A stretch of DNA of 64,000 nt from Pseudomonas eucalypticola (GTDB taxonomy: Bacteria > Pseudomonadota > Gammaproteobacteria > Pseudomonadales > Pseudomonadaceae), in NCBI RefSeq assembly GCF_013374995.1, contig NZ_CP056030.1, forward strand, positions 4,434,501 through 4,498,500, read 5' to 3'. Position numbers and translations under genes: made by a program. Positions 1 through 64,000 of the stretch are shown here, in pieces. Numbering within the stretch: position 1 is the first letter of the stretch; every line of letters starts with the position of its first letter. The notes below the pieces were generated by a model that was not told the origin of the DNA, ran no database searches, and saw only the letters and a list, made by a program, of their open reading frames with translations.

Positions 1-1484
1 AAACCGGCATCGTGCCGGAAGTCACCGCTCAGCTGCAGCGAATCTTTGATCGTGGCCACGTCACTGAGGCTCAGGCTCGCCCATTGGCTGAGGATCTCGT
101 TGGTGAAGACCTGTTTCCTATCGTGGCCACTGAGGGCAACCTTCTGGCCTCAATGGACGGCGCGACGATGCTTGGCGATACGCTGTTCGAGCACAAGCTG
201 TGGAATGAGAGCCTGGTTGCCCAGGTGCGCGCCGGCGAACTGGAACCCCACTACTACTGGCAGCTCGAGCAGCAATTGCTGGTCGGTGCGGCAGAGCGCG
301 TGATCTTCGTCTGCTCGGACGGCACCCCGGAAAACTTCGTCCATATGGAGTACCGAGCTGTGCCGGGCCGCGCCGAGCAGCTGATCGAGGGGTGGAAGCA
401 GTTCGAGCAGGATCTGGCCAACCACCAGGTCGTCGAGGTCGTCGCAGAGGTCGTCGGAACGGCACCGGAAAGCCTGCCAGCGCTGCGCATTGAAGTGACC
501 GGCATGGTCACCGCCAGCAACCTCGAGCAGTTCAAGGCCCACTCCCTGGCCGTGATCGGCGCCATCAACACCGACCTGCAGACCGACCAGCACTTCGCTG
601 ACGCGGACAAGACGGTCAAATGGTGCGGCGAAGCAGAATCGCGGCTGGCTGCCGCGAAGCAGCATGCGCTCAGCCAAACCGAGTCGATCGACCTGCTGTT
701 CCGCACCATCGATCAGATCAGCGAGCAGGTCCGCGCCAAGCGCCTGGAGCTCGAGAAGCTGGTGAAAGCCCGCAAGGTCGCCATCCGCGACGAGATCGTG
801 ATTACCGCCGCAAAGGCCCTGCACGAACACGTCGAGAAGATCAACGCCTCGTTCGCCGGCAGGGTCCGCATGCCAGCGGTACCGGCCGACTTCGCCGGCG
901 TCATCAAGGGCAAGAAAGGCATCAAAGGCCTGCGCGACGCAGCAGATACCGAACTGGCCCGCGCGAAGATCGAAGCCAGCCAGATTGGCGACAGTATCCG
1001 CGCCAATCTGCAGAGCCTGGACACGCTGGCGAAAGATCACCTGTTCCTGTTCAACGACCTGCAGCAACTGGTCATGAAGGCCAATGACGACCTGGTCGCT
1101 CTGATCAAGGTGCGCATCGACGAGCACCAGAAGGCTGAAGAAGAGCGGCTGGAAAAGCAGCGCGAGGCCATCCGCCAGGAAGAAGCGGCGAAACTTGCTG
1201 CCGCAGCCGCGAAGCCTGCGCCCGCGCCAGCCGCCGTAGCGGAACCGGTCAAGCCCTCCGCTGCGCCAGTGCGCCAGGTCGCACCGTCCGCCAAGGTCGC
1301 ACCGAAGCCGACAAAGCTCGAAGCCCGGGTAACCGACCTGGAAGCATTGGTGCAAGCAGTCGCCGCCGGCCAGGTGCCTATCGCCGTTCTGACCGTCAAC
1401 TGGGGCGCTCTCGACGCCATCGTGGAAGCGAAAGGTACCGAATTCAGCATGCCGGGGGTAACCCTGGAGCAGGTGGCAGCATGA
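1..1484 (+). CDS. YqaJ-family phage recombination exonuclease, 5' truncated by window edge
   Basis: The reading frame is open from base 3 onward with no upstream stop, so the first GTG at 12 is very likely internal and the gene begins outside the window. The N-terminal visible part resembles the second half of a lambda-exonuclease-like YqaJ nuclease core, with an ATEG...AS.DG stretch near residue 40 and HKLWNE followed by the PHYYWQLEQQLLV block near 60-90. The central region is a long helical, probably coiled-coil segment (about residues 205-400). An Ala/Pro-rich linker (about 395-435) and a short C-terminal domain follow. YqaJ nucleases chew DNA ends for single-strand annealing recombination with a phage annealing protein, which would be encoded to the left. 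It overlaps the next gene by ATGA at 1481. Confidence 0.72.
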   Translation, partial: TGIVPEVTAQLQRIFDRGHVTEAQARPLAEDLVGEDLFPIVATEGNLLASMDGATMLGDTLFEHKLWNESLVAQVRAGELEPHYYWQLEQQLLVGAAERVIFVCSDGTPENFVHMEYRAVPGRAEQLIEGWKQFEQDLANHQVVEVVAEVVGTAPESLPALRIEVTGMVTASNLEQFKAHSLAVIGAINTDLQTDQHFADADKTVKWCGEAESRLAAAKQHALSQTESIDLLFRTIDQISEQVRAKRLELEKLVKARKVAIRDEIVITAAKALHEHVEKINASFAGRVRMPAVPADFAGVIKGKKGIKGLRDAADTELARAKIEASQIGDSIRANLQSLDTLAKDHLFLFNDLQQLVMKANDDLVALIKVRIDEHQKAEEERLEKQREAIRQEEAAKLAAAAAKPAPAPAAVAEPVKPSAAPVRQVAPSAKVAPKPTKLEARVTDLEALVQAVAAGQVPIAVLTVNWGALDAIVEAKGTEFSMPGVTLEQVAA

Positions 1485-2002
1485 TCAGCCTCGAACTAAG
1501 CAGCGTCCGCGCGAAGGACGCCGACCGCGCCTGGCTTGCCCAGGCTGTGGCCGACTTCGAAAGCAAATCCAAAGTATTGACCGTGCTTCCAGTCGAAGCG
1601 CGCAACCTTGATCTGGAGACGGCCTTCAACGGGCGCACTCAGGGCGGCAAGAGCATCGCTCTCTGCCCCTCCTTGGAGGAGAAGGTCTCCGCCAGCGCTG
1701 AATCCATGACCATCACAGAGGCGGCGAAAACCTTCCACCTGAGCCAGAAGCACCTGGAGCGCATGGCAGCCCGCGGCGGCTTCAAGTTCAAGCGCGGGTA
1801 TACCACCAACCCTTCCTACCGGGACGGCGACGCAATCATGGTTGAGCGCATCTGCGCGCTGCGGGATGTGGGCCTCAATAGGGCCCAGGCCCGTAACCAG
1901 ATCGGCATGAGCTACGAGAAATTTCACCGCCTGCTCAGCGAGTACGCCATCAACTTCCCCAAGGTGCCCATGCGCCAGCGGAACAAGAAGGCGAAGGCGT
2001 GA
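1481..2002 (+). CDS. phage protein with HTH-like C-terminal segment, unknown function
   Basis: This 173-residue protein is translationally coupled to the exonuclease through an ATGA overlap. The N-terminal half (1-70) has no motif I recognise. Residues about 75-165 look like a small helical DNA-binding module: a TITEAAKTFHLSQKHLERMA segment resembles a helix-turn-helix of the kind found in phage antirepressor or excisionase-like proteins. A basic stretch FKFKRGY follows, and the C-terminus is very basic (RQRNKKAKA). Position next to a recombination nuclease suggests an early DNA-metabolism or regulatory role, but that is inference. The start is fixed by the overlap with the preceding stop. 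Confidence 0.7.
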   Translation: MISLELSSVRAKDADRAWLAQAVADFESKSKVLTVLPVEARNLDLETAFNGRTQGGKSIALCPSLEEKVSASAESMTITEAAKTFHLSQKHLERMAARGGFKFKRGYTTNPSYRDGDAIMVERICALRDVGLNRAQARNQIGMSYEKFHRLLSEYAINFPKVPMRQRNKKAKA

Positions 2003-2214
2003 ACAGGCGCGAGTACATCGACCCTGTGTACTACGAGGGTCGATCTGGCCGCCAAGACCACACCAGCAAATACGCCTGCCCGTTCGGCTACCTGACCCGC
2101 AAGTGGTCCTGGTGGACGGCGGGCTGGAACGACATGGACATGGAATTACAGCTTGAAGCACAAGAACAGAGCGCAGCAGCGGCGGCGCCCGATGCAAATT
2201 CATTTGCCGCCTAG
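1999..2214 (+). CDS. Rmf/CrpP-like small protein
   Basis: A 71-residue protein starting with GTG, overlapping the previous stop by GTGA, with AAGG-type Shine-Dalgarno sequences just upstream. Residues about 11-48 match the pattern of ribosome modulation factor: YYEGRSGR, then CPFGYLTRKWSWWTAGWND, against E. coli RMF with AGIAGRS, CPYQTLNQRSQWLGGW. The Cys-Pro-aromatic and W..GW positions are all kept. Rmf/CrpP-fold proteins are frequent in Pseudomonas phages. RMF itself dimerises ribosomes, while the function of phage members is unsettled. The last about 20 residues (Ala/Gln/Glu-rich) are an unrelated tail. Confidence 0.66.
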   Translation: MNRREYIDPVYYEGRSGRQDHTSKYACPFGYLTRKWSWWTAGWNDMDMELQLEAQEQSAAAAAPDANSFAA

Positions 2215-2234
2215 CGGACTGACGGAGGCCGTGC

Positions 2235-2557
2235 ATGGCTTTGACACCACAGGAGCGGGACGGTCGCCGGCGCCAGAAGGCGGCCAAGCTGCAGAAGAAG
2301 ATCTACGGCTGAAGGTACGCCCAGGCACCAAGCAGGCCCTGACTGAACTGATGGCCTGGGCCGGCATCGAGGAACAGGGCGAGGCGATGACGTTGATGAT
2401 TCATCACTTGCATGCGCTGGGCCCGATCGGTGCGCTGCCGTTGCTGGAACCGCCGCGCCACTAAATAGCACTATCGCGAAAAGTGGCGCTGGCGTTTGAG
2501 CGGAAGAGCCTGCTGATGATTCAGAAGGATCCGGGAGATGACGTGGAGGCGCCCACC
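2235..2557 (+). pseudogene. broken small phage gene (frameshift plus in-frame stop)
   Basis: A good start exists at ATG 2235, six bases after GGAGG, giving MALTPQERDGRRRQKAAKLQ and then a stop at 2310-2312. From about 2295 the coding signal continues in the -1 frame as EEDLRLKVRPGTKQALTELM and runs to TAA at 2462-2464. Beyond that stop the same frame still reads like protein (IALSRKVALAFERKSL, then QKDPGDDVEAPT) up to about 2557. I recall intact phage relatives of roughly this layout, with Glu where the TAA stands, but that is memory and not a search. The simplest reading is two lesions: a 1-base frameshift near 2283-2300 and a GAA-to-TAA change. Minus-strand cargo begins right after it. Confidence 0.62.
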
Positions 2558-2575
2558 ATTCTATTTTCTCAGTAT

Positions 2576-3214
2576 TCAACGGGTCTCGCGTAGCTTGAGT
2601 TCCAAAGATGAGACCGTTAGAGCATAAATGCGCCGTGCCTCTTCAATGTATTCCCTATGGCCATCAGTAAATATCGAGAAGCCATCCGGCCCAGGATTAT
2701 CTGAATAGAGAGCGACTATTTTAAGTGGCCACTGCAGCGAATATTTCACGAACAATGGCGCAGGCCCTGGAAAGCTCTTTCGCTCGGCATCCGTCATGAA
2801 GGCTGCAGCAGTCCCCCAGGCCTTATTATATGCATCCAGATCCTTGAGCCACTTTTCTCTGGCGGCGTCGACTTCTAGCTCCATCTCTTCCGAAAGGATG
2901 TTCTGGTGCATCTGTAGGTACATACAGCGTTGTCCGAGTTTTTGCAGGTATCCCCGGAAAGAGTGAAGCCCGAGGGATGCGTCTTTGAGTTCCTTCAAAG
3001 ACTTAAACCGCTCCGCATAATGAAACTGTTTTTTCCAAGCGGTTAGAGCGTTGATAGCGACCCCGCAAGCGATGACCGTCGCTACGAAACTCAGCATTTC
3101 AAGGTAGTCCTTGGTATCTGTGACCTTTACAAGCAAAGGACGCCACACAAGTCCTGCCAAGAACGCACCGATGACAACCATTCCAAGAACGACCCAATCT
3201 CCAATCTGCTTCAA
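2576..3214 (-). CDS. two-TM membrane protein with cytosolic helical domain, prophage cargo, unknown function
   Basis: A 212-residue protein on the strand opposite to the phage backbone. Two hydrophobic segments lie at about 6-27 and 38-58. The rest is soluble and mostly helical, with charged stretches such as RFKSLKELKDAS and EEMELEVDAAREKWLKDLDA. I recognise no family. The start used is TTG at 3214, preceded by AAGGA at 8-9 bases; an ATG at 3181 (residue 12) would damage the first TM segment. Base composition is less GC-rich than the neighbours. The topology (two N-terminal TMs, then a helical cytosolic domain) parallels the PutAbiC-like protein at 4340-5179. Both sit divergently beside a backbone gene, so a phage-exclusion role is a guess worth testing. 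Confidence 0.62.
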   Translation of the reverse strand: MKQIGDWVVLGMVVIGAFLAGLVWRPLLVKVTDTKDYLEMLSFVATVIACGVAINALTAWKKQFHYAERFKSLKELKDASLGLHSFRGYLQKLGQRCMYLQMHQNILSEEMELEVDAAREKWLKDLDAYNKAWGTAAAFMTDAERKSFPGPAPLFVKYSLQWPLKIVALYSDNPGPDGFSIFTDGHREYIEEARRIYALTVSSLELKLRETR

Positions 3215-3257
3215 AGCGTTTTTCCTTCAGCTTCTACCGATCATTTATCAAACACCA

Positions 3258-3316
3258 ACCCCAATTAAAATGCCACCATCCGGCCCCGGAGGTGGCGCCT
3301 ACCCGAGGTAACTGCT
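3258..3316 (+). promoter_or_regulatory. leader module: C tract, stem-loop, SD of the yejK gene
   Basis: A CCCC tract (about 3259-3262) is followed by a stem-loop. GCCACC at 3272-3277 pairs with GGTGGC at 3291-3296, extended inside by TCCG/CGGA around a GCCC loop, with one A bulged. GAGG (about 3304-3307) then forms the ribosome binding site for the ATG at 3317. The same arrangement recurs ahead of other backbone genes of this prophage. Confidence 0.5.
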
Positions 3317-4321
3317 ATGCCAATCCGCCACATGATCATCCACCAGATCGACAAAAAGCCGGACGGTAGCCCGGCGATGCTCCACCTGGCCGACCAGGCC
3401 CTGCCGGAATCGCAGGCCTGCGAGACGCTGCTGCAGGACTTCAACGACTCGTACAACGCCAAGCAGGGCAAGGGCTGGGGGCTTTTCCATCCTGAATCCG
3501 ACGCGTACCCACTCTGCGGCTGGTTGGCCCAGCACCTGGCCGGCAGCCAAACCTTTGTCGAGTTCTCCCGCGACGCCACCGAGTACCTGTGCAAGCTGCT
3601 CGAAGAGTCGAACCTCAGCGCCGGCGGTCACGTGCTGTTCGCCCAGTACCAGCAGGGCATGACGGACTACCTTACAATCGCGATGCTGCAGCAGGTCGAG
3701 ACGGTCTCTGTGGACGATCAGCTGCGCATGATCAGCACTCGCAGCCTGGACGCCAGAACCGTCACCCTGGCAGCCCGGATCAACCTGAGCGAGTGGCAGA
3801 ACAACGCCAAATCTCGACAGTACATCTCGTTCATCAAGGGCAAGGGAGGCAAAAAGTTCTTCAGCTACTTCCAAGACTTTATCGGCTGCCAGGAGGGCGT
3901 TGACGGCCCCGGCGAAACCCGCACCCTGCTCAAGGCCTTCACCGACTTCGTTGAGGCGGAAGATATGGACGCCGAGGCGACCCGCGAGAAGACCCTGACC
4001 CTGCTGGACTACGCCACCACCCAAACCAAAATCGGCGGCCTGGCCACGCTCGACGAGCTGTCCGAGGTGATCGACGAAGACAACCCCAAGGCCTTCGCCG
4101 ATTTCGCCCGCGCCGCGGCCTACGGCCTGTCACCCGAGCTGCCCATCGACAAGCGCACCATCAACCAGTTCCGCCGCTTCACCGGCCGCGCCGAGGGCCT
4201 GTTGATCAGCTTCGAATCCCACTTATTGGGCACCAAAGTCGAGTTCGACCAGGCCGGTGGTACCCTCACCCTGCGCGGTCTGCCCACACAGCTGACCGAC
4301 CAGCTCAAGCGCACAAGGTGA
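3317..4321 (+). CDS. YejK/NdpA-family nucleoid-associated protein, phage-borne
   Basis: At 334 residues it matches the 37-kDa NdpA (YejK) family in length and landmarks: [10 protein letters not shown] near the start, [10 protein letters not shown] at about 55, the central [19 protein letters not shown] resembling the family's [20 protein letters not shown], and the end [17 protein letters not shown] resembling TIKGTPPNLRDQLQR. E. coli YejK is a nucleoid-associated protein of poorly defined role that interacts with topoisomerases. Here it is in a prophage, so it may shape phage DNA topology or counter host functions. The gene has its own leader module. Minus-strand cargo genes lie on both sides. 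Confidence 0.85.
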
Positions 4322-4339
4322 TATGTGTCGCCGTGAGTC

Positions 4340-5179
4340 TCACTGTATAGTTTTGGACGTCTGAAATATCTTTATTGCCTCGGAGTTATCACCGAAAGCT
4401 TCGATTTTCATTCGTAAAACGTCCTCAACATCAAGCAAAAGAGAAACATCTAAGTTATCAAAAACCGCAAACTCGCAAGCATATTCATTAAACTTCTCAC
4501 CATTAGGCATCAAACAATTATAGAACAACACCACAAGCTCATAGTCCGAAATAAAGGACCTGGCTATACCACCTAACACCTTCTTATCAGTATGCTCACT
4601 TCTTGAAATAAACTTAAATAAGCTGTACAAACTCCTAAAGTATAAACTCAAATCACCTCTATGCTTATCCCATAGCTCTCGATAAGCTTCTCGCAGTCTA
4701 TCTTCACGAGTGGAGGATAAAGCATTCGCATAGGATCGATTTAAAATCTTCAACCAAGATTGAAAGCAGTCTCTCCCTCGAGTAACTATCTGAACACTCT
4801 GATTTGTCACCACGTGCATTTGAGTTCGTTGCAGGTCAAATTCTGCAACGACTGACTGCTGCAGTTTCAAAACATTATAAAACTGAGCTTCCACCTGACG
4901 CTTGGAGTTTTCAACTTGACTATCCGATATATCCCTCCGCTGCATTAGCAAAGTTATCAAAAAGCCTGAAAAAGCCAGCCCAGAAAACAGTGCATTTAAG
5001 GTCCCAAAAGCATCACCAAATGTCCCAGCCCGAACACCTATCAACGCTCCGTCTTTGTCAACACTATTGGAATACCCTGAATACAAGAAAAAATAATATG
5101 CAACATATATGCCGCACACAGCAAAAATCGACAGGATAGCAAGCGCTACTGGACGCCACGAAAAATCATTTTTTTTCAT
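4340..5179 (-). CDS. PutAbiC-like putative phage abortive-infection protein
   Basis: A 279-residue protein (start ATG 5179, preceded by AAGGAG at 11 bases; the frame stays open further upstream but lacks a better site). Two TM segments lie at about 11-33 and 58-79, separated by a short GTFGDAFGTLNALFSGLAF region, followed by LLMQRRD, QFYNVLKLQQSVV at 99-111, and a long helical cytosolic region. LYSLFKFI and ELVVLFYNCLM mark the second half. This layout fits the PF16872 family (putative phage abortive infection protein, after lactococcal AbiC). Members are proposed to stop phage growth by membrane-linked altruistic death. The gene is visibly AT-rich relative to its GC-rich neighbours and opposite in strand, which indicates recent cargo. 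Confidence 0.72.
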   Translation of the reverse strand: MKKNDFSWRPVALAILSIFAVCGIYVAYYFFLYSGYSNSVDKDGALIGVRAGTFGDAFGTLNALFSGLAFSGFLITLLMQRRDISDSQVENSKRQVEAQFYNVLKLQQSVVAEFDLQRTQMHVVTNQSVQIVTRGRDCFQSWLKILNRSYANALSSTREDRLREAYRELWDKHRGDLSLYFRSLYSLFKFISRSEHTDKKVLGGIARSFISDYELVVLFYNCLMPNGEKFNEYACEFAVFDNLDVSLLLDVEDVLRMKIEAFGDNSEAIKIFQTSKTIQ

Positions 5180-5221
5180 ATCAACTGAAGCTCCTTCCGG
5201 CTCCATGCCGGACATCTCTTT

Positions 5222-5285
5222 TACCCCAACAAGCATCGAAGCGCCACCATCGACATTGGGGGCGGCGCATGCAATGGAGATTGCC
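5222..5285 (+). promoter_or_regulatory. leader module: C tract, stem-loop, SD of the 5286 gene
   Basis: A CCCC tract (about 5225-5228) is followed by an imperfect stem-loop: GCGCCACC pairs with GGCGGCGC (about 5241-5270) with one A-C mismatch. GGAG then precedes the ATG at 5286 by 7 bases. The layout is the same as the leader at 3258-3316. It sits between the divergent PutAbiC-like gene and the next backbone gene. Confidence 0.42.
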
Positions 5286-5840
5286 ATGAAGGTCGAAACC
5301 TCGACTGTGACCAAGCTGTACATCACCGGCGCCGTGAACTTGGACCCTATCACGGTCTTCCTCGAAGACCTTGGGCCCAAGCGCGGCAAGATCACCGTTA
5401 GCTGCTGGGGTAAAAGCTGGACCGCGTTCTGGGGTGGAATGTGGGACGGCATGAACGTCGGCCAGTTCTTCCGCGAGCTGAATGCGAGCTACATCATCGG
5501 CTATTTCGATTCTCAGATGCGCTCGCGGCGGTTCAGTGGTGAAGCGCTTGCCGAAAAGGCGCGGCGCCAGGTGCTGAAGGAGCGCAGAACGTTCTGCTAT
5601 GACCGGGACGAAGCGCGCGAGCTTTACGACGAGGCAGAAGATCTGAGGGATTCGTCATCCATCGACCACCTCCACTTTGCGCACAGCGAACTGATGCACA
5701 AGCTCTTCGGTGATGAGTGGTGGCACTTGGCGTCGAACAACGACGCTACAGAGCCAAACCCCGACTACGACTACCTCGAACGCATCATCGATGCGGTGCA
5801 GCAGGCCCTGGCCGAGCCAGCCGCGGCCTCTACATCGTGA
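5286..5840 (+). CDS. conserved phage protein of unknown function
   Basis: A 184-residue protein starting at ATG 5286 (GGAG 7 bases upstream); the upstream in-frame ATG at 5274 has no good ribosome site. Residues 1-55 read as a compact beta-rich module: KLYITGAVNLDPITVFLEDL, then GKITVSCWGKSWTAFWGGM. A motif FFRELNASYIIGYF and an Arg-rich stretch (SRRFSGEALAEKARRQVLKE) follow, and the C-terminus has LFGDEWWHLASNN. I recognise this as a protein type common in phages of Gram-negative hosts but know no assigned function. Its own leader module suggests an independent transcription unit. Confidence 0.68.
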   Translation: MKVETSTVTKLYITGAVNLDPITVFLEDLGPKRGKITVSCWGKSWTAFWGGMWDGMNVGQFFRELNASYIIGYFDSQMRSRRFSGEALAEKARRQVLKERRTFCYDRDEARELYDEAEDLRDSSSIDHLHFAHSELMHKLFGDEWWHLASNNDATEPNPDYDYLERIIDAVQQALAEPAAASTS

Positions 5841-6050
5841 TCAGTTAACCCCAGGGCCCTTAGGCCGAATAAATTCAAGAAATTTGTCGTTTTCAGCACG
5901 AGCAATGGCTTCAAGCTCCAAGAGCCGTGCGTACTTCTCTTCTGTGTCGAGCGGCCAGTTGCTCTCGAAGTATTCGTCTACCGCATCAAGTGCAGCATTT
6001 TTGGCGACCTGCAGGCTCCGTGCCGGCCCAATTGAAAGATCTTTACTCAT
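5841..6050 (-). CDS. small hypothetical protein
   Basis: A 69-residue protein starting at ATG 6050, preceded by GAGGAG at about 8 bases. The frame extends 17 codons further upstream without a better site. It is acidic and helical (VAKNAALDAVDEYFESNW, then EEKYARLLELEAIARAENDK) with no recognised motif. Its stop abuts the stop of the plus-strand gene ending at 5840, so the two are convergent with no spacer. It could be a regulator or antitoxin-like protein, but nothing in the sequence shows this. Confidence 0.5.
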   Translation of the reverse strand: MSKDLSIGPARSLQVAKNAALDAVDEYFESNWPLDTEEKYARLLELEAIARAENDKFLEFIRPKGPGVN

Positions 6051-6107
6051 GATTTCTGCTCCTCTGCCCGGCTTATTACCGGGCCTTAAGGAATATACCA
6101 CCCTCCC

Positions 6108-6146
6108 CTATATCGCCACCTCGGCCAGCCACCGGCAGGCGGGCAC
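6108..6146 (+). promoter_or_regulatory. orphan copy of the prophage leader module
   Basis: This stretch has the C tract (CTCCCC) and GC-rich stem-loop character of the other prophage leaders but no plus-strand gene follows. It shares the 12-mer CGGCAGGCGGGC (6133-6144) with the methyltransferase leader (6378-6389). The two copies flank the small minus-strand gene at 6147-6305. It may be a remnant left when cargo was inserted. Confidence 0.3.
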
Positions 6147-6305
6147 TTAATTCGTCCGGAAAAGGGGAAGCAACAGAAAGACGACGCCACCACCAAGAAT
6201 GGATGTACCGAACGCTGAATGTCCGAGAGACATCAGCGCGATCCCGGCAATAACGCCGGCCACGCCCACAAAGCGGATGTTTTTGTTGGGGGATTTGAGT
6301 TCCAT
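6147..6305 (-). CDS. 52-residue small membrane protein
   Basis: ATG at 6305 is preceded by AAGGAGAT at 8 bases, a near-perfect ribosome binding site. The product is a basic N-terminus (MELKSPNKNIRF), then one or two hydrophobic stretches: VGVAGVIAGIALMSL at about 13-27 and GTSILGGGVVFLLLPLF at about 33-49. It ends in RTN. It was read directly from the sequence. Candidate roles include a superinfection-exclusion or holin-like peptide, with no evidence favouring either. It lies between the 12-nt direct repeats at 6133 and 6378. Confidence 0.55.
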   Translation of the reverse strand: MELKSPNKNIRFVGVAGVIAGIALMSLGHSAFGTSILGGGVVFLLLPLFRTN

Positions 6306-6339
6306 TCGAAGTATCTCCTTGGCAAAAGCTCAGTCTACC

Positions 6340-6410
6340 TCACCCGAACCACATACCAAACCCAAGCCACCGCGCCTCGGCAGGCGGGCGGCTGTCCGAA
6401 AGGAATGCCC
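6340..6410 (+). promoter_or_regulatory. leader module of the C5-methyltransferase gene
   Basis: An ACCC-rich stretch is followed by an imperfect GC-rich stem-loop (GCCACCGCGCC against GGCGGGCGGC, about 6366-6391). AAAGGA then stands six bases before the ATG at 6411. It occupies the divergent region between the small membrane gene and the methyltransferase. The region is 105 bp, similar in length to 3215-3316 and 5180-5285. Confidence 0.42.
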
Positions 6411-8273
6411 ATGACCTCATTCAAGAAACACCCGCTCGACTTCAAAACCCAGTACGGCCTTGGCTTCGACCCGCAAGACGATGAGATCGTGGTCGACTTC
6501 TTCTGTGGTGGCGGCGGGGCCGGTACCGGCCTGGAGATGGGCCTGGGCCGGCCGGTGGCCGTAGCCAAGAACCACAGCGCCGCGGCCATAAGCATGCACA
6601 CCGCTAACCACCCGGCCGCCCGCCACTTCACCACCGACGTGTTCGAGGGTGACCCGGACGAGGAATGCGGCGGCCGGGCCGTGGGCTGGTTCCACATGTC
6701 GCCCGACTGCACCCACCACAGCCAGGCCGCCGGCGGCCAGCCGCGCAAGCGCGAGATCCGCAACCTCTCGTGGATCGGCTGCAAGTGGGCCGGCAAGAAG
6801 AAGCCCCGGGTGATCAGCCTGGAGAACGTGAAGCAGATCCTGCAGTGGGGCCCGCTGATCGCCAAGCGTGACAAGGCCACCGGCCGCGTGATGACCCTCG
6901 ACAGAATTCCGCACCCAACCAAGCCGAAAGCGACGATCAATCGTGTTGCTGCTCCTGGTGAGTTGGTGCCGGTGCACAACCAGTTCCTGGTGCCAGACCC
7001 GAAACGCCGCGGCACGACCTGGCGCAGGTTCGTGTCCCTGCTGGAAGGCCTGGGCTACAAGGTCGAGTGGCGCATCATCAAGGCCTGCGACTTCGGCGCG
7101 CCCACCAGCCGCGAGCGCTTGTTCATGATCGCTCGGTGCGACGGCCAGCCCATCGTGTGGCCAGAGCCGACCCACGCTAAGAACCCGGTGAAAGGCCAGC
7201 AGAAGTGGCGCACCGCGGCCGAGTGTATCGATTGGTCGGTCCCGAGCCGAAGCATCTTCGGCCGCAAAAAGGATCTGGAGTCTGCCACTTTGCGCCGTGT
7301 AGCCAAGGGCATGAAGAAGTTCGTACTCGACAACCCAGCCCCGTTCATTGTGCCGATCGCGAACTGGTCGGGCACCCTGGCCCAGTCGGCGCAGGAGCCG
7401 CTGCGCACTGTGACAGCCTGGCCGCGCGGCGGGTCGTTCGCTATGGTCAGCCCGGTCATCGCGCCAGCCACCCACCAGGGCAGCGACCGTGTGAACGACC
7501 CGGCTGAGCCCCTGCCGACCGTCACCTGCGCCAATCGCGGCGAGCTGACCTTGATCAGCCCTACGCTGATCCAAACCGGCTACGGCGAGCGCGCCGGCCA
7601 GCAGCCGCGCGTGCCCGGCCTGGATCAACCACTTGGCACGGTCGTCGCCGGCGGCGCGAAGCATGCGCTGGTCACGGCCTTCATGGCCCAGATGAACGGC
7701 GGCTTCAATGCCACCCACGCCAAGGGCATGGACGAGCCCATGACCACGGTGACCAACACGGGTAGCCAGCAGCAGCTCGTGAGCGCCAGCCTGGCCACGC
7801 TGCGCAAAAACTGCGTGGGCCGCGCCATGAACGAGCCAGTGCCCACCATGACAGCCGGCGCCGAGCACCATGCCCTGGTCGAGTACACGCTTTCGCCTGA
7901 GCATGAAGAAGGCGCCCTGCGGGTGGCCGCGTTCTTGGTGAGCTACTACGGCACCGAGAACACCAGCGGCTGCGACCAACCCGCGCCGACGGTGACCACC
8001 AAGGACCGCCTGGCCCTGGTCACCGTGCACATCAAGGGCACGCCCTACGTGATCGTCGATATCTGCCTGCGGATGCTGCAGCCACACGAGCTGTACAAGG
8101 CCCAGGGCTTCCCTGCCAGCTACCAGATCGACAAGGGCGCTGACGGCAAACCGTTCACCAAGACCCAGCAGGTGCACATGTGCGGCAACAGCGTGAGCCC
8201 GCCGCCCATGGCTGCTCTGGCCCGGGCCAATGACCCATGGCGCACCGCGGTAAGCCAATCAAAAGCGGCGTGA
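6411..8273 (+). CDS. DNA (cytosine-5) methyltransferase with repeated modules
   Basis: A 620-residue phage C5-methyltransferase. Motif I is VVDFFCGGGGAGTGLEMGLG at about 27-46. Motif IV is MSPDCTHHSQ with the catalytic Cys (about 101). ENV (ISLENVKQ) is motif VI, and motif VIII is SRERLFMIA. The C-terminal GFPASYQI and GNSVSPPP are motifs IX/X. Between about residues 328 and 541 a unit of the form (D/N/E)-x-P-x-x-T-V-T ... L-V recurs six times and may carry target recognition or arise by internal duplication. The start at 6411 is chosen because AAAGGA stands six bases upstream; ATG 6405 would touch it. It probably protects phage DNA from host restriction. Confidence 0.86.
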   Translation: MTSFKKHPLDFKTQYGLGFDPQDDEIVVDFFCGGGGAGTGLEMGLGRPVAVAKNHSAAAISMHTANHPAARHFTTDVFEGDPDEECGGRAVGWFHMSPDCTHHSQAAGGQPRKREIRNLSWIGCKWAGKKKPRVISLENVKQILQWGPLIAKRDKATGRVMTLDRIPHPTKPKATINRVAAPGELVPVHNQFLVPDPKRRGTTWRRFVSLLEGLGYKVEWRIIKACDFGAPTSRERLFMIARCDGQPIVWPEPTHAKNPVKGQQKWRTAAECIDWSVPSRSIFGRKKDLESATLRRVAKGMKKFVLDNPAPFIVPIANWSGTLAQSAQEPLRTVTAWPRGGSFAMVSPVIAPATHQGSDRVNDPAEPLPTVTCANRGELTLISPTLIQTGYGERAGQQPRVPGLDQPLGTVVAGGAKHALVTAFMAQMNGGFNATHAKGMDEPMTTVTNTGSQQQLVSASLATLRKNCVGRAMNEPVPTMTAGAEHHALVEYTLSPEHEEGALRVAAFLVSYYGTENTSGCDQPAPTVTTKDRLALVTVHIKGTPYVIVDICLRMLQPHELYKAQGFPASYQIDKGADGKPFTKTQQVHMCGNSVSPPPMAALARANDPWRTAVSQSKAA

Positions 8274-8300
8274 CGCGCAAGGAGTACATCTGTATTCCAC

Positions 8301-8344
8301 CCCCCCTATCACAGCCTGCTGAGGCAGGCGCAGAGGACAGATAG
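8301..8344 (+). promoter_or_regulatory. leader module of the 8345 gene
   Basis: A C7 tract at about 8301-8307 is followed by a perfect 6-bp stem: GCCTGC at 8314-8319 with GCAGGC at 8324-8329, loop TGAG. GAGGA then precedes the ATG at 8345. This is the same arrangement as the other leaders of the prophage. Confidence 0.45.
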
Positions 8345-8851
8345 ATGACCGGACAATTCTACGAGCCCCAGGCGCGCGACCTGGTCGCCTGCGACGATAG
8401 GGTGCACTACGTGTTGCTCGATCAGGCAAGTGACTTCTGCAACTGGGTGATGCGGCGCCACCCGGACGGCCCCCTGGTATCGGTGCGCAAGGCCACCGCC
8501 CATGAACTGAACCATGCCAAGGCGCGCCAGCACCTGCGAACTGGCGTGGCCATGCTGCAAGGGGTCGCGCCAGAGCAGCGTCCCCCAGCGCCAGCATGCC
8601 AGCCCGACGACCAGACGGAGATCGATCGCCTCCACGCGGCGTTCATCGCCTTGGACGAGCCCAACAACGAGCAGGTGATGGCCTTCCAGGATGCGAGCTA
8701 CGCGCTTGGCCTGAAGCGGGGCCAGGCGCGCGAGGCCGCACTTCAGCAGCGCCTGAACGAGGCGGATCAGCGGATTGATGAACTGCAGGCGCAACTCGCT
8801 AAAGTTCGCCAAGGCCCGTGCCAACTGATCATCGGGGATGAACTGCCATGA
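8345..8851 (+). CDS. phage hypothetical protein with C-terminal coiled coil
   Basis: A 168-residue protein with no family I recognise. Residues 1-60 form a compact module (YVLLDQASDFCNWVMRRH). A Pro-rich linker follows near 75-88. The C-terminal half contains DEPNNEQVMAFQDASYALGL and a heptad-like segment (EAALQQRLNEADQRIDELQA) that predicts a coiled coil. It is transcribed after the methyltransferase with its own leader stem-loop and is coupled by ATGA to the next gene. Function is unknown. Confidence 0.62.
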   Translation: MTGQFYEPQARDLVACDDRVHYVLLDQASDFCNWVMRRHPDGPLVSVRKATAHELNHAKARQHLRTGVAMLQGVAPEQRPPAPACQPDDQTEIDRLHAAFIALDEPNNEQVMAFQDASYALGLKRGQAREAALQQRLNEADQRIDELQAQLAKVRQGPCQLIIGDELP

Positions 8852-9540
8852 ACCAGCCCAAGGAACGCCCCATCCTGTTCTCGGCGCCCATGGTGCGCGC
8901 CATCCTGGCCGGGCAGAAGACAGTGACGCGGCGACCGGTGAAGCCATACCAGCAACCCGAGTTGATGGAAGATGGCACCTGGTTCGCGGTCGCTCAGAAG
9001 CACCCGCGCTACGGTTTTGGGGTATCTGGCGCAGATGCCGATGCCTGTGCCGCAGCGCTGGCCGCTTCGCAGTGTTGCACCTACGGCAGGCCCGGGGACC
9101 GGCTGTGGGTGCGCGAGACCTGGTACTGCGATCACATCGAAGTACAGCGCGGCCCATACCTGCAGCCAGCCGACATGATCGACCTTGGTCAGTCGCGGGC
9201 CGACGGCGAACTGGTGTATGCGGCCGACGGACTGGAGCCATATGAGCAAGAGCAGCCGATCTGGAAGCCAAGCATCCACATGCCGCGCTGGGTCAGCCGC
9301 ATCCTGCTGGAGATTACCAACGTGCGCGTGGAGCGCCTGCAGGCCATCAGCGACGAGCAGTGCGTGGCGGAGGGATGCGGCGTTGGGCCTGGTGCCATCG
9401 GCGTTAAGCTGACGGTTCCGCCTGGCGCCTCGATGCCGCAGGCCATGTTCGCCGAGCTATGGAAGTCCATCAACGGCCCCAGCGCCTGGGATGCCAACCC
9501 ATGGGTCTGGGTCGTCGAGTTCAAGCGGGTGACGCCATGA
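8848..9540 (+). CDS. phage protein with PUA/ASCH-like features
   Basis: A 230-residue protein coupled to the previous gene by an ATGA overlap. It starts with RPILFSAPMVRAILAGQKTV followed by TRR, then has YGRPGDRLWVRETWY at about 72-86, a MPRWVSRILLEITNVRVERL block at about 144-163, and ends WDANPWVWVVEFKRV. This signature (a substrate-pocket GxKT.TRR plus PGD.LWVRE) resembles phage proteins with an ASCH/PUA-like fold, a fold that binds RNA or modified nucleotides. Biochemical role is unknown. Position among methyltransferases makes nucleic-acid modification a reasonable guess. Confidence 0.66.
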   Translation: MNQPKERPILFSAPMVRAILAGQKTVTRRPVKPYQQPELMEDGTWFAVAQKHPRYGFGVSGADADACAAALAASQCCTYGRPGDRLWVRETWYCDHIEVQRGPYLQPADMIDLGQSRADGELVYAADGLEPYEQEQPIWKPSIHMPRWVSRILLEITNVRVERLQAISDEQCVAEGCGVGPGAIGVKLTVPPGASMPQAMFAELWKSINGPSAWDANPWVWVVEFKRVTP

Positions 9541-9692
9541 CCGAGCGCGAGAAATTCGAACAGGCCTACGCCCAGGACAACCGGTGCACCCTTGAATGGA
9601 TAGTGAGCCAGCGGATGAGAAATGGCAGCTACGAGCATCGGGAGCTGAATACCGCTTGGCGCTGGTACCTGCGGGGATGGGCGGCGGCATGA
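9537..9692 (+). CDS. small phage protein, unknown
   Basis: A 51-residue protein starting at ATG 9537 inside the ATGA overlap with the preceding gene, and ending in another ATGA overlap with the methyltransferase at 9689. It is polar and helical (TEREKFEQAYAQDN, then ELNTAWRWYLRGWAAA). The coupling at both ends argues that it is translated. No motif is recognised. Confidence 0.55.
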   Translation: MTEREKFEQAYAQDNRCTLEWIVSQRMRNGSYEHRELNTAWRWYLRGWAAA

Positions 9693-10162
9693 CGAGCGCG
9701 GTGAAAGTCCTCGACCCCTGCAGCGCCAGCCGGATGATGTGGTTCGACAAGCAGGACCAGCGCGCGCTGTTTGGTGATATCCGCGATGAGCAGCACCTAC
9801 TCTGCGACGGCCGAGTGTTGAAGGTTGAGCCGGATGTGCTGATGGACTTCCGGCAATTACCCTTTGAGGCTTCAACCTTCCGCCTGGTCGTTTTTGATCC
9901 TCCGCACCTGACCCGCGCCGGCGTCGACAGCTGGATGCGCGCAAAATACGGCCTGCTGACCCCAGACTGGAAGGACGATATCCGCCGCGGCTTCGCGGAA
10001 TGTTTCAGGGTTCTGGAGCCCGAGGGAATCCTGATCTTCAAATGGAACGAGACCCAGGTGATGGTCAGCGAACTGCTGGCCCTGACCGATGAAAAGCCGC
10101 TGTTTGGCCACAAGTCCGGTAAGCGTGAAAAAACGCACTGGATCACCTTCATGAAGCGCTGA
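9689..10162 (+). CDS. small SAM-dependent DNA methyltransferase, phage type
   Basis: A 157-residue protein starting at ATG 9689. It has the SAM-site stretch VLDPCSASRMMWFDK at the N-terminus, an acidic IEPD-like turn (VEPDVLMDFRQLP), and the catalytic-type motif VVFDPPHL at about 71-78. It continues with FAECFRVLEPEGILIFKWNE, typical of class I methyltransferases. DPPH in place of DPPY/NPPY is characteristic of this compact phage family, usually annotated as a DNA (adenine) methyltransferase. Base specificity cannot be read from sequence. It is probably another layer of protection for phage DNA. Confidence 0.74.
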   Translation: MTSAVKVLDPCSASRMMWFDKQDQRALFGDIRDEQHLLCDGRVLKVEPDVLMDFRQLPFEASTFRLVVFDPPHLTRAGVDSWMRAKYGLLTPDWKDDIRRGFAECFRVLEPEGILIFKWNETQVMVSELLALTDEKPLFGHKSGKREKTHWITFMKR

Positions 10163-10180
10163 GCGCAACCGCTGACCGCG

Positions 10181-10234
10181 CCCCCCCTCACCCACTCTCT
10201 ACTGCCTGCCGGGGTTCGGCGGGAAGGATCAATC
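10181..10234 (+). promoter_or_regulatory. leader module of the 10235 gene
   Basis: A C7 tract (about 10181-10187) and further C-rich sequence precede a 7-bp stem: CCTGCCG at 10205-10211 with CGGCGGG at 10217-10223, one U-G pair, loop GGGTT. GGAAGGA then precedes the ATG at 10235. Confidence 0.45.
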
Positions 10235-10594
10235 ATGCCTGAAATTAAGCACACGCCAGGACCTTGGTTTGTGGAGTCGACCGATAAGACCCCCATCTAC
10301 GTCTCTCCAGTCAATCGACATGAGCAGATAGGCATCTGCAACGTGATGGTCATTGACGAGGATGAGTCGAGCGATTCCGGCGAGTGGTTCAACGGCGACC
10401 AGACAAAAGCCAACGCCAAGCTGATCGCCGCCGCGCCAGACCTGCTGGCCGACCTGCAAGAAGCGGCCACCACCCTACGCCGCTACGAAACCCTGCACCG
10501 CGCCAAGGGCACCGACGACAGCACCGCGAAGGCCGAGGTCAACGCCACCCTGGCCGCGCGCTTCGAAGCCACGATAGCCAAAGCCACCGAATAA
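10235..10594 (+). CDS. phage protein of the HTPGPW type, unknown function
   Basis: A 119-residue protein with the N-terminal HTPGPWFVE signature and the central NAKLIAAAPDLLADLQEA block. Both are typical of a small protein very common in phages and prophages of proteobacteria and without known function. The C-terminal 45 residues are helical and charged. It has a strong ribosome binding site and its own leader stem-loop. Confidence 0.68.
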   Translation: MPEIKHTPGPWFVESTDKTPIYVSPVNRHEQIGICNVMVIDEDESSDSGEWFNGDQTKANAKLIAAAPDLLADLQEAATTLRRYETLHRAKGTDDSTAKAEVNATLAARFEATIAKATE

Positions 10595-10633
10595 CCCCTT
10601 CTGCCGCCATAGGGCGGCGACCCAGAGGTATCC
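10595..10633 (+). promoter_or_regulatory. leader module of the excisionase gene
   Basis: CCCC at about 10595-10598 is followed by a perfect 6-bp stem: GCCGCC at 10603-10608 with GGCGGC at 10613-10618, loop ATAG. AGAGG then precedes the ATG at 10634. It is the shortest version of the prophage leader. Confidence 0.45.
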
Positions 10634-10846
10634 ATGAAGCGAGAACTGATCAAGATCAGCGAGTTTCGCCGGCGGCGCTGGGGCCCAAATGGCACCCCGC
10701 AGTGCTCGCAAGCCATCCGCAACCACATCCGTAATGGCCTGATCCCAGGCGAACAAATCGGCAAGCTCTGGTACGTTGACTGGGCGGCCTTCACGAAAGC
10801 TGACGGTAACGACCTGATCGCGATGGTATTGAAAGGAGCCGCGTAA
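10634..10846 (+). CDS. excisionase (Xis-like), winged-helix
   Basis: A 70-residue basic protein directly upstream of, and overlapping by one base (TAATG), the integrase gene. The pattern ISEFRRRRWG, then AIRNHIRNGLIPGEQIGKLW and YVDWAAF, is that of small MerR-like winged-helix excisionases, where the C-terminal W..D..AF marks the end of the fold. Such proteins bend att DNA and direct the integrase toward excision. Assignment rests on size, motif and position. Confidence 0.76.
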   Translation: MKRELIKISEFRRRRWGPNGTPQCSQAIRNHIRNGLIPGEQIGKLWYVDWAAFTKADGNDLIAMVLKGAA

Positions 10847-11961
10847 TGGCGCCGCGCCCACGCAACAAATCAAACCGGGGTCTTCCCCAGAACCTGTACG
10901 TCGATGAGCGCCGCGGCACCTTCCGTTACCGGCGCCCCACGGACGGAAAGTGGTTTCAATTCGGCACTGACCGACTCAAAGCTATCGACGCCGCGAAGCA
11001 ACTGAACCTGGCGTTCCTCAAAGGTGCCGACCTGGTCGGTGCCGTGCTGGGCGAAACTTCCGACCTGTTCACAGCCTTCCTGGACCTTTACGAATCCAAG
11101 ATCCTGCCCGAGCGAGAGCTGGCAAAAGGTACCTTGGGACTGTACGCCGTGCACTTCCGGCGCTTCCGCAAGGCCTTCGAGGGTAAGGCCGTTGACCAAA
11201 TCACCATTCGGATGATTGCGGAGATGCTGGACGCACTGACGCCGCGCACGGCAAACCAATGCCGGGCGCTGCTGGTCGACATCTTCAACCACGCCGCATC
11301 AAAGGGTCTGTGCCCGGACAACCCTGCGGCGAGCACCATCAACCGAATTGAGAAGAAGCAGCGCAAGCGCCACACCGAGGAAGGGTTGAAGGCCATCAGG
11401 GCGAAAGCGCCAGCATGGCTCAAAAACGCCATCGACCTAGCCCTGATCACCGCCCAGCGGCGGACAGACATTCTGGATATGAAGTTTGAGGATGTGCGGG
11501 ACGGGTTCTTGTATGTCGTCCAGCAGAAGACGGCCAAAGCCAGCGACGCAGCCTGGATTCGGTTCCGGGTGACACCCGAGCTGCAGGCTGTGATCAGCCG
11601 TTGCCGGGACAATGTGGCATCGCCCTTCCTGGTGCACCGCCGGCCGGATCGCCTGAAACAGAAACAGGCGCAAACGAAGGAGCACTGGACCAAGATCGAG
11701 GAGCGATATCTGACGCGGGCATTTAAGGCTGCCCGGGAGAATGCGGGATGTTACGCGGACTGGTCCGACGAAGAGATGCCGGGCTTCCACGAGGTGCGAG
11801 CACTATCCCTGCACCTGTATAAAAAAGCGGGCAAGGATGGCCAGAAGATCGCCGGCCACGCCAGCGAAGAGATGACGAAAAACTATCAGAAGGATCACGC
11901 CGATGTGATTTGGTCAGACGCTGTGCCTGATCTAGATATCAGCGAAGTCATAGGTTCATAA
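10846..11961 (+). CDS. int: lambda-type tyrosine integrase
   Basis: A 371-residue integrase. Residues 1-60 form a lambda-Int-like arm-binding domain (basic N-terminus, LPQNLYVDERRGTFRYRRP, then FQFGTDRLKAIDAAKQLN). Residues about 70-160 are the core-binding SAM-like domain and 170-371 the catalytic domain. Catalytic residues visible are R205 (ITAQRR), K228 (QQKTAK), H315 and R318 (FHEVR), H338 (AGHAS) and nucleophile Y347 (KNYQ). It integrates and, with the excisionase, excises the prophage at the tRNA-Pro 3' end. It is convergent with no spacer to the minus-strand gene that ends at 11962. Confidence 0.93.
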   Translation: MAPRPRNKSNRGLPQNLYVDERRGTFRYRRPTDGKWFQFGTDRLKAIDAAKQLNLAFLKGADLVGAVLGETSDLFTAFLDLYESKILPERELAKGTLGLYAVHFRRFRKAFEGKAVDQITIRMIAEMLDALTPRTANQCRALLVDIFNHAASKGLCPDNPAASTINRIEKKQRKRHTEEGLKAIRAKAPAWLKNAIDLALITAQRRTDILDMKFEDVRDGFLYVVQQKTAKASDAAWIRFRVTPELQAVISRCRDNVASPFLVHRRPDRLKQKQAQTKEHWTKIEERYLTRAFKAARENAGCYADWSDEEMPGFHEVRALSLHLYKKAGKDGQKIAGHASEEMTKNYQKDHADVIWSDAVPDLDISEVIGS

Positions 11962-12459
11962 CTACTTCCGGGGAATATCCCGAAAATCTTCGCCATTTTT
12001 GTGCGTAACACCTACTTGCAGGATGAGGCTAAACGCACCCAAGACGTATGTAAGGCATCCCGCGAACTCCAAGGAGGAGGTGTTCCCCTTCCCTCGCAGC
12101 CTGATAGCTTCAATGATACTGGCCTTGTAACTTTCTAGTTTGGAGGAGTCCGGATCAAGTGCATGAGCCATCATGTTGCGGATTCGATTGATCTTTTCGC
12201 AGACTGACCAGAGGTCCGCCATACTTCCGAGCTTTATGTCCGCTGGGTACAAAGCGCGGGATAGATCCAAAATCTGCGCAAATGTAAAACGCGAGTCTTT
12301 CAAAAACTGGGGCTGGGGGACCATCTCTGAGCAAAAATCGCGAAGCATCTCTTCAAGCAACAAGTGGCATTTTAAGATGAGTGTTATGTCATCCATCTGT
12401 GACGAAAAGTGCTTTTCGAATCGCTCGTCGTGCTTTTCGCTGAACTCAACGTTGACCAT
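11962..12459 (-). CDS. HEPN-like protein, cargo between integrase and attachment site
   Basis: A 165-residue all-helical protein. An N-terminal helix pair includes LILKCHLLLEEMLRDFC (28-43). The segment INRIRNMMAHALDP carries R94-N95...H99, an R-x4-H motif like the RNase active site of HEPN domains. A Leu-rich helix before it and a C-terminal hydrophobic helix (about 133-150) complete the fold. HEPN proteins are common as toxins and antiviral RNases. No adjacent antitoxin (MNT-type nucleotidyltransferase) is present. It lies in the integrase-to-att slot, where lysogenic conversion genes commonly sit. Enzymatic activity is inference; the family may also be non-catalytic. Confidence 0.58.
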   Translation of the reverse strand: MVNVEFSEKHDERFEKHFSSQMDDITLILKCHLLLEEMLRDFCSEMVPQPQFLKDSRFTFAQILDLSRALYPADIKLGSMADLWSVCEKINRIRNMMAHALDPDSSKLESYKASIIEAIRLRGKGNTSSLEFAGCLTYVLGAFSLILQVGVTHKNGEDFRDIPRK

Positions 12460-12493
12460 GCAGCCCTCCGGTCGGACGAAGTTTTACCGTTCG

Positions 12494-12523
12494 TTTTGCG
12501 CCAGTTTTGCGCGGGCTTTGCGC
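12494..12523. repeat. three 11-bp-spaced repeats, candidate integrase arm-type sites
   Basis: TTTTGCGC at 12494-12501, TTTTGCGC at 12505-12512 and CTTTGCGC at 12516-12523 start exactly 11 bp apart, about one helical turn. They lie 60-90 bp from the tRNA 3' end. Lambda Int binds tandem arm sites at similar spacing and distance from the core. The integrase here has the matching arm-binding domain. Confidence 0.5.
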
Positions 12524-12538
12524 AAGCCAGAAACGACA

Positions 12539-12572
12539 AAGGGGATCAGCACCGTAAGTGACTGATCCCCTT
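12539..12572 (-). terminator. terminator of tRNA-Pro
   Basis: A perfect 11-bp inverted repeat, AAGGGGATCAG at 12539-12549 with CTGATCCCCTT at 12562-12572, lies ten bases beyond the tRNA 3' end. Read on the minus strand the hairpin is followed by TTTGTCGTTT. It is placed to end the tRNA transcript. Confidence 0.65.
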
Positions 12573-12581
12573 ATGAAAATA

Positions 12582-12658
12582 TGGTCGGGACGGAGTGATT
12601 CGAACACTCGACCCCTAGCACCCCATGCTAGTGCGCTACCGGACTGCGCTACGCCCCG
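12582..12658 (-). tRNA. tRNA-Pro(GGG), prophage attachment site
   Basis: A 77-nt cloverleaf on the minus strand with encoded CCA (12582-12584). The acceptor stem is CGGGGCG/CGTCCCG with one G-U pair. The anticodon stem is CTAGC/GCTAG with loop ATGGGGT, giving anticodon GGG. The T-arm is GAGTG/CACTC with TTCGAAT. The prophage lies on its 3' side, so the 3' part of the gene is the likely core shared by attL and attR. The exact core length cannot be determined because the other copy is not in the window. Confidence 0.95.
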
Positions 12659-12687
12659 ACTAGGCGTGAATCTTGTTGCGTGAAGCC

Positions 12688-12708
12688 CGTTCCTTGTTGA
12701 AAGGAACG
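12688..12708. repeat. 8-bp inverted repeat between merR and tRNA-Pro
   Basis: CGTTCCTT (12688-12695) pairs with AAGGAACG (12701-12708) around a GTTGA loop. No T-run follows on the minus strand. It may be a processing hairpin or a weak terminator upstream of the tRNA. Confidence 0.35.
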
Positions 12709-12764
12709 ATTAAGAATATACCGCAAGCTTTTGAAAAGTGGAAGTATTTTCTTAAGCTGATTTG

Positions 12765-13121
12765 CTACTTTTTGAGTACCACCAGGACGTCTTCCAGTTC
12801 CGAGATCATCTGACGAATCAGTTGCTTGTACTGGGTGGTGTCGTCCTTGGCCTCATCGCTGGACAAGCGCAACCGCGCGCCGCCAATGGTGAAGCCCTGG
12901 TCGTATAGCAAGGCGCGGATCTGCCGGATCATCAGCACGTCCTGGCGCTGGTAATACCGGCGGTTTCCGCGGCGCTTGACCGGGTTGAGCTGGGGGAATT
13001 CCTGCTCCCAGTACCGAAGTACGTGGGGCTTTACAGCGCAAAGTTCACTGACCTCACCAATAGTGAAGTAGCGTTTGCCAGGAATCGGCGGAAGCTCGTC
13101 GTTATGACTTGGTTCCAGCAT
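12765..13121 (-). CDS. MerR-family transcriptional regulator
   Basis: A 118-residue protein whose gene overlaps the end of ihfA. The N-terminal MerR winged helix is clear: [22 protein letters not shown] at about 17-38, then [12 protein letters not shown]-terminal helix ([21 protein letters not shown]) forms the dimer coiled coil. There is no effector domain and no Cys metal site, so the signal is unknown. The start at ATG 13121 is preferred; a TTG three codons upstream (13130) has a slightly better spaced AAGG. This gene follows ihfA in the conserved Pseudomonas pheST-ihfA block. Confidence 0.85.
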
Positions 13122-13404
13122 ATGCCTCAACTCGGGCCTTCAACTTCTGCCCTGGACGAAAGGTGACCACACGGCGAGCCGTGATCGGGATTTCTTCACC
13201 CGTTTTCGGGTTACGGCCTGGACGCTGGCGTTTGTCGCGCAGGTCGAAGTTGCCGAAACCGGACAGCTTGACCTGCTCGTTGTCTTCCAGAGCGTGCCTG
13301 ATTTCCTCGAAAAACAGCTCGACCAATTCCTTGGCCTCGCGTTTGTTCAGGCCCAGCTCTTCGTAAAGACGCTCGGCCATCTCAGCTTTCGTCAGAGCCC
13401 CCAT
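13102..13404 (-). CDS. ihfA: integration host factor subunit alpha
   Basis: A 100-residue HU/IHF-fold protein with [20 protein letters not shown] at the N-terminus, the [13 protein letters not shown] turn, and the DNA-intercalating arm [12 protein letters not shown] with its key Pro. IHF (with the beta subunit encoded elsewhere) bends DNA at specific sites. It is also the usual host partner of lambda-type integrases such as the one at 10846. The gene lies three bases after pheT, as in the classical pheST-ihfA operon. Confidence 0.97.
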
Positions 13405-13407
13405 GCG

Positions 13408-15786
13408 CTACTTCCTTAACGTGGCATTCAACCTTTGTTCGAGCGAGGTGAGGATAGCTTGGGTCGTGGCATTCACCTCATCGTCATTAAGAGTGCGCGA
13501 TGGATGCTGCCAGGTCAAGCCAACTGCAAGGCTTTTTCTATTGGGATCAATGCCTTTACCCTGGTAGACGTCAAAAAGGCTGAGGTCCGTGAGCCACTCG
13601 CCTGCATTTTCACGAATTACCTGGAGTACCGCGCTCGACGCTACATCACGATCCGCGACCAAAGCCAGGTCACGACGCACTTCCGGGAACCTCGACAGCT
13701 CCTGGAATTTCGGCAGGCGACCTTCGGCCACTTCAGCCAGCAACAGCTCGAAGACGAACACGACGCGGTCCAGGCCCAAGGCCTTGACCAGCTCAGGGTG
13801 CAAGGCGCCCAGGTAGCCGACTTCACGACCATCGCGAACGATTTTCGCGGTTTGGCCCGGGTGCAGCGCCGGGTGCTTGCCAGGCTCGAAGCTGAATTGC
13901 TCCAGGGCACCGGCGAAGCCCAGCACGGCTTCCACGTCAGCCTTGGCGTCGAAGAAGTCGACGGTTTCACGGCCTTGTGCCCAACCTTCCGGCAGGCGCG
14001 AACCGCAGACAACACCCGCCAGCATAGGCTCTTGCTTCAGGCCGTCCAGTTGGCCGACGAAGCGCAGGCCGCTTTCGAATAGGCGCACGCGGGTCTGCTG
14101 GCGGTTGAGGTTGTGCTGCAGCGCCTTGACCAGGCCCGGCCACAACGAGGTGCGCATGGCGGCCATGTCGTTGGAGATCGGGTTGGCCAGCAGCAGCGGC
14201 TCGACGCCGGGGTTGAACAGCTCGAACCACTTCGGATCGATGAAGCTGTAGGTGATCGCTTCCTGGTAGCCGCGGGCAACCAGCAGGCGACGCAGCTCCG
14301 GCAATTCGCCACGGGCTTCGGCCTTGGCCTGGGGGGCCAGGCGGGCCTGCGGGTAGCGGACCGGCAAGTGGTTGTAGCCGTACAGGCGCGCCAGCTCTTC
14401 GATCAGGTCGACTTCCAGGCTGATATCGAAGCGGTGGCTCGGTACTTCAACGCGCCATTGGCCTTGGCCTTCGGCGGTGATACCCAGGCCCAGGGCAGCG
14501 ATCAGGCTTTCGATCTGCTCGGCCGGCATGTCCATGCCCAGCATCTGGCTGACACGGTCGGCGCGCAGGGTGATCGGCGCGACGTTCGGCAGGTGTTCCT
14601 GGCTGACCGTCTCGATGATCGGGCCTGGTTCCCCGCCGGTGATTTCCAGCAGCAGGCCGGTGGCGCGCTCCATGGCCTCGCGGGCCAGGTTGAAGTCCAC
14701 GCCACGCTCGTAGCGGTGCGAAGCATCGGTGTGCAGGCCGTAGGAACGGGCCTTGCCAGCGACAGCGATCTGGTCGAAGAACGCGCTTTCCAGGAAGATG
14801 TCGCGGGTCTTGGCGGTGACGCCGCTGTGCTCGCCGCCCATGACGCCGGCAATGGCCAGGGCACGGGTGTGGTCGGCGATGACCAGGGTGTCGCTGCGCA
14901 GGGAAACTTCCTGGCCGTCGAGCAGTACGAGCTTCTCGCCCTCCTCGGCCATGCGCACGCGAATGCCGCCATTGATTTCAGCCAGGTCGAAGGCGTGCAG
15001 CGGCTGGCCCAGTTCGATCATCACATAGTTGGTGATGTCGACCGCGGCATCGATGCTGCGCACGTCGCTGCGACGCAGACGCTCCACCATCCACAGCGGC
15101 GTCGGCCGGGACAGGTCGACATTGCGGATGACGCGGCCCAGGTAACGCGGGCAAGCAGCCGGCGCCAGCACGTCGACCGGACGCACTTCGTCGTTGACCG
15201 CGGCCACGGCAGGCACTACAGGGCGAGTGACGGGGGCCGCATACAGCGCGCCCACTTCACGGGCCAGGCCCGCCAGGGACAGGCAGTCGCCGCGGTTCGG
15301 GGTCAGGTCGACCTCGATGCTGGCGTCGTCCAGGCCCAGGTACACGCGAAAATCTTCGCCTACCGGCGCATCGGCCGGCAATTCCATCAGGCCGTCGTTA
15401 CCCTCGCCCACTTGCAGCTCGGACTGGGAACACAGCATGCCGTTGGACTCGACGCCGCGCAGCTTGGCCTTCTTGATCTTGAAGTCACCAGGCAACTGAG
15501 CGCCCAGGGTGGCGAACGGAATCTTCAGGCCGGGGCGCACGTTAGGCGCGCCGCACACCACCTGGAAGGTCTCGCTGCCATTGCTGACCTGGCAAACGCG
15601 CAGCTTGTCGGCATCGGGGTGTTGCTCGGTGCTCAGCACTTCGCCCACGATCACGCCGGTGAAAGCGCCGGCCGCGGGGGTGACGCTGTCCACTTCAAGG
15701 CCAGCCATGGACAGGCGGGCCACCAGCTCATCACGGTCGACCTGCGGGCTTACCCAGCCACGCAGCCAATTTTCACTGAATTTCAT
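13408..15786 (-). CDS. pheT: phenylalanyl-tRNA synthetase beta subunit
   Basis: A 792-residue protein of full family length. It has an N-terminal tRNA-binding (EMAP-like) domain (about 40-150), a B3/B4 editing module (about 210-390), the B5 domain (about 400-475), the catalytic-like core (about 490-690) and the C-terminal FDX-ACB domain (about 698-791, ending LNATLRK). With PheS it forms the alpha2-beta2 enzyme that charges tRNA-Phe and edits Tyr-tRNA-Phe. It follows pheS by 21 bases, with AGGAG before the ATG at 15786. Confidence 0.98.
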   Translation of the reverse strand: MKFSENWLRGWVSPQVDRDELVARLSMAGLEVDSVTPAAGAFTGVIVGEVLSTEQHPDADKLRVCQVSNGSETFQVVCGAPNVRPGLKIPFATLGAQLPGDFKIKKAKLRGVESNGMLCSQSELQVGEGNDGLMELPADAPVGEDFRVYLGLDDASIEVDLTPNRGDCLSLAGLAREVGALYAAPVTRPVVPAVAAVNDEVRPVDVLAPAACPRYLGRVIRNVDLSRPTPLWMVERLRRSDVRSIDAAVDITNYVMIELGQPLHAFDLAEINGGIRVRMAEEGEKLVLLDGQEVSLRSDTLVIADHTRALAIAGVMGGEHSGVTAKTRDIFLESAFFDQIAVAGKARSYGLHTDASHRYERGVDFNLAREAMERATGLLLEITGGEPGPIIETVSQEHLPNVAPITLRADRVSQMLGMDMPAEQIESLIAALGLGITAEGQGQWRVEVPSHRFDISLEVDLIEELARLYGYNHLPVRYPQARLAPQAKAEARGELPELRRLLVARGYQEAITYSFIDPKWFELFNPGVEPLLLANPISNDMAAMRTSLWPGLVKALQHNLNRQQTRVRLFESGLRFVGQLDGLKQEPMLAGVVCGSRLPEGWAQGRETVDFFDAKADVEAVLGFAGALEQFSFEPGKHPALHPGQTAKIVRDGREVGYLGALHPELVKALGLDRVVFVFELLLAEVAEGRLPKFQELSRFPEVRRDLALVADRDVASSAVLQVIRENAGEWLTDLSLFDVYQGKGIDPNRKSLAVGLTWQHPSRTLNDDEVNATTQAILTSLEQRLNATLRK

Positions 15787-15807
15787 CCTGCTCTCCTAAT
15801 AATTCGT

Positions 15808-17288
<1,481 letters not shown>

Positions 17289-17316
17289 GAGTAACTTCCT
17301 CTATCTTTGACCGAAA

Positions 17317-17511
17317 TTAACGAAGGCGCAGCATGCGCTCGACTTTTGCAACGTCCGACGGATGCAGCAAGCTGCTACCGCGCAGTTGACGCTTACGCTT
17401 GGTCGACATTTTGGTCAGGATGTGGCTCTTGAAAGCGTGCTTGTGCTTGATGCCGTTAGCGGTTTTCAGGAACCGCTTAGCTGCACCACTCTTGGTTTTC
17501 ATCTTTGGCAT
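17317..17511 (-). CDS. rpmI: 50S ribosomal protein L35
   Basis: A 64-residue basic protein starting [20 protein letters not shown], with [20 protein letters not shown] and the C-terminal VERMLRLR. Length and sequence are those of bacterial L35. It lies between infC and rplT in the conserved infC-rpmI-rplT order. Confidence 0.98.
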
Positions 17512-17571
17512 GTTCGGATACTCCGCATTCAGTTGATAAACATAACCGCAAGGCCTGCCGTGCCCTGGTGG

Positions 17572-18120
17572 TTACTTCTTTTTCTTGGGGGCGATGACCA
17601 TGATCAGCTGGCGTCCTTCCATCTTAGGATGCTGTTCGACGGAACCGTACTCCAGCAGGTCTTGTTCGACCCGCTTGAGCAGTTCCATACCCAGCTCCTG
17701 ATGCGCCATCTCACGGCCGCGAAATCTCAAGGAAATCTTGGCCCTGTCCCCATCACTAAGGAAACGTACCAGGTTGCGTAGTTTTACCTGGTAATCCCCT
17801 TCCTCCGTCCCTGGACGAAACTTGATTTCTTTTACCTGGATCTGCTTCTGGTTCTTCTTCGCCGCAGCAATCTGCTTCTTCTTCTCGAAGATCGATTTGC
17901 CGTAGTCCATGACTCGGCAAACCGGAGGCACTGCGTCGGCAGAAATTTCCACCAGATCCAGCTTCGCTTCTTCAGCGATACGAAGCGCTTCATCAATCGA
18001 GACGATGCCAACCTGCTCGCCGTCAGCGCCAATTAACCGAACCTCGCGCGCCGAGATATTCTCGTTGATCGGGGCTTTCGGTGCAGCTCGTTTATCTTGT
18101 CTCATTTCACGCTTAATAAT
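17572..18120 (-). CDS. infC: translation initiation factor IF-3, probable AUU start
   Basis: A 182-residue IF-3 with the N-domain ([20 protein letters not shown]), the basic linker ([21 protein letters not shown]) and the C-domain ending VIAPKKKK. It discriminates initiator tRNA and start codons and prevents subunit joining. I place the start at ATT 18120 ([10 protein letters not shown] in frame). GGAG at 18126-18129 is five bases from this ATT (eight from the next ATT, 18117) but 20 from the first ATG (18105), which has no site of its own. An AUU start is the basis of IF-3 autoregulation in E. coli. The ribosome site overlaps the thrS stop region. Confidence 0.93.
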
Positions 18121-18122
18121 TA

Positions 18123-20045
18123 TTACTCCGAATCTTGGCGACCACGCCGGGAAACCGCTTGTGCGAGGAACTCGGTGAACTGGGCGACGGGCATGGAGCC
18201 CAGGTCTGCACCTTCACGGGTACGCACAGCGACAGTTTGCGTCTCGACTTCCTTGTCCCCGATGACCAGGAGATAAGGAACCTTGAGCAAGGTATGCTCG
18301 CGGATTTTAAAGCCGATCTTTTCATTTCTCAAGTCGGACTTGGCACGAAACCCGCTTTCCGTCAGATTTTTTTCGACCTGATGAACAAAATCAGCTTGTT
18401 TATCAGTGATATTCATGATCACCGCCTGCGTGGGTGCCAACCAGGCCGGGAACGCACCTTCATAGTGCTCGATCAGGATACCCACGAAACGCTCGAACGA
18501 ACCCAGGATGGCGCGGTGCAGCATCACCGGATGCTTGCGGCTGTTGTCCTCGGACACGTACTCGGCGCCCAGGCGGATTGGCAGGTTGAAATCCAGCTGC
18601 AGCGTACCGCACTGCCAGACGCGACCCAGGCAATCCTTCAGGGAAAACTCGATTTTCGGACCGTAGAAAGCACCCTCGCCCGGCTGCAGATCATACGGCA
18701 GGCCAGCGGCCTCCAGCGCGGCGGCCAGAGCGGACTCGGCACGATCCCACAATTCGTCGCTGCCTACACGCTTTTCAGGACGAGTGGACAGTTTCAGCTG
18801 AATATCCTTGAAGCCGAAGTCCGAATACACGTCCATGGTCAGCTTGATGAACGCTGCCGATTCGGATTGCATCTGCTCTTCGGTGCAGAAGATATGGGCG
18901 TCGTCCTGGACGAAGCCACGCACACGCATGATGCCGTGCAGCGCGCCCGAAGGCTCGTTGCGGTGACAGGCGCCGAATTCGGCCAGGCGCATCGGCAGCT
19001 CGCGGTAGCTCTTCAGGCCCTGGTTGAACACCTGCACGTGGCAAGGGCAGTTCATCGGCTTGATGGCGTAGTCGCGGTTTTCCGACTCGGTGGTGAACAT
19101 GTTTTCGGCGTAGTTGGCCCAGTGGCCAGACTTTTCCCACAGGCTGCGGTCAACGACCTGGGGCGTCTTGATCTCCAGGTAGCCGTTGTCGCGCTGCACC
19201 TTGCGCATGTACTGCTCGAGTACCTGGTAGAGGGTCCAGCCGTTCGGGTGCCAGAACACCATGCCCGGTGCTTCTTCCTGGAGGTGGAACAGGTTCAGGC
19301 GCTTGCCGATCTTGCGGTGGTCGCGCTTTTCCGCTTCCTCGATGCGCTGGATGTACGCGGCCAGTTGCTTCTTGTCAGCCCAGGCGGTGCCGTACACGCG
19401 CTGCAGTTGCTCGTTCTTGGCATCGCCGCGCCAGTAGGCACCTGACAGCTTGGTCAGCTTGAACGATTTCAGGAAACGGGTGTTCGGCACGTGCGGGCCG
19501 CGGCACATGTCGACGTACTCTTCGTGGTAGTACAGGCCCATGCTCTGGGTCTCAGGCATGTCCTCCACCAGGCGCAGCTTGTAGTCCTCGCCACGGGCGC
19601 TGAACACCTCGATGACTTCGGCGCGCGGCGTGACCTTCTTGATCACGTCGTATTCGGTGTCGATCAGCTGCTGCATGCGCTGTTCGATGGCGGCCATGTC
19701 GTCCGGGGTGAAAGGACGCTCGTAGGCGATGTCGTAATAGAAGCCTTCGTCGATGACCGGGCCGATGACCATCTTCGCGGTGGGGTACAGCTGCTTGACC
19801 GCGTGGCCGACCAGGTGGGCGCAAGAGTGACGAATGATTTCAAGCCCCTCTTCATCCTTGGGCGTGATGATCTGCAGGGTGGCGTCGTTTTCGATCAGGT
19901 CGCACGCGTCGACCAGGTTGCCGTTGACCTTGCCGGCCACGGTGGCCTTGGCCAGGCCAGCGCCAATGGAGGCTGCAACCTGGGCGACCGATACCGCGTG
20001 GTCGAAGGAACGTTGACTGCCGTCGGGAAGAGTAATGATGGGCAT
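18123..20045 (-). CDS. thrS: threonyl-tRNA synthetase
   Basis: A 640-residue class II synthetase starting at ATG 20045 behind GGAGAGGAGG. Domains: TGS (1-62), second additional/editing domain (about 65-225, with [16 protein letters not shown] and the later CRGPHVP), catalytic core (about 240-530, [10 protein letters not shown], then [10 protein letters not shown]) and anticodon-binding domain (about 535-640). It charges tRNA-Thr and clears Ser-tRNA-Thr. The leader carries two stem-loops with threonine anticodons in their loops, consistent with the enzyme binding and repressing its own mRNA. The stop lies two bases before the infC start. Confidence 0.98.
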
Positions 20046-20064
20046 GGCGCCTCCTCTCCTAGTG

Positions 20065-20085
20065 GTGACCCCTACCAAAGGTCAC
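20065..20085 (-). promoter_or_regulatory. thrS leader stem-loop I, tRNA-Thr(GGU) anticodon-arm mimic
   Basis: On the minus strand GTGACC (20085-20080) pairs with GGTCAC (20070-20065), extended by one U-G pair, closing a 7-nt loop UUGGUAG. The anticodon positions of this loop read GGU with U33 in place, and the tRNA-Thr(GGU) loop of E. coli is UUGGUAA. The element lies just upstream of the ribosome binding site of thrS. This matches the known E. coli mechanism in which ThrRS binds an anticodon-like operator and blocks ribosome access. Confidence 0.72.
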
Positions 20086-20123
20086 GTGGGTTGGGATGAG
20101 CCAGTACAAGATTCGGCGGTATG

Positions 20124-20142
20124 CCTGCCTCACAGTGGCAGG
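20124..20142 (-). promoter_or_regulatory. thrS leader stem-loop II, loop carrying UGU
   Basis: On the minus strand CCTGCC (20142-20137) pairs perfectly with GGCAGG (20129-20124) around a 7-nt loop ACUGUGA. The anticodon positions read UGU, the anticodon of another tRNA-Thr; position 33 is C instead of U. It lies about 80-97 bases before the thrS start and would be the second operator domain. I see no gene in the rest of 20046-20375. Confidence 0.5.
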
Positions 20143-20375
20143 AGCCGCTAGGCCAACCGGGACCGAACCAGAGTGACTGGAATAATATTGAAGGTACCTC
20201 GCCACCGCGGCTGCCAAAAGAGCAACCGCACCTGTCGAGGGCGCTCACAATAGCACAGATAATGGCCGATGAGTGGTCGGCGGGGCACGCCTTGCAGGAA
20301 CTTGCTCGCTGACCTTCACTCTGATGAGAGGCAAGCCATACTTCGAGTCAGCCTGAACAAAAGGAGCATTACGGT

Positions 20376-20681
20376 ATGCGTCTTCAATCGCTTTTCCTGT
20401 CCCTGGCCGCCTGCGCCGCGATCACCCTGCCCCAACTGGCCAGCGCGGGCGAGTGGCCAGCGGGTGCGCAAAGCCAGTTCCTGTCCCAATGCGAGAAATC
20501 GGCGGGCGAACACGCCACTGCCGACCAGGCCAAAACCGCCTGCGAATGCAGCGACAAGGCCATCACCGCCAAGCTGAGCACCGCCGAGCTCAAGCAGGTG
20601 GCCGACTCCAGCAACGGTGTGCCGGCCGCTTTGCAGAAGAAAATGATGGACGCGGCCGCCAGCTGCCGGACCAAAAAATAA
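20376..20681 (+). CDS. secreted small protein with paired cysteines, unknown
   Basis: A 101-residue protein with a Sec signal peptide (MRLQSLFLSLAACAAITLPQ, cleaved near ASA-GEW). The mature part has four Cys (CEKS, CECS with two, CRTKK), suggesting disulfides, and is helical with Ala-rich segments. It is probably periplasmic. No family is recognised beyond small exported Pseudomonas proteins. An AAGGAG-type site precedes the ATG. Confidence 0.7.
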   Translation: MRLQSLFLSLAACAAITLPQLASAGEWPAGAQSQFLSQCEKSAGEHATADQAKTACECSDKAITAKLSTAELKQVADSSNGVPAALQKKMMDAAASCRTKK

Positions 20682-20969
20682 CCCCGTTTTCGTGCCCTGC
20701 GTGCGCCTGGGACCCCATCGCGGCCTGAAACCAGGTCGTGACGGGTGAAATTCTGTGTTTTTTTTCGGCTTTTTTTTGCCCCCGATTTCGCCGCCAAACC
20801 CAATGAAATCAAGGGTCTGACGGCGTCAGCGAGGCAAGAACGAAAAAATAGCTGAGACAAATGCGCATCTAAAGAGCTATTCAGTCGAACAATTAGACTA
20901 TGATACCTCCGTGTGCCCAGTTGGCCTGAGCAGCACAGCACTACTTAATATGTTTCTTGGAGATACACC

Positions 20970-21182
20970 ATGTCTAATCGCCAAACCGGCACCGTAAAGT
21001 GGTTCAACGATGAGAAAGGCTTCGGCTTCATCACTCCTCAAGGTGGCGGTGACGACCTGTTCGTACACTTCAAAGCTATCGAATCCGACGGTTTCAAAAG
21101 CCTGAAAGAAGGCCAGACCGTTTCGTTCGTGGCTGAGAAAGGCCAAAAGGGCATGCAAGCTGCTCAAGTTCGCGGCGAGTAA
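20970..21182 (+). CDS. cold-shock domain protein (CspA/CapB type)
   Basis: A 70-residue cold-shock protein with RNP1 (KGFGFI) and RNP2 (DLFVHF) motifs intact and the GTVKWFN start. It binds single-stranded RNA/DNA and acts as an RNA chaperone. The 288-base region before it holds no other gene; two T-rich runs (about 20757-20777) probably end upstream transcription, and a TATGAT-like -10 lies near 20897-20902. This leaves a moderately long 5' UTR as usual for csp genes. TTGGAG is the ribosome site, and a clear terminator follows. Confidence 0.95.
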
Positions 21183-21195
21183 TCTCCCGAGCTAG

Positions 21196-21227
21196 AAAAA
21201 ACCCGTCTTCATGACGGGTTTTTTTGT
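21196..21227 (+). terminator. rho-independent terminator of the cold-shock gene
   Basis: ACCCGTC (21202-21208) pairs with GACGGGT (21214-21220) around TTCAT, flanked by an A-run and followed by seven T residues. The symmetric A and T runs let it also work for the minus-strand lipoprotein gene ending at 21252. Confidence 0.9.
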
Positions 21228-21251
21228 GCCTGGCGTTTGCCCCCGGGGGTA

Positions 21252-21584
21252 TCAGCCGCAATTGACTCGGGTGACGTTGCCCGTGCCATCGGCGTTGAGG
21301 TTCAGCCGGTCGGAGCGGTACTCCAGGGTCATGACGTCGTTGGGCTTGAGAATGCGAGCCACCTGCGAGCCCGAACGGGTACGCGCTTGCTCCAGCAACT
21401 GCGGAGTGGCAGGTTTGCCGACGGCAAATTGCGCCGCTTCGGCATGACAACGACCGTCCGATGCGACCGCCGGGGCACTGGCCGCGGCCGACTCCGTGTT
21501 ACCCGAACCACCGCCATTCGACGCACAACCCGCCAGGGTCAGCGCCGCCAGCAGGGTTACCCATGATGCACGCATGCAGGACAT
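21252..21584 (-). CDS. I78-family peptidase-inhibitor-like lipoprotein
   Basis: A 110-residue protein starting at ATG 21584, four bases after AAGGAGG. The signal peptide ends in a lipobox (LAALTLAGC, Cys about 20), so it is an outer- or inner-membrane lipoprotein. After a Ser/Gly/Ala linker the mature domain has the I78 layout: C...AAQFAVGKPATPQLLEQA, ARILKPND, then YRSDRLNLNADGTGNVTRVNCG with terminal Cys-Gly. I78 proteins inhibit serine proteases, so a periplasmic protective role is inferred. Confidence 0.78.
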   Translation of the reverse strand: MSCMRASWVTLLAALTLAGCASNGGGSGNTESAAASAPAVASDGRCHAEAAQFAVGKPATPQLLEQARTRSGSQVARILKPNDVMTLEYRSDRLNLNADGTGNVTRVNCG

Positions 21585-21706
21585 GAAGCCTCCTTGTGAG
21601 AAATAAGATCTGCCCCTGTGCGACAACTCGATGACCGCCAGGTTGCATGAAACGACAAGTCTGCCCCACCCTGCCCGTGGCGGCGCGAGGCAATCGTGTC
21701 CAAATG

Positions 21707-22009
21707 TTAATAAACGTCGATGTAGTCCAGCGGTGGATTCGGCCAGTTTTCCCGCAGGGCGTTGAATATCTGGCGCACCCACACGTCGTCGCACGCGGCA
21801 ATCGGCCCCACGCAGCCGGAGCCTTTGGCCCAGGTCTCCAGGCGGAAGCGCAAATCGTCTATATCCGTGCCGCCCACCGTCGTGGACAGCCAGGCAATGC
21901 CGGCCTTGCTGACCCGCAACTGGTTGTGCACATCGTTGTCGCCGGCGGCAATCAATCGCCGTACAGCGTCGAGGGTGAAATCGGTCGGGTCGTTCAAATC
22001 AATGCGCAC
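21707..22009 (-). CDS. hypothetical protein, conserved Pseudomonas type
   Basis: A 100-residue soluble protein. The start is taken at GTG 22009 (RIDLNDPTDFTLDAVRRLIA) because GGAA precedes it at 7 bases; a TTG seven codons upstream has no ribosome site. It is acidic, with AWLSTTVGGTDIDDLRFRLE and a C-terminal WVRQIFNALRENWPNPPLDY. No domain is recognised and no signal peptide or TM segment is seen. Confidence 0.66.
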   Translation of the reverse strand: MRIDLNDPTDFTLDAVRRLIAAGDNDVHNQLRVSKAGIAWLSTTVGGTDIDDLRFRLETWAKGSGCVGPIAACDDVWVRQIFNALRENWPNPPLDYIDVY

Positions 22010-22146
22010 AGGGTTGTTCCGGCCAGGCAAATAAGCGCCAGTTTGGCACGAACGTGGCTTTATGCCTAAGTAGGAGTGCCAAAAATCGTGGCGCGTGATT
22101 TACTGATGGCACTCTTGTCCCTTCCCGCTCAGGTAGCTTCTGCACC

Positions 22147-22389
22147 ATGGCCAACGTAACCGTAGACGCCGACATCAAAGCCAAATGGCCTCAAGGCCAG
22201 TGCTCCTATAGCCCGGGCAACCCAGAGGAACTGACGATCATCGCCATCGACCTGCTGGTCAAGGAACTGGGCACCCCTGGCGCGCAGTCGTTCATCGAGC
22301 AGGTGTTCGGGAAGTATGCCGGCGAGCACGGCCATTACGCCGCGCCGCCCAAGGTTGCGCCGGCAGAGCCTTCAGTCCTTTCGGGCTGA
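22147..22389 (+). CDS. hypothetical protein
   Basis: An 80-residue soluble protein, divergent from the 21707-22009 gene. The sequence (ANVTVDADIKAKWPQGQCSY, then ELTIIAIDLLVKELGTPGAQ) has one helical core and a Pro/Ala-rich tail. Nothing identifies a function. The start at ATG 22147 has an AGG at suboptimal distance. Confidence 0.55.
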   Translation: MANVTVDADIKAKWPQGQCSYSPGNPEELTIIAIDLLVKELGTPGAQSFIEQVFGKYAGEHGHYAAPPKVAPAEPSVLSG

Positions 22390-22422
22390 AGCCGCAACCC
22401 CGGCCGCGCAGCGTGCGTACAG

Positions 22423-22827
22423 TCAGAACGTGACGCCTGCCACCAGGATGATATTGCTGTACGGCTGACATTCGCCGGTTCGCACCACGGCCCGTGCCTG
22501 GCGGGTCAGTTGCTTGAAGTCCTCGTGCGCCATGGCCTGGCGCGCACCCAGCAGCCCTTCCCCGTTCAAACGCTCCAGGCTCGCCAACGCCGGCGGCGCC
22601 TTGGCGAAGATCTCTTCGGCCAGTACATGGCGCTCCACCTGCATTTCACTGAGCACCACACGCAGGGTACCGATGAAATCCGGCACGCCGGGGGTCAGTG
22701 CGAGGTCGATCAGCTCCACGCCGGGGGGTACCGGCAAACCGGCATCACCGATGACGACCAAGTCTCCATGACCCAAGGAGGCGACAAGCCGCGACAAAGC
22801 GATGTTCAACAACGGTGTTTTCTTCAT
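22423..22827 (-). CDS. rbsD: D-ribose pyranase
   Basis: A 134-residue RbsD/FucU-family mutarotase converting beta-pyranose to furanose ribose for the kinase. Conserved features are the catalytic His in [18 protein letters not shown] (His20), TPGVPDF, and the C-terminal [21 protein letters not shown]. It is the last gene of the rbs operon, overlapping rbsK by 4 bases. Confidence 0.96.
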
Positions 22828-23744
22828 GGCTGCACAAAACCTCTGACTTCGGCCAGCGACGGAATCGACGGCTGAGCGCCCGCACGGGTGACCGACAACG
22901 CAGCGGCCACCTGGCCAACCGCGATGGCCTCCCGCTCCCCTTCCCCACGGGCCAGCGCCGCGGCAAACGCACCGACGAAGGTATCCCCTGCGGCGGTGGT
23001 GTCCACGGCCTGCACACGCGGTGCCGGGAAGTGGATGAAGCCACTGCCATCGGCGAACAGTGAGCCCAGGGCGCCCAGGGTAATGATGACCTTGCGCGCA
23101 CCAGCGGCCAGCAGGTAGATGGCGGCCTGCTCGGCACTGGCCACGGAGTCGACGCGTACCCCGGTCAGGGCGAATGCCTCGCTTTCATTGGGAACGAGGT
23201 AATCGACCGCCCGGTACCAGGCCGCGGGCAAGGGCCCACTGACCGGTGCCGGGTTGAGGATCACTGTCTTGCCCAGGACCCGACCGCGCTCCAGGGCGAA
23301 GGCCACCGTGTCCATGGGCACCTCAAGCTGGCAGACCAGGACCTCGGCCTGCTGCAATAGCGCGTCGGCGTCCTGCACCCGCTGGGGACGGACCTCGCCG
23401 TTGCCCCCCGCGACGATGACAATGTTGTTCTGGCTGGCGTCGTCCACCACGATCAGCGCCACGCCGCTGCTGACCCCAGCCACGCTCGCCACGGCCTGGC
23501 AGTCGATGCCTTCTGCCAGCAGCGCACCGCGCAATTGCTCACCATAGGCGTCATCGCCCACGCAGCCGATCATCGCTGTCGGCGCACCCTGGCGCGCAGC
23601 GGCCACCGCCTGGTTGGCACCCTTGCCACCCGGCACCGTGGCGAACGACGTTCCCACCACGGTCTCCCCGGGCTGCGGCAAGCGCGCCGCGCGGGCCACC
23701 AGGTCCATGTTCAAACTGCCTACAACCACGACTTTCGCTTGCAT
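22824..23744 (-). CDS. rbsK: ribokinase
   Basis: A 306-residue PfkB-family sugar kinase starting at ATG 23744. It has the signature [13 protein letters not shown] near residue 40 and the C-terminal [17 protein letters not shown] with catalytic Asp (GD). It phosphorylates ribose to ribose-5-phosphate with ATP. It sits 16 bases after rbsR and is coupled to rbsD. Confidence 0.96.
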
Positions 23745-23760
23745 GTGCCTGCACTCTGAT

Positions 23761-24786
23761 TCAGCGGTATTCATTGAAAAGGTCCGTGCGCGGTGCGGTG
23801 GATTCACGCAGCACGATGCTGGGGGCGACGATCTGCTGAGCCACGCCTTCCCCCACTTTGCCCCCGATGCGAGCCAGCAGCCGCTGGGCGGCCTGCTCCC
23901 CGAGCTGGCGGATGGATTGCCCCACCGTGGTCAACGCCGGGTACACATAGCGGCACAACTGGATATCGTCGAAGCCGATGACCGACAACTCCCCTGGCAC
24001 CCTGATGCCACGCTCGGCGGCGGCCCGCAGCACGCCCATGCCGATCATGTCGTTGGCGGCGAACACCGCCGTGGGCCGCTGGGGCCCATCGAGCAATGGA
24101 CCAGCGGCCTGGTAGCCACCGGGGCCGGTGAAGTCGGTTTCCACCAGGCGGCCAGCGCTGGGCTCGACGTTGAATTCAGCCAGCGCCCGGTGGTAACCGG
24201 CCTGGCGCATCTGCGCCACACTGGTGTCGGCCGGGCCGTTGATGCAGGCGATGTCCCGGTGCCCCAATTCCAGCAAGTGACGGGTGGCCAGATAGCCGCC
24301 CAACTCATGGTCGATGCGCACCAGGTCCGCCTCCACGCCCTCCAGGCTGCGGTCGACGATGACCATGGGCGTGCGCACGGCCGCGAGGCTGCTGAGCAGG
24401 TCGCCGTCCTTGCCCACGGACGCCACGATGAGGCCGTCCACACGCTTCTCCAACAGCACGCGCAGGTAGCTGCGCTGTTTCTGCGGGTCATCATCGGAGT
24501 TGCACAGAATCACGCAGTAACCATTGCGCTCGCAACAGTCTTCGATACCCCGGGCCAGTTCGGCGAAATACGGGTTGATGCTGTTGGGCACCAACAGGCC
24601 GATGGTGGCCGTGCTGCGCGCCTTCAGCGAGCGTGCCACGGCACTGGGCACGTAATCCAGGCTGGCGATGGCCGCCTCGACCTTGAGGCGCACCGGTTCG
24701 CTCACCGGGCGTGTCTTGTTCAACACATGGGAGACCGTGGTGTAGGAAATGCCCGCCAACGCGGCGACATCTTTGATCGTCGCCAT
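23761..24786 (-). CDS. rbsR: LacI-family ribose operon repressor
   Basis: A 341-residue repressor. The N-terminal HTH is ATIKDVAALAGISYTTVSHV, with hinge helix YVPSAVARSLK, followed by a periplasmic-binding-like effector domain (about 60-330). It is placed inside the operon between rbsC and rbsK, as usual in Pseudomonas. It probably binds the palindrome at 28428-28441 and releases it on ribose. Confidence 0.94.
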   Translation of the reverse strand: MATIKDVAALAGISYTTVSHVLNKTRPVSEPVRLKVEAAIASLDYVPSAVARSLKARSTATIGLLVPNSINPYFAELARGIEDCCERNGYCVILCNSDDDPQKQRSYLRVLLEKRVDGLIVASVGKDGDLLSSLAAVRTPMVIVDRSLEGVEADLVRIDHELGGYLATRHLLELGHRDIACINGPADTSVAQMRQAGYHRALAEFNVEPSAGRLVETDFTGPGGYQAAGPLLDGPQRPTAVFAANDMIGMGVLRAAAERGIRVPGELSVIGFDDIQLCRYVYPALTTVGQSIRQLGEQAAQRLLARIGGKVGEGVAQQIVAPSIVLRESTAPRTDLFNEYR

Positions 24787-24789
24787 GGC

Positions 24790-25782
24790 TCAGCTCCGCT
24801 TGCGAGCGCGATGGCTGCGATAGGTGTCGAGCACCACGGCGACCACGATCACGGCACCGGTAATGATCCGCTTGGTCGGCTCGGTAGCACCGATTTGCGC
24901 CAGCCCCGCGGCCAGCACCGAAATGATCAGCACACCGAAGAAGGTACTGATCACCGACCCTCGCCCCCCCATCAGGCTGGTGCCGCCGATCACTACCGCG
25001 GCGATCACCTGCAGCTCCAGGCCAGAACCAGCGTTCGGGTCGGCGGCCTCCAGGCGGGAAATCTGGAACAGCGCCGCCAACCCAGCCAGCAGCCCCATCA
25101 GCGAGAACACCAGAATCTTGTAGGGTCTGGGATTGATGCCGGCCAGGCGCACCGCCTCTTCATTGGTGCCGATGCCGATCAGGTAGCGGCCGAACACCGT
25201 GCGGGTCAGCACCGCCTGGGCGACGATGATGACCACCAGGGCAATGATGAAAGACGGCGAAATGCCAACCGCAATAGGGTCGGACAGCCAGGCAAAGGCA
25301 TCGCCGATGTAGGCGGTGCGCGAATCGGTCATCTGGTACGCCACGCCCCGGGCCATTTCCAGTACACCCAGGGAGACGATGAACGATGGAATACGCCAGG
25401 CCACGGTAATGGAACCGGTGACCGTGCCGGCCAGGGCCGCGCAGCCCATGCCCAGCAGCGCCGCCGGCAGTACGCTCCAGCCCCAGCCGAGGATCGCCAC
25501 GCTGACCGCCGAGGCCGCTAGCGCCAGCACCGACCCTACCGACAGGTCAATGCCGCCAATGATCAGCACAAAGGTCATGCCCACCGCCAGCACCATCAGG
25601 TCAGGTATCTGGTTGGCCAGGGTGCTGAACGTGTTATAGGACAGGAAGTGATCGCTGAGCAGCGAGAACAGCACGATCATCGCCACCAAAGCACCGGCCA
25701 GGCCCAGGTAGGTGCCCAGCCCGAAATAAGTGCCACTGCGCCTGGCCGCGGGTTTCGCATCAGGTAATACGGAGGTCTTCAT
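24790..25782 (-). CDS. rbsC: ribose ABC transporter permease
   Basis: A 330-residue BPD_transp_2-type inner-membrane permease with about eight to ten TM segments. The family signature GGIDLSVGSVLALAASAVSV lies at about 77-96 and the coupling EAVRLAGIN loop at about 206-214. It forms the translocation channel with RbsA. It overlaps rbsA by 4 bases. Confidence 0.96.
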   Translation of the reverse strand: MKTSVLPDAKPAARRSGTYFGLGTYLGLAGALVAMIVLFSLLSDHFLSYNTFSTLANQIPDLMVLAVGMTFVLIIGGIDLSVGSVLALAASAVSVAILGWGWSVLPAALLGMGCAALAGTVTGSITVAWRIPSFIVSLGVLEMARGVAYQMTDSRTAYIGDAFAWLSDPIAVGISPSFIIALVVIIVAQAVLTRTVFGRYLIGIGTNEEAVRLAGINPRPYKILVFSLMGLLAGLAALFQISRLEAADPNAGSGLELQVIAAVVIGGTSLMGGRGSVISTFFGVLIISVLAAGLAQIGATEPTKRIITGAVIVVAVVLDTYRSHRARKRS

Positions 25783-27332
25783 GCAAGGTTCCTGGGCGCT
25801 GTATCACTGACCAGCGCATCTCGTTTTTGATAACCGGCAAAGGCGGCAGCCAGCAGTTGGTCCTGGGTCCAGTGGTCACGCTCGAACGTGTCGATCAGGC
25901 GGCCCGCCGACAGCACCCCGATACGGTCGCAAATCAGCATCAGCTCGCGCAGGTCACTGGACACCACCACCAGGGCTTTGCCCTGGCGCGTCAATTCCCC
26001 CAGCAAGGCGTAGATGTCGAACTTGGCACCCACATCGATACCACGGGTAGGCTCGTCAAACAGCAGCACCGAGCAGTCACGCTCCAGCCAGCGGCCAATC
26101 ACCACTTTTTGCTGGTTGCCGCCAGACAATTGCGACACCAACTGGTCCGGGCTGGAACTGCGAATGTGCATGGCCTGGATCTGCCGTTGCGCCAGCTGGC
26201 GCTCGGCGCCACCGTGCACCACACCGGCCGCCGAAATGGCCGGCATGTTGCCCAGGGCGATATTGGCGCTGATGGACTGCGACAGCAGCAGGCCTTCGCC
26301 CTTGCGGTCCTCGGTGATCAGGGCGATGCCATGGGCCACGGCATCGGCGGGCGAACGAATGGCGGCCTTGCGCAAGGGCACGCCCACTTCCACATGGCCA
26401 CTGTCGGCGGCGTCGGCCCCGAAGATCAGGCGCAGCAGTTCGGTACGGCCGGCGCCGATCAGTCCGGAGATACCGAAAATCTCGCCCTTGCGCACCTCGA
26501 ACGACACGTCATGGACCCTGCCAGCGCGGCTGAGGTTTTTCACCGCCAGCACGGGGTCGCCGATGTGCCGGGCGCCCAGGTCGATGTGCTCGCCCAACTC
26601 ACGGCCCACCATCAGGTTGACCAGTTGTTCGCTGTCGTAGCGACGCATGTCATCCACGCACACCATCTGGCCATCACGCAGCACGGCGATGCGCTGGGCT
26701 ACTCGTGCGAGCTCTTCCAGGCGATGGGAGATATAGACAATGGCCACGCCACGGGCCTGCAGGCGGGCAATCTGCTCGAAGAGCATTTCCACCTCGCGCG
26801 AGGTGAGCATGGCCGTGGGTTCATCCAGAATCAGCACATGGCAGTCGCCGATCAGGTTGCGGGCGATTTCCACCATCTGCTGATGGCCGATACCCAGCTC
26901 ACCCACCAGGGTATCCGGGTCGATGGCTTCCAGGCCTACCTGCGCCATGGCATGCACGGCCGCTTCGCGCAGGCGCTTGCGGTCGATCCAGCCGGCACGG
27001 CTGGGCAGGTTGTCGAGAAACAGGTTTTCCGCCACCGACAGGGTCGGCAACAGGTTGAGTTCCTGCATGACCATGCGCACGCCCAGCGCTTCGGCGGCGG
27101 CGCGGCTGACCGGGCGGTACGCCTGGCCCTGGTAGTGCATTTCACCCACGGTGGCGGTTTCCAGGCCGCCGATGATCTTGGACAAGGTGCTTTTGCCGGC
27201 GCCGTTTTCCCCGGTCAGGGCCAGCACCTCGCCGCGCACCAGGCTCAGGTCGATGCCCGACAGCACCGGCTGAGCGTAGGTCTTACCGATACCACTGACC
27301 GAGAGTACGACGTTCGGGGCAGCAGCTGACAT
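25779..27332 (-). CDS. rbsA: ribose ABC transporter ATP-binding protein (double ABC)
   Basis: A 517-residue protein with two fused ABC domains, starting at ATG 27332. The first has Walker A GENGAGKST, signature LGIGHQQMVEIARNL and Walker B VLILDEPTAM. The second has a degenerate Walker A region (SGLIGAGRTE), signature LSGGNQQKVVIGRWL and Walker B VLLFDEPTRG. This asymmetry is normal for the CUT2 sugar importers. It energises RbsC. Confidence 0.96.
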   Translation of the reverse strand: MSAAAPNVVLSVSGIGKTYAQPVLSGIDLSLVRGEVLALTGENGAGKSTLSKIIGGLETATVGEMHYQGQAYRPVSRAAAEALGVRMVMQELNLLPTLSVAENLFLDNLPSRAGWIDRKRLREAAVHAMAQVGLEAIDPDTLVGELGIGHQQMVEIARNLIGDCHVLILDEPTAMLTSREVEMLFEQIARLQARGVAIVYISHRLEELARVAQRIAVLRDGQMVCVDDMRRYDSEQLVNLMVGRELGEHIDLGARHIGDPVLAVKNLSRAGRVHDVSFEVRKGEIFGISGLIGAGRTELLRLIFGADAADSGHVEVGVPLRKAAIRSPADAVAHGIALITEDRKGEGLLLSQSISANIALGNMPAISAAGVVHGGAERQLAQRQIQAMHIRSSSPDQLVSQLSGGNQQKVVIGRWLERDCSVLLFDEPTRGIDVGAKFDIYALLGELTRQGKALVVVSSDLRELMLICDRIGVLSAGRLIDTFERDHWTQDQLLAAAFAGYQKRDALVSDTAPRNLA

Positions 27333-27387
27333 AGCGATTCTCCAGGCGCCCACCCAGGACGGGCAGGCGCGGCAATGCAAGGAAGGC

Positions 27388-28344
27388 TCAGGGCTTGGTG
27401 ACCAGCTCTACCGGTGTTTCGATCACGCCATTGGCGGCGCCATCGACCGGTTCGTGCTTGAGCATCTTCAAGGCCGCCTGAATACCGAAGACCGCCTGCT
27501 TGGCGGCGAACTGGTCAGCGGTGGCCAGCACGCGACCGTCCTTGAGCATTGGCTTGATGGCATTGATGTTGTCGTAGCCCACCACTTGCACCTTGCCCGC
27601 CTTGCCCGCCGCGCGAACGGCCGATACGGCGCCCAGGGCCATGCTGTCGTTGCCCGCCAGCAACGCCTTCAGATCGGGATATTCGTTGAGCATCGCCGAG
27701 GCCACGGCGTTGCCCTTGTCGATTTCCCAGTTGCCCGACTGGGTGGAAACGATCTTCATGCCCGCGGCGTCCATCGCATCCTTGAAGCCCGCAGTGCGTT
27801 GTTGGGCATTGGTGGTGGTAGGCACCCCTTCGATGATGCCCACCTGGTCGCCGGCCTTGAGCTGTTTGGCCAGGTATTCACCCACCAGGCGCGCGCCTTT
27901 GCGGTTGTCGGGGCCCACGAACGGCACGCTGATGTCCTTGCTCTTGAGCACGGCGGGGTCGAGCTGGTTGTCGATGTTGATCACCGTGATGCCGGCGTCC
28001 ATGGCCTTCTTGATCACCGGCACCAGCGCCTTGGAGTCGGCCGGGGCGATGACCAGGGCGTCGACCTTGGAGACGATCATCTGCTCGACGATGCGAATCT
28101 GGTTGGCGGTGTCGGATTCGTCCTTGATTCCGTTGGAAATCAGGTCAAAATCGGCTGGATGGCTTTTCTGGTAGTCCTTGGCGCCGTCTTCCATGGTGAG
28201 GAAGAATTCGTTGGCGAGCGACTTCATCACCAGCGCCACTTTTGGCTTGGCGGTGTCGGCAACGGCTTGAGACAGGGGCGCGACCGCACAGGCGGCGGCC
28301 AACAGGGATGCAGCGAGAAAACGTCCAGCGACTGGCAATTTCAT
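27388..28344 (-). CDS. rbsB: D-ribose-binding periplasmic protein
   Basis: A 318-residue type-1 periplasmic binding protein with a Sec signal peptide (about 1-29, ending SQAVA-DTA). Binding-site landmarks include VMKSLANEFFLTMEDGAKDY, VINIDNQLD, the GNDSMALGA hinge and VVGYDNINAI. It delivers ribose to RbsAC and is the first gene of the operon. The operator palindrome lies about 85-100 bases before its start. Confidence 0.96.
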   Translation of the reverse strand: MKLPVAGRFLAASLLAAACAVAPLSQAVADTAKPKVALVMKSLANEFFLTMEDGAKDYQKSHPADFDLISNGIKDESDTANQIRIVEQMIVSKVDALVIAPADSKALVPVIKKAMDAGITVINIDNQLDPAVLKSKDISVPFVGPDNRKGARLVGEYLAKQLKAGDQVGIIEGVPTTTNAQQRTAGFKDAMDAAGMKIVSTQSGNWEIDKGNAVASAMLNEYPDLKALLAGNDSMALGAVSAVRAAGKAGKVQVVGYDNINAIKPMLKDGRVLATADQFAAKQAVFGIQAALKMLKHEPVDGAANGVIETPVELVTKP

Positions 28345-28427
28345 GGGGTCACTCCGAGCTTATGATTATTTTTGTGCAAGCTGAGGTGCGCAGCGTCGGG
28401 CTGAAAGGTTAAAGCAGGATAATTCAG

Positions 28428-28441
28428 CGCAAACGTTTGCG
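28428..28441. promoter_or_regulatory. RbsR operator palindrome
   Basis: CGCAAACGTTTGCG is a perfect 14-bp palindrome with the central CG typical of LacI-family operators, close to the E. coli RbsR site (GCGAAACGTTTCGC). It lies upstream of rbsB on the minus strand. Confidence 0.85.
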
Positions 28442-28653
28442 TTATCGAACTATGAGGACGGCTAGGGTTATTTGTCAACAGGAACTCTGGTTTGCAGCAC
28501 TCCCCAGATCGGGCGCCAGCCGATGTCAAGAAGGGGCAACACTCAAGCGCCCACCGCCAAGGCCCGCGAAAAAAATACTTTCCTCCCACGCAGCAAATCC
28601 CCTTTTTCACTGTCACAAGCGCTCTTCTTCAGCCGACCAGTTGCGAAAATGCC

Positions 28654-28681
28654 TACAGTAAAATACTGTATGCGCATACAG
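28654..28681 (+). promoter_or_regulatory. LexA (SOS) box plus overlapping second palindrome
   Basis: CTGTATGCGCATACAG at 28666-28681 is a perfect 16-bp palindrome fitting the CTGT-N8-ACAG LexA consensus, 20 bases before the GTG of the DUF1654 gene. Overlapping it, TACAGTA (28654-28660) and TACTGTA (28664-28670) form a second inverted repeat with a 3-base spacer. The rest of 28345-28700 holds the rbs operator and no gene I can support. Confidence 0.75.
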
Positions 28682-28700
28682 CAAAAACAAGGAATGCTTC

Positions 28701-28943
28701 GTGGCTACCACTTCCCCTTCCCCGCTCGACAGTTACCAGCAGCTCGGCCTGCGCATTTCCAAGATCATCAACTCGCCCACGGCCCAGAAAGCCAAGTCGG
28801 CGCTGATCTTCAAGCTGGAGCACGAATCACCCGAGGACTGGGCGCAGTTGCTGGAGGAGATCGGCGAAAACGACAACGTCACCCTCGCCTGGCGCGACGA
28901 TGGCGGCGTGCAGATCTTCTGGGTCGTGCCCAAGGAAGACTGA
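28701..28943 (+). CDS. DUF1654 protein, probably SOS-regulated
   Basis: An 80-residue Pseudomonas-specific protein starting with GTG 28701 (AAGGA 6 bases upstream). YQQLGLRISKIINSPTAQKA, then WAQLLEEIGENDNVTLAWRD and a final VQIFWVVPKED fit the DUF1654 family. No enzymatic motif is seen. The LexA box directly upstream predicts induction by DNA damage. Members of the family have been noted near nucleases, and here a secreted nuclease follows at 29022. Confidence 0.8.
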   Translation: MATTSPSPLDSYQQLGLRISKIINSPTAQKAKSALIFKLEHESPEDWAQLLEEIGENDNVTLAWRDDGGVQIFWVVPKED

Positions 28944-29021
28944 GCCCCGCCCGCTACACCGCTTAACGGCGCGCGCCACACAGGCACGCGCCTTCCCCTC
29001 GCTATTTGATTGGAAGCATGC

Positions 29022-30083
29022 ATGTTCAGAACACTCACCACGGCGCTGCTGGCGCTGATGCTCGTCTGCGGCCAGGCGTTTGCCGATGTCCGCATTGGCA
29101 CCTGGAACCTGGAGCACCTCAGCGTGCGCCCCGGCAAGGATTTCGCCAGCATCGCGAAGGTGGCGCAGAACGTCGACTTTCTCGCCGTGCAGGAACTGAT
29201 GAACGAGGACGGCCTGACCGCCTTGCAAAAAGCCCTGGAGCAGGCCACCGGCAGCAAATGGTCGGCGATGGCTTCCCACGCCACCGGGCGCAGCTCCTAC
29301 AAGGAGATGTATGGCTTCGTCTGGCGCGACGATGCCGTGGCCTATGAAGACGGCGCCGTGACCTACCTGGACAAGGGCGACCACTTCGAGCGCGAACCCT
29401 ACTCGGCGCGCTTCCGCAACCTGAAAGACAACACCGCCTTCGTCGCCGCCACCGTGCACATTCACTACGGCAAGACCGTTGCCGACCGCACGAAGGAAAT
29501 CGCCGTGCTGGGGGATTACTGGGACTGGCTCAAGAGTGTGTATGACGGCAACACCAACATCATGCTGATGGGCGACTTCAACACCCCACCCACATCCACT
29601 GCCTGGGCCGGCCTGCGCACCAGCGCGCGGCCGCTGATGCTGCAAGGCGCCAGCACCCTGTCCACGACCGATGGCCAGTTCTCCAACCTCTACGACAACA
29701 TCTTCGTGGCCAACGAGAGCACCATCAAGGTCAAGACCGTGCAGGTGTTCGATTACCCCAGCTACCTGAAGATGAGCAACGCCAAAGGCCGGTCCAGCGT
29801 TTCCGACCACGCACCGATTTTCCTCGATGCCGTCATGGGCGGAAAAGCCAGCGGCAAGGCGACGCCGTTCGCCAGCACAGCACCGGCCAGCAAGCCGCAG
29901 GTCGCCAGCGCCGACAGCAGCACCGCTGCCACCGGCCCGGTGCGTGGTAACCGCAACTCCCAGACGTACCACCGCCCGGATTGCCCGTCCTACAACACCA
30001 TTGCCGCGAAGAACCGGGTTGAATTCGACAGCGAGGCAGCAGCGCTGGCGGCGCATTACCACATCGCAGGTAACTGCCGCTGA
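29022..30083 (+). CDS. secreted endonuclease/exonuclease/phosphatase-family nuclease
   Basis: A 353-residue protein starting at ATG 29022 (GGAAG upstream) with a Sec signal peptide cleaved near AFA-DVR. The EEP fold is marked by IGTWNLEH, AVQELMNED (metal-binding Glu), LMGDFNTPP and SVSDHAPIF (catalytic Asp-His). After an Ala/Ser/Pro linker (about 275-305) a C-terminal motif follows: GNRNSQTYHRPDCPSYNTIA, then NRVEFDSEAAALAAHY and NCR. Its Cys/His arrangement resembles the Ada-type metal-binding module often fused to secreted DNases. It is a likely extracellular DNase. Confidence 0.85.
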   Translation: MFRTLTTALLALMLVCGQAFADVRIGTWNLEHLSVRPGKDFASIAKVAQNVDFLAVQELMNEDGLTALQKALEQATGSKWSAMASHATGRSSYKEMYGFVWRDDAVAYEDGAVTYLDKGDHFEREPYSARFRNLKDNTAFVAATVHIHYGKTVADRTKEIAVLGDYWDWLKSVYDGNTNIMLMGDFNTPPTSTAWAGLRTSARPLMLQGASTLSTTDGQFSNLYDNIFVANESTIKVKTVQVFDYPSYLKMSNAKGRSSVSDHAPIFLDAVMGGKASGKATPFASTAPASKPQVASADSSTAATGPVRGNRNSQTYHRPDCPSYNTIAAKNRVEFDSEAAALAAHYHIAGNCR

Positions 30084-30160
30084 CACGACGCCTGAAAGCT
30101 ACCAGCGCCTGCTGGACCAGCGTAACAGGCTGAAATTCAACCCGTGAAATGAGAGGACCT

Positions 30161-30490
30161 ATGCGACGTTTAGCCTTGACCCTGGCAACCCTGCTGTTGG
30201 CCGCCACCGCCAACTCGGCGATGGCGCGGAATCTGAACCGTCACGAAGTGCACATGTGCAAATGGGGCGCCGACGTGGCTCGCCATGCCCAGCAGGAAAA
30301 ACTGTCGGGCGTGACGCTGTACAGTGCTCGGCGCAAGCTGGCGCACCAGCGCTTCAGTCAGCCATGGATGCGCAGCATGGCCATGGGCATTACCGAACAG
30401 ACCTACCACAGCCGCTCGCGCATGCGACCGGCCGCGGTGGGCAAGACCTACCTCGAAGGCTGCGTGCGCCACGAACGGGCACGTCGCTAA
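30161..30490 (+). CDS. small exported basic protein
   Basis: A 109-residue protein (ATG 30161, AGGA 5 bases upstream) with a signal peptide MRRLALTLATLLLAATANSA cut near AMA-RN. The mature part is strongly basic (Arg/His-rich: NLNRHEVHMCKW, AHQRFSQPWMRSMAMG) with two Cys. It is probably periplasmic. No family is recognised. Confidence 0.66.
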   Translation: MRRLALTLATLLLAATANSAMARNLNRHEVHMCKWGADVARHAQQEKLSGVTLYSARRKLAHQRFSQPWMRSMAMGITEQTYHSRSRMRPAAVGKTYLEGCVRHERARR

Positions 30491-30493
30491 GGG

Positions 30494-31015
30494 TCAGGGG
30501 TGTGAACTGCGCAGGCGCGCCATGCTGAAGACATTGGTCAGCCGGCCGTCGCGCAGGGCGTAATCGCGCAGCTCACCCTCTACTTCGAAACCGAACTTGC
30601 CGTACAGGGCCAGGGCAGGCTCATTGTCGGTATACACCGTCAGCTCCACCCGGCGCAGCCCCATCCAGTTGTCCGCCACTTCCAGTACGGCACTCATCAG
30701 CCGCGTTCCCACGCCCTTGCCCTGCCATCGTGGCGCCACGCCCATGCCCAGGGAACCGCTGTGGGCCAAGCGCACGCGCTCGCTCTGCCAGAGCGAACAG
30801 TGGCCCACGACCTGACCCTTGTCCGTAGCCACCAACGCTACCCGTCGCTCGCTGTCGGCGCCCGTCGCCAGGCGCTTGCTCCACACCTCCACGCTCGCCC
30901 AGGGCATCTGCAACACCTGGCGCGTAACGGCCGGGTGGCCATAAAGCTCGGCCAGCCCTTGGGCGTGCAAAGCGGTCGCGGGTTCGATGCGGATCTCGTC
31001 GGCATGGCCAGTCAT
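30494..31015 (-). CDS. GNAT-family N-acetyltransferase
   Basis: A 173-residue acetyltransferase. The acetyl-CoA loop GVAPRWQGKGVGTRL (R/Q-x-x-G-x-G/A form) sits at about 92-106, and the C-terminal VYTDNEPALALYGKFGFEVE is the classical GNAT motif B. The substrate is unknown; similarity is to RimJ/YhhY-type enzymes that acetylate protein N-termini or amino acids. It is convergent with the 30161 gene. Confidence 0.88.
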   Translation of the reverse strand: MTGHADEIRIEPATALHAQGLAELYGHPAVTRQVLQMPWASVEVWSKRLATGADSERRVALVATDKGQVVGHCSLWQSERVRLAHSGSLGMGVAPRWQGKGVGTRLMSAVLEVADNWMGLRRVELTVYTDNEPALALYGKFGFEVEGELRDYALRDGRLTNVFSMARLRSSHP

Positions 31016-31076
31016 GGGCTGCTACTCCTTGTGCAGTGGAGCCCGAGTGTAGGCGAACCGCGTCCGGCGATGCCAG

Positions 31077-31646
31077 TCAGTTGGCCTGGTGCGGTGCCAC
31101 CACTGACTTGATGCCCTGGGCGGCGAGCAATTGCGTGCGCTTCTGCTCAGCCTCGTCCCGGGTCTTGAAGGGGCCCAGGTAGACCGTCTGCTTGCCGTCG
31201 CGGTCGGCGACGCTGGCAATGAAGCCGTTCTCGATCAGGCGCGAGGTCATGTCACTGAGCGCCCCCATGTTGGCCCCCGCGACGATCTGCACTTCCCAGC
31301 CATTGGCCGACTCGACCGCAGCCGGGGCGTCGGCCGCCTGGGCCACTTCCTGGCCTTCACCACACACCTGGCGGACCTTGGGATTGTTGCCGTCTTCGTC
31401 GATGACCGCGGTAAAGCCGTCTTCGGTCTTGATGGCGGCGTAGTTACGGTAGCCCTCGAACTTGCCCGAGGCATCCTTCTGCCGCACCTGGCCACAGACA
31501 TCACCCTTTGGCGTGGTGCGCACGTTGGTGAAACGCGCGGTCTTGGGGTTGTCCAGATGCAACAACACCGCTTTCGCCGATTCCTCGACCGCACTGCCAC
31601 AGCCTGCCAACATCAATACCGCACCCACAGCCATCAATTTGCGCAC
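31077..31646 (-). CDS. SPOR-domain lipoprotein (paralogue 1)
   Basis: A 189-residue lipoprotein starting at GTG 31646 (GGAGG 7 bases upstream) with lipobox MLAGC. Residues about 25-100 form a conserved module with Cys pairs (KAVLLHLDNPKTARFTNV, VCGQV, RQVCGE). The C-terminal about 70 residues (WEVQIVAGANMGALSDMTSR, then VYLGPFKTRDEAEQKRTQLL) have the SPOR pattern that binds denuded peptidoglycan glycans at division sites. The gene at 32281-32919 has the same architecture. Confidence 0.82.
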   Translation of the reverse strand: MRKLMAVGAVLMLAGCGSAVEESAKAVLLHLDNPKTARFTNVRTTPKGDVCGQVRQKDASGKFEGYRNYAAIKTEDGFTAVIDEDGNNPKVRQVCGEGQEVAQAADAPAAVESANGWEVQIVAGANMGALSDMTSRLIENGFIASVADRDGKQTVYLGPFKTRDEAEQKRTQLLAAQGIKSVVAPHQAN

Positions 31647-31778
31647 GCGCCGACCTCCCGAAAATGATCCGCCGATTTTACCACTGTTCGCCGTGCAGGT
31701 AGCGGCCGCGCGCACTTCCCGCCACCGCGCCTCTGGTCGATAATGGCCTGGCTTTTCACCGCCTGATCAGAGACCACC

Positions 31779-32075
31779 ATGATTCCCAAAGAAACCCGCA
31801 GCCAGCTCGCCCTGGACAAATTTGCCGCCAGCCAGCCGCAGTTGCTCGACGAAATCAAAGACTTGAGCGCCAAGGAACAAGAACAGCAGATTCAATGGGC
31901 CTTCGATGACCAGGCCGAAGAGCAGGGTATCGAGCCCTGGGAGCTGACCCTGGAACTGATCGCCACCTCACCGGAGGAGCTTAGGGCCATGCGCCTGGAA
32001 GTGCATCAGGAAGTTGCCGAGACCCTGGGCATGAGCTGGGAGGAATACTGCAGCTTCAATGAAATCGAACCCTGA
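31779..32075 (+). CDS. DUF6388-like small cytosolic protein
   Basis: A 98-residue acidic helical protein. The run QQIQWAFDDQAEEQGIEPWE, then LTLELIATSPEELRAMRLEV and ETLGMSWEEYC, matches what I recall as the DUF6388 family of Pseudomonas. Function is unknown. It lies between the two paralogous SPOR lipoprotein genes but on the opposite strand. Confidence 0.72.
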   Translation: MIPKETRSQLALDKFAASQPQLLDEIKDLSAKEQEQQIQWAFDDQAEEQGIEPWELTLELIATSPEELRAMRLEVHQEVAETLGMSWEEYCSFNEIEP

Positions 32076-32140
32076 AAGCGGGAACCCTCACGCCCGTTGG
32101 CCGTTCAAATGGAGCAACGAACACCACGGAGCACAGCCCC

Positions 32141-32284
32141 ATGAACCCCGATAGCGATTTCGACCACGGTGACGAAGCCCCGCTCAACGACTCCGACGAG
32201 GGCGAGGCGAATCTGGATACCGAAGAAGCGCTCGCCGACGAGCCGGAAATCATCATCGACGACGGCGTCAACGGCGTCGATTAA
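32141..32284 (+). CDS. very acidic 47-residue protein
   Basis: ATG 32141 follows GGAG at 9 bases. The product is almost one third Asp/Glu (DSDFDHGDEAPLNDSDEGE, then EPEIIIDDG) with no hydrophobic core, so it is probably disordered. Its TAA stop overlaps, by palindromic TTAA, the stop of the minus-strand SPOR gene. It was found by reading the sequence. Translation is plausible but unproven. Confidence 0.5.
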   Translation: MNPDSDFDHGDEAPLNDSDEGEANLDTEEALADEPEIIIDDGVNGVD

Positions 32285-32919
32285 CCGTGCGCGACCGATG
32301 CTGCCGGCAGGTCGCCCACCCCGCGATAGCGGACAATCACGCCGCGCATCTTGTGCTCACGGCGAAGCTGGTCCAGCTTTCGGGTGGCTTGCGAACGGGA
32401 GTCAAAGGGGCCGACGTAGACGCGGCTGACGGCGTCTTCGTGGGTCACGTAGGCCGCGTAGCCGTAGCCCTTGAGTTTCTGGCTGACCAGGCGTGCCGAA
32501 CCGGCACTGGTCGACACCAATTGCACCGACCACTTCACCCCGACAATCTCGCCCACCCCTTTGCTGGCCTCGGCCACGGGGAGTGGCGCTGGCGCGGGTG
32601 CCGGCGCCTGGACAGCCGCCAAGGGATAACCACAAGCGGTGGCAGCCTCGGGGTTCCTCGCCTGGGGATCCAGGGTCACCTGAAAACCCTCTGCGCCTTT
32701 GCGCGCCAGGTAATGGCCGAAGCCTGAATAGGCGCCATCACTGTTCTTGCCGTTGACCTCACCACAGACACTGCCATCGCCCAGCTCGCGGTCCGCGCGA
32801 AACTGCGCCGACCCTGGGTCTTGCAACTGGTAGGCCACGGCCTTGTGGGCATTCTGTACGGCGCTGTCGCCACAACCGGCCACTGCCAGGGCAACCATCA
32901 TCAAAGAAAGCGTGCGCAC
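32281..32919 (-). CDS. SPOR-domain lipoprotein (paralogue 2)
   Basis: A 212-residue lipoprotein starting at GTG 32919, seven bases after GGAGG, with lipobox ALAVAGC. The first module (HKAVAYQLQDPGSAQFRADR, VCGEVNGKN, TACGYP) aligns with that of the 31077-31646 protein, including the Cys positions. A Pro/Ala linker and a SPOR-like C-terminus (WSVQLVSTSAGSARLVSQKL, then VYVGPFDSRSQATRKLDQLR) follow. It is a tandem paralogue. It probably binds peptidoglycan at septa. Confidence 0.82.
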   Translation of the reverse strand: MRTLSLMMVALAVAGCGDSAVQNAHKAVAYQLQDPGSAQFRADRELGDGSVCGEVNGKNSDGAYSGFGHYLARKGAEGFQVTLDPQARNPEAATACGYPLAAVQAPAPAPAPLPVAEASKGVGEIVGVKWSVQLVSTSAGSARLVSQKLKGYGYAAYVTHEDAVSRVYVGPFDSRSQATRKLDQLRREHKMRGVIVRYRGVGDLPAASVAHG

Positions 32920-33286
32920 GATGAGACCTCCACGAGGGGACTGCACCCTTCATTCTAGCAGCACCACAGGATTTGCCGCGGCGTTCCCTGCCAGACCCGG
33001 CCTGACTATAGCCCCCTGCAACGTCCGTTCACAAGGTGTCTAGGCCCGGCCTTCCAGCCTCAAGCACCTGCCCGCCAGCGCGCCGATGCCTACTGCCGAG
33101 GCGTAGGAGAGAAAAATGCCGTTGCAGGCTTCTTGCCAATCATGGAGCCCCCCCTTGCAATATATATGACTTGAGCAACACCCCACCGGGCGTCATTGCA
33201 GTCAGTGTGTGCAGCTCGCCTGGTGGTGAGAATGCTCTCCTGGCAAATCAGAACGCTCCTACAAAGGCCTCCTCAGTTCGCGCGCT
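32920..33286. other. intergenic, no gene seen
   Basis: This 367-base region has short open frames without ribosome binding sites or coding character. I see no strong inverted repeat or tRNA. It contains the promoter area of the SPOR gene at its left end. Confidence 0.5.
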
Positions 33287-33634
33287 CTACAAGCAGGTGC
33301 TGAGCGCCGCCAACCGGCGGTTCGACAACGGCACGCCCTGTTCGGCAAAGTAGGCCACCGAGCTGCCGGCACCGGCCTGGCGTACGTCGGCAAAATTCTT
33401 CGAGTCGACCATGACGGTCAGGCCACCGTCCTTGCCGGGCTCGGTGTGGGAGTCGGCCGCGGCGCCAGACAGCACTTCGTCCTGCCAGGAGTATTCGATG
33501 CACTGGGCAACGTCCTTGGCCGGCTTTTGCGAGGTAAAGGTGCGGTAGGCACCCTGACTGCGCACCTCGTCCATGTTTGCCGACATGCAGCCGCCCAGCG
33601 AAACCAGCAGCACGGCACTCAACAGCTTACGCAT
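33287..33634 (-). CDS. small lipoprotein, unknown
   Basis: A 115-residue protein with a lipobox (LLVSLGGC) near residue 16. The mature part begins MSANMDEVRSQGAYRTFTSQ and contains CIEYSWQ. Near the C-terminus VMVDSKNFADVRQAGAGSSV is followed by a final Cys. This looks like a small family of Pseudomonas outer-membrane lipoproteins without known role. It is transcribed away from tRNA-Val. Confidence 0.7.
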   Translation of the reverse strand: MRKLLSAVLLVSLGGCMSANMDEVRSQGAYRTFTSQKPAKDVAQCIEYSWQDEVLSGAAADSHTEPGKDGGLTVMVDSKNFADVRQAGAGSSVAYFAEQGVPLSNRRLAALSTCL

Positions 33635-33711
33635 AGTGTTCCCTCATGTTTGGTCAGGGGCGGACTCTACCACCTGCGGCCCGGATTTGCCCCGCCGGGT
33701 TTTCTTCAGGC

Positions 33712-33746
33712 AAACAAAAAAGGCGACCCCTGAAGGTCGCCTTTTC
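33712..33746 (-). terminator. terminator of tRNA-Val (bidirectional)
   Basis: GGCGACC (33722-33728) pairs with GGTCGCC (33735-33741), with A and T runs extending the stem. Read on the minus strand it is followed by CTTTTTTTGTTT. It lies about 30 bases past the tRNA-Val 3' end. Confidence 0.88.
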
Positions 33747-33774
33747 TACACCGCCCAGCAGAGCGGATTTTGTT

Positions 33775-33851
33775 TGGTAGGCACGATTGGACTCGAACCA
33801 ACGACCCCCACCATGTCAAGGTGGTGCTCTAACCAACTGAGCTACGTGCCT
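33775..33851 (-). tRNA. tRNA-Val(GAC)
   Basis: A 77-nt cloverleaf with encoded CCA on the minus strand. The acceptor stem is AGGCACG/CGTGCCT. The anticodon stem is CCACC/GGTGG with loop TTGACAT, giving anticodon GAC. The T-arm is TTGGT/TCCAA-type with TTCGAGT. No phage-like sequence is next to it. Confidence 0.95.
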
Positions 33852-34027
33852 GCTGTGAGGCGGCATTCTACGGATTTGCACCGGCGTGTCAATCGCTTTT
33901 TCAGCTAACCCACTGAAATAGCCGAATTTTTTCTAAAGATCAGCGTTTCAAGTTAGCGCTGGAATACCGTTTTCAACTCAGGTACGATTTGCCAACACGT
34001 CAAAAATATAAAACAGAGGTTGCAGCA

Positions 34028-35311
34028 ATGGCGAACACCCCCTACCCACAGTCCTACTACGCCGCATCAGCCAATGCCGCGCCTTCACGCCCATCCTTGC
34101 AAGAAGAAGTGCAAACTGACGTGTGCATCATCGGCGCTGGTTACACCGGACTGTCCAGCGCACTGTTTCTTTTAGAGAACGGCTTCAAGGTCACCGTGCT
34201 CGAAGCCGCCAGGGTCGGGTTTGGCGCGTCAGGGCGCAACGGCGGCCAGATCGTCAACAGCTACAGCCGCGACATCGACGTCATCGAACGCACCGTCGGC
34301 CCCAAGCAGGCGCAACTGCTGGGCAAGATGGCCTTCGAGGGCGGGCGCATCATCCGTGAGCGGGTGGCCAAGTACAACATTCAGTGCGACCTGAAGGATG
34401 GCGGTGTGTTCGCCGCCCTTACCAGCAAGCAAATGGGCCATCTGGAGAGCCAGAAGCGCCTGTGGGAACGCTACGGCCACACCCAACTGGAGTTGATGGA
34501 CCAGCGCCGCATTCGCGACGTGGTGGCATGCGACCAATACGTGGGCGGCATGCTCGACATGAGCGGCGGCCATATTCACCCGCTGAACCTGGCCCTGGGC
34601 GAGGCCGCGGCGGTGGAGTCGCTGGGGGGCACCTTGTATGAACAGTCACCGGCCGTGCGCATCGAACGCGGCGCCAACCCCGTGGTGCATACGCCCCATG
34701 GTCGGGTCCGCGCCAAGTTCGTGATTGTCGCGGGCAACGCCTACCTGGGCAACCTGGTGCCAGAACTGGCCGCCAAATCGATGCCCTGCGGCACCCAGGT
34801 GATCACCACCGAACCCCTGAGCGACGAACTGGCCAAGACCCTGCTGCCACAGGACTACTGCGTGGAGGACTGCAACTACCTGCTGGACTACTATCGCCTG
34901 TCCGCCGACAAGCGCCTGATCTTCGGCGGCGGCGTGGTGTATGGCGCCCGGGATCCGGCCAACATCGAGGCCATCATCCGTCCCAAGATGCTCAAGGCCT
35001 TCCCGCAACTCAAGGACGTGAAGATCGACTACGCCTGGACCGGCAACTTCCTGCTGACTTTGTCGCGCCTGCCCCAGGTCGGCCGACTGGGCGACAACAT
35101 CTACTACTCCCAGGGTTGCAGCGGCCACGGCGTGACCTACACCCACCTGGCCGGCAAAGTGCTGGCCGAAGCCCTGCGCGGCCAGGCCGAGCGCTTCGAC
35201 GCTTTCGCCGAGCTGCCGCACTACCCGTTCCCCGGCGGCCAGTTGCTGCGCACGCCACTGACCGCGCTGGGCGCCTGGTACTACAGCCTGCGCGACCGCC
35301 TGGGCTTCTGA
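34028..35311 (+). CDS. puuB: PuuB-like gamma-glutamyl-polyamine oxidoreductase (FAD)
   Basis: A 427-residue DAO-family flavoenzyme starting at ATG 34028 (AGAGG upstream). The Rossmann FAD motif is VCIIGAGYTGLSSALFL at about 31-47, followed by VLEAARVGFGASGRNGGQI. FAD/substrate motifs include DYYRLSADKRLIFGGG and a C-terminal QGCSGHGVTYTHLAGK. Members oxidise gamma-glutamylputrescine in the putrescine pathway. Other pathway genes are not adjacent, so the exact amine substrate is uncertain. It ends at a perfect palindromic terminator. Confidence 0.85.
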   Translation: MANTPYPQSYYAASANAAPSRPSLQEEVQTDVCIIGAGYTGLSSALFLLENGFKVTVLEAARVGFGASGRNGGQIVNSYSRDIDVIERTVGPKQAQLLGKMAFEGGRIIRERVAKYNIQCDLKDGGVFAALTSKQMGHLESQKRLWERYGHTQLELMDQRRIRDVVACDQYVGGMLDMSGGHIHPLNLALGEAAAVESLGGTLYEQSPAVRIERGANPVVHTPHGRVRAKFVIVAGNAYLGNLVPELAAKSMPCGTQVITTEPLSDELAKTLLPQDYCVEDCNYLLDYYRLSADKRLIFGGGVVYGARDPANIEAIIRPKMLKAFPQLKDVKIDYAWTGNFLLTLSRLPQVGRLGDNIYYSQGCSGHGVTYTHLAGKVLAEALRGQAERFDAFAELPHYPFPGGQLLRTPLTALGAWYYSLRDRLGF

Positions 35312-35328
35312 GAACACGCCCCCAAGCA

Positions 35329-35352
35329 AAACGGCACCCTAGGGTGCCGTTT
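35329..35352. terminator. palindromic bidirectional terminator
   Basis: A perfect 24-base palindrome (AACGGCACCCT and its complement, with A/T ends) lies between the convergent puuB-like gene and the gene ending at 35357. It can form a hairpin on either strand. Confidence 0.8.
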
Positions 35353-35356
35353 CGCC

Positions 35357-36064
35357 TTAGCGGGTGTTCAATGCCCGCGTGGCTTGTGCCGCCGCCTGCT
35401 CCTGGCCGGCTTGGGCCAGGTCGTTGGCGGCCTTCAGCCAGCGCTGCCGGTCGACATTGGCCGGCAGTTGGCCCGGCTTCTGCACCAGTACGGCCCAGTG
35501 CCCGGCGTCTTTCCAGGCCGAGTTGAAATGGGCGAAATCCATCAGCTTGCGCCGTTCATTGCCCGAGCGCAGCAGCACATGCTGCTTATAGCGGTCGTAA
35601 CCCACCAGCAACGCATAGCGCGGACTCGTCCAGATCGAGCCTTCCGTATAACGCAGCAGCACCGGATAGCCGGCGGCCACCTGGGCGAACAGCGCGGGCA
35701 GATCGTCCTGCAGCGGGTAAACGACCATGCCGTACGCTTGGGCAGTGGCGGCCAGGGATGCCTGCAAGCGGTCCTCGCCGCCAGGCAGGTGCAAAGACGC
35801 GTCCAGCAGACCTGGGGTGATGATTACACCCTGTTGCGACAGCGCACTGGCCAGGGCCATGGAAGCGCCCTGTTCGGTGTCCCCGCGAAAGAACGGCACA
35901 CTGTTGAGCTCGACCCGGTCCGGCAGCCCCTGGATCGGTGGCGCCGGCGGCGGGTGGCCCGCGCAGCCGGCAATGGCCAGCACCATCAGCACCGGGGCGA
36001 ACAGGTTGAGCAAAGGGGTCTGGAAACGGGCAAGTCCCTGCAAAATAGCCTCACTCGGGTTCAA
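35357..36064 (-). CDS. C39-peptidase-like lipoprotein lacking catalytic residues
   Basis: A 235-residue lipoprotein (TTG start 36064, lipobox VLAIAGC near residue 34). The domain follows the C39-like lipoprotein family: VELNSVPFFRGDTEQGASMA aligns to the usual VPFFPQ..YQCGPAALA. The oxyanion Gln is kept but the nucleophile Cys is Gly. Around the catalytic His the sequence is SPRYALLVGYD where HYAVVVGYD is usual, so the His is also lost. LLRSGNERRKLMDFAHF and GHWAVLV complete the fold. It is probably a pseudoenzyme or binding protein. The start is weakly supported. Confidence 0.72.
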   Translation of the reverse strand: MNPSEAILQGLARFQTPLLNLFAPVLMVLAIAGCAGHPPPAPPIQGLPDRVELNSVPFFRGDTEQGASMALASALSQQGVIITPGLLDASLHLPGGEDRLQASLAATAQAYGMVVYPLQDDLPALFAQVAAGYPVLLRYTEGSIWTSPRYALLVGYDRYKQHVLLRSGNERRKLMDFAHFNSAWKDAGHWAVLVQKPGQLPANVDRQRWLKAANDLAQAGQEQAAAQATRALNTR

Positions 36065-36255
36065 ACGCCGCCCCCAAGGCGGCCAGGGCCCTGATCATAG
36101 GCCCCAGCTGCGACCGGGTATAGCCTTTGCCGGTAGTTTCCTACAGCCCATAGAGCCAAATAGCCCAAGCGTTGCGACCTTCGGTCAATAGCCTGAAACA
36201 CGCCACCGGCTAGACTGTCACCTGTAGAGACCGTTGATTGCCTGAGGAGGCACAC

Positions 36256-36432
36256 ATGAGCCTGACCATGGCCATCGTCATGATGATAGGCGCCTGGCTA
36301 TTGGTGGCCGCCGCCATGCTGTGGGGCGTGATGCGCATCGCCCGCCGTCATCACCACCCGGCGCCATCGGCTGCCCAGCGCCAGCCGCTGGACAAGCCCG
36401 ACAACCGCCCCGCCTCCTCGCCTTCGGCCTGA
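36256..36432 (+). CDS. 58-residue single-TM protein
   Basis: ATG 36256 follows GAGGAGG at 5-6 bases. One TM segment spans about 4-26 (TMAIVMMIGAWLLVAAAMLW). A basic cytosolic tail follows, with RIARRHHHPAP and a Ser/Pro-rich end. It is a typical small inner-membrane protein of unknown role. It is convergent with the TerC gene. Confidence 0.68.
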   Translation: MSLTMAIVMMIGAWLLVAAAMLWGVMRIARRHHHPAPSAAQRQPLDKPDNRPASSPSA

Positions 36433-36433
36433 C

Positions 36434-37177
36434 CTACAGCCCCTCGCGCTTGCGCCGAGCCCGGCGCGACAACATGTTCAACCCTTCCACCAGCGCCGAG
36501 AACGCCATCGCGGTGTACACATACCCCTTGGGCACATGGGCACCGAAGCCTTCGGCAATCAGCGTCATGCCAATCATGATCAGGAAGCCCAACGCCAGCA
36601 TCACTATCGTGGGGTTATCGTTGATGAACTTGGCCAGCGGCTCGGCGGCCAGCAACATCACCATGACGGCACAGATGACGGCGATGACCATGATCGGCAA
36701 GTGCTCAGTCATGCCCACCGCGGTCACGATACTGTCGATGGAGAACACCAGGTCCAGCATCAGGATCTGACAGATGGCGCCAGCAAAACTCGCCGCTACC
36801 TTACCCCCGACACTGGCCTCCTGCTGTTCCCGCGGGTCGACGCTGTGGTGAATCTCTTTCGTCGCTTTCCATACCAGGAACAAGCCGCCGGCGATCAGGA
36901 TCATGTCCTTCCACGAGAAGGCCTGGCCGAACAGCTCCACCACCGGTTCGGTGAGCTGCACGATATAGGCCACGGTACTGAGCAAGCCCAGGCGCAACAC
37001 CAGCGCCATGCCAATGCCCACGCGCCGGGCGCGCGCCTGGAATTGCTTGGGTAGCTTGTTGGTGAGAATGGAAATGAAGATCAGGTTGTCGATGCCCAGT
37101 ACGATTTCCATGACGACCAAGGTGGCCAGGGCGATCCAGGCGGTAGGGCTTGAAACGAGTTGCAACAGATAATCCAT
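36434..37177 (-). CDS. TerC-family integral membrane protein
   Basis: A 247-residue polytopic protein (about seven TMs) starting at ATG 37177. Family motifs are [17 protein letters not shown] near residue 20 with the conserved acidic GIDN, and [16 protein letters not shown] in the middle. TerC/Alx-type proteins are linked to metal (manganese) export or tellurite resistance. I looked for a yybP-ykoY riboswitch in the 114 bases before it and saw none. Confidence 0.9.
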
Positions 37178-37291
37178 AGGGGAGCCGCTCATGATGCCGA
37201 GAAGATGAGCATCAGTGTAGGAAAAATAACACTGCGAAAAAATTCGTATTTTTACCCGTTATACTTCGGCTTTAACGAATCGGCTGCCGTC

Positions 37292-38185
37292 ATGCTCAAT
37301 TATCGTCAATTACATTACTTCTGGGTGGTCGCCAGGACCGGCAGCGTCACCCGCGCCGCCGAGCAGCTGAACCTGACGCCGCAGACCGTCAGCGGCCAGA
37401 TCACCCTGCTCGAACAGACCTTCGGCGTGGCCTTGTTCCAGCGCGTGGGACGGCAGCTGGAACTGACCGAAACCGGGCGCCAGGCCTTGCCCTATGCCGA
37501 GCAGATGTTTCAGCTGGGCGATGAGCTGCACAACGTGCTGCGCGCCCAACCGGGTCAGCAAGCCCTGGCGTTGCGAGTGGGCGTGGCCGACGTGGTGCCC
37601 AAGTCCATCGTCTACCGGCTGATCGCGCCGAGCATGCAGTTGGCCGAGCCCGTGCACATTACCTGCCGTGAAGACAAGCTCGAACGCCTGCTGGCGGACT
37701 TGGCGGTGCAGCGGCTGGACCTGGTGATTTCCGACAGCCCCATGCCCGCGCACCTGGACATCAAGGGCTACAGCCACAAGCTGGGTGAATGCGGCATCAG
37801 CTTTTTCGCGACCCAAGCCTTGGCCGAGCGCTACGGCCCTGGCTTCCCGAACAGCCTGGACGGCGCCCCGTTGTTGATTCCCGGGCAGGAGACCATGGTG
37901 CGCAGCCGCCTGCTGCGCTGGTTCGCCGAGCAACTGATTCAGCCACGCATCGTCGGGGAATTCGACGACAGCGCACTGATGCAGGCCTTCGGCCAATCGG
38001 GCAGTGGCCTGTTCATCGGCCCCAGCGCCATCGCCGAAGAGGTACAGGCGCAACAGGGGGTGTGCCTGATTGGCCAGACCGAAATGGTGCGTGAATCGTT
38101 CTATGCCATCTCGGTAGAGCGCAGGGTCAGCCACCCGGGCATCGTCGCCATCACCGAAGGCGCGCGCCGGGAGCTGTTCACTTAA
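37292..38185 (+). CDS. nhaR: LysR-family regulator, NhaR type
   Basis: A 297-residue LysR regulator starting at ATG 37292 with the NhaR-typical N-terminus MLNYRQLHYFWVVARTGSVT, HTH TRAAEQLNLTPQTVSGQITL, and a substrate-binding domain (about 90-297). In E. coli NhaR activates the Na+/H+ antiporter gene nhaA. No antiporter is adjacent here, so the target is unknown. It is divergent from terC. A TATACT -10 lies at 37260-37265. Confidence 0.85.
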   Translation: MLNYRQLHYFWVVARTGSVTRAAEQLNLTPQTVSGQITLLEQTFGVALFQRVGRQLELTETGRQALPYAEQMFQLGDELHNVLRAQPGQQALALRVGVADVVPKSIVYRLIAPSMQLAEPVHITCREDKLERLLADLAVQRLDLVISDSPMPAHLDIKGYSHKLGECGISFFATQALAERYGPGFPNSLDGAPLLIPGQETMVRSRLLRWFAEQLIQPRIVGEFDDSALMQAFGQSGSGLFIGPSAIAEEVQAQQGVCLIGQTEMVRESFYAISVERRVSHPGIVAITEGARRELFT

Positions 38186-38247
38186 GCAGGGGTTGCCAGT
38201 CGCGGGCGCATCAGCAGCCAGACCGATGCGTTACCCAACGGCATGGA

Positions 38248-38757
38248 TCAATAGGCACCCATGTAATCGCGCTTGCCCACTTCCACGCCGTTGTGGCGCA
38301 GGATGTCGTAGGCGGTGGTGACGTGGAAGAAGAATTGCGGCAGGCCGTAGTGCAGCAGGTAGGTCTGGCCGTTCAGTTTCTTCTCCTTCGGGGTGCCGGC
38401 GCGCAACACGATTTCACGGCTCTCCTGGCCGTCGATCTGCGCCGCAGCCAGGCCGTCGATAAAGGCCAGGACTTTGGCCAGCAGGGCCTGAAGATCGGCG
38501 AAGGAGGCTTCAGCGTCCGGGTAGGCAGGTACCTCGACACCGGCCAGGCGCGCCGACACACCCTTGGCGAAGTCCACGGCGATCTGTACTTGCTTGACCA
38601 GCGGGAACATGTCCGGGTACAGGCGCGACTGCAGCAACACGGTTGGCTCGATATGCTTCGCGGCAGCGTGGCCTTCGGCCTTCTTGAGCACATCGCCCAG
38701 GGCAGTCAGCAATTGCTTGAACACAGGGACGGAGGCAGCGTACAGGGAAATGCTCAT
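38248..38757 (-). CDS. DUF1993 protein
   Basis: A 169-residue soluble protein starting at ATG 38757 (AGGA 7 bases upstream). MSISLYAASVPVFKQLLTAL, the LYPDMFPLVKQVQIAVDFAK block and the C-terminal LHYGLPQFFFHVTTAYDILR followed by NGVEVGKRDYMG are the hallmarks of DUF1993. It is a four-helix, DinB-like family without assigned reaction. The final H..T.Y region may bind a metal. Confidence 0.85.
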   Translation of the reverse strand: MSISLYAASVPVFKQLLTALGDVLKKAEGHAAAKHIEPTVLLQSRLYPDMFPLVKQVQIAVDFAKGVSARLAGVEVPAYPDAEASFADLQALLAKVLAFIDGLAAAQIDGQESREIVLRAGTPKEKKLNGQTYLLHYGLPQFFFHVTTAYDILRHNGVEVGKRDYMGAY

Positions 38758-38877
38758 GGTGAGATCCTGATCGAGGTAAGGGCAGTGAGCCGCCAATGAT
38801 AGCCCCGCCCCGGCGCGGCGTCCGGTGTTTTATTGCATACTGGTGGCATTTATCCGCCCTTGCCCACGGAGCGCACC

Positions 38878-39528
38878 ATGTCCGCCGAACACGATACCCC
38901 CCAGCAGGCCCCGCGCCTCAGCGCCACTGACGTGCGCGTTCTGGGCGCGCTGATCGAAAAGCAGGCCACCAACCCGGAAACCTACCCGCTGACCCTCAAC
39001 GCCCTGGTGCTGGCCTGTAACCAGAAAACCAGCCGCGAGCCGGTGATGAACCTCACCCAGGGCCAGGCCGGGCAAAGCCTGCGGGACCTCGAAGCGCTGG
39101 AAATGACGCGACTGGTGATGGGCAGCCGCGCCGACCGCTGGGAACACCGCCTGGACAAGGCCCTGGAGCTGGTGCCGGCGCAACTGGTCCTGATGGGCCT
39201 GATGTTCCTGCGCGGACCGCAGACACTCAACGAACTGCTGACTCGCAGCGGGCGCATGCACGACTTCGATGACACCGAGCAGGTGCGCCACCAGCTCGAA
39301 CGCCTGATCGCCCGCGGCTTTGCCCTGCACCTGCCACGCCAGGCCGGGCAGCGCGAAGACCGCTATTGCCACGCGCTGGGTGACCCGGCCGACATGGAAG
39401 CCATCCTCGCCGCCCGCGGCACCGGTGCGGCAGAACGTGGCGCTGGCAGTGCGGTATCTGCCGAGCGCATCGACGAACTGGAGGCGCGCATCGCCGCCCT
39501 CGAGGAGCGGCTGTCACGCCTGGAGTGA
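38878..39528 (+). CDS. yceH: YceH-family (DUF480) protein
   Basis: A 216-residue protein starting at ATG 38878 (GGAG 7 bases upstream). Two winged-helix-like repeats: [20 protein letters not shown], then [20 protein letters not shown], and a second unit around [21 protein letters not shown]-terminal coiled coil (about 195-216, [20 protein letters not shown]) ends it. DUF480 members are cytosolic and uncharacterised. Its stop abuts the stop of the next, convergent gene. Confidence 0.9.
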
Positions 39529-40347
39529 TCAGCTTCGCGCGTACTCGGTGGCCAGGCGCACCTGCTCGGCGGTGGGCCGCACGCCGGTGTACAGCACGAA
39601 CTGCTCCAGCGCCTGCAAGGCAATGACTTCAAGGCCGGTGATGACCTGCTTGCCTAGCGACTGCCCCAGCACGACCAGAGGCGTCAGGGCAGGCAGCGCC
39701 ACCACGTCGAAAACGATGTCGGCGGCCTGCACGGCCGCTTCAGCAAACGCCAACTGATCCGCTTCCGGCCCGCCGCTCATGCCGATAGGCGTGACATTGA
39801 CCAGCATTCGCGGGCGTGCATCCCCCAAGTGCGCGCGCCACTCGTAACCCAGGTGCCGCGCCAACGCCGGGCCGCTGTCGGGGTTGCGGGCGATCAGGGT
39901 GCCGTGGCTGAAGCCGGCGTCGCGAAACGCCGAAGCCACCGCCTTCGCCATGCCGCCACTGCCGAGCAGGGCGAACGACGTGTCCGGCGCCAGGCTGTGC
40001 TGGTCGATCAATTGACGAATGGCCAGATAATCTGTGTTGTAAGCCTTCAAATGGCCGTTATCATTCACCACGGTATTGATCGACTGGATGGCTGCCGCCG
40101 ACGCATCCATCTCATCGACCAGGGCGATGCAAGCCTCCTTGAACGGCATCGACACCCCGCAGCCTCGGATACCCAGGGCGCGGATACCCGCAACCGCTGC
40201 CGGCAGATCATGGGTGCTGAATGCCTTGTAGTAATAATCGAGACCCAGCTGTTCATACAGATGGTTATGAAAACGCACGCCGAAACTGCCCGGGCGCCCG
40301 GCCAGGGACATGCAGAGGACGGTGTCGCGAGTGGGAATCAAGGGCAT
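39529..40347 (-). CDS. shikimate 5-dehydrogenase-like protein (HI0607/SdhL type)
   Basis: A 272-residue protein of the AroE superfamily but of the divergent HI0607 subgroup: DTVLCMSLAGRPGSFGVRFH, then IRGCGVSMPFKEACIALVDE with the catalytic-type Lys, AYNTDY, and the nucleotide-binding LLGSGGMAKAVASAF. In the shikimate pathway AroE reduces dehydroshikimate. Members of this subgroup have low activity, and a true aroE is expected elsewhere. The substrate is therefore uncertain. Confidence 0.86.
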   Translation of the reverse strand: MPLIPTRDTVLCMSLAGRPGSFGVRFHNHLYEQLGLDYYYKAFSTHDLPAAVAGIRALGIRGCGVSMPFKEACIALVDEMDASAAAIQSINTVVNDNGHLKAYNTDYLAIRQLIDQHSLAPDTSFALLGSGGMAKAVASAFRDAGFSHGTLIARNPDSGPALARHLGYEWRAHLGDARPRMLVNVTPIGMSGGPEADQLAFAEAAVQAADIVFDVVALPALTPLVVLGQSLGKQVITGLEVIALQALEQFVLYTGVRPTAEQVRLATEYARS

Positions 40348-40525
40348 TGCAAGGCTCCATCACTGGTATGTAACTGAGTTGTAAGGACACTGTGGTTCAT
40401 GACCTTACACAAAATTTACCAAACCCCGTCGCAGATTCTTACAAAACCGCTGTCATAGTAGTGCGACAGTCCTTGGGCCACCTAACCGGCCCCGGGTACT
40501 GGAATCGTAATATGAGGAACAAGTC

Positions 40526-40861
40526 ATGATTCGTCAGCTTCCCAAGATTGCCTTGCTGGTCGGCGCTCTCGCCGTGGCAGGCCAGGCGTCCGCCCATGGC
40601 GGTGGTGGTCCAGGTGTGTTGGGTGCCGTATTAGGTGGCGCCGTGGTCGGTGCCGTGGTGACCTCTGCCCTGGCCCCGCGCGAGGTCGTGGTACAACAGC
40701 CGGTCTATGCCGCGCCACCACCGCCCGTGTATGTAGCCCCGCCGCCACCGGTGTACTACGCGCCGCAGCCAGTGGTGTATGCGCAGCCCGTCTACGCGCC
40801 GCCACCGCCGCCACGCTACTACGGCCCGCCTCATGGGTACTACGGCCGTCCAGGCTGGTAA
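40526..40861 (+). CDS. exported Gly-zipper, Pro/Tyr-rich protein
   Basis: A 111-residue protein with a Sec signal peptide (IALLVGALAVAGQASA cut before HGGGG). A glycine-zipper hydrophobic segment (VLGAVLGGAVVGAVVTSAL, about 31-49) follows. The C-terminal 60 residues are repeats of APPPPVYVAPPPPVYY and YGPPHGYYG type. It is likely anchored in the envelope with an extended tail. The 178 bases before it carry a single Pho-box-like half site but nothing firm. Confidence 0.76.
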   Translation: MIRQLPKIALLVGALAVAGQASAHGGGGPGVLGAVLGGAVVGAVVTSALAPREVVVQQPVYAAPPPPVYVAPPPPVYYAPQPVVYAQPVYAPPPPPRYYGPPHGYYGRPGW

Positions 40862-40996
40862 GCGCCGCGGCTCACCGGCAGCCGTTCGCGGCTGCGGTGA
40901 GCTGATGCGTTGCGTCAATGATGGCTATTGAGAGCGGTGATTTTTACCCGCGGCTGAGCCACCGTATGCTGGGCTCACGTTTCGCAGGAGCCCACC

Positions 40997-41188
40997 ATGA
41001 ATACCGTCAGCATCATGTCCGTCATCGGCAGTGCAGTGCCCGCCAACCTGCGCGACCTGGGGTTGCTGGCCTGCTGGTATGTGGTTCGCGATGGCGAGCC
41101 GGTCAGCGGCCCATTGATGTCGCGCGACCAGGCCCAGGCACTGTTCGATACATTGCTGCAAACGGCCAGTGCACCTGTGAAGCACTGA
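40997..41188 (+). CDS. 63-residue hypothetical protein
   Basis: ATG 40997 follows AGGAG at about 6 bases. The product (NTVSIMSVIGSAVPANLRDL, then CWYVVRDGEPVSGPLMSRDQ) has a GYF-like WYVVRDGEPVSGP turn that recalls GYF_2-type domains, but it is too short for certainty. A good terminator follows at 41230. Confidence 0.6.
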   Translation: MNTVSIMSVIGSAVPANLRDLGLLACWYVVRDGEPVSGPLMSRDQAQALFDTLLQTASAPVKH

Positions 41189-41227
41189 GCCCTGAATTCC
41201 GTAAGGTGCGTTGCTCTCGCACACCCT

Positions 41228-41256
41228 TTGCCCCGCCACTGTCGCGGGGCTTTTTA
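41228..41256 (+). terminator. rho-independent terminator
   Basis: GCCCCGC (41230-41236) pairs with GCGGGGC (41244-41250) around CACTGTC and is followed by TTTTTATT. It ends the plus-strand transcript of the 40997 gene. Confidence 0.9.
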
Positions 41257-41275
41257 TTCACGCCATGCCCGCCCG

Positions 41276-41360
41276 GTAGCAGCGGACCTGGCCGCGTCCC
41301 AGGCACCGCGCAGCATTCGGCACACCGCATGCACCGCGACGCGGCCAGGTCCGCTGCTAC
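41276..41360. repeat. REPIN-like pair of inverted REP sequences
   Basis: A 23-base sequence at 41276-41298 (starting GTAGCAGCGGACCTGG) is repeated as its exact reverse complement at 41338-41360, separated by 39 bases. A third copy is at 63481-63503. Intergenic position, inverted pairing and dispersed copies are those of Pseudomonas REP/REPIN elements, which are mobilised by RAYT transposases (none seen here). Confidence 0.85.
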
Positions 41361-41372
41361 ACATCGCGGGGT

Positions 41373-41933
41373 TCAGCCGCGTTCGGCCATGAGCACGTTG
41401 GCCTGGCCCCGCTGGGCCAGCTTCTGCAGGCGCTTTTCCAGCCCCTGCAACACAGCGCGGTCGGACCGCCCGCTTTCCAGTTCGTCGATCAACGCATTCA
41501 CCACTTGGCGCAACTCGTGGGCGATGACGATACGGTCGTCATTGTTGTCCTGCTTGTGCGACTCGAACAACCGATGCAGGTAATCCTGCAACACCGCCTG
41601 CATGCGATGGCGGTCGGTGGCGCGCCAGTGCGCCAGCCCCAGGCCGGTCTGGTTCAGCAACTCCTGGAACTCCAGCACCAGGTACTGCAGGCGCCGCGCA
41701 AGGCCCACCTGCTCTTCGCGCCAGCGCTTGTGGTGCGCCAGGCCTTCCTGCTTGCGCTGAATGGCGGGCACGAACACCGCCAGCATCAGGGCAATGACCA
41801 CCGCTACCGCCTGCACCCATGCCAGGGCATCCAGCGGCTTCTGAATGAACGCACACACCAGCAGGACCACGGCGATAACGCTACCCCACAGCAGCAGAGC
41901 GCTGTAATCCTTGCTCATGAAACCCTTGAACAT
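41373..41933 (-). CDS. two-TM protein with cytosolic coiled coil
   Basis: A 186-residue membrane protein. TMs lie at about 12-31 and 37-57 (LLLWGSVIAVVLLVCAFI; WVQAVAVVIALMLAVFVPAI). A helical cytosolic part of about 125 residues follows, with QVGLARRLQYLVLEFQELLN and ending LEKRLQKLAQRGQANVLMAE. I do not recognise the family. A REPIN-like element lies just past its 3' end. Confidence 0.66.
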   Translation of the reverse strand: MFKGFMSKDYSALLLWGSVIAVVLLVCAFIQKPLDALAWVQAVAVVIALMLAVFVPAIQRKQEGLAHHKRWREEQVGLARRLQYLVLEFQELLNQTGLGLAHWRATDRHRMQAVLQDYLHRLFESHKQDNNDDRIVIAHELRQVVNALIDELESGRSDRAVLQGLEKRLQKLAQRGQANVLMAERG

Positions 41934-42154
41934 TGCGCGACTCCCAAGCCGTTTTCAAACGTGATGAAGGGAAAAAAACCGTTGGACCGGCGTTGGACGG
42001 CCCGCGAAGATGAAAGATTACTTTTATTTTTTTATTACAGGGGTTTAAGCCCGCCAGCCAATCGACAGTGCCTGAGCCATACTCATAAACTACAACGCTT
42101 TTTCAAGAACAACCCGTTGTAAACGGCATATCTACTTTTTAGCGAGCGCTACAC

Positions 42155-43072
42155 GTGAAAACCTCCCTTTCGATCCTGAGCCTGTTGCTTGTCCTCACAG
42201 GTACTGCTGCCGTCACGTCGAACGCTGTCGCCGCCCCACCCCCACCCGCCCAGCGAGACCCTTCACAGCTTCACCTGGCCTCGGGAAGCGCCCTGCTGAT
42301 CGACCTGCAGACCAACAAGGTCATCTACGAGAACCGTGCCGACGCCGTGCTGCCCATTGCCTCGGTTTCCAAGCTGATGACCGCCATGGTCGTGCTGGAC
42401 GCCAAGCAGGACATGAACGAGATGATCGATGTCGACATCAGCCACACCAAGGAAATGAAAGGTGTGTTCTCGCGGGTCAAGCTGGGCAGCGAGCTGAACC
42501 GCCACGACATGATACTGATTGCCCTCATGTCTTCGGAAAACCGTGCCGCGGCCACCCTCGCCCACCACTACCCGGGCGGCTACAACGCCTTCATCAATGC
42601 CATGAACGCCAAGGCCCGCAGCCTGGGCATGAGCCACACCCATTACGTGGAGCCCACCGGCCTGTCCACCAGCAACGTGTCCACGGCCCGCGACCTGAGC
42701 AAACTGCTGATCGCCGCCCAACACTACCCCATGCTGCGCGAGCTGAGCACCACCCCCGAGAAGACCGTGTTCTTCAAGAAGCCCAACTACAGCCTGGGTT
42801 TCCATAACACCGACCACCTGATCAACAAGAACAACTGGGACATCCGCCTGACCAAGACCGGCTTCACCAACGAAGCCGGGCACTGCCTGGTACTGCTGAC
42901 CACCATGGGCAACCGCCCGGTGGCCATGGTGATCCTCGATGCCTTCGGCAAATACACCCACTTCGCCGACGCCACGCGCCTGCGCAACTGGGTGGAGACC
43001 GGCCGCAGCACCGCGGCACCCGCCGTGGCCCTGCGCTACAAGGCCGACAAGCACGGCCGCCAGGTCGACTGA
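42155..43072 (+). CDS. pbpG: D-alanyl-D-alanine endopeptidase (PBP7)
   Basis: A 305-residue S11-family penicillin-binding protein starting with GTG 42155. A signal peptide (about 1-27, ending AVAA) is followed by the catalytic motifs S70-V-S-K73, S126-E-N128 and K233-T-G235, all intact. PBP7 cleaves DD-crosslinks in peptidoglycan, acting in the periplasm during wall turnover. The ribosome site is weak. The gene lies alone. Confidence 0.95.
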
Positions 43073-43104
43073 GGCAGCGCGGCGCTGGTCACGCCCTGGC
43101 GTGA

Positions 43105-44070
43105 TCAGTGCCGGCGGCCCGCCTGCTTGTCCCGGTACATGGCCGTGTCCGCCTCGGCCAGCAGCACCTTGATGGAACCGTGCTGGGCCGGGTCATATTC
43201 GATGCGGCCAATGCTGTAGCGAATGTCGTAGCCCCGCTGCGCCTCGGCATTGCGACGCGCCAACGCCTCTTTCAGGCGCCCGGCAATCAGGTCACCGTCC
43301 TGGGCATTGGAGCCCATCAGCAGCGCCACGAACTCATCCCCGCCCAGGCGCCCTACCAGGTCCATCTCCCGAAGTACATCGCGCAGGGTCTCGGCGAACG
43401 CCACCAATGCCCGGTCGCCTTCGGCGTGCCCCCAAGTGTCGTTGATGTGCTTGAAACCGTTGAGGTCGAAGAACAGCAGCGAAGCCGGGGTATTCATGCG
43501 CTTGCAGATACTCAGCGCGTGCTCGGCCAGGGCCTCGAAGCCGCGACGGTTGGAGACCTGGGTCAATTCGTCGATGGTCGCCAGTTGGAACGCCTCTATT
43601 TCCTGCTCGGCCATGCTCGCCAGGTCACGCAACAGGTCACGTTCCTCGGCGTCCAGGATGCGCGGGCGCGAGTCAATCAGGCACAAGGTGCCGATCTTCA
43701 CGCCATTGCCCACTCGCAGCGGGCAGCCGGCGTAGAAACGGATGTGCGGGTCGCCCGTCACCAGCGGGTTGTCATGGAAACGCTCGTCGTTGGTGGCATC
43801 CGGGATCATCAGCACCTGGTCACCCAGGATGGCATGGCCGCAGAACGAGATATCCCGGGACGTTTCCGGCACGCACAGGCCCTGGCACGACTTGAACCAT
43901 TGGCGGTTGGTATCCACCAGGCTGACCAGCGCGATAGGCACATCAAACAGGCGCCGCGCCAGGCGCGTCAAGCGGTCGAAACGCTCTTCCGGGGCCGTGT
44001 CGAGAATATTCATCGAACGCAGCGTGCTGACGCGCTCGGCTTCGTTAACGGGTTTGGCTGGGGCCAGCAT
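43105..44070 (-). CDS. GAF-GGDEF diguanylate cyclase
   Basis: A 321-residue protein starting at ATG 44070 (GGAG 8 bases upstream). The N-terminal GAF domain (about 20-160) has the FKSCQGLCVPETSRDISFCG pattern of a common sensor GAF. The C-terminal GGDEF domain (about 165-321) has an intact GRLGGDEF active site and, five residues before it, the RxxD inhibitory I-site (REMD). It therefore should make c-di-GMP with product feedback inhibition. The signal is unknown. Confidence 0.94.
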   Translation of the reverse strand: MLAPAKPVNEAERVSTLRSMNILDTAPEERFDRLTRLARRLFDVPIALVSLVDTNRQWFKSCQGLCVPETSRDISFCGHAILGDQVLMIPDATNDERFHDNPLVTGDPHIRFYAGCPLRVGNGVKIGTLCLIDSRPRILDAEERDLLRDLASMAEQEIEAFQLATIDELTQVSNRRGFEALAEHALSICKRMNTPASLLFFDLNGFKHINDTWGHAEGDRALVAFAETLRDVLREMDLVGRLGGDEFVALLMGSNAQDGDLIAGRLKEALARRNAEAQRGYDIRYSIGRIEYDPAQHGSIKVLLAEADTAMYRDKQAGRRH

Positions 44071-44152
44071 CGAGATACTCCGTGGTCCTGACTCTGCTTG
44101 TGCGCTAAGCCTAGCCCATCTGCAAGCGCGAACGAAGACTGGCCCCAAAACA

Positions 44153-44644
44153 TTACGCCGTGGTGTTGATGGTCGAACCGGTGGTGCTGCTGCCTTCTTC
44201 CGTCAGCGCCGTGGACAACTCGGCGGTCAGCGAAGAAATCTCGGCCGAGGTGGACGACACCTGAGCCTCGGCGGACGCCACGGCGGCGGCCTTGGCGTCC
44301 TCATCCTTCAAGGATTGCGCCTGCTGCACGGCCTGCTGCTCGGCTTGCAGTTGCTTTTGCAGTTCGGCGATCTGTTTTTGCAGTTCGGTCACGGTATCGG
44401 AGGCCGTCGACGAGCTGCTATCGCTGTCGCTACTGCCGCTACCCCCACCGGCACCACCGGCGCCCGCGGCGCCGCCAGCCGCATTGGCCGTGGTGCTGGA
44501 GGTGCTGGACGTGGTGGACGTGCCATCGGCGCTGGTCGAGGTCGAGGTGGTATCGTCGGTGCTGGCAGTGGTAGCCGCCGTGGATTTGGTGGTGCTGGTG
44601 CTGGTGATCTGCAAACCAGAGGCGATGTTGCTGATGGTCGACAT
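44153..44644 (-). CDS. FlxA-like Ser/Thr-rich coiled-coil protein
   Basis: A 163-residue protein starting at ATG 44644 (AAGGAG 8 bases upstream). Residues about 10-60 are a Ser/Thr repeat region (TSTSTTKSTAATTASTDDTT) and about 56-75 a Gly/Ala stretch. A coiled coil follows (VTELQKQIAELQKQLQAEQQ, about 82-130), then another Ser/Thr-rich end. The coiled coil fits the FlxA-like family. Function is unknown, and the low complexity makes homology claims weak. Confidence 0.66.
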   Translation of the reverse strand: MSTISNIASGLQITSTSTTKSTAATTASTDDTTSTSTSADGTSTTSSTSSTTANAAGGAAGAGGAGGGSGSSDSDSSSSTASDTVTELQKQIAELQKQLQAEQQAVQQAQSLKDEDAKAAAVASAEAQVSSTSAEISSLTAELSTALTEEGSSTTGSTINTTA

Positions 44645-44879
44645 GACAGAAACTCCTTTGATGGAAGTAGGTTCATGGGTCATCGACTGGTCAGGGCCCA
44701 GCTTTAGAAATATCGTGTAACACATGGGATACGCCGGCACTACAAACCTGTGAACGGCTGAAATCCTTGATCTAGAGCCTTCTAGACCTGCTCTCCATAG
44801 ATGAAATAATCTTCAGCAAGGCGACAGGTAAAACTCGGCACAATGTACCTTCAACAGCCGAAATCCCAGGTACAACACC

Positions 44880-45563
44880 ATGACACGCGTTTTGACCATC
44901 GAAGACGATGCCGTGACAGCCAAGGAAATCGTGGCCGAGCTGAGCAGCCACGGCCTTGAAGTGGATTGGGTCGATAACGGTCGCGAGGGCCTGGTCAAGG
45001 CCGTGAGCGGCAACTACGACGTCATCACCCTGGACCGCATGCTCCCGGAGCTGGACGGCCTGGCCATTGTCACCACCTTGCGCACCATTGGCGTTTCCAC
45101 ACCCATCCTGATGATCAGCGCCCTGTCCGACGTGGACGAGCGTGTGCGCGGCCTGCGTGCCGGTGGCGACGATTACCTGACCAAGCCTTTCGCTTCCGAT
45201 GAAATGGCCGCCCGCGTCGAAGTGCTGCTGCGCCGCAAGAGCACCGTGGCCGACGTGGACACCACCCTCAAGGTCGCCGACCTGGAGCTGGACCTGATCA
45301 CCCGTGAAGCCCGCCGCGGCGAACAGGCCCTGAACCTGCTGCCCACCGAGTACAAGCTGCTCGAATTCCTGATGCGCAACGCCGGACAGATACTGACCCG
45401 CATGATGATTTTCGAGGAAGTCTGGGGCTACCACTTCGACCCGGGCACCAACCTGATCGACGTGCACATCGGCCGCCTGCGCAAGAAGATCGACCCGCCG
45501 GGCGCTACCGCGCTGATCAAGACCGTTCGGGGCTCGGGCTATGTCATTGCCGAACCCCTCTAA
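44880..45563 (+). CDS. OmpR-family response regulator
   Basis: A 227-residue regulator. The receiver domain (1-118) has acidic pocket E8-D9-D10, phosphoacceptor D52 (TLDRMLPELDGL) and the conserved Lys in LTKPF. The winged-helix DNA-binding domain (about 130-225) ends VRGSGYVIAEPL. It overlaps its kinase by 23 bases, so the two are translated together. The regulon is unknown. Confidence 0.95.
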   Translation: MTRVLTIEDDAVTAKEIVAELSSHGLEVDWVDNGREGLVKAVSGNYDVITLDRMLPELDGLAIVTTLRTIGVSTPILMISALSDVDERVRGLRAGGDDYLTKPFASDEMAARVEVLLRRKSTVADVDTTLKVADLELDLITREARRGEQALNLLPTEYKLLEFLMRNAGQILTRMMIFEEVWGYHFDPGTNLIDVHIGRLRKKIDPPGATALIKTVRGSGYVIAEPL

Positions 45564-46932
45564 GGGCTGGCGCTCGTCCAGCAGTCGCCTGCTGGCCCTC
45601 TACAGTTTTCTCTTCGTGGCCTGGAGTTGCATCCTGATGGGTGTGCTCTATTACGAAGTGTCGGACTACCTCAACAGCCTGGCGCGTCATTCATTGATGC
45701 AGCGCCAGCACCTGTTCTCGCGGTTCAGCGGCCAGGCCCTGGACGACGCCCTGTCGGCCAGCGAAACCTTCGACAACCGCGCCTACGACGCCTATGGGCT
45801 GTTCGATGCACAGTTGCGCCCGCTGGGGGGCGATATCAAGGAAATCCCCAAGGGCGTCGCCCTGGACGGCAACATCTATGAACTGGATGACTGCATCGAT
45901 TCCGACGACCCCAAACTGCCCCAGCAGGGCTGCGACGCCGTGGCCATGGCCACCCAGGATGGCCGCTGGCTGGTGCTGGTGCGCGACAACGGTTCGCTGT
46001 TCGCGGTGACCCGCATCATTCTTCACGCCTTGCTGTGGGGTATCTCGCTGACCATCATTCCCGGGGCGGCGGGCTGGCACCTGCTGCGCAGGCGGCCCAT
46101 ACGGCGTATCCGCGCCATTCAGGACAGCGCCGACGCCATCGTCGCCGGCGACCTGACCCGGCGCCTGCCCCTGTCCAACCGGCGGGATGAACTGGACATG
46201 CTGGCCGCCATCGTCAACGCCATGCTCGACCGTATCGAGCGGCTGATGATGGAGGTCAAGGGTGTGTGCGACAACATTGCCCACGACCTGCGCACGCCCC
46301 TGACGCGCTTGCGCGCCCAGCTGTACCGGATTCAGCAGCAGGCCGGCATGGATTCGGCCCAGGCCCTGCAACTGGACGGCGTCATCGCCGAGACCGACAC
46401 GCTGATGGCGCGGTTCCGGGGGCTGTTGCGCATTTCCGAACTGGAAGACCATCAGCGTCGCTCTGGCTTCGTGGAGTTCGACCCGCTGCCCCTGCTGCAC
46501 GAACTGCACGATTTCTACCTGCCCCTGGCCGAGGAAGGCGAGTTGCGCCTGGAGCTGGAGGCGCCCGAGGTGCTGCCCAGCCTCAATGGTGACCGCGCGC
46601 TGCTGTTCGAGGCCATTGGCAACCTGTTGAGCAACTCCATCAAGTTCACCCCGCCCGGCGGCGTGGTGGTGCTGCGAGCCCATAACGAACTGGACAGCAC
46701 CTGCATCGAAGTCCAGGACTCAGGCCCGGGCATTCCCAAGGACGAGCGCCAGGCGGTGTTCCAGCGGTTCTACCGCTGCGACGACGACAACACCCAGCCG
46801 GGTTTCGGCCTGGGCCTGTCGATTGTCGCGGCCATCGTCAACCTGCACGGTTTCACCCTTGAAGTGGGCAACAGCCAACAGGGCGGTGCCAGCCTGGCAC
46901 TGCATTGCCGTCAAAGCAAAGCGCGAGTGTGA
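45541..46932 (+). CDS. sensor histidine kinase
   Basis: A 463-residue membrane kinase. TM1 is at about 17-38 and TM2 at about 156-178, enclosing a periplasmic sensor of about 115 residues with two Cys (DDCIDSDD...QQGCDAV) that may form a disulfide. HAMP (about 178-232), HisKA with H248 (NIAHDLRTPLTRLRAQL) and an HATPase domain with N, G1 (DSGPGIPKDE) and G2 (GFGLGLSIV) boxes follow. The signal is unknown. It is flanked by response regulators on both sides. Confidence 0.94.
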   Translation: MSLPNPSKGWRSSSSRLLALYSFLFVAWSCILMGVLYYEVSDYLNSLARHSLMQRQHLFSRFSGQALDDALSASETFDNRAYDAYGLFDAQLRPLGGDIKEIPKGVALDGNIYELDDCIDSDDPKLPQQGCDAVAMATQDGRWLVLVRDNGSLFAVTRIILHALLWGISLTIIPGAAGWHLLRRRPIRRIRAIQDSADAIVAGDLTRRLPLSNRRDELDMLAAIVNAMLDRIERLMMEVKGVCDNIAHDLRTPLTRLRAQLYRIQQQAGMDSAQALQLDGVIAETDTLMARFRGLLRISELEDHQRRSGFVEFDPLPLLHELHDFYLPLAEEGELRLELEAPEVLPSLNGDRALLFEAIGNLLSNSIKFTPPGGVVVLRAHNELDSTCIEVQDSGPGIPKDERQAVFQRFYRCDDDNTQPGFGLGLSIVAAIVNLHGFTLEVGNSQQGGASLALHCRQSKARV

Positions 46933-47600
46933 TGACCATGAATCTGCTCTATATTGCCGACACCCGAGACGAACAACTGCTGCGCGGCTTCGCCGACAGC
47001 GGCCAGCGCGTGGTCGAAGCTCGCCCCGAGGAAGCCGACTGGGCCCTCGCCGACAGCAACTATGGTTTTATCGTGCTCGACGTGGAGGCGGCTCGGCCCG
47101 ACCTGCTGGAGCGTTGCCTGGCGCGCAAGCGCAAATCGCGGGTGCTGATGCTGCTGGGTGAAGACAACGCCGCAGCGCGAGTCGCCGCACTGCGGGCCGG
47201 TGCCGAGCTGTGCCTGACCAAACCGGTGGTGTTCATCGAACTGCAGGCGCGGATGCACGCCCTGGTGCGCGACCATCTGAGCCCATCGGTGGACGCCGAG
47301 GCGGGCCTGTGGCTGTCCACCACGCGCCTGTTGCTGGGCCGCGGCCCTCATCAGCAGCCGCTGACCGTCAGCGAACAGCGCCTGCTGGCTATCCTGGCCA
47401 AGCGCCCGGGTGCGGTCAGTCGTGAGTTGATCGAAGAACAGCTATGGGGTGCCACCCATGATTCGCGCAGCGCGCTGATCGAACGGCACATCTGCAACCT
47501 GCGGCGCAAACTGGCGCGCCTGGATGCGCCGAATGCGCTGCAGACGCTGCGGGGGTTTGGGTATAGCTTGCGCGAGACGGTGCATGTGCGTACGGATTGA
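46932..47600 (+). CDS. second, divergent OmpR-like response regulator
   Basis: A 222-residue protein overlapping the kinase stop by one base (TGATG). The receiver domain (about 1-118) is divergent: the acidic pocket is reduced to YIADTRDE, but the phosphoacceptor D (FIVLDVEAARPD) and Lys (CLTKPV) remain. A winged-helix domain (about 135-215; LTVSEQRLLAILAKRPGAVS, then LIERHICNLRRKLARL) follows. It may be a second output of the same kinase or a phosphorylation-independent regulator. Confidence 0.85.
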   Translation: MTMNLLYIADTRDEQLLRGFADSGQRVVEARPEEADWALADSNYGFIVLDVEAARPDLLERCLARKRKSRVLMLLGEDNAAARVAALRAGAELCLTKPVVFIELQARMHALVRDHLSPSVDAEAGLWLSTTRLLLGRGPHQQPLTVSEQRLLAILAKRPGAVSRELIEEQLWGATHDSRSALIERHICNLRRKLARLDAPNALQTLRGFGYSLRETVHVRTD

Positions 47601-47687
47601 GGTGGGTCAGGGCCGCCAGGGGCCAGGCTTGGCTTTTGCGGCGCGCTCAGGATCGCCGCAGAGCCCAAGCCTTGCCCCCCCAAAACC

Positions 47688-48101
47688 TCAACCCGACATG
47701 CAATCAAAGTTGTCGGTGGAAGCCACCGTCTTGCCCTGGTCATTCTTCAGGTCAGCGCGCAGGTTGGTTTCGCCCAGGCTGCTTTCCACCAGCGTGTAAT
47801 GCTTGCCCTGCTTGAAGCCCTTGTAATCGATGGTCGCGCGGCAGGTCTGGTCGTCCTGCTGGGCGGTGCTTTCTTCATACAACAGTACTTCCAGCTTGTG
47901 CTCACCGGGCTTGACCTGGAAATAACGGCCATCCTTCAGGTTCTTGCCATCCAGCTGCTCGGCCAGCATCGCGTCCTGGGTTTCCTCCTTCAGGCCCACC
48001 CAGGCATCGTTCGGGTTGGGCGTGGGCATCGGGCCCGCGCAGGCGGAGAGCAAGGCAACCAGGCCCATCATGGGCACCAGCATCAGCGTTTTCGCGTTCA
48101 T
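47688..48101 (-). CDS. small lipoprotein, unknown
   Basis: A 137-residue protein starting at ATG 48101 (GAGGA 6 bases upstream) with a lipobox (LVALLSACAG, Cys about 21). The mature part is beta-rich with GRYFQVKPGEHKLEVLLYEE, two further Cys (QTCRATID, NFDCMSG) and a C-terminal KTVASTDNFDC. It resembles small PEGA-like envelope lipoproteins, but I cannot name the family. The gene is convergent with the regulator gene ending at 47600. Confidence 0.7.
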   Translation of the reverse strand: MNAKTLMLVPMMGLVALLSACAGPMPTPNPNDAWVGLKEETQDAMLAEQLDGKNLKDGRYFQVKPGEHKLEVLLYEESTAQQDDQTCRATIDYKGFKQGKHYTLVESSLGETNLRADLKNDQGKTVASTDNFDCMSG

Positions 48102-48316
48102 GGGTATTCCTCGAGTATCAGGGAAGTTGGCCTGCACCGGCAGGTCGTTTTTCGATCGGTGCCAAGCTTGGGCCGCCCCCCCTTTCAACGCTAATGAATC
48201 CCCGTGAAACGAATTTCAGGCGCGCCATAAAACATCTTTCACCTTCTTGAAAGGCTTGTGTTAGGTGGTTCCAGCAAGACTTGCCAGCATCCGCAAACCC
48301 TTTGGAGGTTCCCGGC

Positions 48317-51300
48317 ATGCTAGGGCTGGTAAAGACCGCATTGCTCAAGCCGTACACGTTTATCGTGTTGGCGATATTCATCTGTATCATCGGGCCCTTG
48401 TCCGCGATGCGCACCCCTACCGACGTCTTCCCCGACATCGGTATTCCCGTGATCGCCGTGGTCTGGTCCTACACCGGCCTGTCGCCGGACGCCATGGCGG
48501 GCCGGGTGATCTACACCTACGAACGCTCGCTCAGTACCACCGTCAACGACATCGAACACATCGAGTCGCAGTCGCTGCCGGGCATGGGCATCGTCAAGAT
48601 CTTCTTCCAGCCCGGGGTCGACATTCGTACCGCCAACGCCCAGGTCACGGCCGTTTCCCAGACCGTGCTCAAGCAGATGCCGCCGGGCATCACCCCGCCG
48701 CTGATCCTCAACTACAGCGCCTCGACGGTACCGATCCTGCAGATGGCGTTTTCCAGCCCTACGCTGTCCGAAGCGCATATTCGCGACCTGGTGCAGAACT
48801 CCATCCGCCTGCCGCTCTCTGCCGTGCCGGGCCTGGCCATGCCGACCCCCATGGGCGGCAAGCAACGCCAGATCACCCTTGACCTCGATCCCCAGGCACT
48901 GGCCGCCAAGGGCCTGTCCGCCCAGGATGTGAGCAATGCCCTGGCCGCGCAGAACCAGATTGTGCCGGTCGGTACCGCCAAACTGGGCAGCGATGAATAC
49001 ACCGTGCTGCTGAACAACAGCCCGGATGCCATCGAACAGCTCAACGACCTGCCGATCAAGACGGTGGACGGCGCGGTCATCACCGTTGGCCAGGTGGCCC
49101 ACGTCCGTGACGGCTCGCCACCGCAGACCAACATCGTACGGGTGGACGGCCGCCGCGCCGTGCTGATGCCGGCCCTGAAAAACGGCAACATCTCGACGCT
49201 GTCGATCATCCAGGACATTCGCAACATGTTCCCGCTGATCAACGAAACCCTGCCGCCGTCGCTGAAAACCTCGATGCTGGGCGACGCTTCGGTGTTCGTG
49301 AAAGAGTCGGTCGGCAGCGTGGCCCGTGAAGGCATCATCGCCGCGCTGCTGACCAGTGCCATGATCCTGCTCTTCTTGGGCAGCTGGCGCTCGACCATCA
49401 TCATTGCCGCTTCCATTCCCCTGGCGGTGCTGTCGGCCATCGCCCTGCTCGCCGTGAGCGGCCAGACGCTCAACGTCATGACGCTCGGCGGGCTGGCGCT
49501 GGCCGTGGGTATCCTGGTGGACGACGCCACGGTCACCATCGAAAACATCAACTGGCACCTTGAGCAAGGCAAGCAGGTGAAGCAGGCGATCCTCGACGGT
49601 GCGGCGCAAATCGTCGGACCGGCCTTCGTGTCCCTGCTGTGTATCTGCATCGTGTTCGTGCCGATGTTCATGCTGCAAGGCATCGCCGGCTACCTGTTCC
49701 GGCCCATGGCCCTGGCGGTGATCTTTGCCATGGCCTCCTCGTTCATTCTGTCGCGTACCCTGGTACCGACCCTGGCCATGTTCCTGCTCAAGCCCCATGT
49801 AGTAGAAGACGGTGAAGGGCGTCATCCCGACGAGCCATTCATCAACCACCACGAAGGCGACCAGCACAAAAAGCAACACGGCGCGTTCGTGCGCGGCCTG
49901 CTGAGCTTCCAGGTGGGCTTCGAGAAACGCTTCGGCAACATCCGCGACAGCTATCACGGCGTGCTGGCCCTGGCCCTGGAAAACCGCAAGCGCTTCCTGG
50001 TCGGCTTCATGATCTGCGTGCTGGCGTCTTTCGCACTGCTGCCAACCCTGGGCGAGGACTTCTTCCCCGCCACCGACGCCGGCGCCATTTCGCTGCACGT
50101 CAGCCTGCCGGTGGGCACCCGCATCGAAGAAAGCGCCGCCGCCTTCGACCGCATCGAAGCGCGCATTCGTGAAGTGATTCCGGCCAGTGAACTGGACACC
50201 GTGATCGACAACATCGGTATCCCCCTCAGTGGTATCGACATGGCCTACAGCGCCAGCGGCACCACCGGCCCCCAGGATGGCGACATTTCCGTCAGCCTGA
50301 AGGAAGGCCACAAGCCGACCGCCGACTACGTCAAGCAACTGCGTGAAGTCCTGCCCCACAGCTTCCCGGGCAGCACCTTCTCGTTCCTGCCAGCGGACAT
50401 CAGCAGCGAGATCCTCAACTTCGGTGCCCCGGCGCCGCTGGACGTGAAAATCTCCGGCCCTGACAACGACGCCAACCACGCCTATGCCCTGGAACTGCAG
50501 CGCGCCCTGAAACACATCCGCGGTATCGCCGACCTGCGTATCCAGCAGTCCAACGGCTACCCGACCCTGCAAGTGGACGTGAACCGCGAACGCGCCAACG
50601 GCCTGGGCATCACCGAGCGTGACGTCACCAACTCCATGGTCGCCTCGCTGGCCGGTAGCTCCCAGGTGTCGCCGCTGTACTGGCTGAACCCGAAAAACGG
50701 CATCAGCTACTCCATCGTTGCCGCCACGCCGCAGTACCGCCTCAGCAGCATGCCAGAGCTCGAAGCCCTGCCGGTGACCGGCGCCAACGGCCAATCGCAG
50801 ATCCTCGGCGGCCTGGCCACGATCCACCGCGTCGACACCCCCGCGGTGGTCACCCACTACAACATCCAGCCGACCCTGGACATCTACGCCAACGTGCAGG
50901 GCCGTGACCTGGGCGGCGTCGCCAGCGACATCCAGAAAGCCATCGACCTGGCCGCACCGCACCGTCCGAAAGGCGCCACCATCACCCTGCACGGCCAGAT
51001 CGACGCCCTGCATGAAGCCTTCAGCGGCCTGTCCCTGGGCCTGCTCGGCGCCGTGGTGCTGATCTACCTGCTGATCGTGGTGAACTTCCAGTCCTGGCTC
51101 GACCCGTTCGTGATCATCACCGCCCTGCCCGCCGCCCTGGCCGGCATCGTGTGGATGCTGTTCCTGTCCGGCACCTCGCTGTCGGTGCCGGCGCTGACCG
51201 GGGCGATCCTGTGCATGGGGGTGGCCACGGCCAACTCCATCCTGGTGGTCAGCTTCTGCCGGGAGCGCCTGGCCGAGCACGGCGACGCCCTGCGCGCCGC

Positions 51301-51538
51301 CATGGAAGCCGGCTACACCCGTTTCCGCCCGGTGTGCATGACCGCCCTGGCGATGATCATCGGCATGCTGCCGCTGGCCATCTCCCAGGAGCAGAACGCA
51401 CCGCTGGGCCGCGCCGTGATCGGCGGCCTGATTCTGGCCACCACGGCCACCCTGCTCTTCGTTCCGGTGGTGTTCAGCCTTGTGCATGGACGCCGCACCG
51501 CCACTGCATCCGTTGGAGAAACATCCCATGTCGTCTGA
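48317..51538 (+). CDS. RND efflux permease (HAE1/HME-like)
   Basis: A 1073-residue RND transporter starting at ATG 48317 (GGAGG 8 bases upstream), with the usual twelve TM layout (TM1 at about 9-29, TM2-6 about 338-500, TM8-12 about 850-1060). The proton-relay Asp pair is at D402-D403 (ILVDDATVTIENI). An extra hydrophilic His/Glu-rich stretch (HPDEPFINHHEGDQHKKQHG, about 515-534) lies in the cytosolic loop between the halves. It is the first gene of a RND-MFP-OMF operon. The substrate is unknown. Confidence 0.93.
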   Translation: MLGLVKTALLKPYTFIVLAIFICIIGPLSAMRTPTDVFPDIGIPVIAVVWSYTGLSPDAMAGRVIYTYERSLSTTVNDIEHIESQSLPGMGIVKIFFQPGVDIRTANAQVTAVSQTVLKQMPPGITPPLILNYSASTVPILQMAFSSPTLSEAHIRDLVQNSIRLPLSAVPGLAMPTPMGGKQRQITLDLDPQALAAKGLSAQDVSNALAAQNQIVPVGTAKLGSDEYTVLLNNSPDAIEQLNDLPIKTVDGAVITVGQVAHVRDGSPPQTNIVRVDGRRAVLMPALKNGNISTLSIIQDIRNMFPLINETLPPSLKTSMLGDASVFVKESVGSVAREGIIAALLTSAMILLFLGSWRSTIIIAASIPLAVLSAIALLAVSGQTLNVMTLGGLALAVGILVDDATVTIENINWHLEQGKQVKQAILDGAAQIVGPAFVSLLCICIVFVPMFMLQGIAGYLFRPMALAVIFAMASSFILSRTLVPTLAMFLLKPHVVEDGEGRHPDEPFINHHEGDQHKKQHGAFVRGLLSFQVGFEKRFGNIRDSYHGVLALALENRKRFLVGFMICVLASFALLPTLGEDFFPATDAGAISLHVSLPVGTRIEESAAAFDRIEARIREVIPASELDTVIDNIGIPLSGIDMAYSASGTTGPQDGDISVSLKEGHKPTADYVKQLREVLPHSFPGSTFSFLPADISSEILNFGAPAPLDVKISGPDNDANHAYALELQRALKHIRGIADLRIQQSNGYPTLQVDVNRERANGLGITERDVTNSMVASLAGSSQVSPLYWLNPKNGISYSIVAATPQYRLSSMPELEALPVTGANGQSQILGGLATIHRVDTPAVVTHYNIQPTLDIYANVQGRDLGGVASDIQKAIDLAAPHRPKGATITLHGQIDALHEAFSGLSLGLLGAVVLIYLLIVVNFQSWLDPFVIITALPAALAGIVWMLFLSGTSLSVPALTGAILCMGVATANSILVVSFCRERLAEHGDALRAAMEAGYTRFRPVCMTALAMIIGMLPLAISQEQNAPLGRAVIGGLILATTATLLFVPVVFSLVHGRRTATASVGETSHVV

Positions 51539-52712
51539 AACCCTTCCGACCACGCAAAAGAAGCCGTCGCGCAAGCGCCTGATGTTGTTGGGCGTGGGCG
51601 GGCTGACGCTGGCCGCGGTACTGGTGGCCAACGGCCTGGCCGCCCGCACCCGCCATGACGACGCCGTGGCCACCTGGACCGAAAGCCAGTCAGTGCCGAT
51701 CGTCAGCGTGTTCCAGCCGACCCACAACACCACCGGCGACACGCTGGTGCTGCCGGCCCACCTGGAGGCCTGGAGCCAGGCGATGATTCACGCGCGGGTC
51801 AGCGGCTACCTGAAAGACTGGAAAGCCGACATCGGCACGCCGGTGAAAGCCGGCCAGGTGCTGGCCGAGATCGACAGCCCGGATTTGGACCAGCAATTGG
51901 CCCAGGCCCATGCGCACCTGCTGCAACAACAGGCGGACGAGAAACTGGCGCAAACCAGCGCCGCGCGCTGGCAGCACCTGTTGAGCACCCACTCGGTCTC
52001 GCAGCAGGAAGTGGACGAGAAACTGGCCAACGCCGCGGCCGCCAAGGCCAACGTCGAGGCGGCGCGCGCCGACTACGCGCGGCTCACCGACCTGTCCAAT
52101 TACAAGACCCTGCGCGCGCCGTTCGATGGCACCGTCACGGCGCGCAATACCGATGTGGGCCAGTTGATCAAGGCTGACGCCGACGCCGGCCCGGACCTGT
52201 TCGAAGTCGCCGACACCCACCGCCTGCGTCTGTACGTGCCGGTACCTCAGAACTACGCCGCCGCCGTACGCCCTGGCATGCACGTCACCCTGACCGTGCC
52301 GGAGCACCCGGGCGAGCAATTCGATGCGCAACTGGTGGGCAACTCCAATGCCGTCGACATGAAGTCCGGCACCCTGCTGGCGCAGTTCGTCGCCGACAAC
52401 CCCAAGGGCGTATTGCTGGCCGGTGACTACACCGAAGTCACCCTCAACGTGCCGGCGGGCAGCCAGGGCGTGAGCATCCCCGGCAGCGCCCTGATCTTCC
52501 GTGCCCAAGGCACCCAGGTGGCGGTGGTGGACGCGCAGAAACACGTGCACCTGCGCAACGTGCACATCGGCATGGACCTGGGCGCCACCCTGTTCATCGA
52601 CCAGGGCCTGGCCCCGACCGACCAGGTGATCGACAACCCGCCGGACTCGCTGCGCGAGAACGACCCGGTGAAACTGGCCGACGCAGGAGGTACCCATGCG
52701 CCTAAAGCTTGA
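51528..52712 (+). CDS. membrane fusion protein of the RND pump
   Basis: A 394-residue periplasmic adaptor overlapping the permease gene by 11 bases. It has an N-terminal TM anchor (about 17-35), a lipoyl half (VSGYLKDWKADIGTPVKAGQ), an alpha-hairpin (about 115-185; DQQLAQAHAHLLQQQADEKL) and beta-barrel domains (RAPFDGTVTARNTDVGQLI). It links the RND permease to the outer-membrane channel. Confidence 0.93.
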   Translation: MSSETLPTTQKKPSRKRLMLLGVGGLTLAAVLVANGLAARTRHDDAVATWTESQSVPIVSVFQPTHNTTGDTLVLPAHLEAWSQAMIHARVSGYLKDWKADIGTPVKAGQVLAEIDSPDLDQQLAQAHAHLLQQQADEKLAQTSAARWQHLLSTHSVSQQEVDEKLANAAAAKANVEAARADYARLTDLSNYKTLRAPFDGTVTARNTDVGQLIKADADAGPDLFEVADTHRLRLYVPVPQNYAAAVRPGMHVTLTVPEHPGEQFDAQLVGNSNAVDMKSGTLLAQFVADNPKGVLLAGDYTEVTLNVPAGSQGVSIPGSALIFRAQGTQVAVVDAQKHVHLRNVHIGMDLGATLFIDQGLAPTDQVIDNPPDSLRENDPVKLADAGGTHAPKA

Positions 52713-54099
52713 CCGCCTGGTGGCGGCGATGGCCCTGGTGCTCCAGGGCTGCTCGCTGGCGCCGACCTATAAGGTTCCCGACGCCCCGATACCGCTGCAT
52801 TACAGCGGCCCGTGGCAGGCCGCGAAGCCTGCCGACAACGTCCCGCAACAATGGTGGTCGCTGTACCGGGACCCGCAACTCGACGACCTGCAGGGCAAGC
52901 TGGTCAAGGCCAATCCTGACCTGGCCGCGGCCCTGGCGCATTTCGATGCCGCCCAGGCCTACGCCAGCCAGTTGCATGGCGGCCTGTTCCCGCAGATCGG
53001 TGCCACCGGCTCGTCCGTGCGCCAGCGCCAGTCGGAAAACAAGCCGCTGCGCGGCAGCGACCAGCCGAACGTGTACAACACCAACACCGCGGCGTTCACC
53101 CTGGGCTGGGACCTGGATTTCTGGGGCAAGGTACGCAACCGCGTGGCCGCGGGCGACGCCCAGGCCCAGGCATCGGCCGACGACCTGGAAGTGGCCCGCC
53201 AGAGCCTGCAGCGCCAGCTGAGCAACCTGTACCTGCAACTGGCCGGGCTGGACGCGCAGCAGGTCATTCTCAAACGCTCCCTGGACGCCTACACCCAGGC
53301 CCTGGCCCTGACACGTGACCGCTACGAAGGCAAGATCGCCAGCGAACTGGACATGACCCGTGCCCAGAGCGAGCTGGCCCAGGCCCAGGCGCAACTGGAC
53401 GACGTGATCAACCAGCGCAACCTCACCGAGCACGCCATTGGTGAGCTGGTGGGCGAGCCGGCGACCACCTTCAAACTCGCGGCCATCGGCACATTTCCGG
53501 CCTTGCCCGACGTGCCGGTGCAGCTACCGAGCACCCTGCTGCAGCGGCGCCCTGACATCGCTGCCGCGGAACGCCGGGTATTCGCCGCCAACGCCAACAT
53601 CGGCGTGGCCAAGGCGGCGTTCTACCCGGACTTCAGCCTGAGTGGCTACTTCGGTGGCCAGGACATGGGCGTGGGCAATGTGCTGAGCGCCACCAACCGC
53701 TTCTGGGCCATCGGCCCGGTGGTCAACCTGCCGATCTTCACCGGCGGGCGCCTGACCGGTGCCGAGAAACAGGCCAAGGCCGAATTCGCCGAAGCCAGTG
53801 CCCACTACCGTGGCAGCGTGCTGAAAGCGTTGCGCGAAGTCGAAGACAACCTCTCGCAACTGCGCGACCTGAAACAGGAGGCCGCGGACCAGCAAGCGGC
53901 GGTGGATGCCGCGACCCAATCGCAGACCCTGGCCATGAACAGCTACGAAGCGGGGGCGGTGAACTACCTCGACGTAGTCACCGCGCAAACCGCTGCGCTG
54001 GATGCCCAGCGGCGGTTGCAGGACGTGCAGACGCGCCGGTTGCAGGCCAGTGTCGGGTTGATGGTGGCATTGGGAGGCGGTTGGCAAGTCGGGCCATAA
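52696..54099 (+). CDS. NodT-family outer-membrane efflux lipoprotein
   Basis: A 467-residue TolC-like channel starting at ATG 52696, overlapping the adaptor gene by 17 bases. It has a lipobox (ALVLQGC), PTYKVPDAPIPLHY at the mature start and two OEP repeats with the DLDFWGKVRN and SGYFGGQD landmarks. It completes the tripartite pump. Its 3' end faces that of opmB across 69 bases. Confidence 0.93.
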   Translation: MRLKLDRLVAAMALVLQGCSLAPTYKVPDAPIPLHYSGPWQAAKPADNVPQQWWSLYRDPQLDDLQGKLVKANPDLAAALAHFDAAQAYASQLHGGLFPQIGATGSSVRQRQSENKPLRGSDQPNVYNTNTAAFTLGWDLDFWGKVRNRVAAGDAQAQASADDLEVARQSLQRQLSNLYLQLAGLDAQQVILKRSLDAYTQALALTRDRYEGKIASELDMTRAQSELAQAQAQLDDVINQRNLTEHAIGELVGEPATTFKLAAIGTFPALPDVPVQLPSTLLQRRPDIAAAERRVFAANANIGVAKAAFYPDFSLSGYFGGQDMGVGNVLSATNRFWAIGPVVNLPIFTGGRLTGAEKQAKAEFAEASAHYRGSVLKALREVEDNLSQLRDLKQEAADQQAAVDAATQSQTLAMNSYEAGAVNYLDVVTAQTAALDAQRRLQDVQTRRLQASVGLMVALGGGWQVGP

Positions 54100-54168
54100 A
54101 GCCGCGGCGGCGCCCTTGCCCAGGGCGCCGCCGTGCATCAGGCAGACCGCGATGCTTCACGTCGACGG

Positions 54169-55596
54169 TCATTCACCCGTCCAGGACCCACCCAACGCGG
54201 CCTGCAGCTGCACGCTGGTGACCAGCTGCGTGGCCACCAGGCTCAGCAAGGTCTGACGCTCACTGAGGCTGGTAGCCTGAGTGGTGGCGACGTCCAGATA
54301 GTCGATCACGCCCGCTTCGTACTGGTCGCGACTGACCGAGGCCGACTCTTCGGCCGACTGCGCCGAGTTGCGGCGAGCCTCCAGCTCCGGCTCCAGGGTC
54401 CGCAGTTCCACCAGGTAATCCTCTACTTCACCCAACCCGGTCAACACGGTCTGGCGGTAGGTGGCGACCTTGGCGTCGTACGCATGCCGTGCCTGTTCGA
54501 CGGCCGCTTTAGTGGCGCCGAAGTCCAAGAGCGTGCCGGTCAAACTCGGGCCGATGGACCAGAAGCGGTTGGGCACCGAAAACAGGTTGCTGAGGGTCGA
54601 GCTCTGGTAGCCACCACTGGCACTCAACGTCAGGTCCGGGTAATAAGCCGCGGTCGCTACGCCGACGGCGGCATTGGCCGCCGCCATGTCGCGCTCGGCG
54701 GCGGCGATGTCCGGTCGGCGTTCCAGCAGGCGGCTGGGTACGCCCAGTGGAATGCTGGGCACATGGTATTTCCAGCCCGGGTCAGCCGCCAGGGCGAAGT
54801 CCGCCGGGGCCTTGCCGATCAGCAAGGCAATGGCGTGCTCGTACTGGGCGCGCTGCCATTGCAGGTCCAGCATGGACGCCTGGGCGCTCTGCAGCTGGGT
54901 CTTGCCCGTGGCCAGGTCGGCGCGCGAGGAGATCTGCTCGTCATACTTGTTCTGGATGATTTGCAGGTAGCGCTCGTAGCCGGTGATGGTCTCGCGGTAC
55001 AGGGCAATGCGCTGATCAAGGATGCGCAACTGGAAATAATCCTGAGCCAGCGACGACTGGGCACTGAGGGTCGCGTTGGCCAGGTCGGCGGCACTGGCCT
55101 GGGCGCTGGCACGGTCTTCTTCCACGGTGCGGCGCAGCTTGCCCCAGATGTCGGCTTCCCAGCTCAGGCTGAGGCTGGCCGAATGTTCCTTGCTGACACC
55201 GCCGCTGGACGACGTGCTGCTGGACGACGAGCCGGTGCCCGTTTCACTGCGGGTACTGGACGCGGTGCCGCTAAGCGTCGGGAACAGGTCGGCGCGCGAC
55301 TCGCGCACCAGCGCCAGGGCCTGGCGGTACTGGGCGGCATACAGCGCGACGTTCTGATTGTTGAGTTGCACCTGCGCGGTCAACGCGTTGAGTTGCGGGT
55401 CCTGGTACAGCTCCCACCATGGCCCCTTGGGCAGTTCATCCTGGGGGCTGGCGGCTTTCCAGCCCTGGGCTTCCTTGAAGGTGGTGGACATCGGCGCGGC
55501 GGGCTTGTGGTAGTCCGGGCCCACCATGCAACCGCCCAGCAGGCTGCTGGCCAGCAGCACGGCAACACACAGGCGGGAAGGCAGTAGAGCATTCAT
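54169..55596 (-). CDS. opmB: outer-membrane efflux channel OpmB
   Basis: A 475-residue NodT-family lipoprotein (lipobox SSLLGGC, Cys23), the last gene of the mux operon, three bases after muxC. Two OEP domains are seen. A Ser/Thr/Gly-rich insertion of about 25 residues (about 112-134, including TGTGSSSSSTSSSGG) sits between the first long helix and the strand region, probably on an extracellular loop. In P. aeruginosa OpmB works with MuxABC. Confidence 0.9.
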   Translation of the reverse strand: MNALLPSRLCVAVLLASSLLGGCMVGPDYHKPAAPMSTTFKEAQGWKAASPQDELPKGPWWELYQDPQLNALTAQVQLNNQNVALYAAQYRQALALVRESRADLFPTLSGTASSTRSETGTGSSSSSTSSSGGVSKEHSASLSLSWEADIWGKLRRTVEEDRASAQASAADLANATLSAQSSLAQDYFQLRILDQRIALYRETITGYERYLQIIQNKYDEQISSRADLATGKTQLQSAQASMLDLQWQRAQYEHAIALLIGKAPADFALAADPGWKYHVPSIPLGVPSRLLERRPDIAAAERDMAAANAAVGVATAAYYPDLTLSASGGYQSSTLSNLFSVPNRFWSIGPSLTGTLLDFGATKAAVEQARHAYDAKVATYRQTVLTGLGEVEDYLVELRTLEPELEARRNSAQSAEESASVSRDQYEAGVIDYLDVATTQATSLSERQTLLSLVATQLVTSVQLQAALGGSWTGE

Positions 55597-55599
55597 GGG

Positions 55600-58500
55600 T
55601 TAACCCTTGTCAGTCGCCGCGCGCACGTGGGTGCGGCGGACACGCGTGTGCCAGAGGTGCCGGGTGGCACGGCTCAGGCGGTCAAGATAGAGGTACACCA
55701 CCGGTGTGGTGAACAGTGTCAGCAATTGGCTCAAGGCCAGGCCGCCGGCGATGGCCACGCCCAGCGGCTTGCGCAGGTCTGCGTCGCCGCCGCTGCCCAG
55801 GGCCAGGGGCAAGGCCCCGAAGAAGGCCGCCAGGGTGGTCATCATGATCGGACGGAAGCGCATGCGGCAGGCCTCGATGATGGCCTGTTCGGGCGGCAGC
55901 TTGCGGTCGCGCTCGGCGACCAGGGCGAAGTCGATCATCATGATCGCGTTCTTCTTCACAATGCCGATCAGCAACAGGATGCCGATCAGGGCGATCACCG
56001 TCAGTTGCATGTTCACCGCCTTGAGCAGCAACAGCGCCCCCACGCCCGCGGACGGCAAAGTCGACAGAATGGTCAGGGGGTGGATGTAGCTTTCATACAA
56101 CACGCCCAGCACGATATACACCGCCAGCAAGGCAGCGGCGATCAGCCAGGGCATGCTCGCCGCCAACGCCGCGTAGGCCTGGGCGGTTCCGGCAAAGCCG
56201 GCCTGAATGTCGCGCGGCATGCCGACCTTGTCCACGGCGGCGTTGATGGCCGCAGTGGCCTGTTCCAGCGACACCCCGTCCTGCAGGTTGAAGGCGATGG
56301 TACTGGTGGCCGACTGGCCCTGGTGGGCCACCGCCAGCGGTGCGTTGTCGGGGCTGAAGGTGGCGAACGCCTTCAGCGGCACCTGCTGGTTGTCACTGTT
56401 GATCACGTACATGCGGTCCAGCATGGTGGAGTCGCTGGTGTACACCGGGTCCAGGCCCATGACCACGTGGTACTGGTTGAGGGTCTTGTACAGGGTCGCC
56501 ACCTGCCGCTGGCTGTAGGAATTGTTGAGCAGGTTGTCGATGTCACTCACGCTTACCCCGAGCCGGCTGGCCGCGGCGCGATCGATGTGCAGCATCAATT
56601 CCTGGCCACCGGTCTGGGAGTCGGAGTCGATGCCGGTCAGCTCCGGCAAGGCACGCAAAGCGGCTTCGACCTTGGGCTCCCACACGCGCAGCAAATCCAG
56701 GTCATCGGCCTGCAGGCTGAACTGGTACGTGGCGTTGGCACTGCGGCCCCCCACGCGAATGTCCTCGGCGGGCATCAGGAACACCTGGATGCCGGCCACC
56801 TTGTTGTTCTGCTTGGTCAGGCGGTTGGCGATCGCCGCCGCACTGCTGGTGCGCTGCTTGTAGTCCTTGAGGCGAATGAAGAAGTCCCCGGTGTTGCGCG
56901 AACCGGCGCGGCCGCTGCCGGTGGACGACATCACCGCTTCCACGTCGGGGTCGGCGGCCAGGTCGTGGGCGATCTGCATCAGGTGCGGCTTGAGAGCCTG
57001 GAATGAAATGTTCTGGTCGGCGCGCACCGCGCCCATCAGCACGCCCGTGTCCTGGGCGGGGAAGAAGCCCTTCTCCACCGTGGCGTACAGGTAGACGTTG
57101 AATGCCACGGTCAGCAGCAGGCTGAACAGGGTGAGCAGGCGGTGGCGCATCACCCAGGCCAGCGCCGCCAGGTAGGCCGCCTGCAAGCGAGCCAGGCCGG
57201 CCTCGATCCACCGGTACAGGCGCGGCTCGCGGGCGTCATGCACCGGTTGGCGCAACAGCATCACGCACAGCACCGGGGTCAGGCTCAACGACACCACCAT
57301 CGACAGGCACAAGGCGACGCTGAGGGTGACGGCGAACTCGCGGAACAGCCGCCCGACGATGTCGCCCATCAGCAGGATGGGAATGAACACGGCGATCAAC
57401 GACAGGGTCATGGACAGCACCGTGAAACCCACCTCCCGCGTGCCCATCAACGCCGCGCGCAGCGGGCGCATGCCCTGTTCCTGGTAGCGGGCGATGTTCT
57501 CCAGCACCACGATGGCGTCATCCACCACGAACCCGGTGCAGATGATCAGGGCCATCAGCGACAGGTTGTCGAGGCTGTAGCCCAGCAGGTACATGACCGC
57601 GCAGGTGCCGATCAGCGACACCGGCAGCACCACCGCCGGGATCAGCGTGGCGCGCAGGTTGCGCAGGAACACGAAGACCACGGCGATCACCAGCAAGGTG
57701 GCGATCAGCAGGGTTTCCTCGGTGTCGTGCAACGATGAACGCACCGTGGGACCGCGGTCGATCACGGGGATCAGTTGCACGTCACCGGGAATCTCGCGCT
57801 GCAACTCGGGGATCAACGCCTTGATGCTGTCGATGGTCTGCAGCATGTTGGCGCCGGCCTGGCGGGTCACGCCCAGGGTCACTGACGGCTGGCCGTTGTA
57901 GTAGCCGCCGACGAAGGTGTCCTCCACCGAATCGTAGACGTTGGCCACGTCACTCAAGCGCACGGCGGTGCCGTTCTGGTAGGTGATCACCAGTTGCTGG
58001 TAATCGCTGGCCTTGTCGATCTGGTCGTTGCCGTCGATCACCCAGCTCTGGCCATTGCCTTGCAGGATGCCCTTGGGCTTGGCCTTGGTGGCGTTGCTGA
58101 CGGCTTCACGCACCGTCTCCAGGGAAATGCCGGCGTGCACCAGCAGGTTGGGCTGTATATCGATGCGCACCGCGGGCAGCGCGCCGCCGCGCACCGAGAC
58201 CTCGCCCACGCCGTTCACCTGGGCGATTTTCTGTTGCAGCTTGCTGTAGGCCAGGTCGTAGAGCTCGCCGGGGCTGCGGGTGGACGACGTCAGCGCCAGC
58301 ATCAGCACGGGCGCTTCGGAAGGGTTGGCCTTGCGGTAGGTGGGCAGCGACGGCATGGAACTGGGCAGCAGGCTGCGCGAGGCGTTGATGGCCGCCTGCA
58401 CGTCGCGGGCGGCGCCGTTGATGTCGCGGTCCAGTTCGAACTGCAGAATCAGCGTGGTCGAGCCCTGGCTGCTGGTGGACGTCATCTCGGTGATACCGGC

Positions 58501-58722
58501 GATCTGCCCCAGGCTGCGCTCCAAGGGCGTGGCCACGGTGGCCGCCATGGTCTCGGGGCTGGCGCCGGCCAGCGAGGCGCTGACCATGATGGTGGGAAAG
58601 TCCACCTGGGGCAGCGGTGCCACCGGCAGCAGCTTGTAGCCCAGAATGCCGGCCAGGGTGATGCTCAGGCTCAGCAGCAAGGTGGCGACTGGCTTGCGGA
58701 TGAACAGCCGTGACAGGTTCAT
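55600..58722 (-). CDS. muxC: RND efflux permease MuxC
   Basis: A 1040-residue MdtC/MuxC-type RND permease with [20 protein letters not shown] at TM1 and the proton-relay D401-D402 ([14 protein letters not shown]). Periplasmic porter domains and a C-terminal TM block ending in a basic tail follow. It overlaps muxB by 4 bases. MuxB and MuxC assemble as a mixed trimer in homologous systems (E. coli MdtBC). Confidence 0.93.
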
Positions 58723-61700
58723 GCCCGCGCCCTGCCCCGGTTCAGCCGTGCCTTGGCGCGCTCGCTGAGGCGGTCAAACATCAGGTAGATCACCGGCGTG
58801 GTGAACAGCGTCAGCACCTGGCTCAACAGCAAGCCGCCGACGATCACCAGGCCCAGCGGCCGGCGCAACTCGGCGCCGGCGCCCGTGGCCAGCATCAGCG
58901 GCAAGGCGCCGAACAACGCCGCCAGGGTGGTCATCAGGATCGGCCGCAACCGCAGCAGCGCCGCCCGGTGAATGGCGTCGCGCGCATTGAGGTGCTGGTG
59001 CTCGCGGCCTTCCAGGGCGAAGTCGATCATCATGATGGCGTTCTTCTTGACGATGCCGATCAGCAATATCACCCCGATCAGCGCGATCAGGCTGAACTCG
59101 GTGCCGGTCAGCAGCAGTGCCAGCAAGGCGCCGATGGCCGCCGAGGGCAAGGTCGAGAGGATGGTCACCGGATGAATGAAGCTCTCGTAGAGCATGCCCA
59201 GCACGATGTACATGGTCACCAGCGCCGCCAGGATCAGCCACAAGGTGTTGCCGGTGGCGGTCTGGAATGCATCGGCGGCGCCCTGGTAGCGCAGGGTGAT
59301 GCTGCTGGGCGCGTCCAGCTCGGTCATGACCTGGCTGATGGCCTGCTGCGCCTGCTCCAGCGAATAACCGTCGGCCAGGTTGAAAGACAGGGTCACGGCG
59401 GGGAACTGGTCCAGGCGGCTCAGCGACAACGAACCGGTGCGCTGGCCGACCTTGGCGATGTCGGTCAGGCGCACCATCTGCGCAGTACTGCTGGTCGTAC
59501 TGGTGGACGAACTGGCGGTACTGCTGGACGACGTGCTGCTGCCCGTGCTGGTACCGGTGGTGGTCGTGGTGGTGCTGCTGTTGCTACCGGTGGTACTGGT
59601 GGTGGCTGCGGCCAAGTAAATGTTGTCGAAGGCTGCCAGCGACTGCTGGAATTTGCCCGGTACCTGCAACACCACGCGGTACTGGTTGGACTGGGTGAAG
59701 ATGGTGGAGATCAGGCGCTGGCCGAAGGCGTTGTACAGCGCCGTGTCGACGTCCGAGGCGGTGATGCCGTAGCGCATGGCGGCGGCGCGGTCCAGCTCCA
59801 CATAGGCCACCAGGCCCTGGTCCTGCAGGTTGTCGATGACATCGCGCATTTCCGGACGATGCTGCAGTTTCTCCATCAGCTTGGGGATCAGCGCCGACAG
59901 GTTGGCGCTTTCCGAGTCGTCGAGGGTGAACTGGTACTGGCTGGGGGTGAGCTGGTCATCCACGGTCAGGTCCTGGGACGAGACCATGTTCAACTGCAAC
60001 CCGGCCACGGCCTTGGCCGACTGTTCCAACCGGCTGATGACCTGGGTGGCGGTGTCATCGCGGTCTTCGAACGGTTTGAGCTCGATCTGCAAGCGGCCGT
60101 TGTTCAGCGAATTGTTGGTGCCATCCACGCCGATGGTGGACGACACCGACGCCACGGCCGGGTCCTGGCGCACCACGTCGACCATCGCCTGCTGGCGGCG
60201 GGCCATTTCGCCGAAGGACACGTCCTGCGAGGCACGGGTAAAGCCCTGGATCAGGCCCGTGTCCTGGGTGGGAAAGAAGCCCTTGGGCACCACCAGGTAA
60301 AGCAATCCGGTCAGGGCAATGGTACCCAAGGCGATCAGCAGGGTCAGGCGCTGGTGGTTCAGCACCCAGACCAGGCCGCGGTCGTAACCGTGCAGCACCT
60401 TCTGGTACTGGCGGTCGCCCCAGGCGGCGAAGCGGTTCTGCCCTCCTTCGGGCACATGGCGAAGCAAATGGCCGCAGAGCATGGGCGTCAGGGTCAGGGA
60501 AACGATCATCGACACCAGGATCGCCACCGCCAGGGTGATGGCGAACTCGCGGAACAGCCGTCCCACCACGTCGCCCATGAACAGCAGCGGAATCAGCACG
60601 GCGATCAGCGAGAACGTCAGGGAAATGATGGTGAAACCGATTTCCTGTGAGCCCTTGAAGGCCGCGGCCATGGGCTCTTCGCCCTCCTCCAGGTGCCGGG
60701 AAATGTTTTCCACCACCACGATGGCATCGTCGATGACGAAGCCGGTGGCGATGGTCAGGGCCATCAGCGTCAGGTTGTTGATACTGAAGCCGGCCAGGTA
60801 CATGACCCCGAAGGTGCCCACCAATGACAGCGGCACGGCCAGGCTGGGGATCAGGGTGGCGGTGAAGTTGCCCAGGAAAGCGAAGGTCACCAGCACCACC
60901 AGGCCAATGGACAGCAGCAGTTCGATCTGCACGTCCTTGATGGACGCGCGGATGGTCTGGGTGCGGTCACTGATGACGCTCAGTTGCACCGAATCCGGTA
61001 GCGCGGACTGCAGGGTCGGCAGTTTTTTCTTGATGCTGTCGACCACCTCGATGACGTTGGCGCCGGGCTGGCGCTGCACGGCAATGACGATGGCGGGCTT
61101 GCCATTGGCGGTAGCGGCCAGGTATTGGTCCTGGGGCGCCTCGGTGGTGGTGGCCACGTCCTTGAGGCGCAAGGCCGAGCCGTTTTCATAGGCCAGCACC
61201 AGCTCGCCGTATTCCACCGCATCGCGCAACTGGTCGTTGGCGTCGATGGTGATGGAGTGCGAGGGCCCGTCGAAACCACCCTTGGAGCCGTTGACGTTGG
61301 CGGCGTTGACCTTGTCGTACACGTCTTCCAGGGTCAGGCCGTGGGCGGCCAGGCTGGTGGGGTTGACCTCGATTTTCACTGCCGGTTGCTGGCCGCCGGC
61401 CAGGGTCACCATGCCCACGCCGGAAATCTGCGAGAGCTTGAGCGCCACGCGGGTGTTGATCAGGTCTTGCACGCGGGTCAGCGGCAAGCTGTCGGAGGTG
61501 GCCGCCAAGGTCAGGACGGCGGTGTCGGCCGGGTTGACCTTCTTGTAGGTGGGCGGGTTCGGCAGGTCGCTGGGCAGCAGGCTGTCGGCGGCATTGATGG
61601 CCGCCTGCACTTCCTGTTCGGCGACGTCCAGGGACAAGTCCAGAGAGAACTTCAGGGTAATGACCGAGGCACCGGCGGAGCTCGTGGAGTACATCTGCGA

Positions 61701-61931
61701 CAGCCCGGACATCTGCCCCAGCTGGCGTTCCAGCGGCGCGGTCACCGCCGACGCCAGTACGTTGGAGCTGGCGCCGGGGTACAGGGTGCTGACCTGGATG
61801 GTCGGGTAGTCGACTTCCGGCAGCGCCGAGGTCGACAGCAACCGGTAAGCGAAGATGCCCGCCAGCATCACCGCCAGCATCAGCAGGACGGTGGCGACCG
61901 GGCGCTGGATAAACAGTCGAGACGGGTTCAT
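58719..61931 (-). CDS. muxB: RND efflux permease MuxB with Ser/Thr-rich insertion
   Basis: A 1070-residue MdtB/MuxB-type permease ([20 protein letters not shown]; proton-relay D401-D402 in [14 protein letters not shown]). It is about 30-40 residues longer than usual because of a low-complexity run of Ser and Thr at about 774-818 (coding about 59478-59612) in the second periplasmic half, between [10 protein letters not shown] and [10 protein letters not shown]. The rest looks intact. It overlaps muxA by 4 bases. MuxABC-OpmB exports antibiotics such as novobiocin and aztreonam in P. aeruginosa. Confidence 0.93.
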
Positions 61932-63181
61932 TCGGTCTTGTCGCCAGCAGCGGGCTTGGCGCCGTTCTGCGCGGTTTTCTCAGTACTGGCCGGCTTCTCC
62001 ACCTCGACCTTGCTGCCTTCGCGCAAATGGTCGATGCCGCGTGTCACGACCTGCTCGCCCTGGGCCACGCCCTGGGTGATCACCGTCTGCTCGCCCAGCG
62101 CGGGGCCGACCTTGATGGTGCGGCGCTGCACCGTGCCGTCCTTGACCACGTAGAGGAACTCGCCGTCGCTGCTCAACTGCACGGCGGCCGAAGGCACCAC
62201 CACGGCATTGTGCAGGGTATCGGTGGTCAGCTTCACGTTGACGAACTGGTTGGGGTAGAGCTTTTCATCCGGGTTGTCGAACTGTGCCTTGAGCTTGATG
62301 CTGCCGGTGCTGGTGTCGATCTCGTTGCTGATGAACTTCAGCGTGCCGTTGGCCAGTGGCGTGTTGCCCATCTGGTCCAGGGCCTGCACAGGCAGGGCTT
62401 CACCCTTGCGCACCTTGGGCAGCAAGGTGGCCAGCTGCGCCTGGGGCAGGCTGAAGGTGACGGCGATAGGGTTGGTCTGGGTGACGGTGACAATGCCGGT
62501 GGTGCTGCCGGAGGTCACGATGTTGCCGGGGTCCACCAGGCGCAGGCCGACGTAGCCGTCGATGGGCGAGACGATCTTGGCGTAGATCAGGTTGAGCTTG
62601 GCGGCATCGATCTGCGCCAGGTCGGCTTTCACTGCGCCGGCGTACTGGCCGACCGTGGCCACCTGGGTGTCCAGGTCCTGCTTGGCCAGCGAGTCCTTGG
62701 CGAACAGGCGCTTGTAGCGCTCGGCCGTCAACTGCGCGCTCTTGAGCAGCGCCTGGTTCTGCGCCAGGTCGCCCTGGTACTGGTCGAGGGTAGCCTGGTA
62801 GGCGCGCGGGTCGATCTGCGCCAGCAACTGGCCCTTCTTCACGTACTGGCCTTCGGTGAAGTACACCGCCTGCAACTCACCGTCCACGCGGCTGGTGACG
62901 GTCACCGAATAGTTCGGGATCACCGTGCCCAGCGCCTGTTGAACCACCGGTACGTCCGCGACCCCTGCCGTGCCGACGGCCACGCTGACCGTGGCGTTGG
63001 CGTCCATCCCTGGGCCACCGTGCCGGCCGCCGGGGGCCGACGGCCGCGCCGCGCCGGCGTCAGTGGCCTGGCCGGTGGACGGCGTGTGGCGAACGTAGAT
63101 GAAAGCAGCGCCAATGGCTGCGGCTATCAGGAGCACAAGCACGAGGCGCTTGCGGGAGCGGGCTGCCGGGATCTGGGTCAT
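61928..63181 (-). CDS. muxA: membrane fusion protein MuxA
   Basis: A 417-residue adaptor starting at ATG 63181 (a TTG seven codons upstream is less likely). It has an N-terminal anchor (about 14-31, [17 protein letters not shown]), a lipoyl domain ([20 protein letters not shown]), an alpha-hairpin (about 120-190) and beta-barrel/membrane-proximal domains. It is the first gene of muxA-muxB-muxC-opmB and recruits OpmB to the RND trimer. Confidence 0.92.
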
Positions 63182-63540
63182 TGAAAACTTCTGCGTGGGC
63201 AAGGGACAAGGAGTGGATCGGGCATCTGCAATATTCTGGGCAAATCACTGGTCAGCATAGCCAGCAAATGTGCAGCAACTGTGGAGAAATACGTGCGTTT
63301 TCGCGGGCTGGCGAACAGGGCCGCAGGATTCGAGCGATACCAGGGAAATAAGTTCATGGGGGCATTTAGCCTTGGGTTGGCGAGGCTCACAAGGCTGACG
63401 AACGGGCTTTGCCGATTCTTTACATTAAGGCCGGCGAGTTGACATTTCAGACAACAATCTCCGGCCTCACCCTGCACGCCGTAGCAGCGGACCTGGCCGC
63501 GTCACAGACGCCGCAAGACACCAGGCACACCCCTTGAGAC
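63182..63540. other. intergenic, mux promoter region plus a REP
   Basis: This 359-base region must hold the mux promoter at its left end. I see no regulator gene, no obvious operator and no coding frame. A single REP copy lies at 63481-63503. Confidence 0.5.
63481..63503 (+). repeat. single REP sequence
   Basis: All 23 bases are identical to the REP at 41276-41298. No inverted partner follows within the next 60 bases, so this is a singlet. Confidence 0.8.
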
Positions 63541-64000
63541 CTAAAGGATGCCAGTGCGCGAATGACCGAAATGCCGGGCCACCCAGCGATCGCCGCCCTT
63601 GCTCGACGCCTCGTCGCACAACTGCGCGACGGCGTTGAAGAAAGTCGAATGCCCCGCCTCGCTGCGGGGGATGACCGTCCCCACGCCCAGGCTGACGCTG
63701 AGCAACTGCTCGGCCAGCGCCGCCCGCACGTTCTGCAGGCAACGCTCGGCCACTGCCTTGGCGCCATCGGCCGGAGTGCCGGGCAGCAGCACCATGAAGG
63801 CATCCGCCGAACAGCGCCCCACCCCGTCCCTCGCACGCCGGGCGGTCAACTCCAGCGCGACAGCGATCGCCTCCACTTGCCGCCGGGCCTGGGCTTCCCC
63901 GTGCTGGCGGACAAAAGCGCGAAGATGGTCGACCGACACCACCATCAACGACAGCGGCTGGCCAAGGCGCAAGGCCTGTACCCATTCACTGACCAGCAAC
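63541..64000 (-). CDS. degenerate GGDEF-domain protein, C-terminal part, cut by window edge
   Basis: The frame is open to the end of the window, so the N-terminus is missing; the TTG at 63999 is unlikely to be the start. SEWVQALRLGQPLSLMVVSV followed by DHLRAF is the start of a GGDEF fold and VSLGVGTVIP its late strand. The active-site loop reads GRCSADAF instead of GR.GGDEF, so both Gly and the Glu are lost. Cyclase activity is unlikely; it may bind GTP or c-di-GMP or only dimerise. Confidence 0.75.
   Translation of the reverse strand, partial: LLVSEWVQALRLGQPLSLMVVSVDHLRAFVRQHGEAQARRQVEAIAVALELTARRARDGVGRCSADAFMVLLPGTPADGAKAVAERCLQNVRAALAEQLLSVSLGVGTVIPRSEAGHSTFFNAVAQLCDEASSKGGDRWVARHFGHSRTGIL

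Follow-up and report, generated by a model that had tools for sequence, protein, structure and literature searches.

The window, by which we mean the whole 64,000-nt stretch of Pseudomonas eucalypticola DNA that was analysed, carries on its minus strand the gene thrS for threonyl-tRNA synthetase (ThrRS), preceded by a structured leader whose elements are collected in Table 1. The encoded protein has the N-terminal TGS and editing domains and the anticodon-binding domain found in E. coli-type ThrRS, and the structure entries 1qf6 and 1kog are among its matches. The frames 3' of thrS resemble infC, rpmI, rplT, and pheS (the names are our own reading of the frames), and the order thrS-infC-rpmI-rplT-pheS is the one annotated in E. 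coli K-12. In E. coli, IF3 starts at AUU. In the minus-strand interval 18103-18125, the thrS stop codon (18125-18123) is followed by in-frame ATT ATT codons ahead of the first infC ATG, as expected for an IF3 start at AUU. The genome from which the window comes has tRNA-Thr genes with GGU and with UGU anticodons, and a pattern match suggests a CGU-type tRNA-Thr. As to other tRNA genes, a tRNA-Pro(GGG) gene (12582-12658, minus strand) was found by ARAGORN and by an RF00005 search of the genome (59.3 bits) and is absent from the Rfam gathering scan of the window. At loci outside the family (e.g., L075, L083, and L112), a tRNA with a GAC (valine) anticodon loop was seen by eye immediately ahead of thrS, an arrangement shared by many class members; the tRNA-Val(GAC) gene of the window is located at 33775, about 13.6 kb from thrS.

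Table 1. The thrS gene and the elements of its leader in the window.
Feature	Position	Strand	Details
thrS, threonyl-tRNA synthetase	18123..20045	-	640 aa, ATG at 20045; TGS, tRNA_SAD, class II core, and anticodon-binding domains
Shine-Dalgarno sequence GGAGG, 4 nt ahead of the ATG	20050..20054	-	sequence
CACT behind the proximal stem; belongs to the conserved CACCACT motif	20061..20064	-	
Proximal anticodon-arm mimic	20065..20085	-	GTGACCT 20085-20079, loop TTGGTAG 20078-20072, GGGTCAC 20071-20065; triplet GGU
Near-invariant C-rich linker CTCATCCCAACCCAC between the arms	20086..20100	-	
Distal branched domain, corresponding to domain 4 of the E. coli operator	20101..20180	-	CCAGT 20180-20176 with ACTGG 20105-20101
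Distal anticodon-arm mimic	20124..20142	-	CCTGCC 20142-20137, loop ACTGTGA 20136-20130, GGCAGG 20129-20124; triplet UGU
Short side hairpin GGCC-TAGC-GGCT, at the D-arm position of a tRNA	20143..20154	-	
Inner stem, 5' strand GGTTCGG	20163..20169	-	pairs with CCGAATC 20116-20110

A preliminary description of this DNA had placed two minus-strand stem-loops ahead of thrS, and direct reading of the sequence located both exactly there. Their 7-nt loops, UUGGUAG in the proximal arm and ACUGUGA in the distal arm, are as it had given them. With the loops numbered as tRNA positions 32-38, anticodon positions 34-36 read GGU (20076-20074) and UGU (20134-20132), respectively, again in agreement with that account. 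To estimate how often such hairpins arise by chance, we dinucleotide-shuffled the 135-nt leader 20,000 times. One or more hairpins of this kind (stem of at least 6 bp, 7-nt loop, loop positions 4-5 reading GU) appeared in 3.1% of the shuffled leaders, and two separate GU-bearing hairpins appeared in 0.02%. Folding of the single leader was uninformative. The stability of the 181-nt leader stretch is ordinary (z +0.61), and in the minimum-energy fold of the window leader the distal region is paired otherwise and the distal arm is absent, the branched three-way fold lying 0.6 kcal/mol above the minimum. Because of this ordinary stability and this energy difference, the case made here rests on comparison with relatives and not on folding energy.

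The distal arm was found in all 69 leaders fetched from the genus and in most leaders of the family. The preliminary description was correct in identifying this arm and missed the frame around it: the arm belongs to a branched domain closed by CCAGU/ACUGG. We regard the branched fold as a comparative structure. The genus alignment comprises 55 of the 63 distinct genus leaders (A1; without L012, L015, L021, L024, L050, L054, L062, and L064). The inner stem shows double changes at 3 of the 6 counted pairs in this alignment (columns 12-17 with 92-97). Within the genus, the closing stem CCAGU/ACUGG is invariant except at its last pair, where 10 of the 55 leaders have a break, so the closing helix is without covariation support. 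Across the family, the closing pattern CCAG[A/T]...CTGGC is present in 110 of 115 leaders; the 5 leaders that lack it all belong to one genus, and in 4 of them, inspected by eye, a similar branched region is enclosed by another closing stem. The tetraloop of the side hairpin varies among relatives (e.g., GCAA, GAAA, and TTCG).

Two subgroups of the genus (15 aligned leaders in A3 and 14 in A4) have an additional 5-bp arm after the anticodon arm. The single-sequence minimum-energy folds of 26 of these 29 leaders are four-way cloverleaves whose central arm bears the 7-nt NGU loop, the exceptions being L065, L029, and L054, and the consensus folds of A3 and A4 are both four-way cloverleaves. Pair counts in the two alignments support the extra arm and the inner stems, with the outer closing stem again invariant; the values were not above shuffles for one measure out of five in A3 and for the count of doubly changed pairs in A4. 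The domain of the window itself is three-way, the third side arm being absent. The identity of the cloverleaf as a tRNA or another Rfam family was ruled out, as neither ARAGORN nor Rfam made a call in the domains tested (the window leader, L001, eight cloverleaf-type loci, and five loci), and its likeness to tRNA is therefore one of shape.

The stretch between the branched domain and the start codon allows a different account of part of the control, in which the ribosome site is sequestered. The sequence UGGCUCAUCC, composed of the 3' side of the closing stem and the linker, would pair with GGAGGCGCCA over the Shine-Dalgarno sequence and the start (pairing region 20046-20104, minus strand), in competition with CCAGU/ACUGG. 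RNAalifold predicts the UGGCUCAUCC/GGAGGCGCCA pairing from the 55 genus leaders, and hardly any variation is seen in either the linker or the ribosome site, a degree of conservation not required of a plain linker. However, nearly all of the pairs are invariant in the genus and therefore allow no covariation test there, and the variant family linkers CCACCCC (L208) and TTAATCCC (L223) occur with the same GGAGGCGCC. Moreover, in the arrangement as drawn, ThrRS on the distal domain would favor the open state, which is the opposite of repression. We consider it unlikely that sequestration of this kind contributes to the control, and prefer an operator in which the two anticodon-like arms are the elements recognized by ThrRS.

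The preliminary description had read the thrS leader as a mimic of threonine anticodons and had proposed that relatives be checked for covariation in both stems and for loop triplets held to NGU. We ran both checks, and the proximal arm is considered here first. As judged from the gap-free alignment of GTGATCTTTCGTGTGGGTCACCACT from E. coli K-12 with GTGACCTTTGGTAGGGGTCACCACT from the window, the proximal arm and domain 2 of the E. coli thrS operator are homologous. It sits immediately upstream of the ribosome site in the window, and its loop TTGGTAG is one base apart from the loop TTGGTAA of tRNA-Thr(GGU) in the same genome. Proximal modules were screened for as a 6-bp stem (at least 5 pairs) with a 9-nt loop and a CACT[G/A] tail, one mismatch being allowed and the loop letters left free. 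Leaders were fetched from 69 of the 148 matching genomes of the genus, and every one of the 69 has a proximal module with GU, reading GGU in 68 and CGU in 1. The 117 leaders from outside the genus gave 70 GU modules (CGU 32, GGU 28, AGU 6, and UGU 4), and in 41 of these leaders the screen returned no proximal-module candidate. The remaining 13 candidates from outside the genus are scattered in place and sequence, and letter-shuffled leaders yield about 22 candidates per set.

For covariation, we aligned the 59 distinct modules that form 5 or more of the 6 pairs, have an exact CACT, and lie no more than 100 nt from the start (A2), the loop letters playing no part in the choice. G35-U36 is kept in all 59 modules. 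The stem shows double changes at 5 of its 6 pairs, and none of 500 shuffles was as high on any measure; the percentage of paired cells (98.6%) is a biased figure because the rows were chosen for at least 5 of 6 pairs. On the FastTree tree, position 34 of the proximal loop changes 4 times and positions 35 and 36 never change. Since an exact CACT was a selection rule, A2 is no evidence for the tail; when no tail rule was applied, CACT was found behind six-pair GU-loop stems near the start in 69 of 69 leaders of the genus and in 60 of 64 outside it. A leader from outside the family (L177, 132-161, minus strand) has GUU in its proximal arm and not NGU, an apparent decay or shift of a functional arm, and its two further upstream arms keep GGU. 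The tail is also touched by a change in the E. coli thrS leader at 1,802,589, which its authors propose to be a borrelidin-resistance mutation (PMC13148393). The change affects the second-last C of CACCA[C]T, and this C is kept in 69 of 69 genus stems and 63 of 64 stems from outside the genus gathered with no tail rule. The borrelidin-linked change lends independent, if unproven, support to the importance of the CACCACT tail. Torres-Larios et al. 2002 reportedly found the domain 2 motif in a subset of Gram-negative bacteria as well, and the proximal arm of the genus may therefore be in print already.

The spread of the proximal arm was assessed with a 30-position model, R1. The model matches the window arm with an E value of 2.8e-11, this arm being among the sequences used to build it, and in the window's own genome thrS is the sole significant match (next E value, 0.9). 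Class-wide, 137 of 369 genomes match at E ≤0.01, some of them weakly and away from thrS. Of 398 genomes sampled across the phylum, 77 match at E ≤0.001, and 74 of these belong to the same class, the three matches outside it having E values of 1.4e-5 to 3e-4. Eight weak matches away from thrS were fetched (L271-L276, L280, and L281). An NGU loop, which R1 rewards, was seen by eye in L271, L273, L274, and L281; the matches in L273, L274, and L281 overlap reading frames, and L271 (96-125, plus strand; E 9.1e-6) is an isolated domain 2-like arm with a CGU loop outside the longest frames. As further ThrRS-controlled sites these eight were rejected and taken as chance matches. No Rfam family matched the leader and R1 finds the proximal arm across the class, so the element could join genome annotation.

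Some genomes have two thrS copies. Five of the second copies (L070, L240, L109, L116, and L118) showed no significant domain 2, and the other copy has domain 2 in all four genomes for which both were fetched (L021, L208, L186, and L187). Outside the family, arms also occur in tandem, as established partly by eye, with two in L176, L277, and L279 and three in L183 and L278. The triplets of the three-arm arrays are all GGU in L183 and CGU, GGU, and CGU in L278. The minimum-energy folds of the arrays sometimes do not contain all arms at once, perhaps because near-identical arms compete with one another.

Variation in the distal arm was drawn from other genera of the family (19 genera, the window's own included), and the family set comprises 115 leaders. 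L191 and L237 were excluded from this set, their start not being at the expected place (L237 is cut by a contig end). The stem screen of the family returned 108 GU matches, 2 of which are 4-bp chance stems. Distal arms were chosen by stem and position only, and 8 of the 115 leaders were set aside before counting (L200, L203, L209, L213, L214, L224, L236, and L238). Inspection of these by eye revealed UGU arms with a mismatch in L236 and L213, CGU in 8-nt loops in L200 and L209, and no clear NGU arm in L203, L214, L224, and L238. The 107 counted leaders have GU at distal loop positions 35-36 without exception, and position 34 is U in 76, C in 24, A in 5, and G in 2. On the FastTree tree, which was built from flanking sequence with both loops excluded, the minimum numbers of changes at distal loop positions 32-38 are 11, 16, 18, 0, 0, 12, and 22. 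The stem was examined in 49 distinct arms (A5, 49 of 55 hairpins, chosen without use of the loop letters; the L054 alternative, L200, L203, L209, L213, and L214 were dropped). Double changes were found at 4 of the 6 pairs, with 97.3% of cells paired, a percentage biased by the choice of rows by pairing. Stem variants in the family leaders include CTGCC/GGCAG, CAACC/GGTTG, CTACC/GGTAG, CCGCC/GGCGG, and CGGCA/TGCCG.

Positions 35 and 36 are the G and U identity elements of tRNA-Thr that are read by ThrRS. A distal triplet with 35-36 fixed and 34 free is the pattern expected of ThrRS identity and not of an arbitrary loop. A review describes G and U as tRNA-Thr identity elements kept in the E. coli arms (PMC7373986). 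The results of both checks, namely, stems that covary across relatives and triplets held to NGU in the proximal as well as the distal arm, support the reading of the thrS leader as a mimic of the threonine anticodon.

The E. coli operator depends most on domain 2, which lends some weight to a reading in which the proximal arm is the only ThrRS site, the distal domain has another role, such as stabilizing the 5' end or binding some other RNA-binding protein, and the NGU triplet of its loop is incidental. Second canonical 7-nt arms are likewise few outside the genus, where 69 leaders have 7 GU hairpins upstream of domain 2 (one of them in a family member, L073) vs. 1.9 expected from shuffles. 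In addition, the distal loop of the window lacks U33, as well as A37, both of which are present in the two tRNA-Thr loops read in the window's genome; among 47 distinct distal loops, U33 is found in 15 and A37 in 19. An incidental triplet is, however, hard to reconcile with 0 changes at distal positions 35-36 in 107 leaders, compared to 11-22 at the other five loop positions, and with the presence of all four bases at position 34. A single proximal site is, in our judgment, quite unlikely, and we retain the reading in which both arms serve ThrRS. A tRNA-sensing T-box or a threonine-codon attenuator, which anticodon-like loops in the leader of a synthetase gene might suggest, is extremely improbable, given that no Rfam family reaches threshold in the leader (one chance match at E ≤5), that the triplets are anticodons (NGU) and not specifier codons (ACN), and that the two terminator-like sites lie upstream of the domain (20228-20281), with none between the arms and thrS.

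These results indicate with high probability that the leader is a translational operator by which ThrRS represses its own mRNA. The arms very likely imitate the threonine anticodon so that surplus ThrRS can bind and stop its own production. The steps of ThrRS binding, dimer bridging, repression, and relief by tRNA are proposed here by analogy with E. coli. The two anticodon-binding domains of a ThrRS dimer would dock on the two mRNA arms with threonine anticodons, the proximal arm (GGU) adjoining the ribosome site and the distal arm (UGU) being held in the branched domain upstream. The bound ThrRS would cover the ribosome site, and tRNA-Thr would compete for the same surface of ThrRS, so that repression would be relieved. 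In E. coli, ThrRS binds two anticodon-arm mimics and hinders the 30S subunit, and tRNA-Thr competes (PMC7373986, PMC9976931, PMC3858243).

The preliminary description had singled out the presence of two different threonine anticodons in separate loops. Both are present; two different mimics are not new in themselves, as two arm mimics are known in E. coli, and for the same reason the mechanism is not new. Two anticodon mimics in the E. coli operator were reportedly described by Romby et al., EMBO J 1996. They also appear in two reviews (PMC7373986, PMC9976931), and one review gives CGU in both E. coli loops; the K-12 sequence has CGU in domain 2, and for the domain 4 loop AUUUGUUG our own alignment gives UGU. 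The leader studied here and the E. coli thrS operator share the gene, the site just upstream of the ribosome site, the proximal arm with its CACCACU tail, and the two arms with threonine anticodon triplets in which G35/U36 are kept. In contrast, the second arm of E. coli is, in the K-12 fold, a long hairpin of irregular pairing with a loop of 8 nt, whereas here it is part of a branched or cloverleaf-shaped domain and has a 7-nt loop. Likewise, the linker is U-rich and the Shine-Dalgarno sequence weak in E. coli, whereas here the linker is C-rich and near-invariant (CTCATCCCAACCCAC) and the Shine-Dalgarno sequence is strong (GGAGG). In E. coli, the U-rich sequence between the arms and the weak Shine-Dalgarno sequence of thrS need protein S1 (PMC3858243). 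We treat these two properties as a species feature that does not define ThrRS control.

Similar principles are known from other systems. In the tRNA-Asp mimic of the yeast AspRS mRNA, a synthetase also binds an anticodon-like element in its own mRNA (PMC9976931, PMC7373986); the enzyme, the sequence, and the organism are different. Viral tRNA-like structures are also RNA folds that imitate tRNA for a synthetase (PMC9976931), but they are 3' ends with an accepting end, whereas the thrS cloverleaf is without an acceptor end. Among the matches listed in the open-access literature on thrS and threonyl-tRNA synthetase, covered as titles and abstract openings and with most subscription papers outside its scope, no description was found of the Pseudomonas thrS leader, of a branched domain 4, or of tandem arms. 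As far as found, what is new is the branched second site, with its four-way cloverleaf in two subgroups of the genus, and, elsewhere in the class, the arrays in which two or three arms stand in tandem.

On comparative sequence grounds, we assign the leader with high confidence to the ThrRS operators of the E. coli type; the assignment is well supported, and the second site is a variant one. We lean, with less assurance, toward a more specific view, in which the second ThrRS site of this family is a cloverleaf-shaped tRNA mimic. A tRNA-like body would be offered to the second ThrRS subunit by the closing stem, the D-like tetraloop arm, the anticodon arm (5-6 bp, 7-nt NGU loop), and the T-like arm that two subgroups have in addition; the anticodon arms would be modular units, present singly or as two or three in tandem with mixed threonine triplets across the class, and repression could be stronger or weaker according to their number.

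As a textbook example of RNA mimicry, the E. coli thrS operator has been studied in one species. The natural sequence variation described here amounts to evolution's own mutagenesis of the thrS operator, and the pattern common to both arms, with position 34 free and positions 35-36 fixed, is a natural read-out of the identity rules of ThrRS outside tRNA. This natural NGU constraint, the branched or cloverleaf-shaped second site, and the arm arrays are worth following. With the branched site and the arrays of one to three arms, the number of tRNA mimics required by a dimeric synthetase and the importance of the body around the anticodon arm become accessible to experiment.
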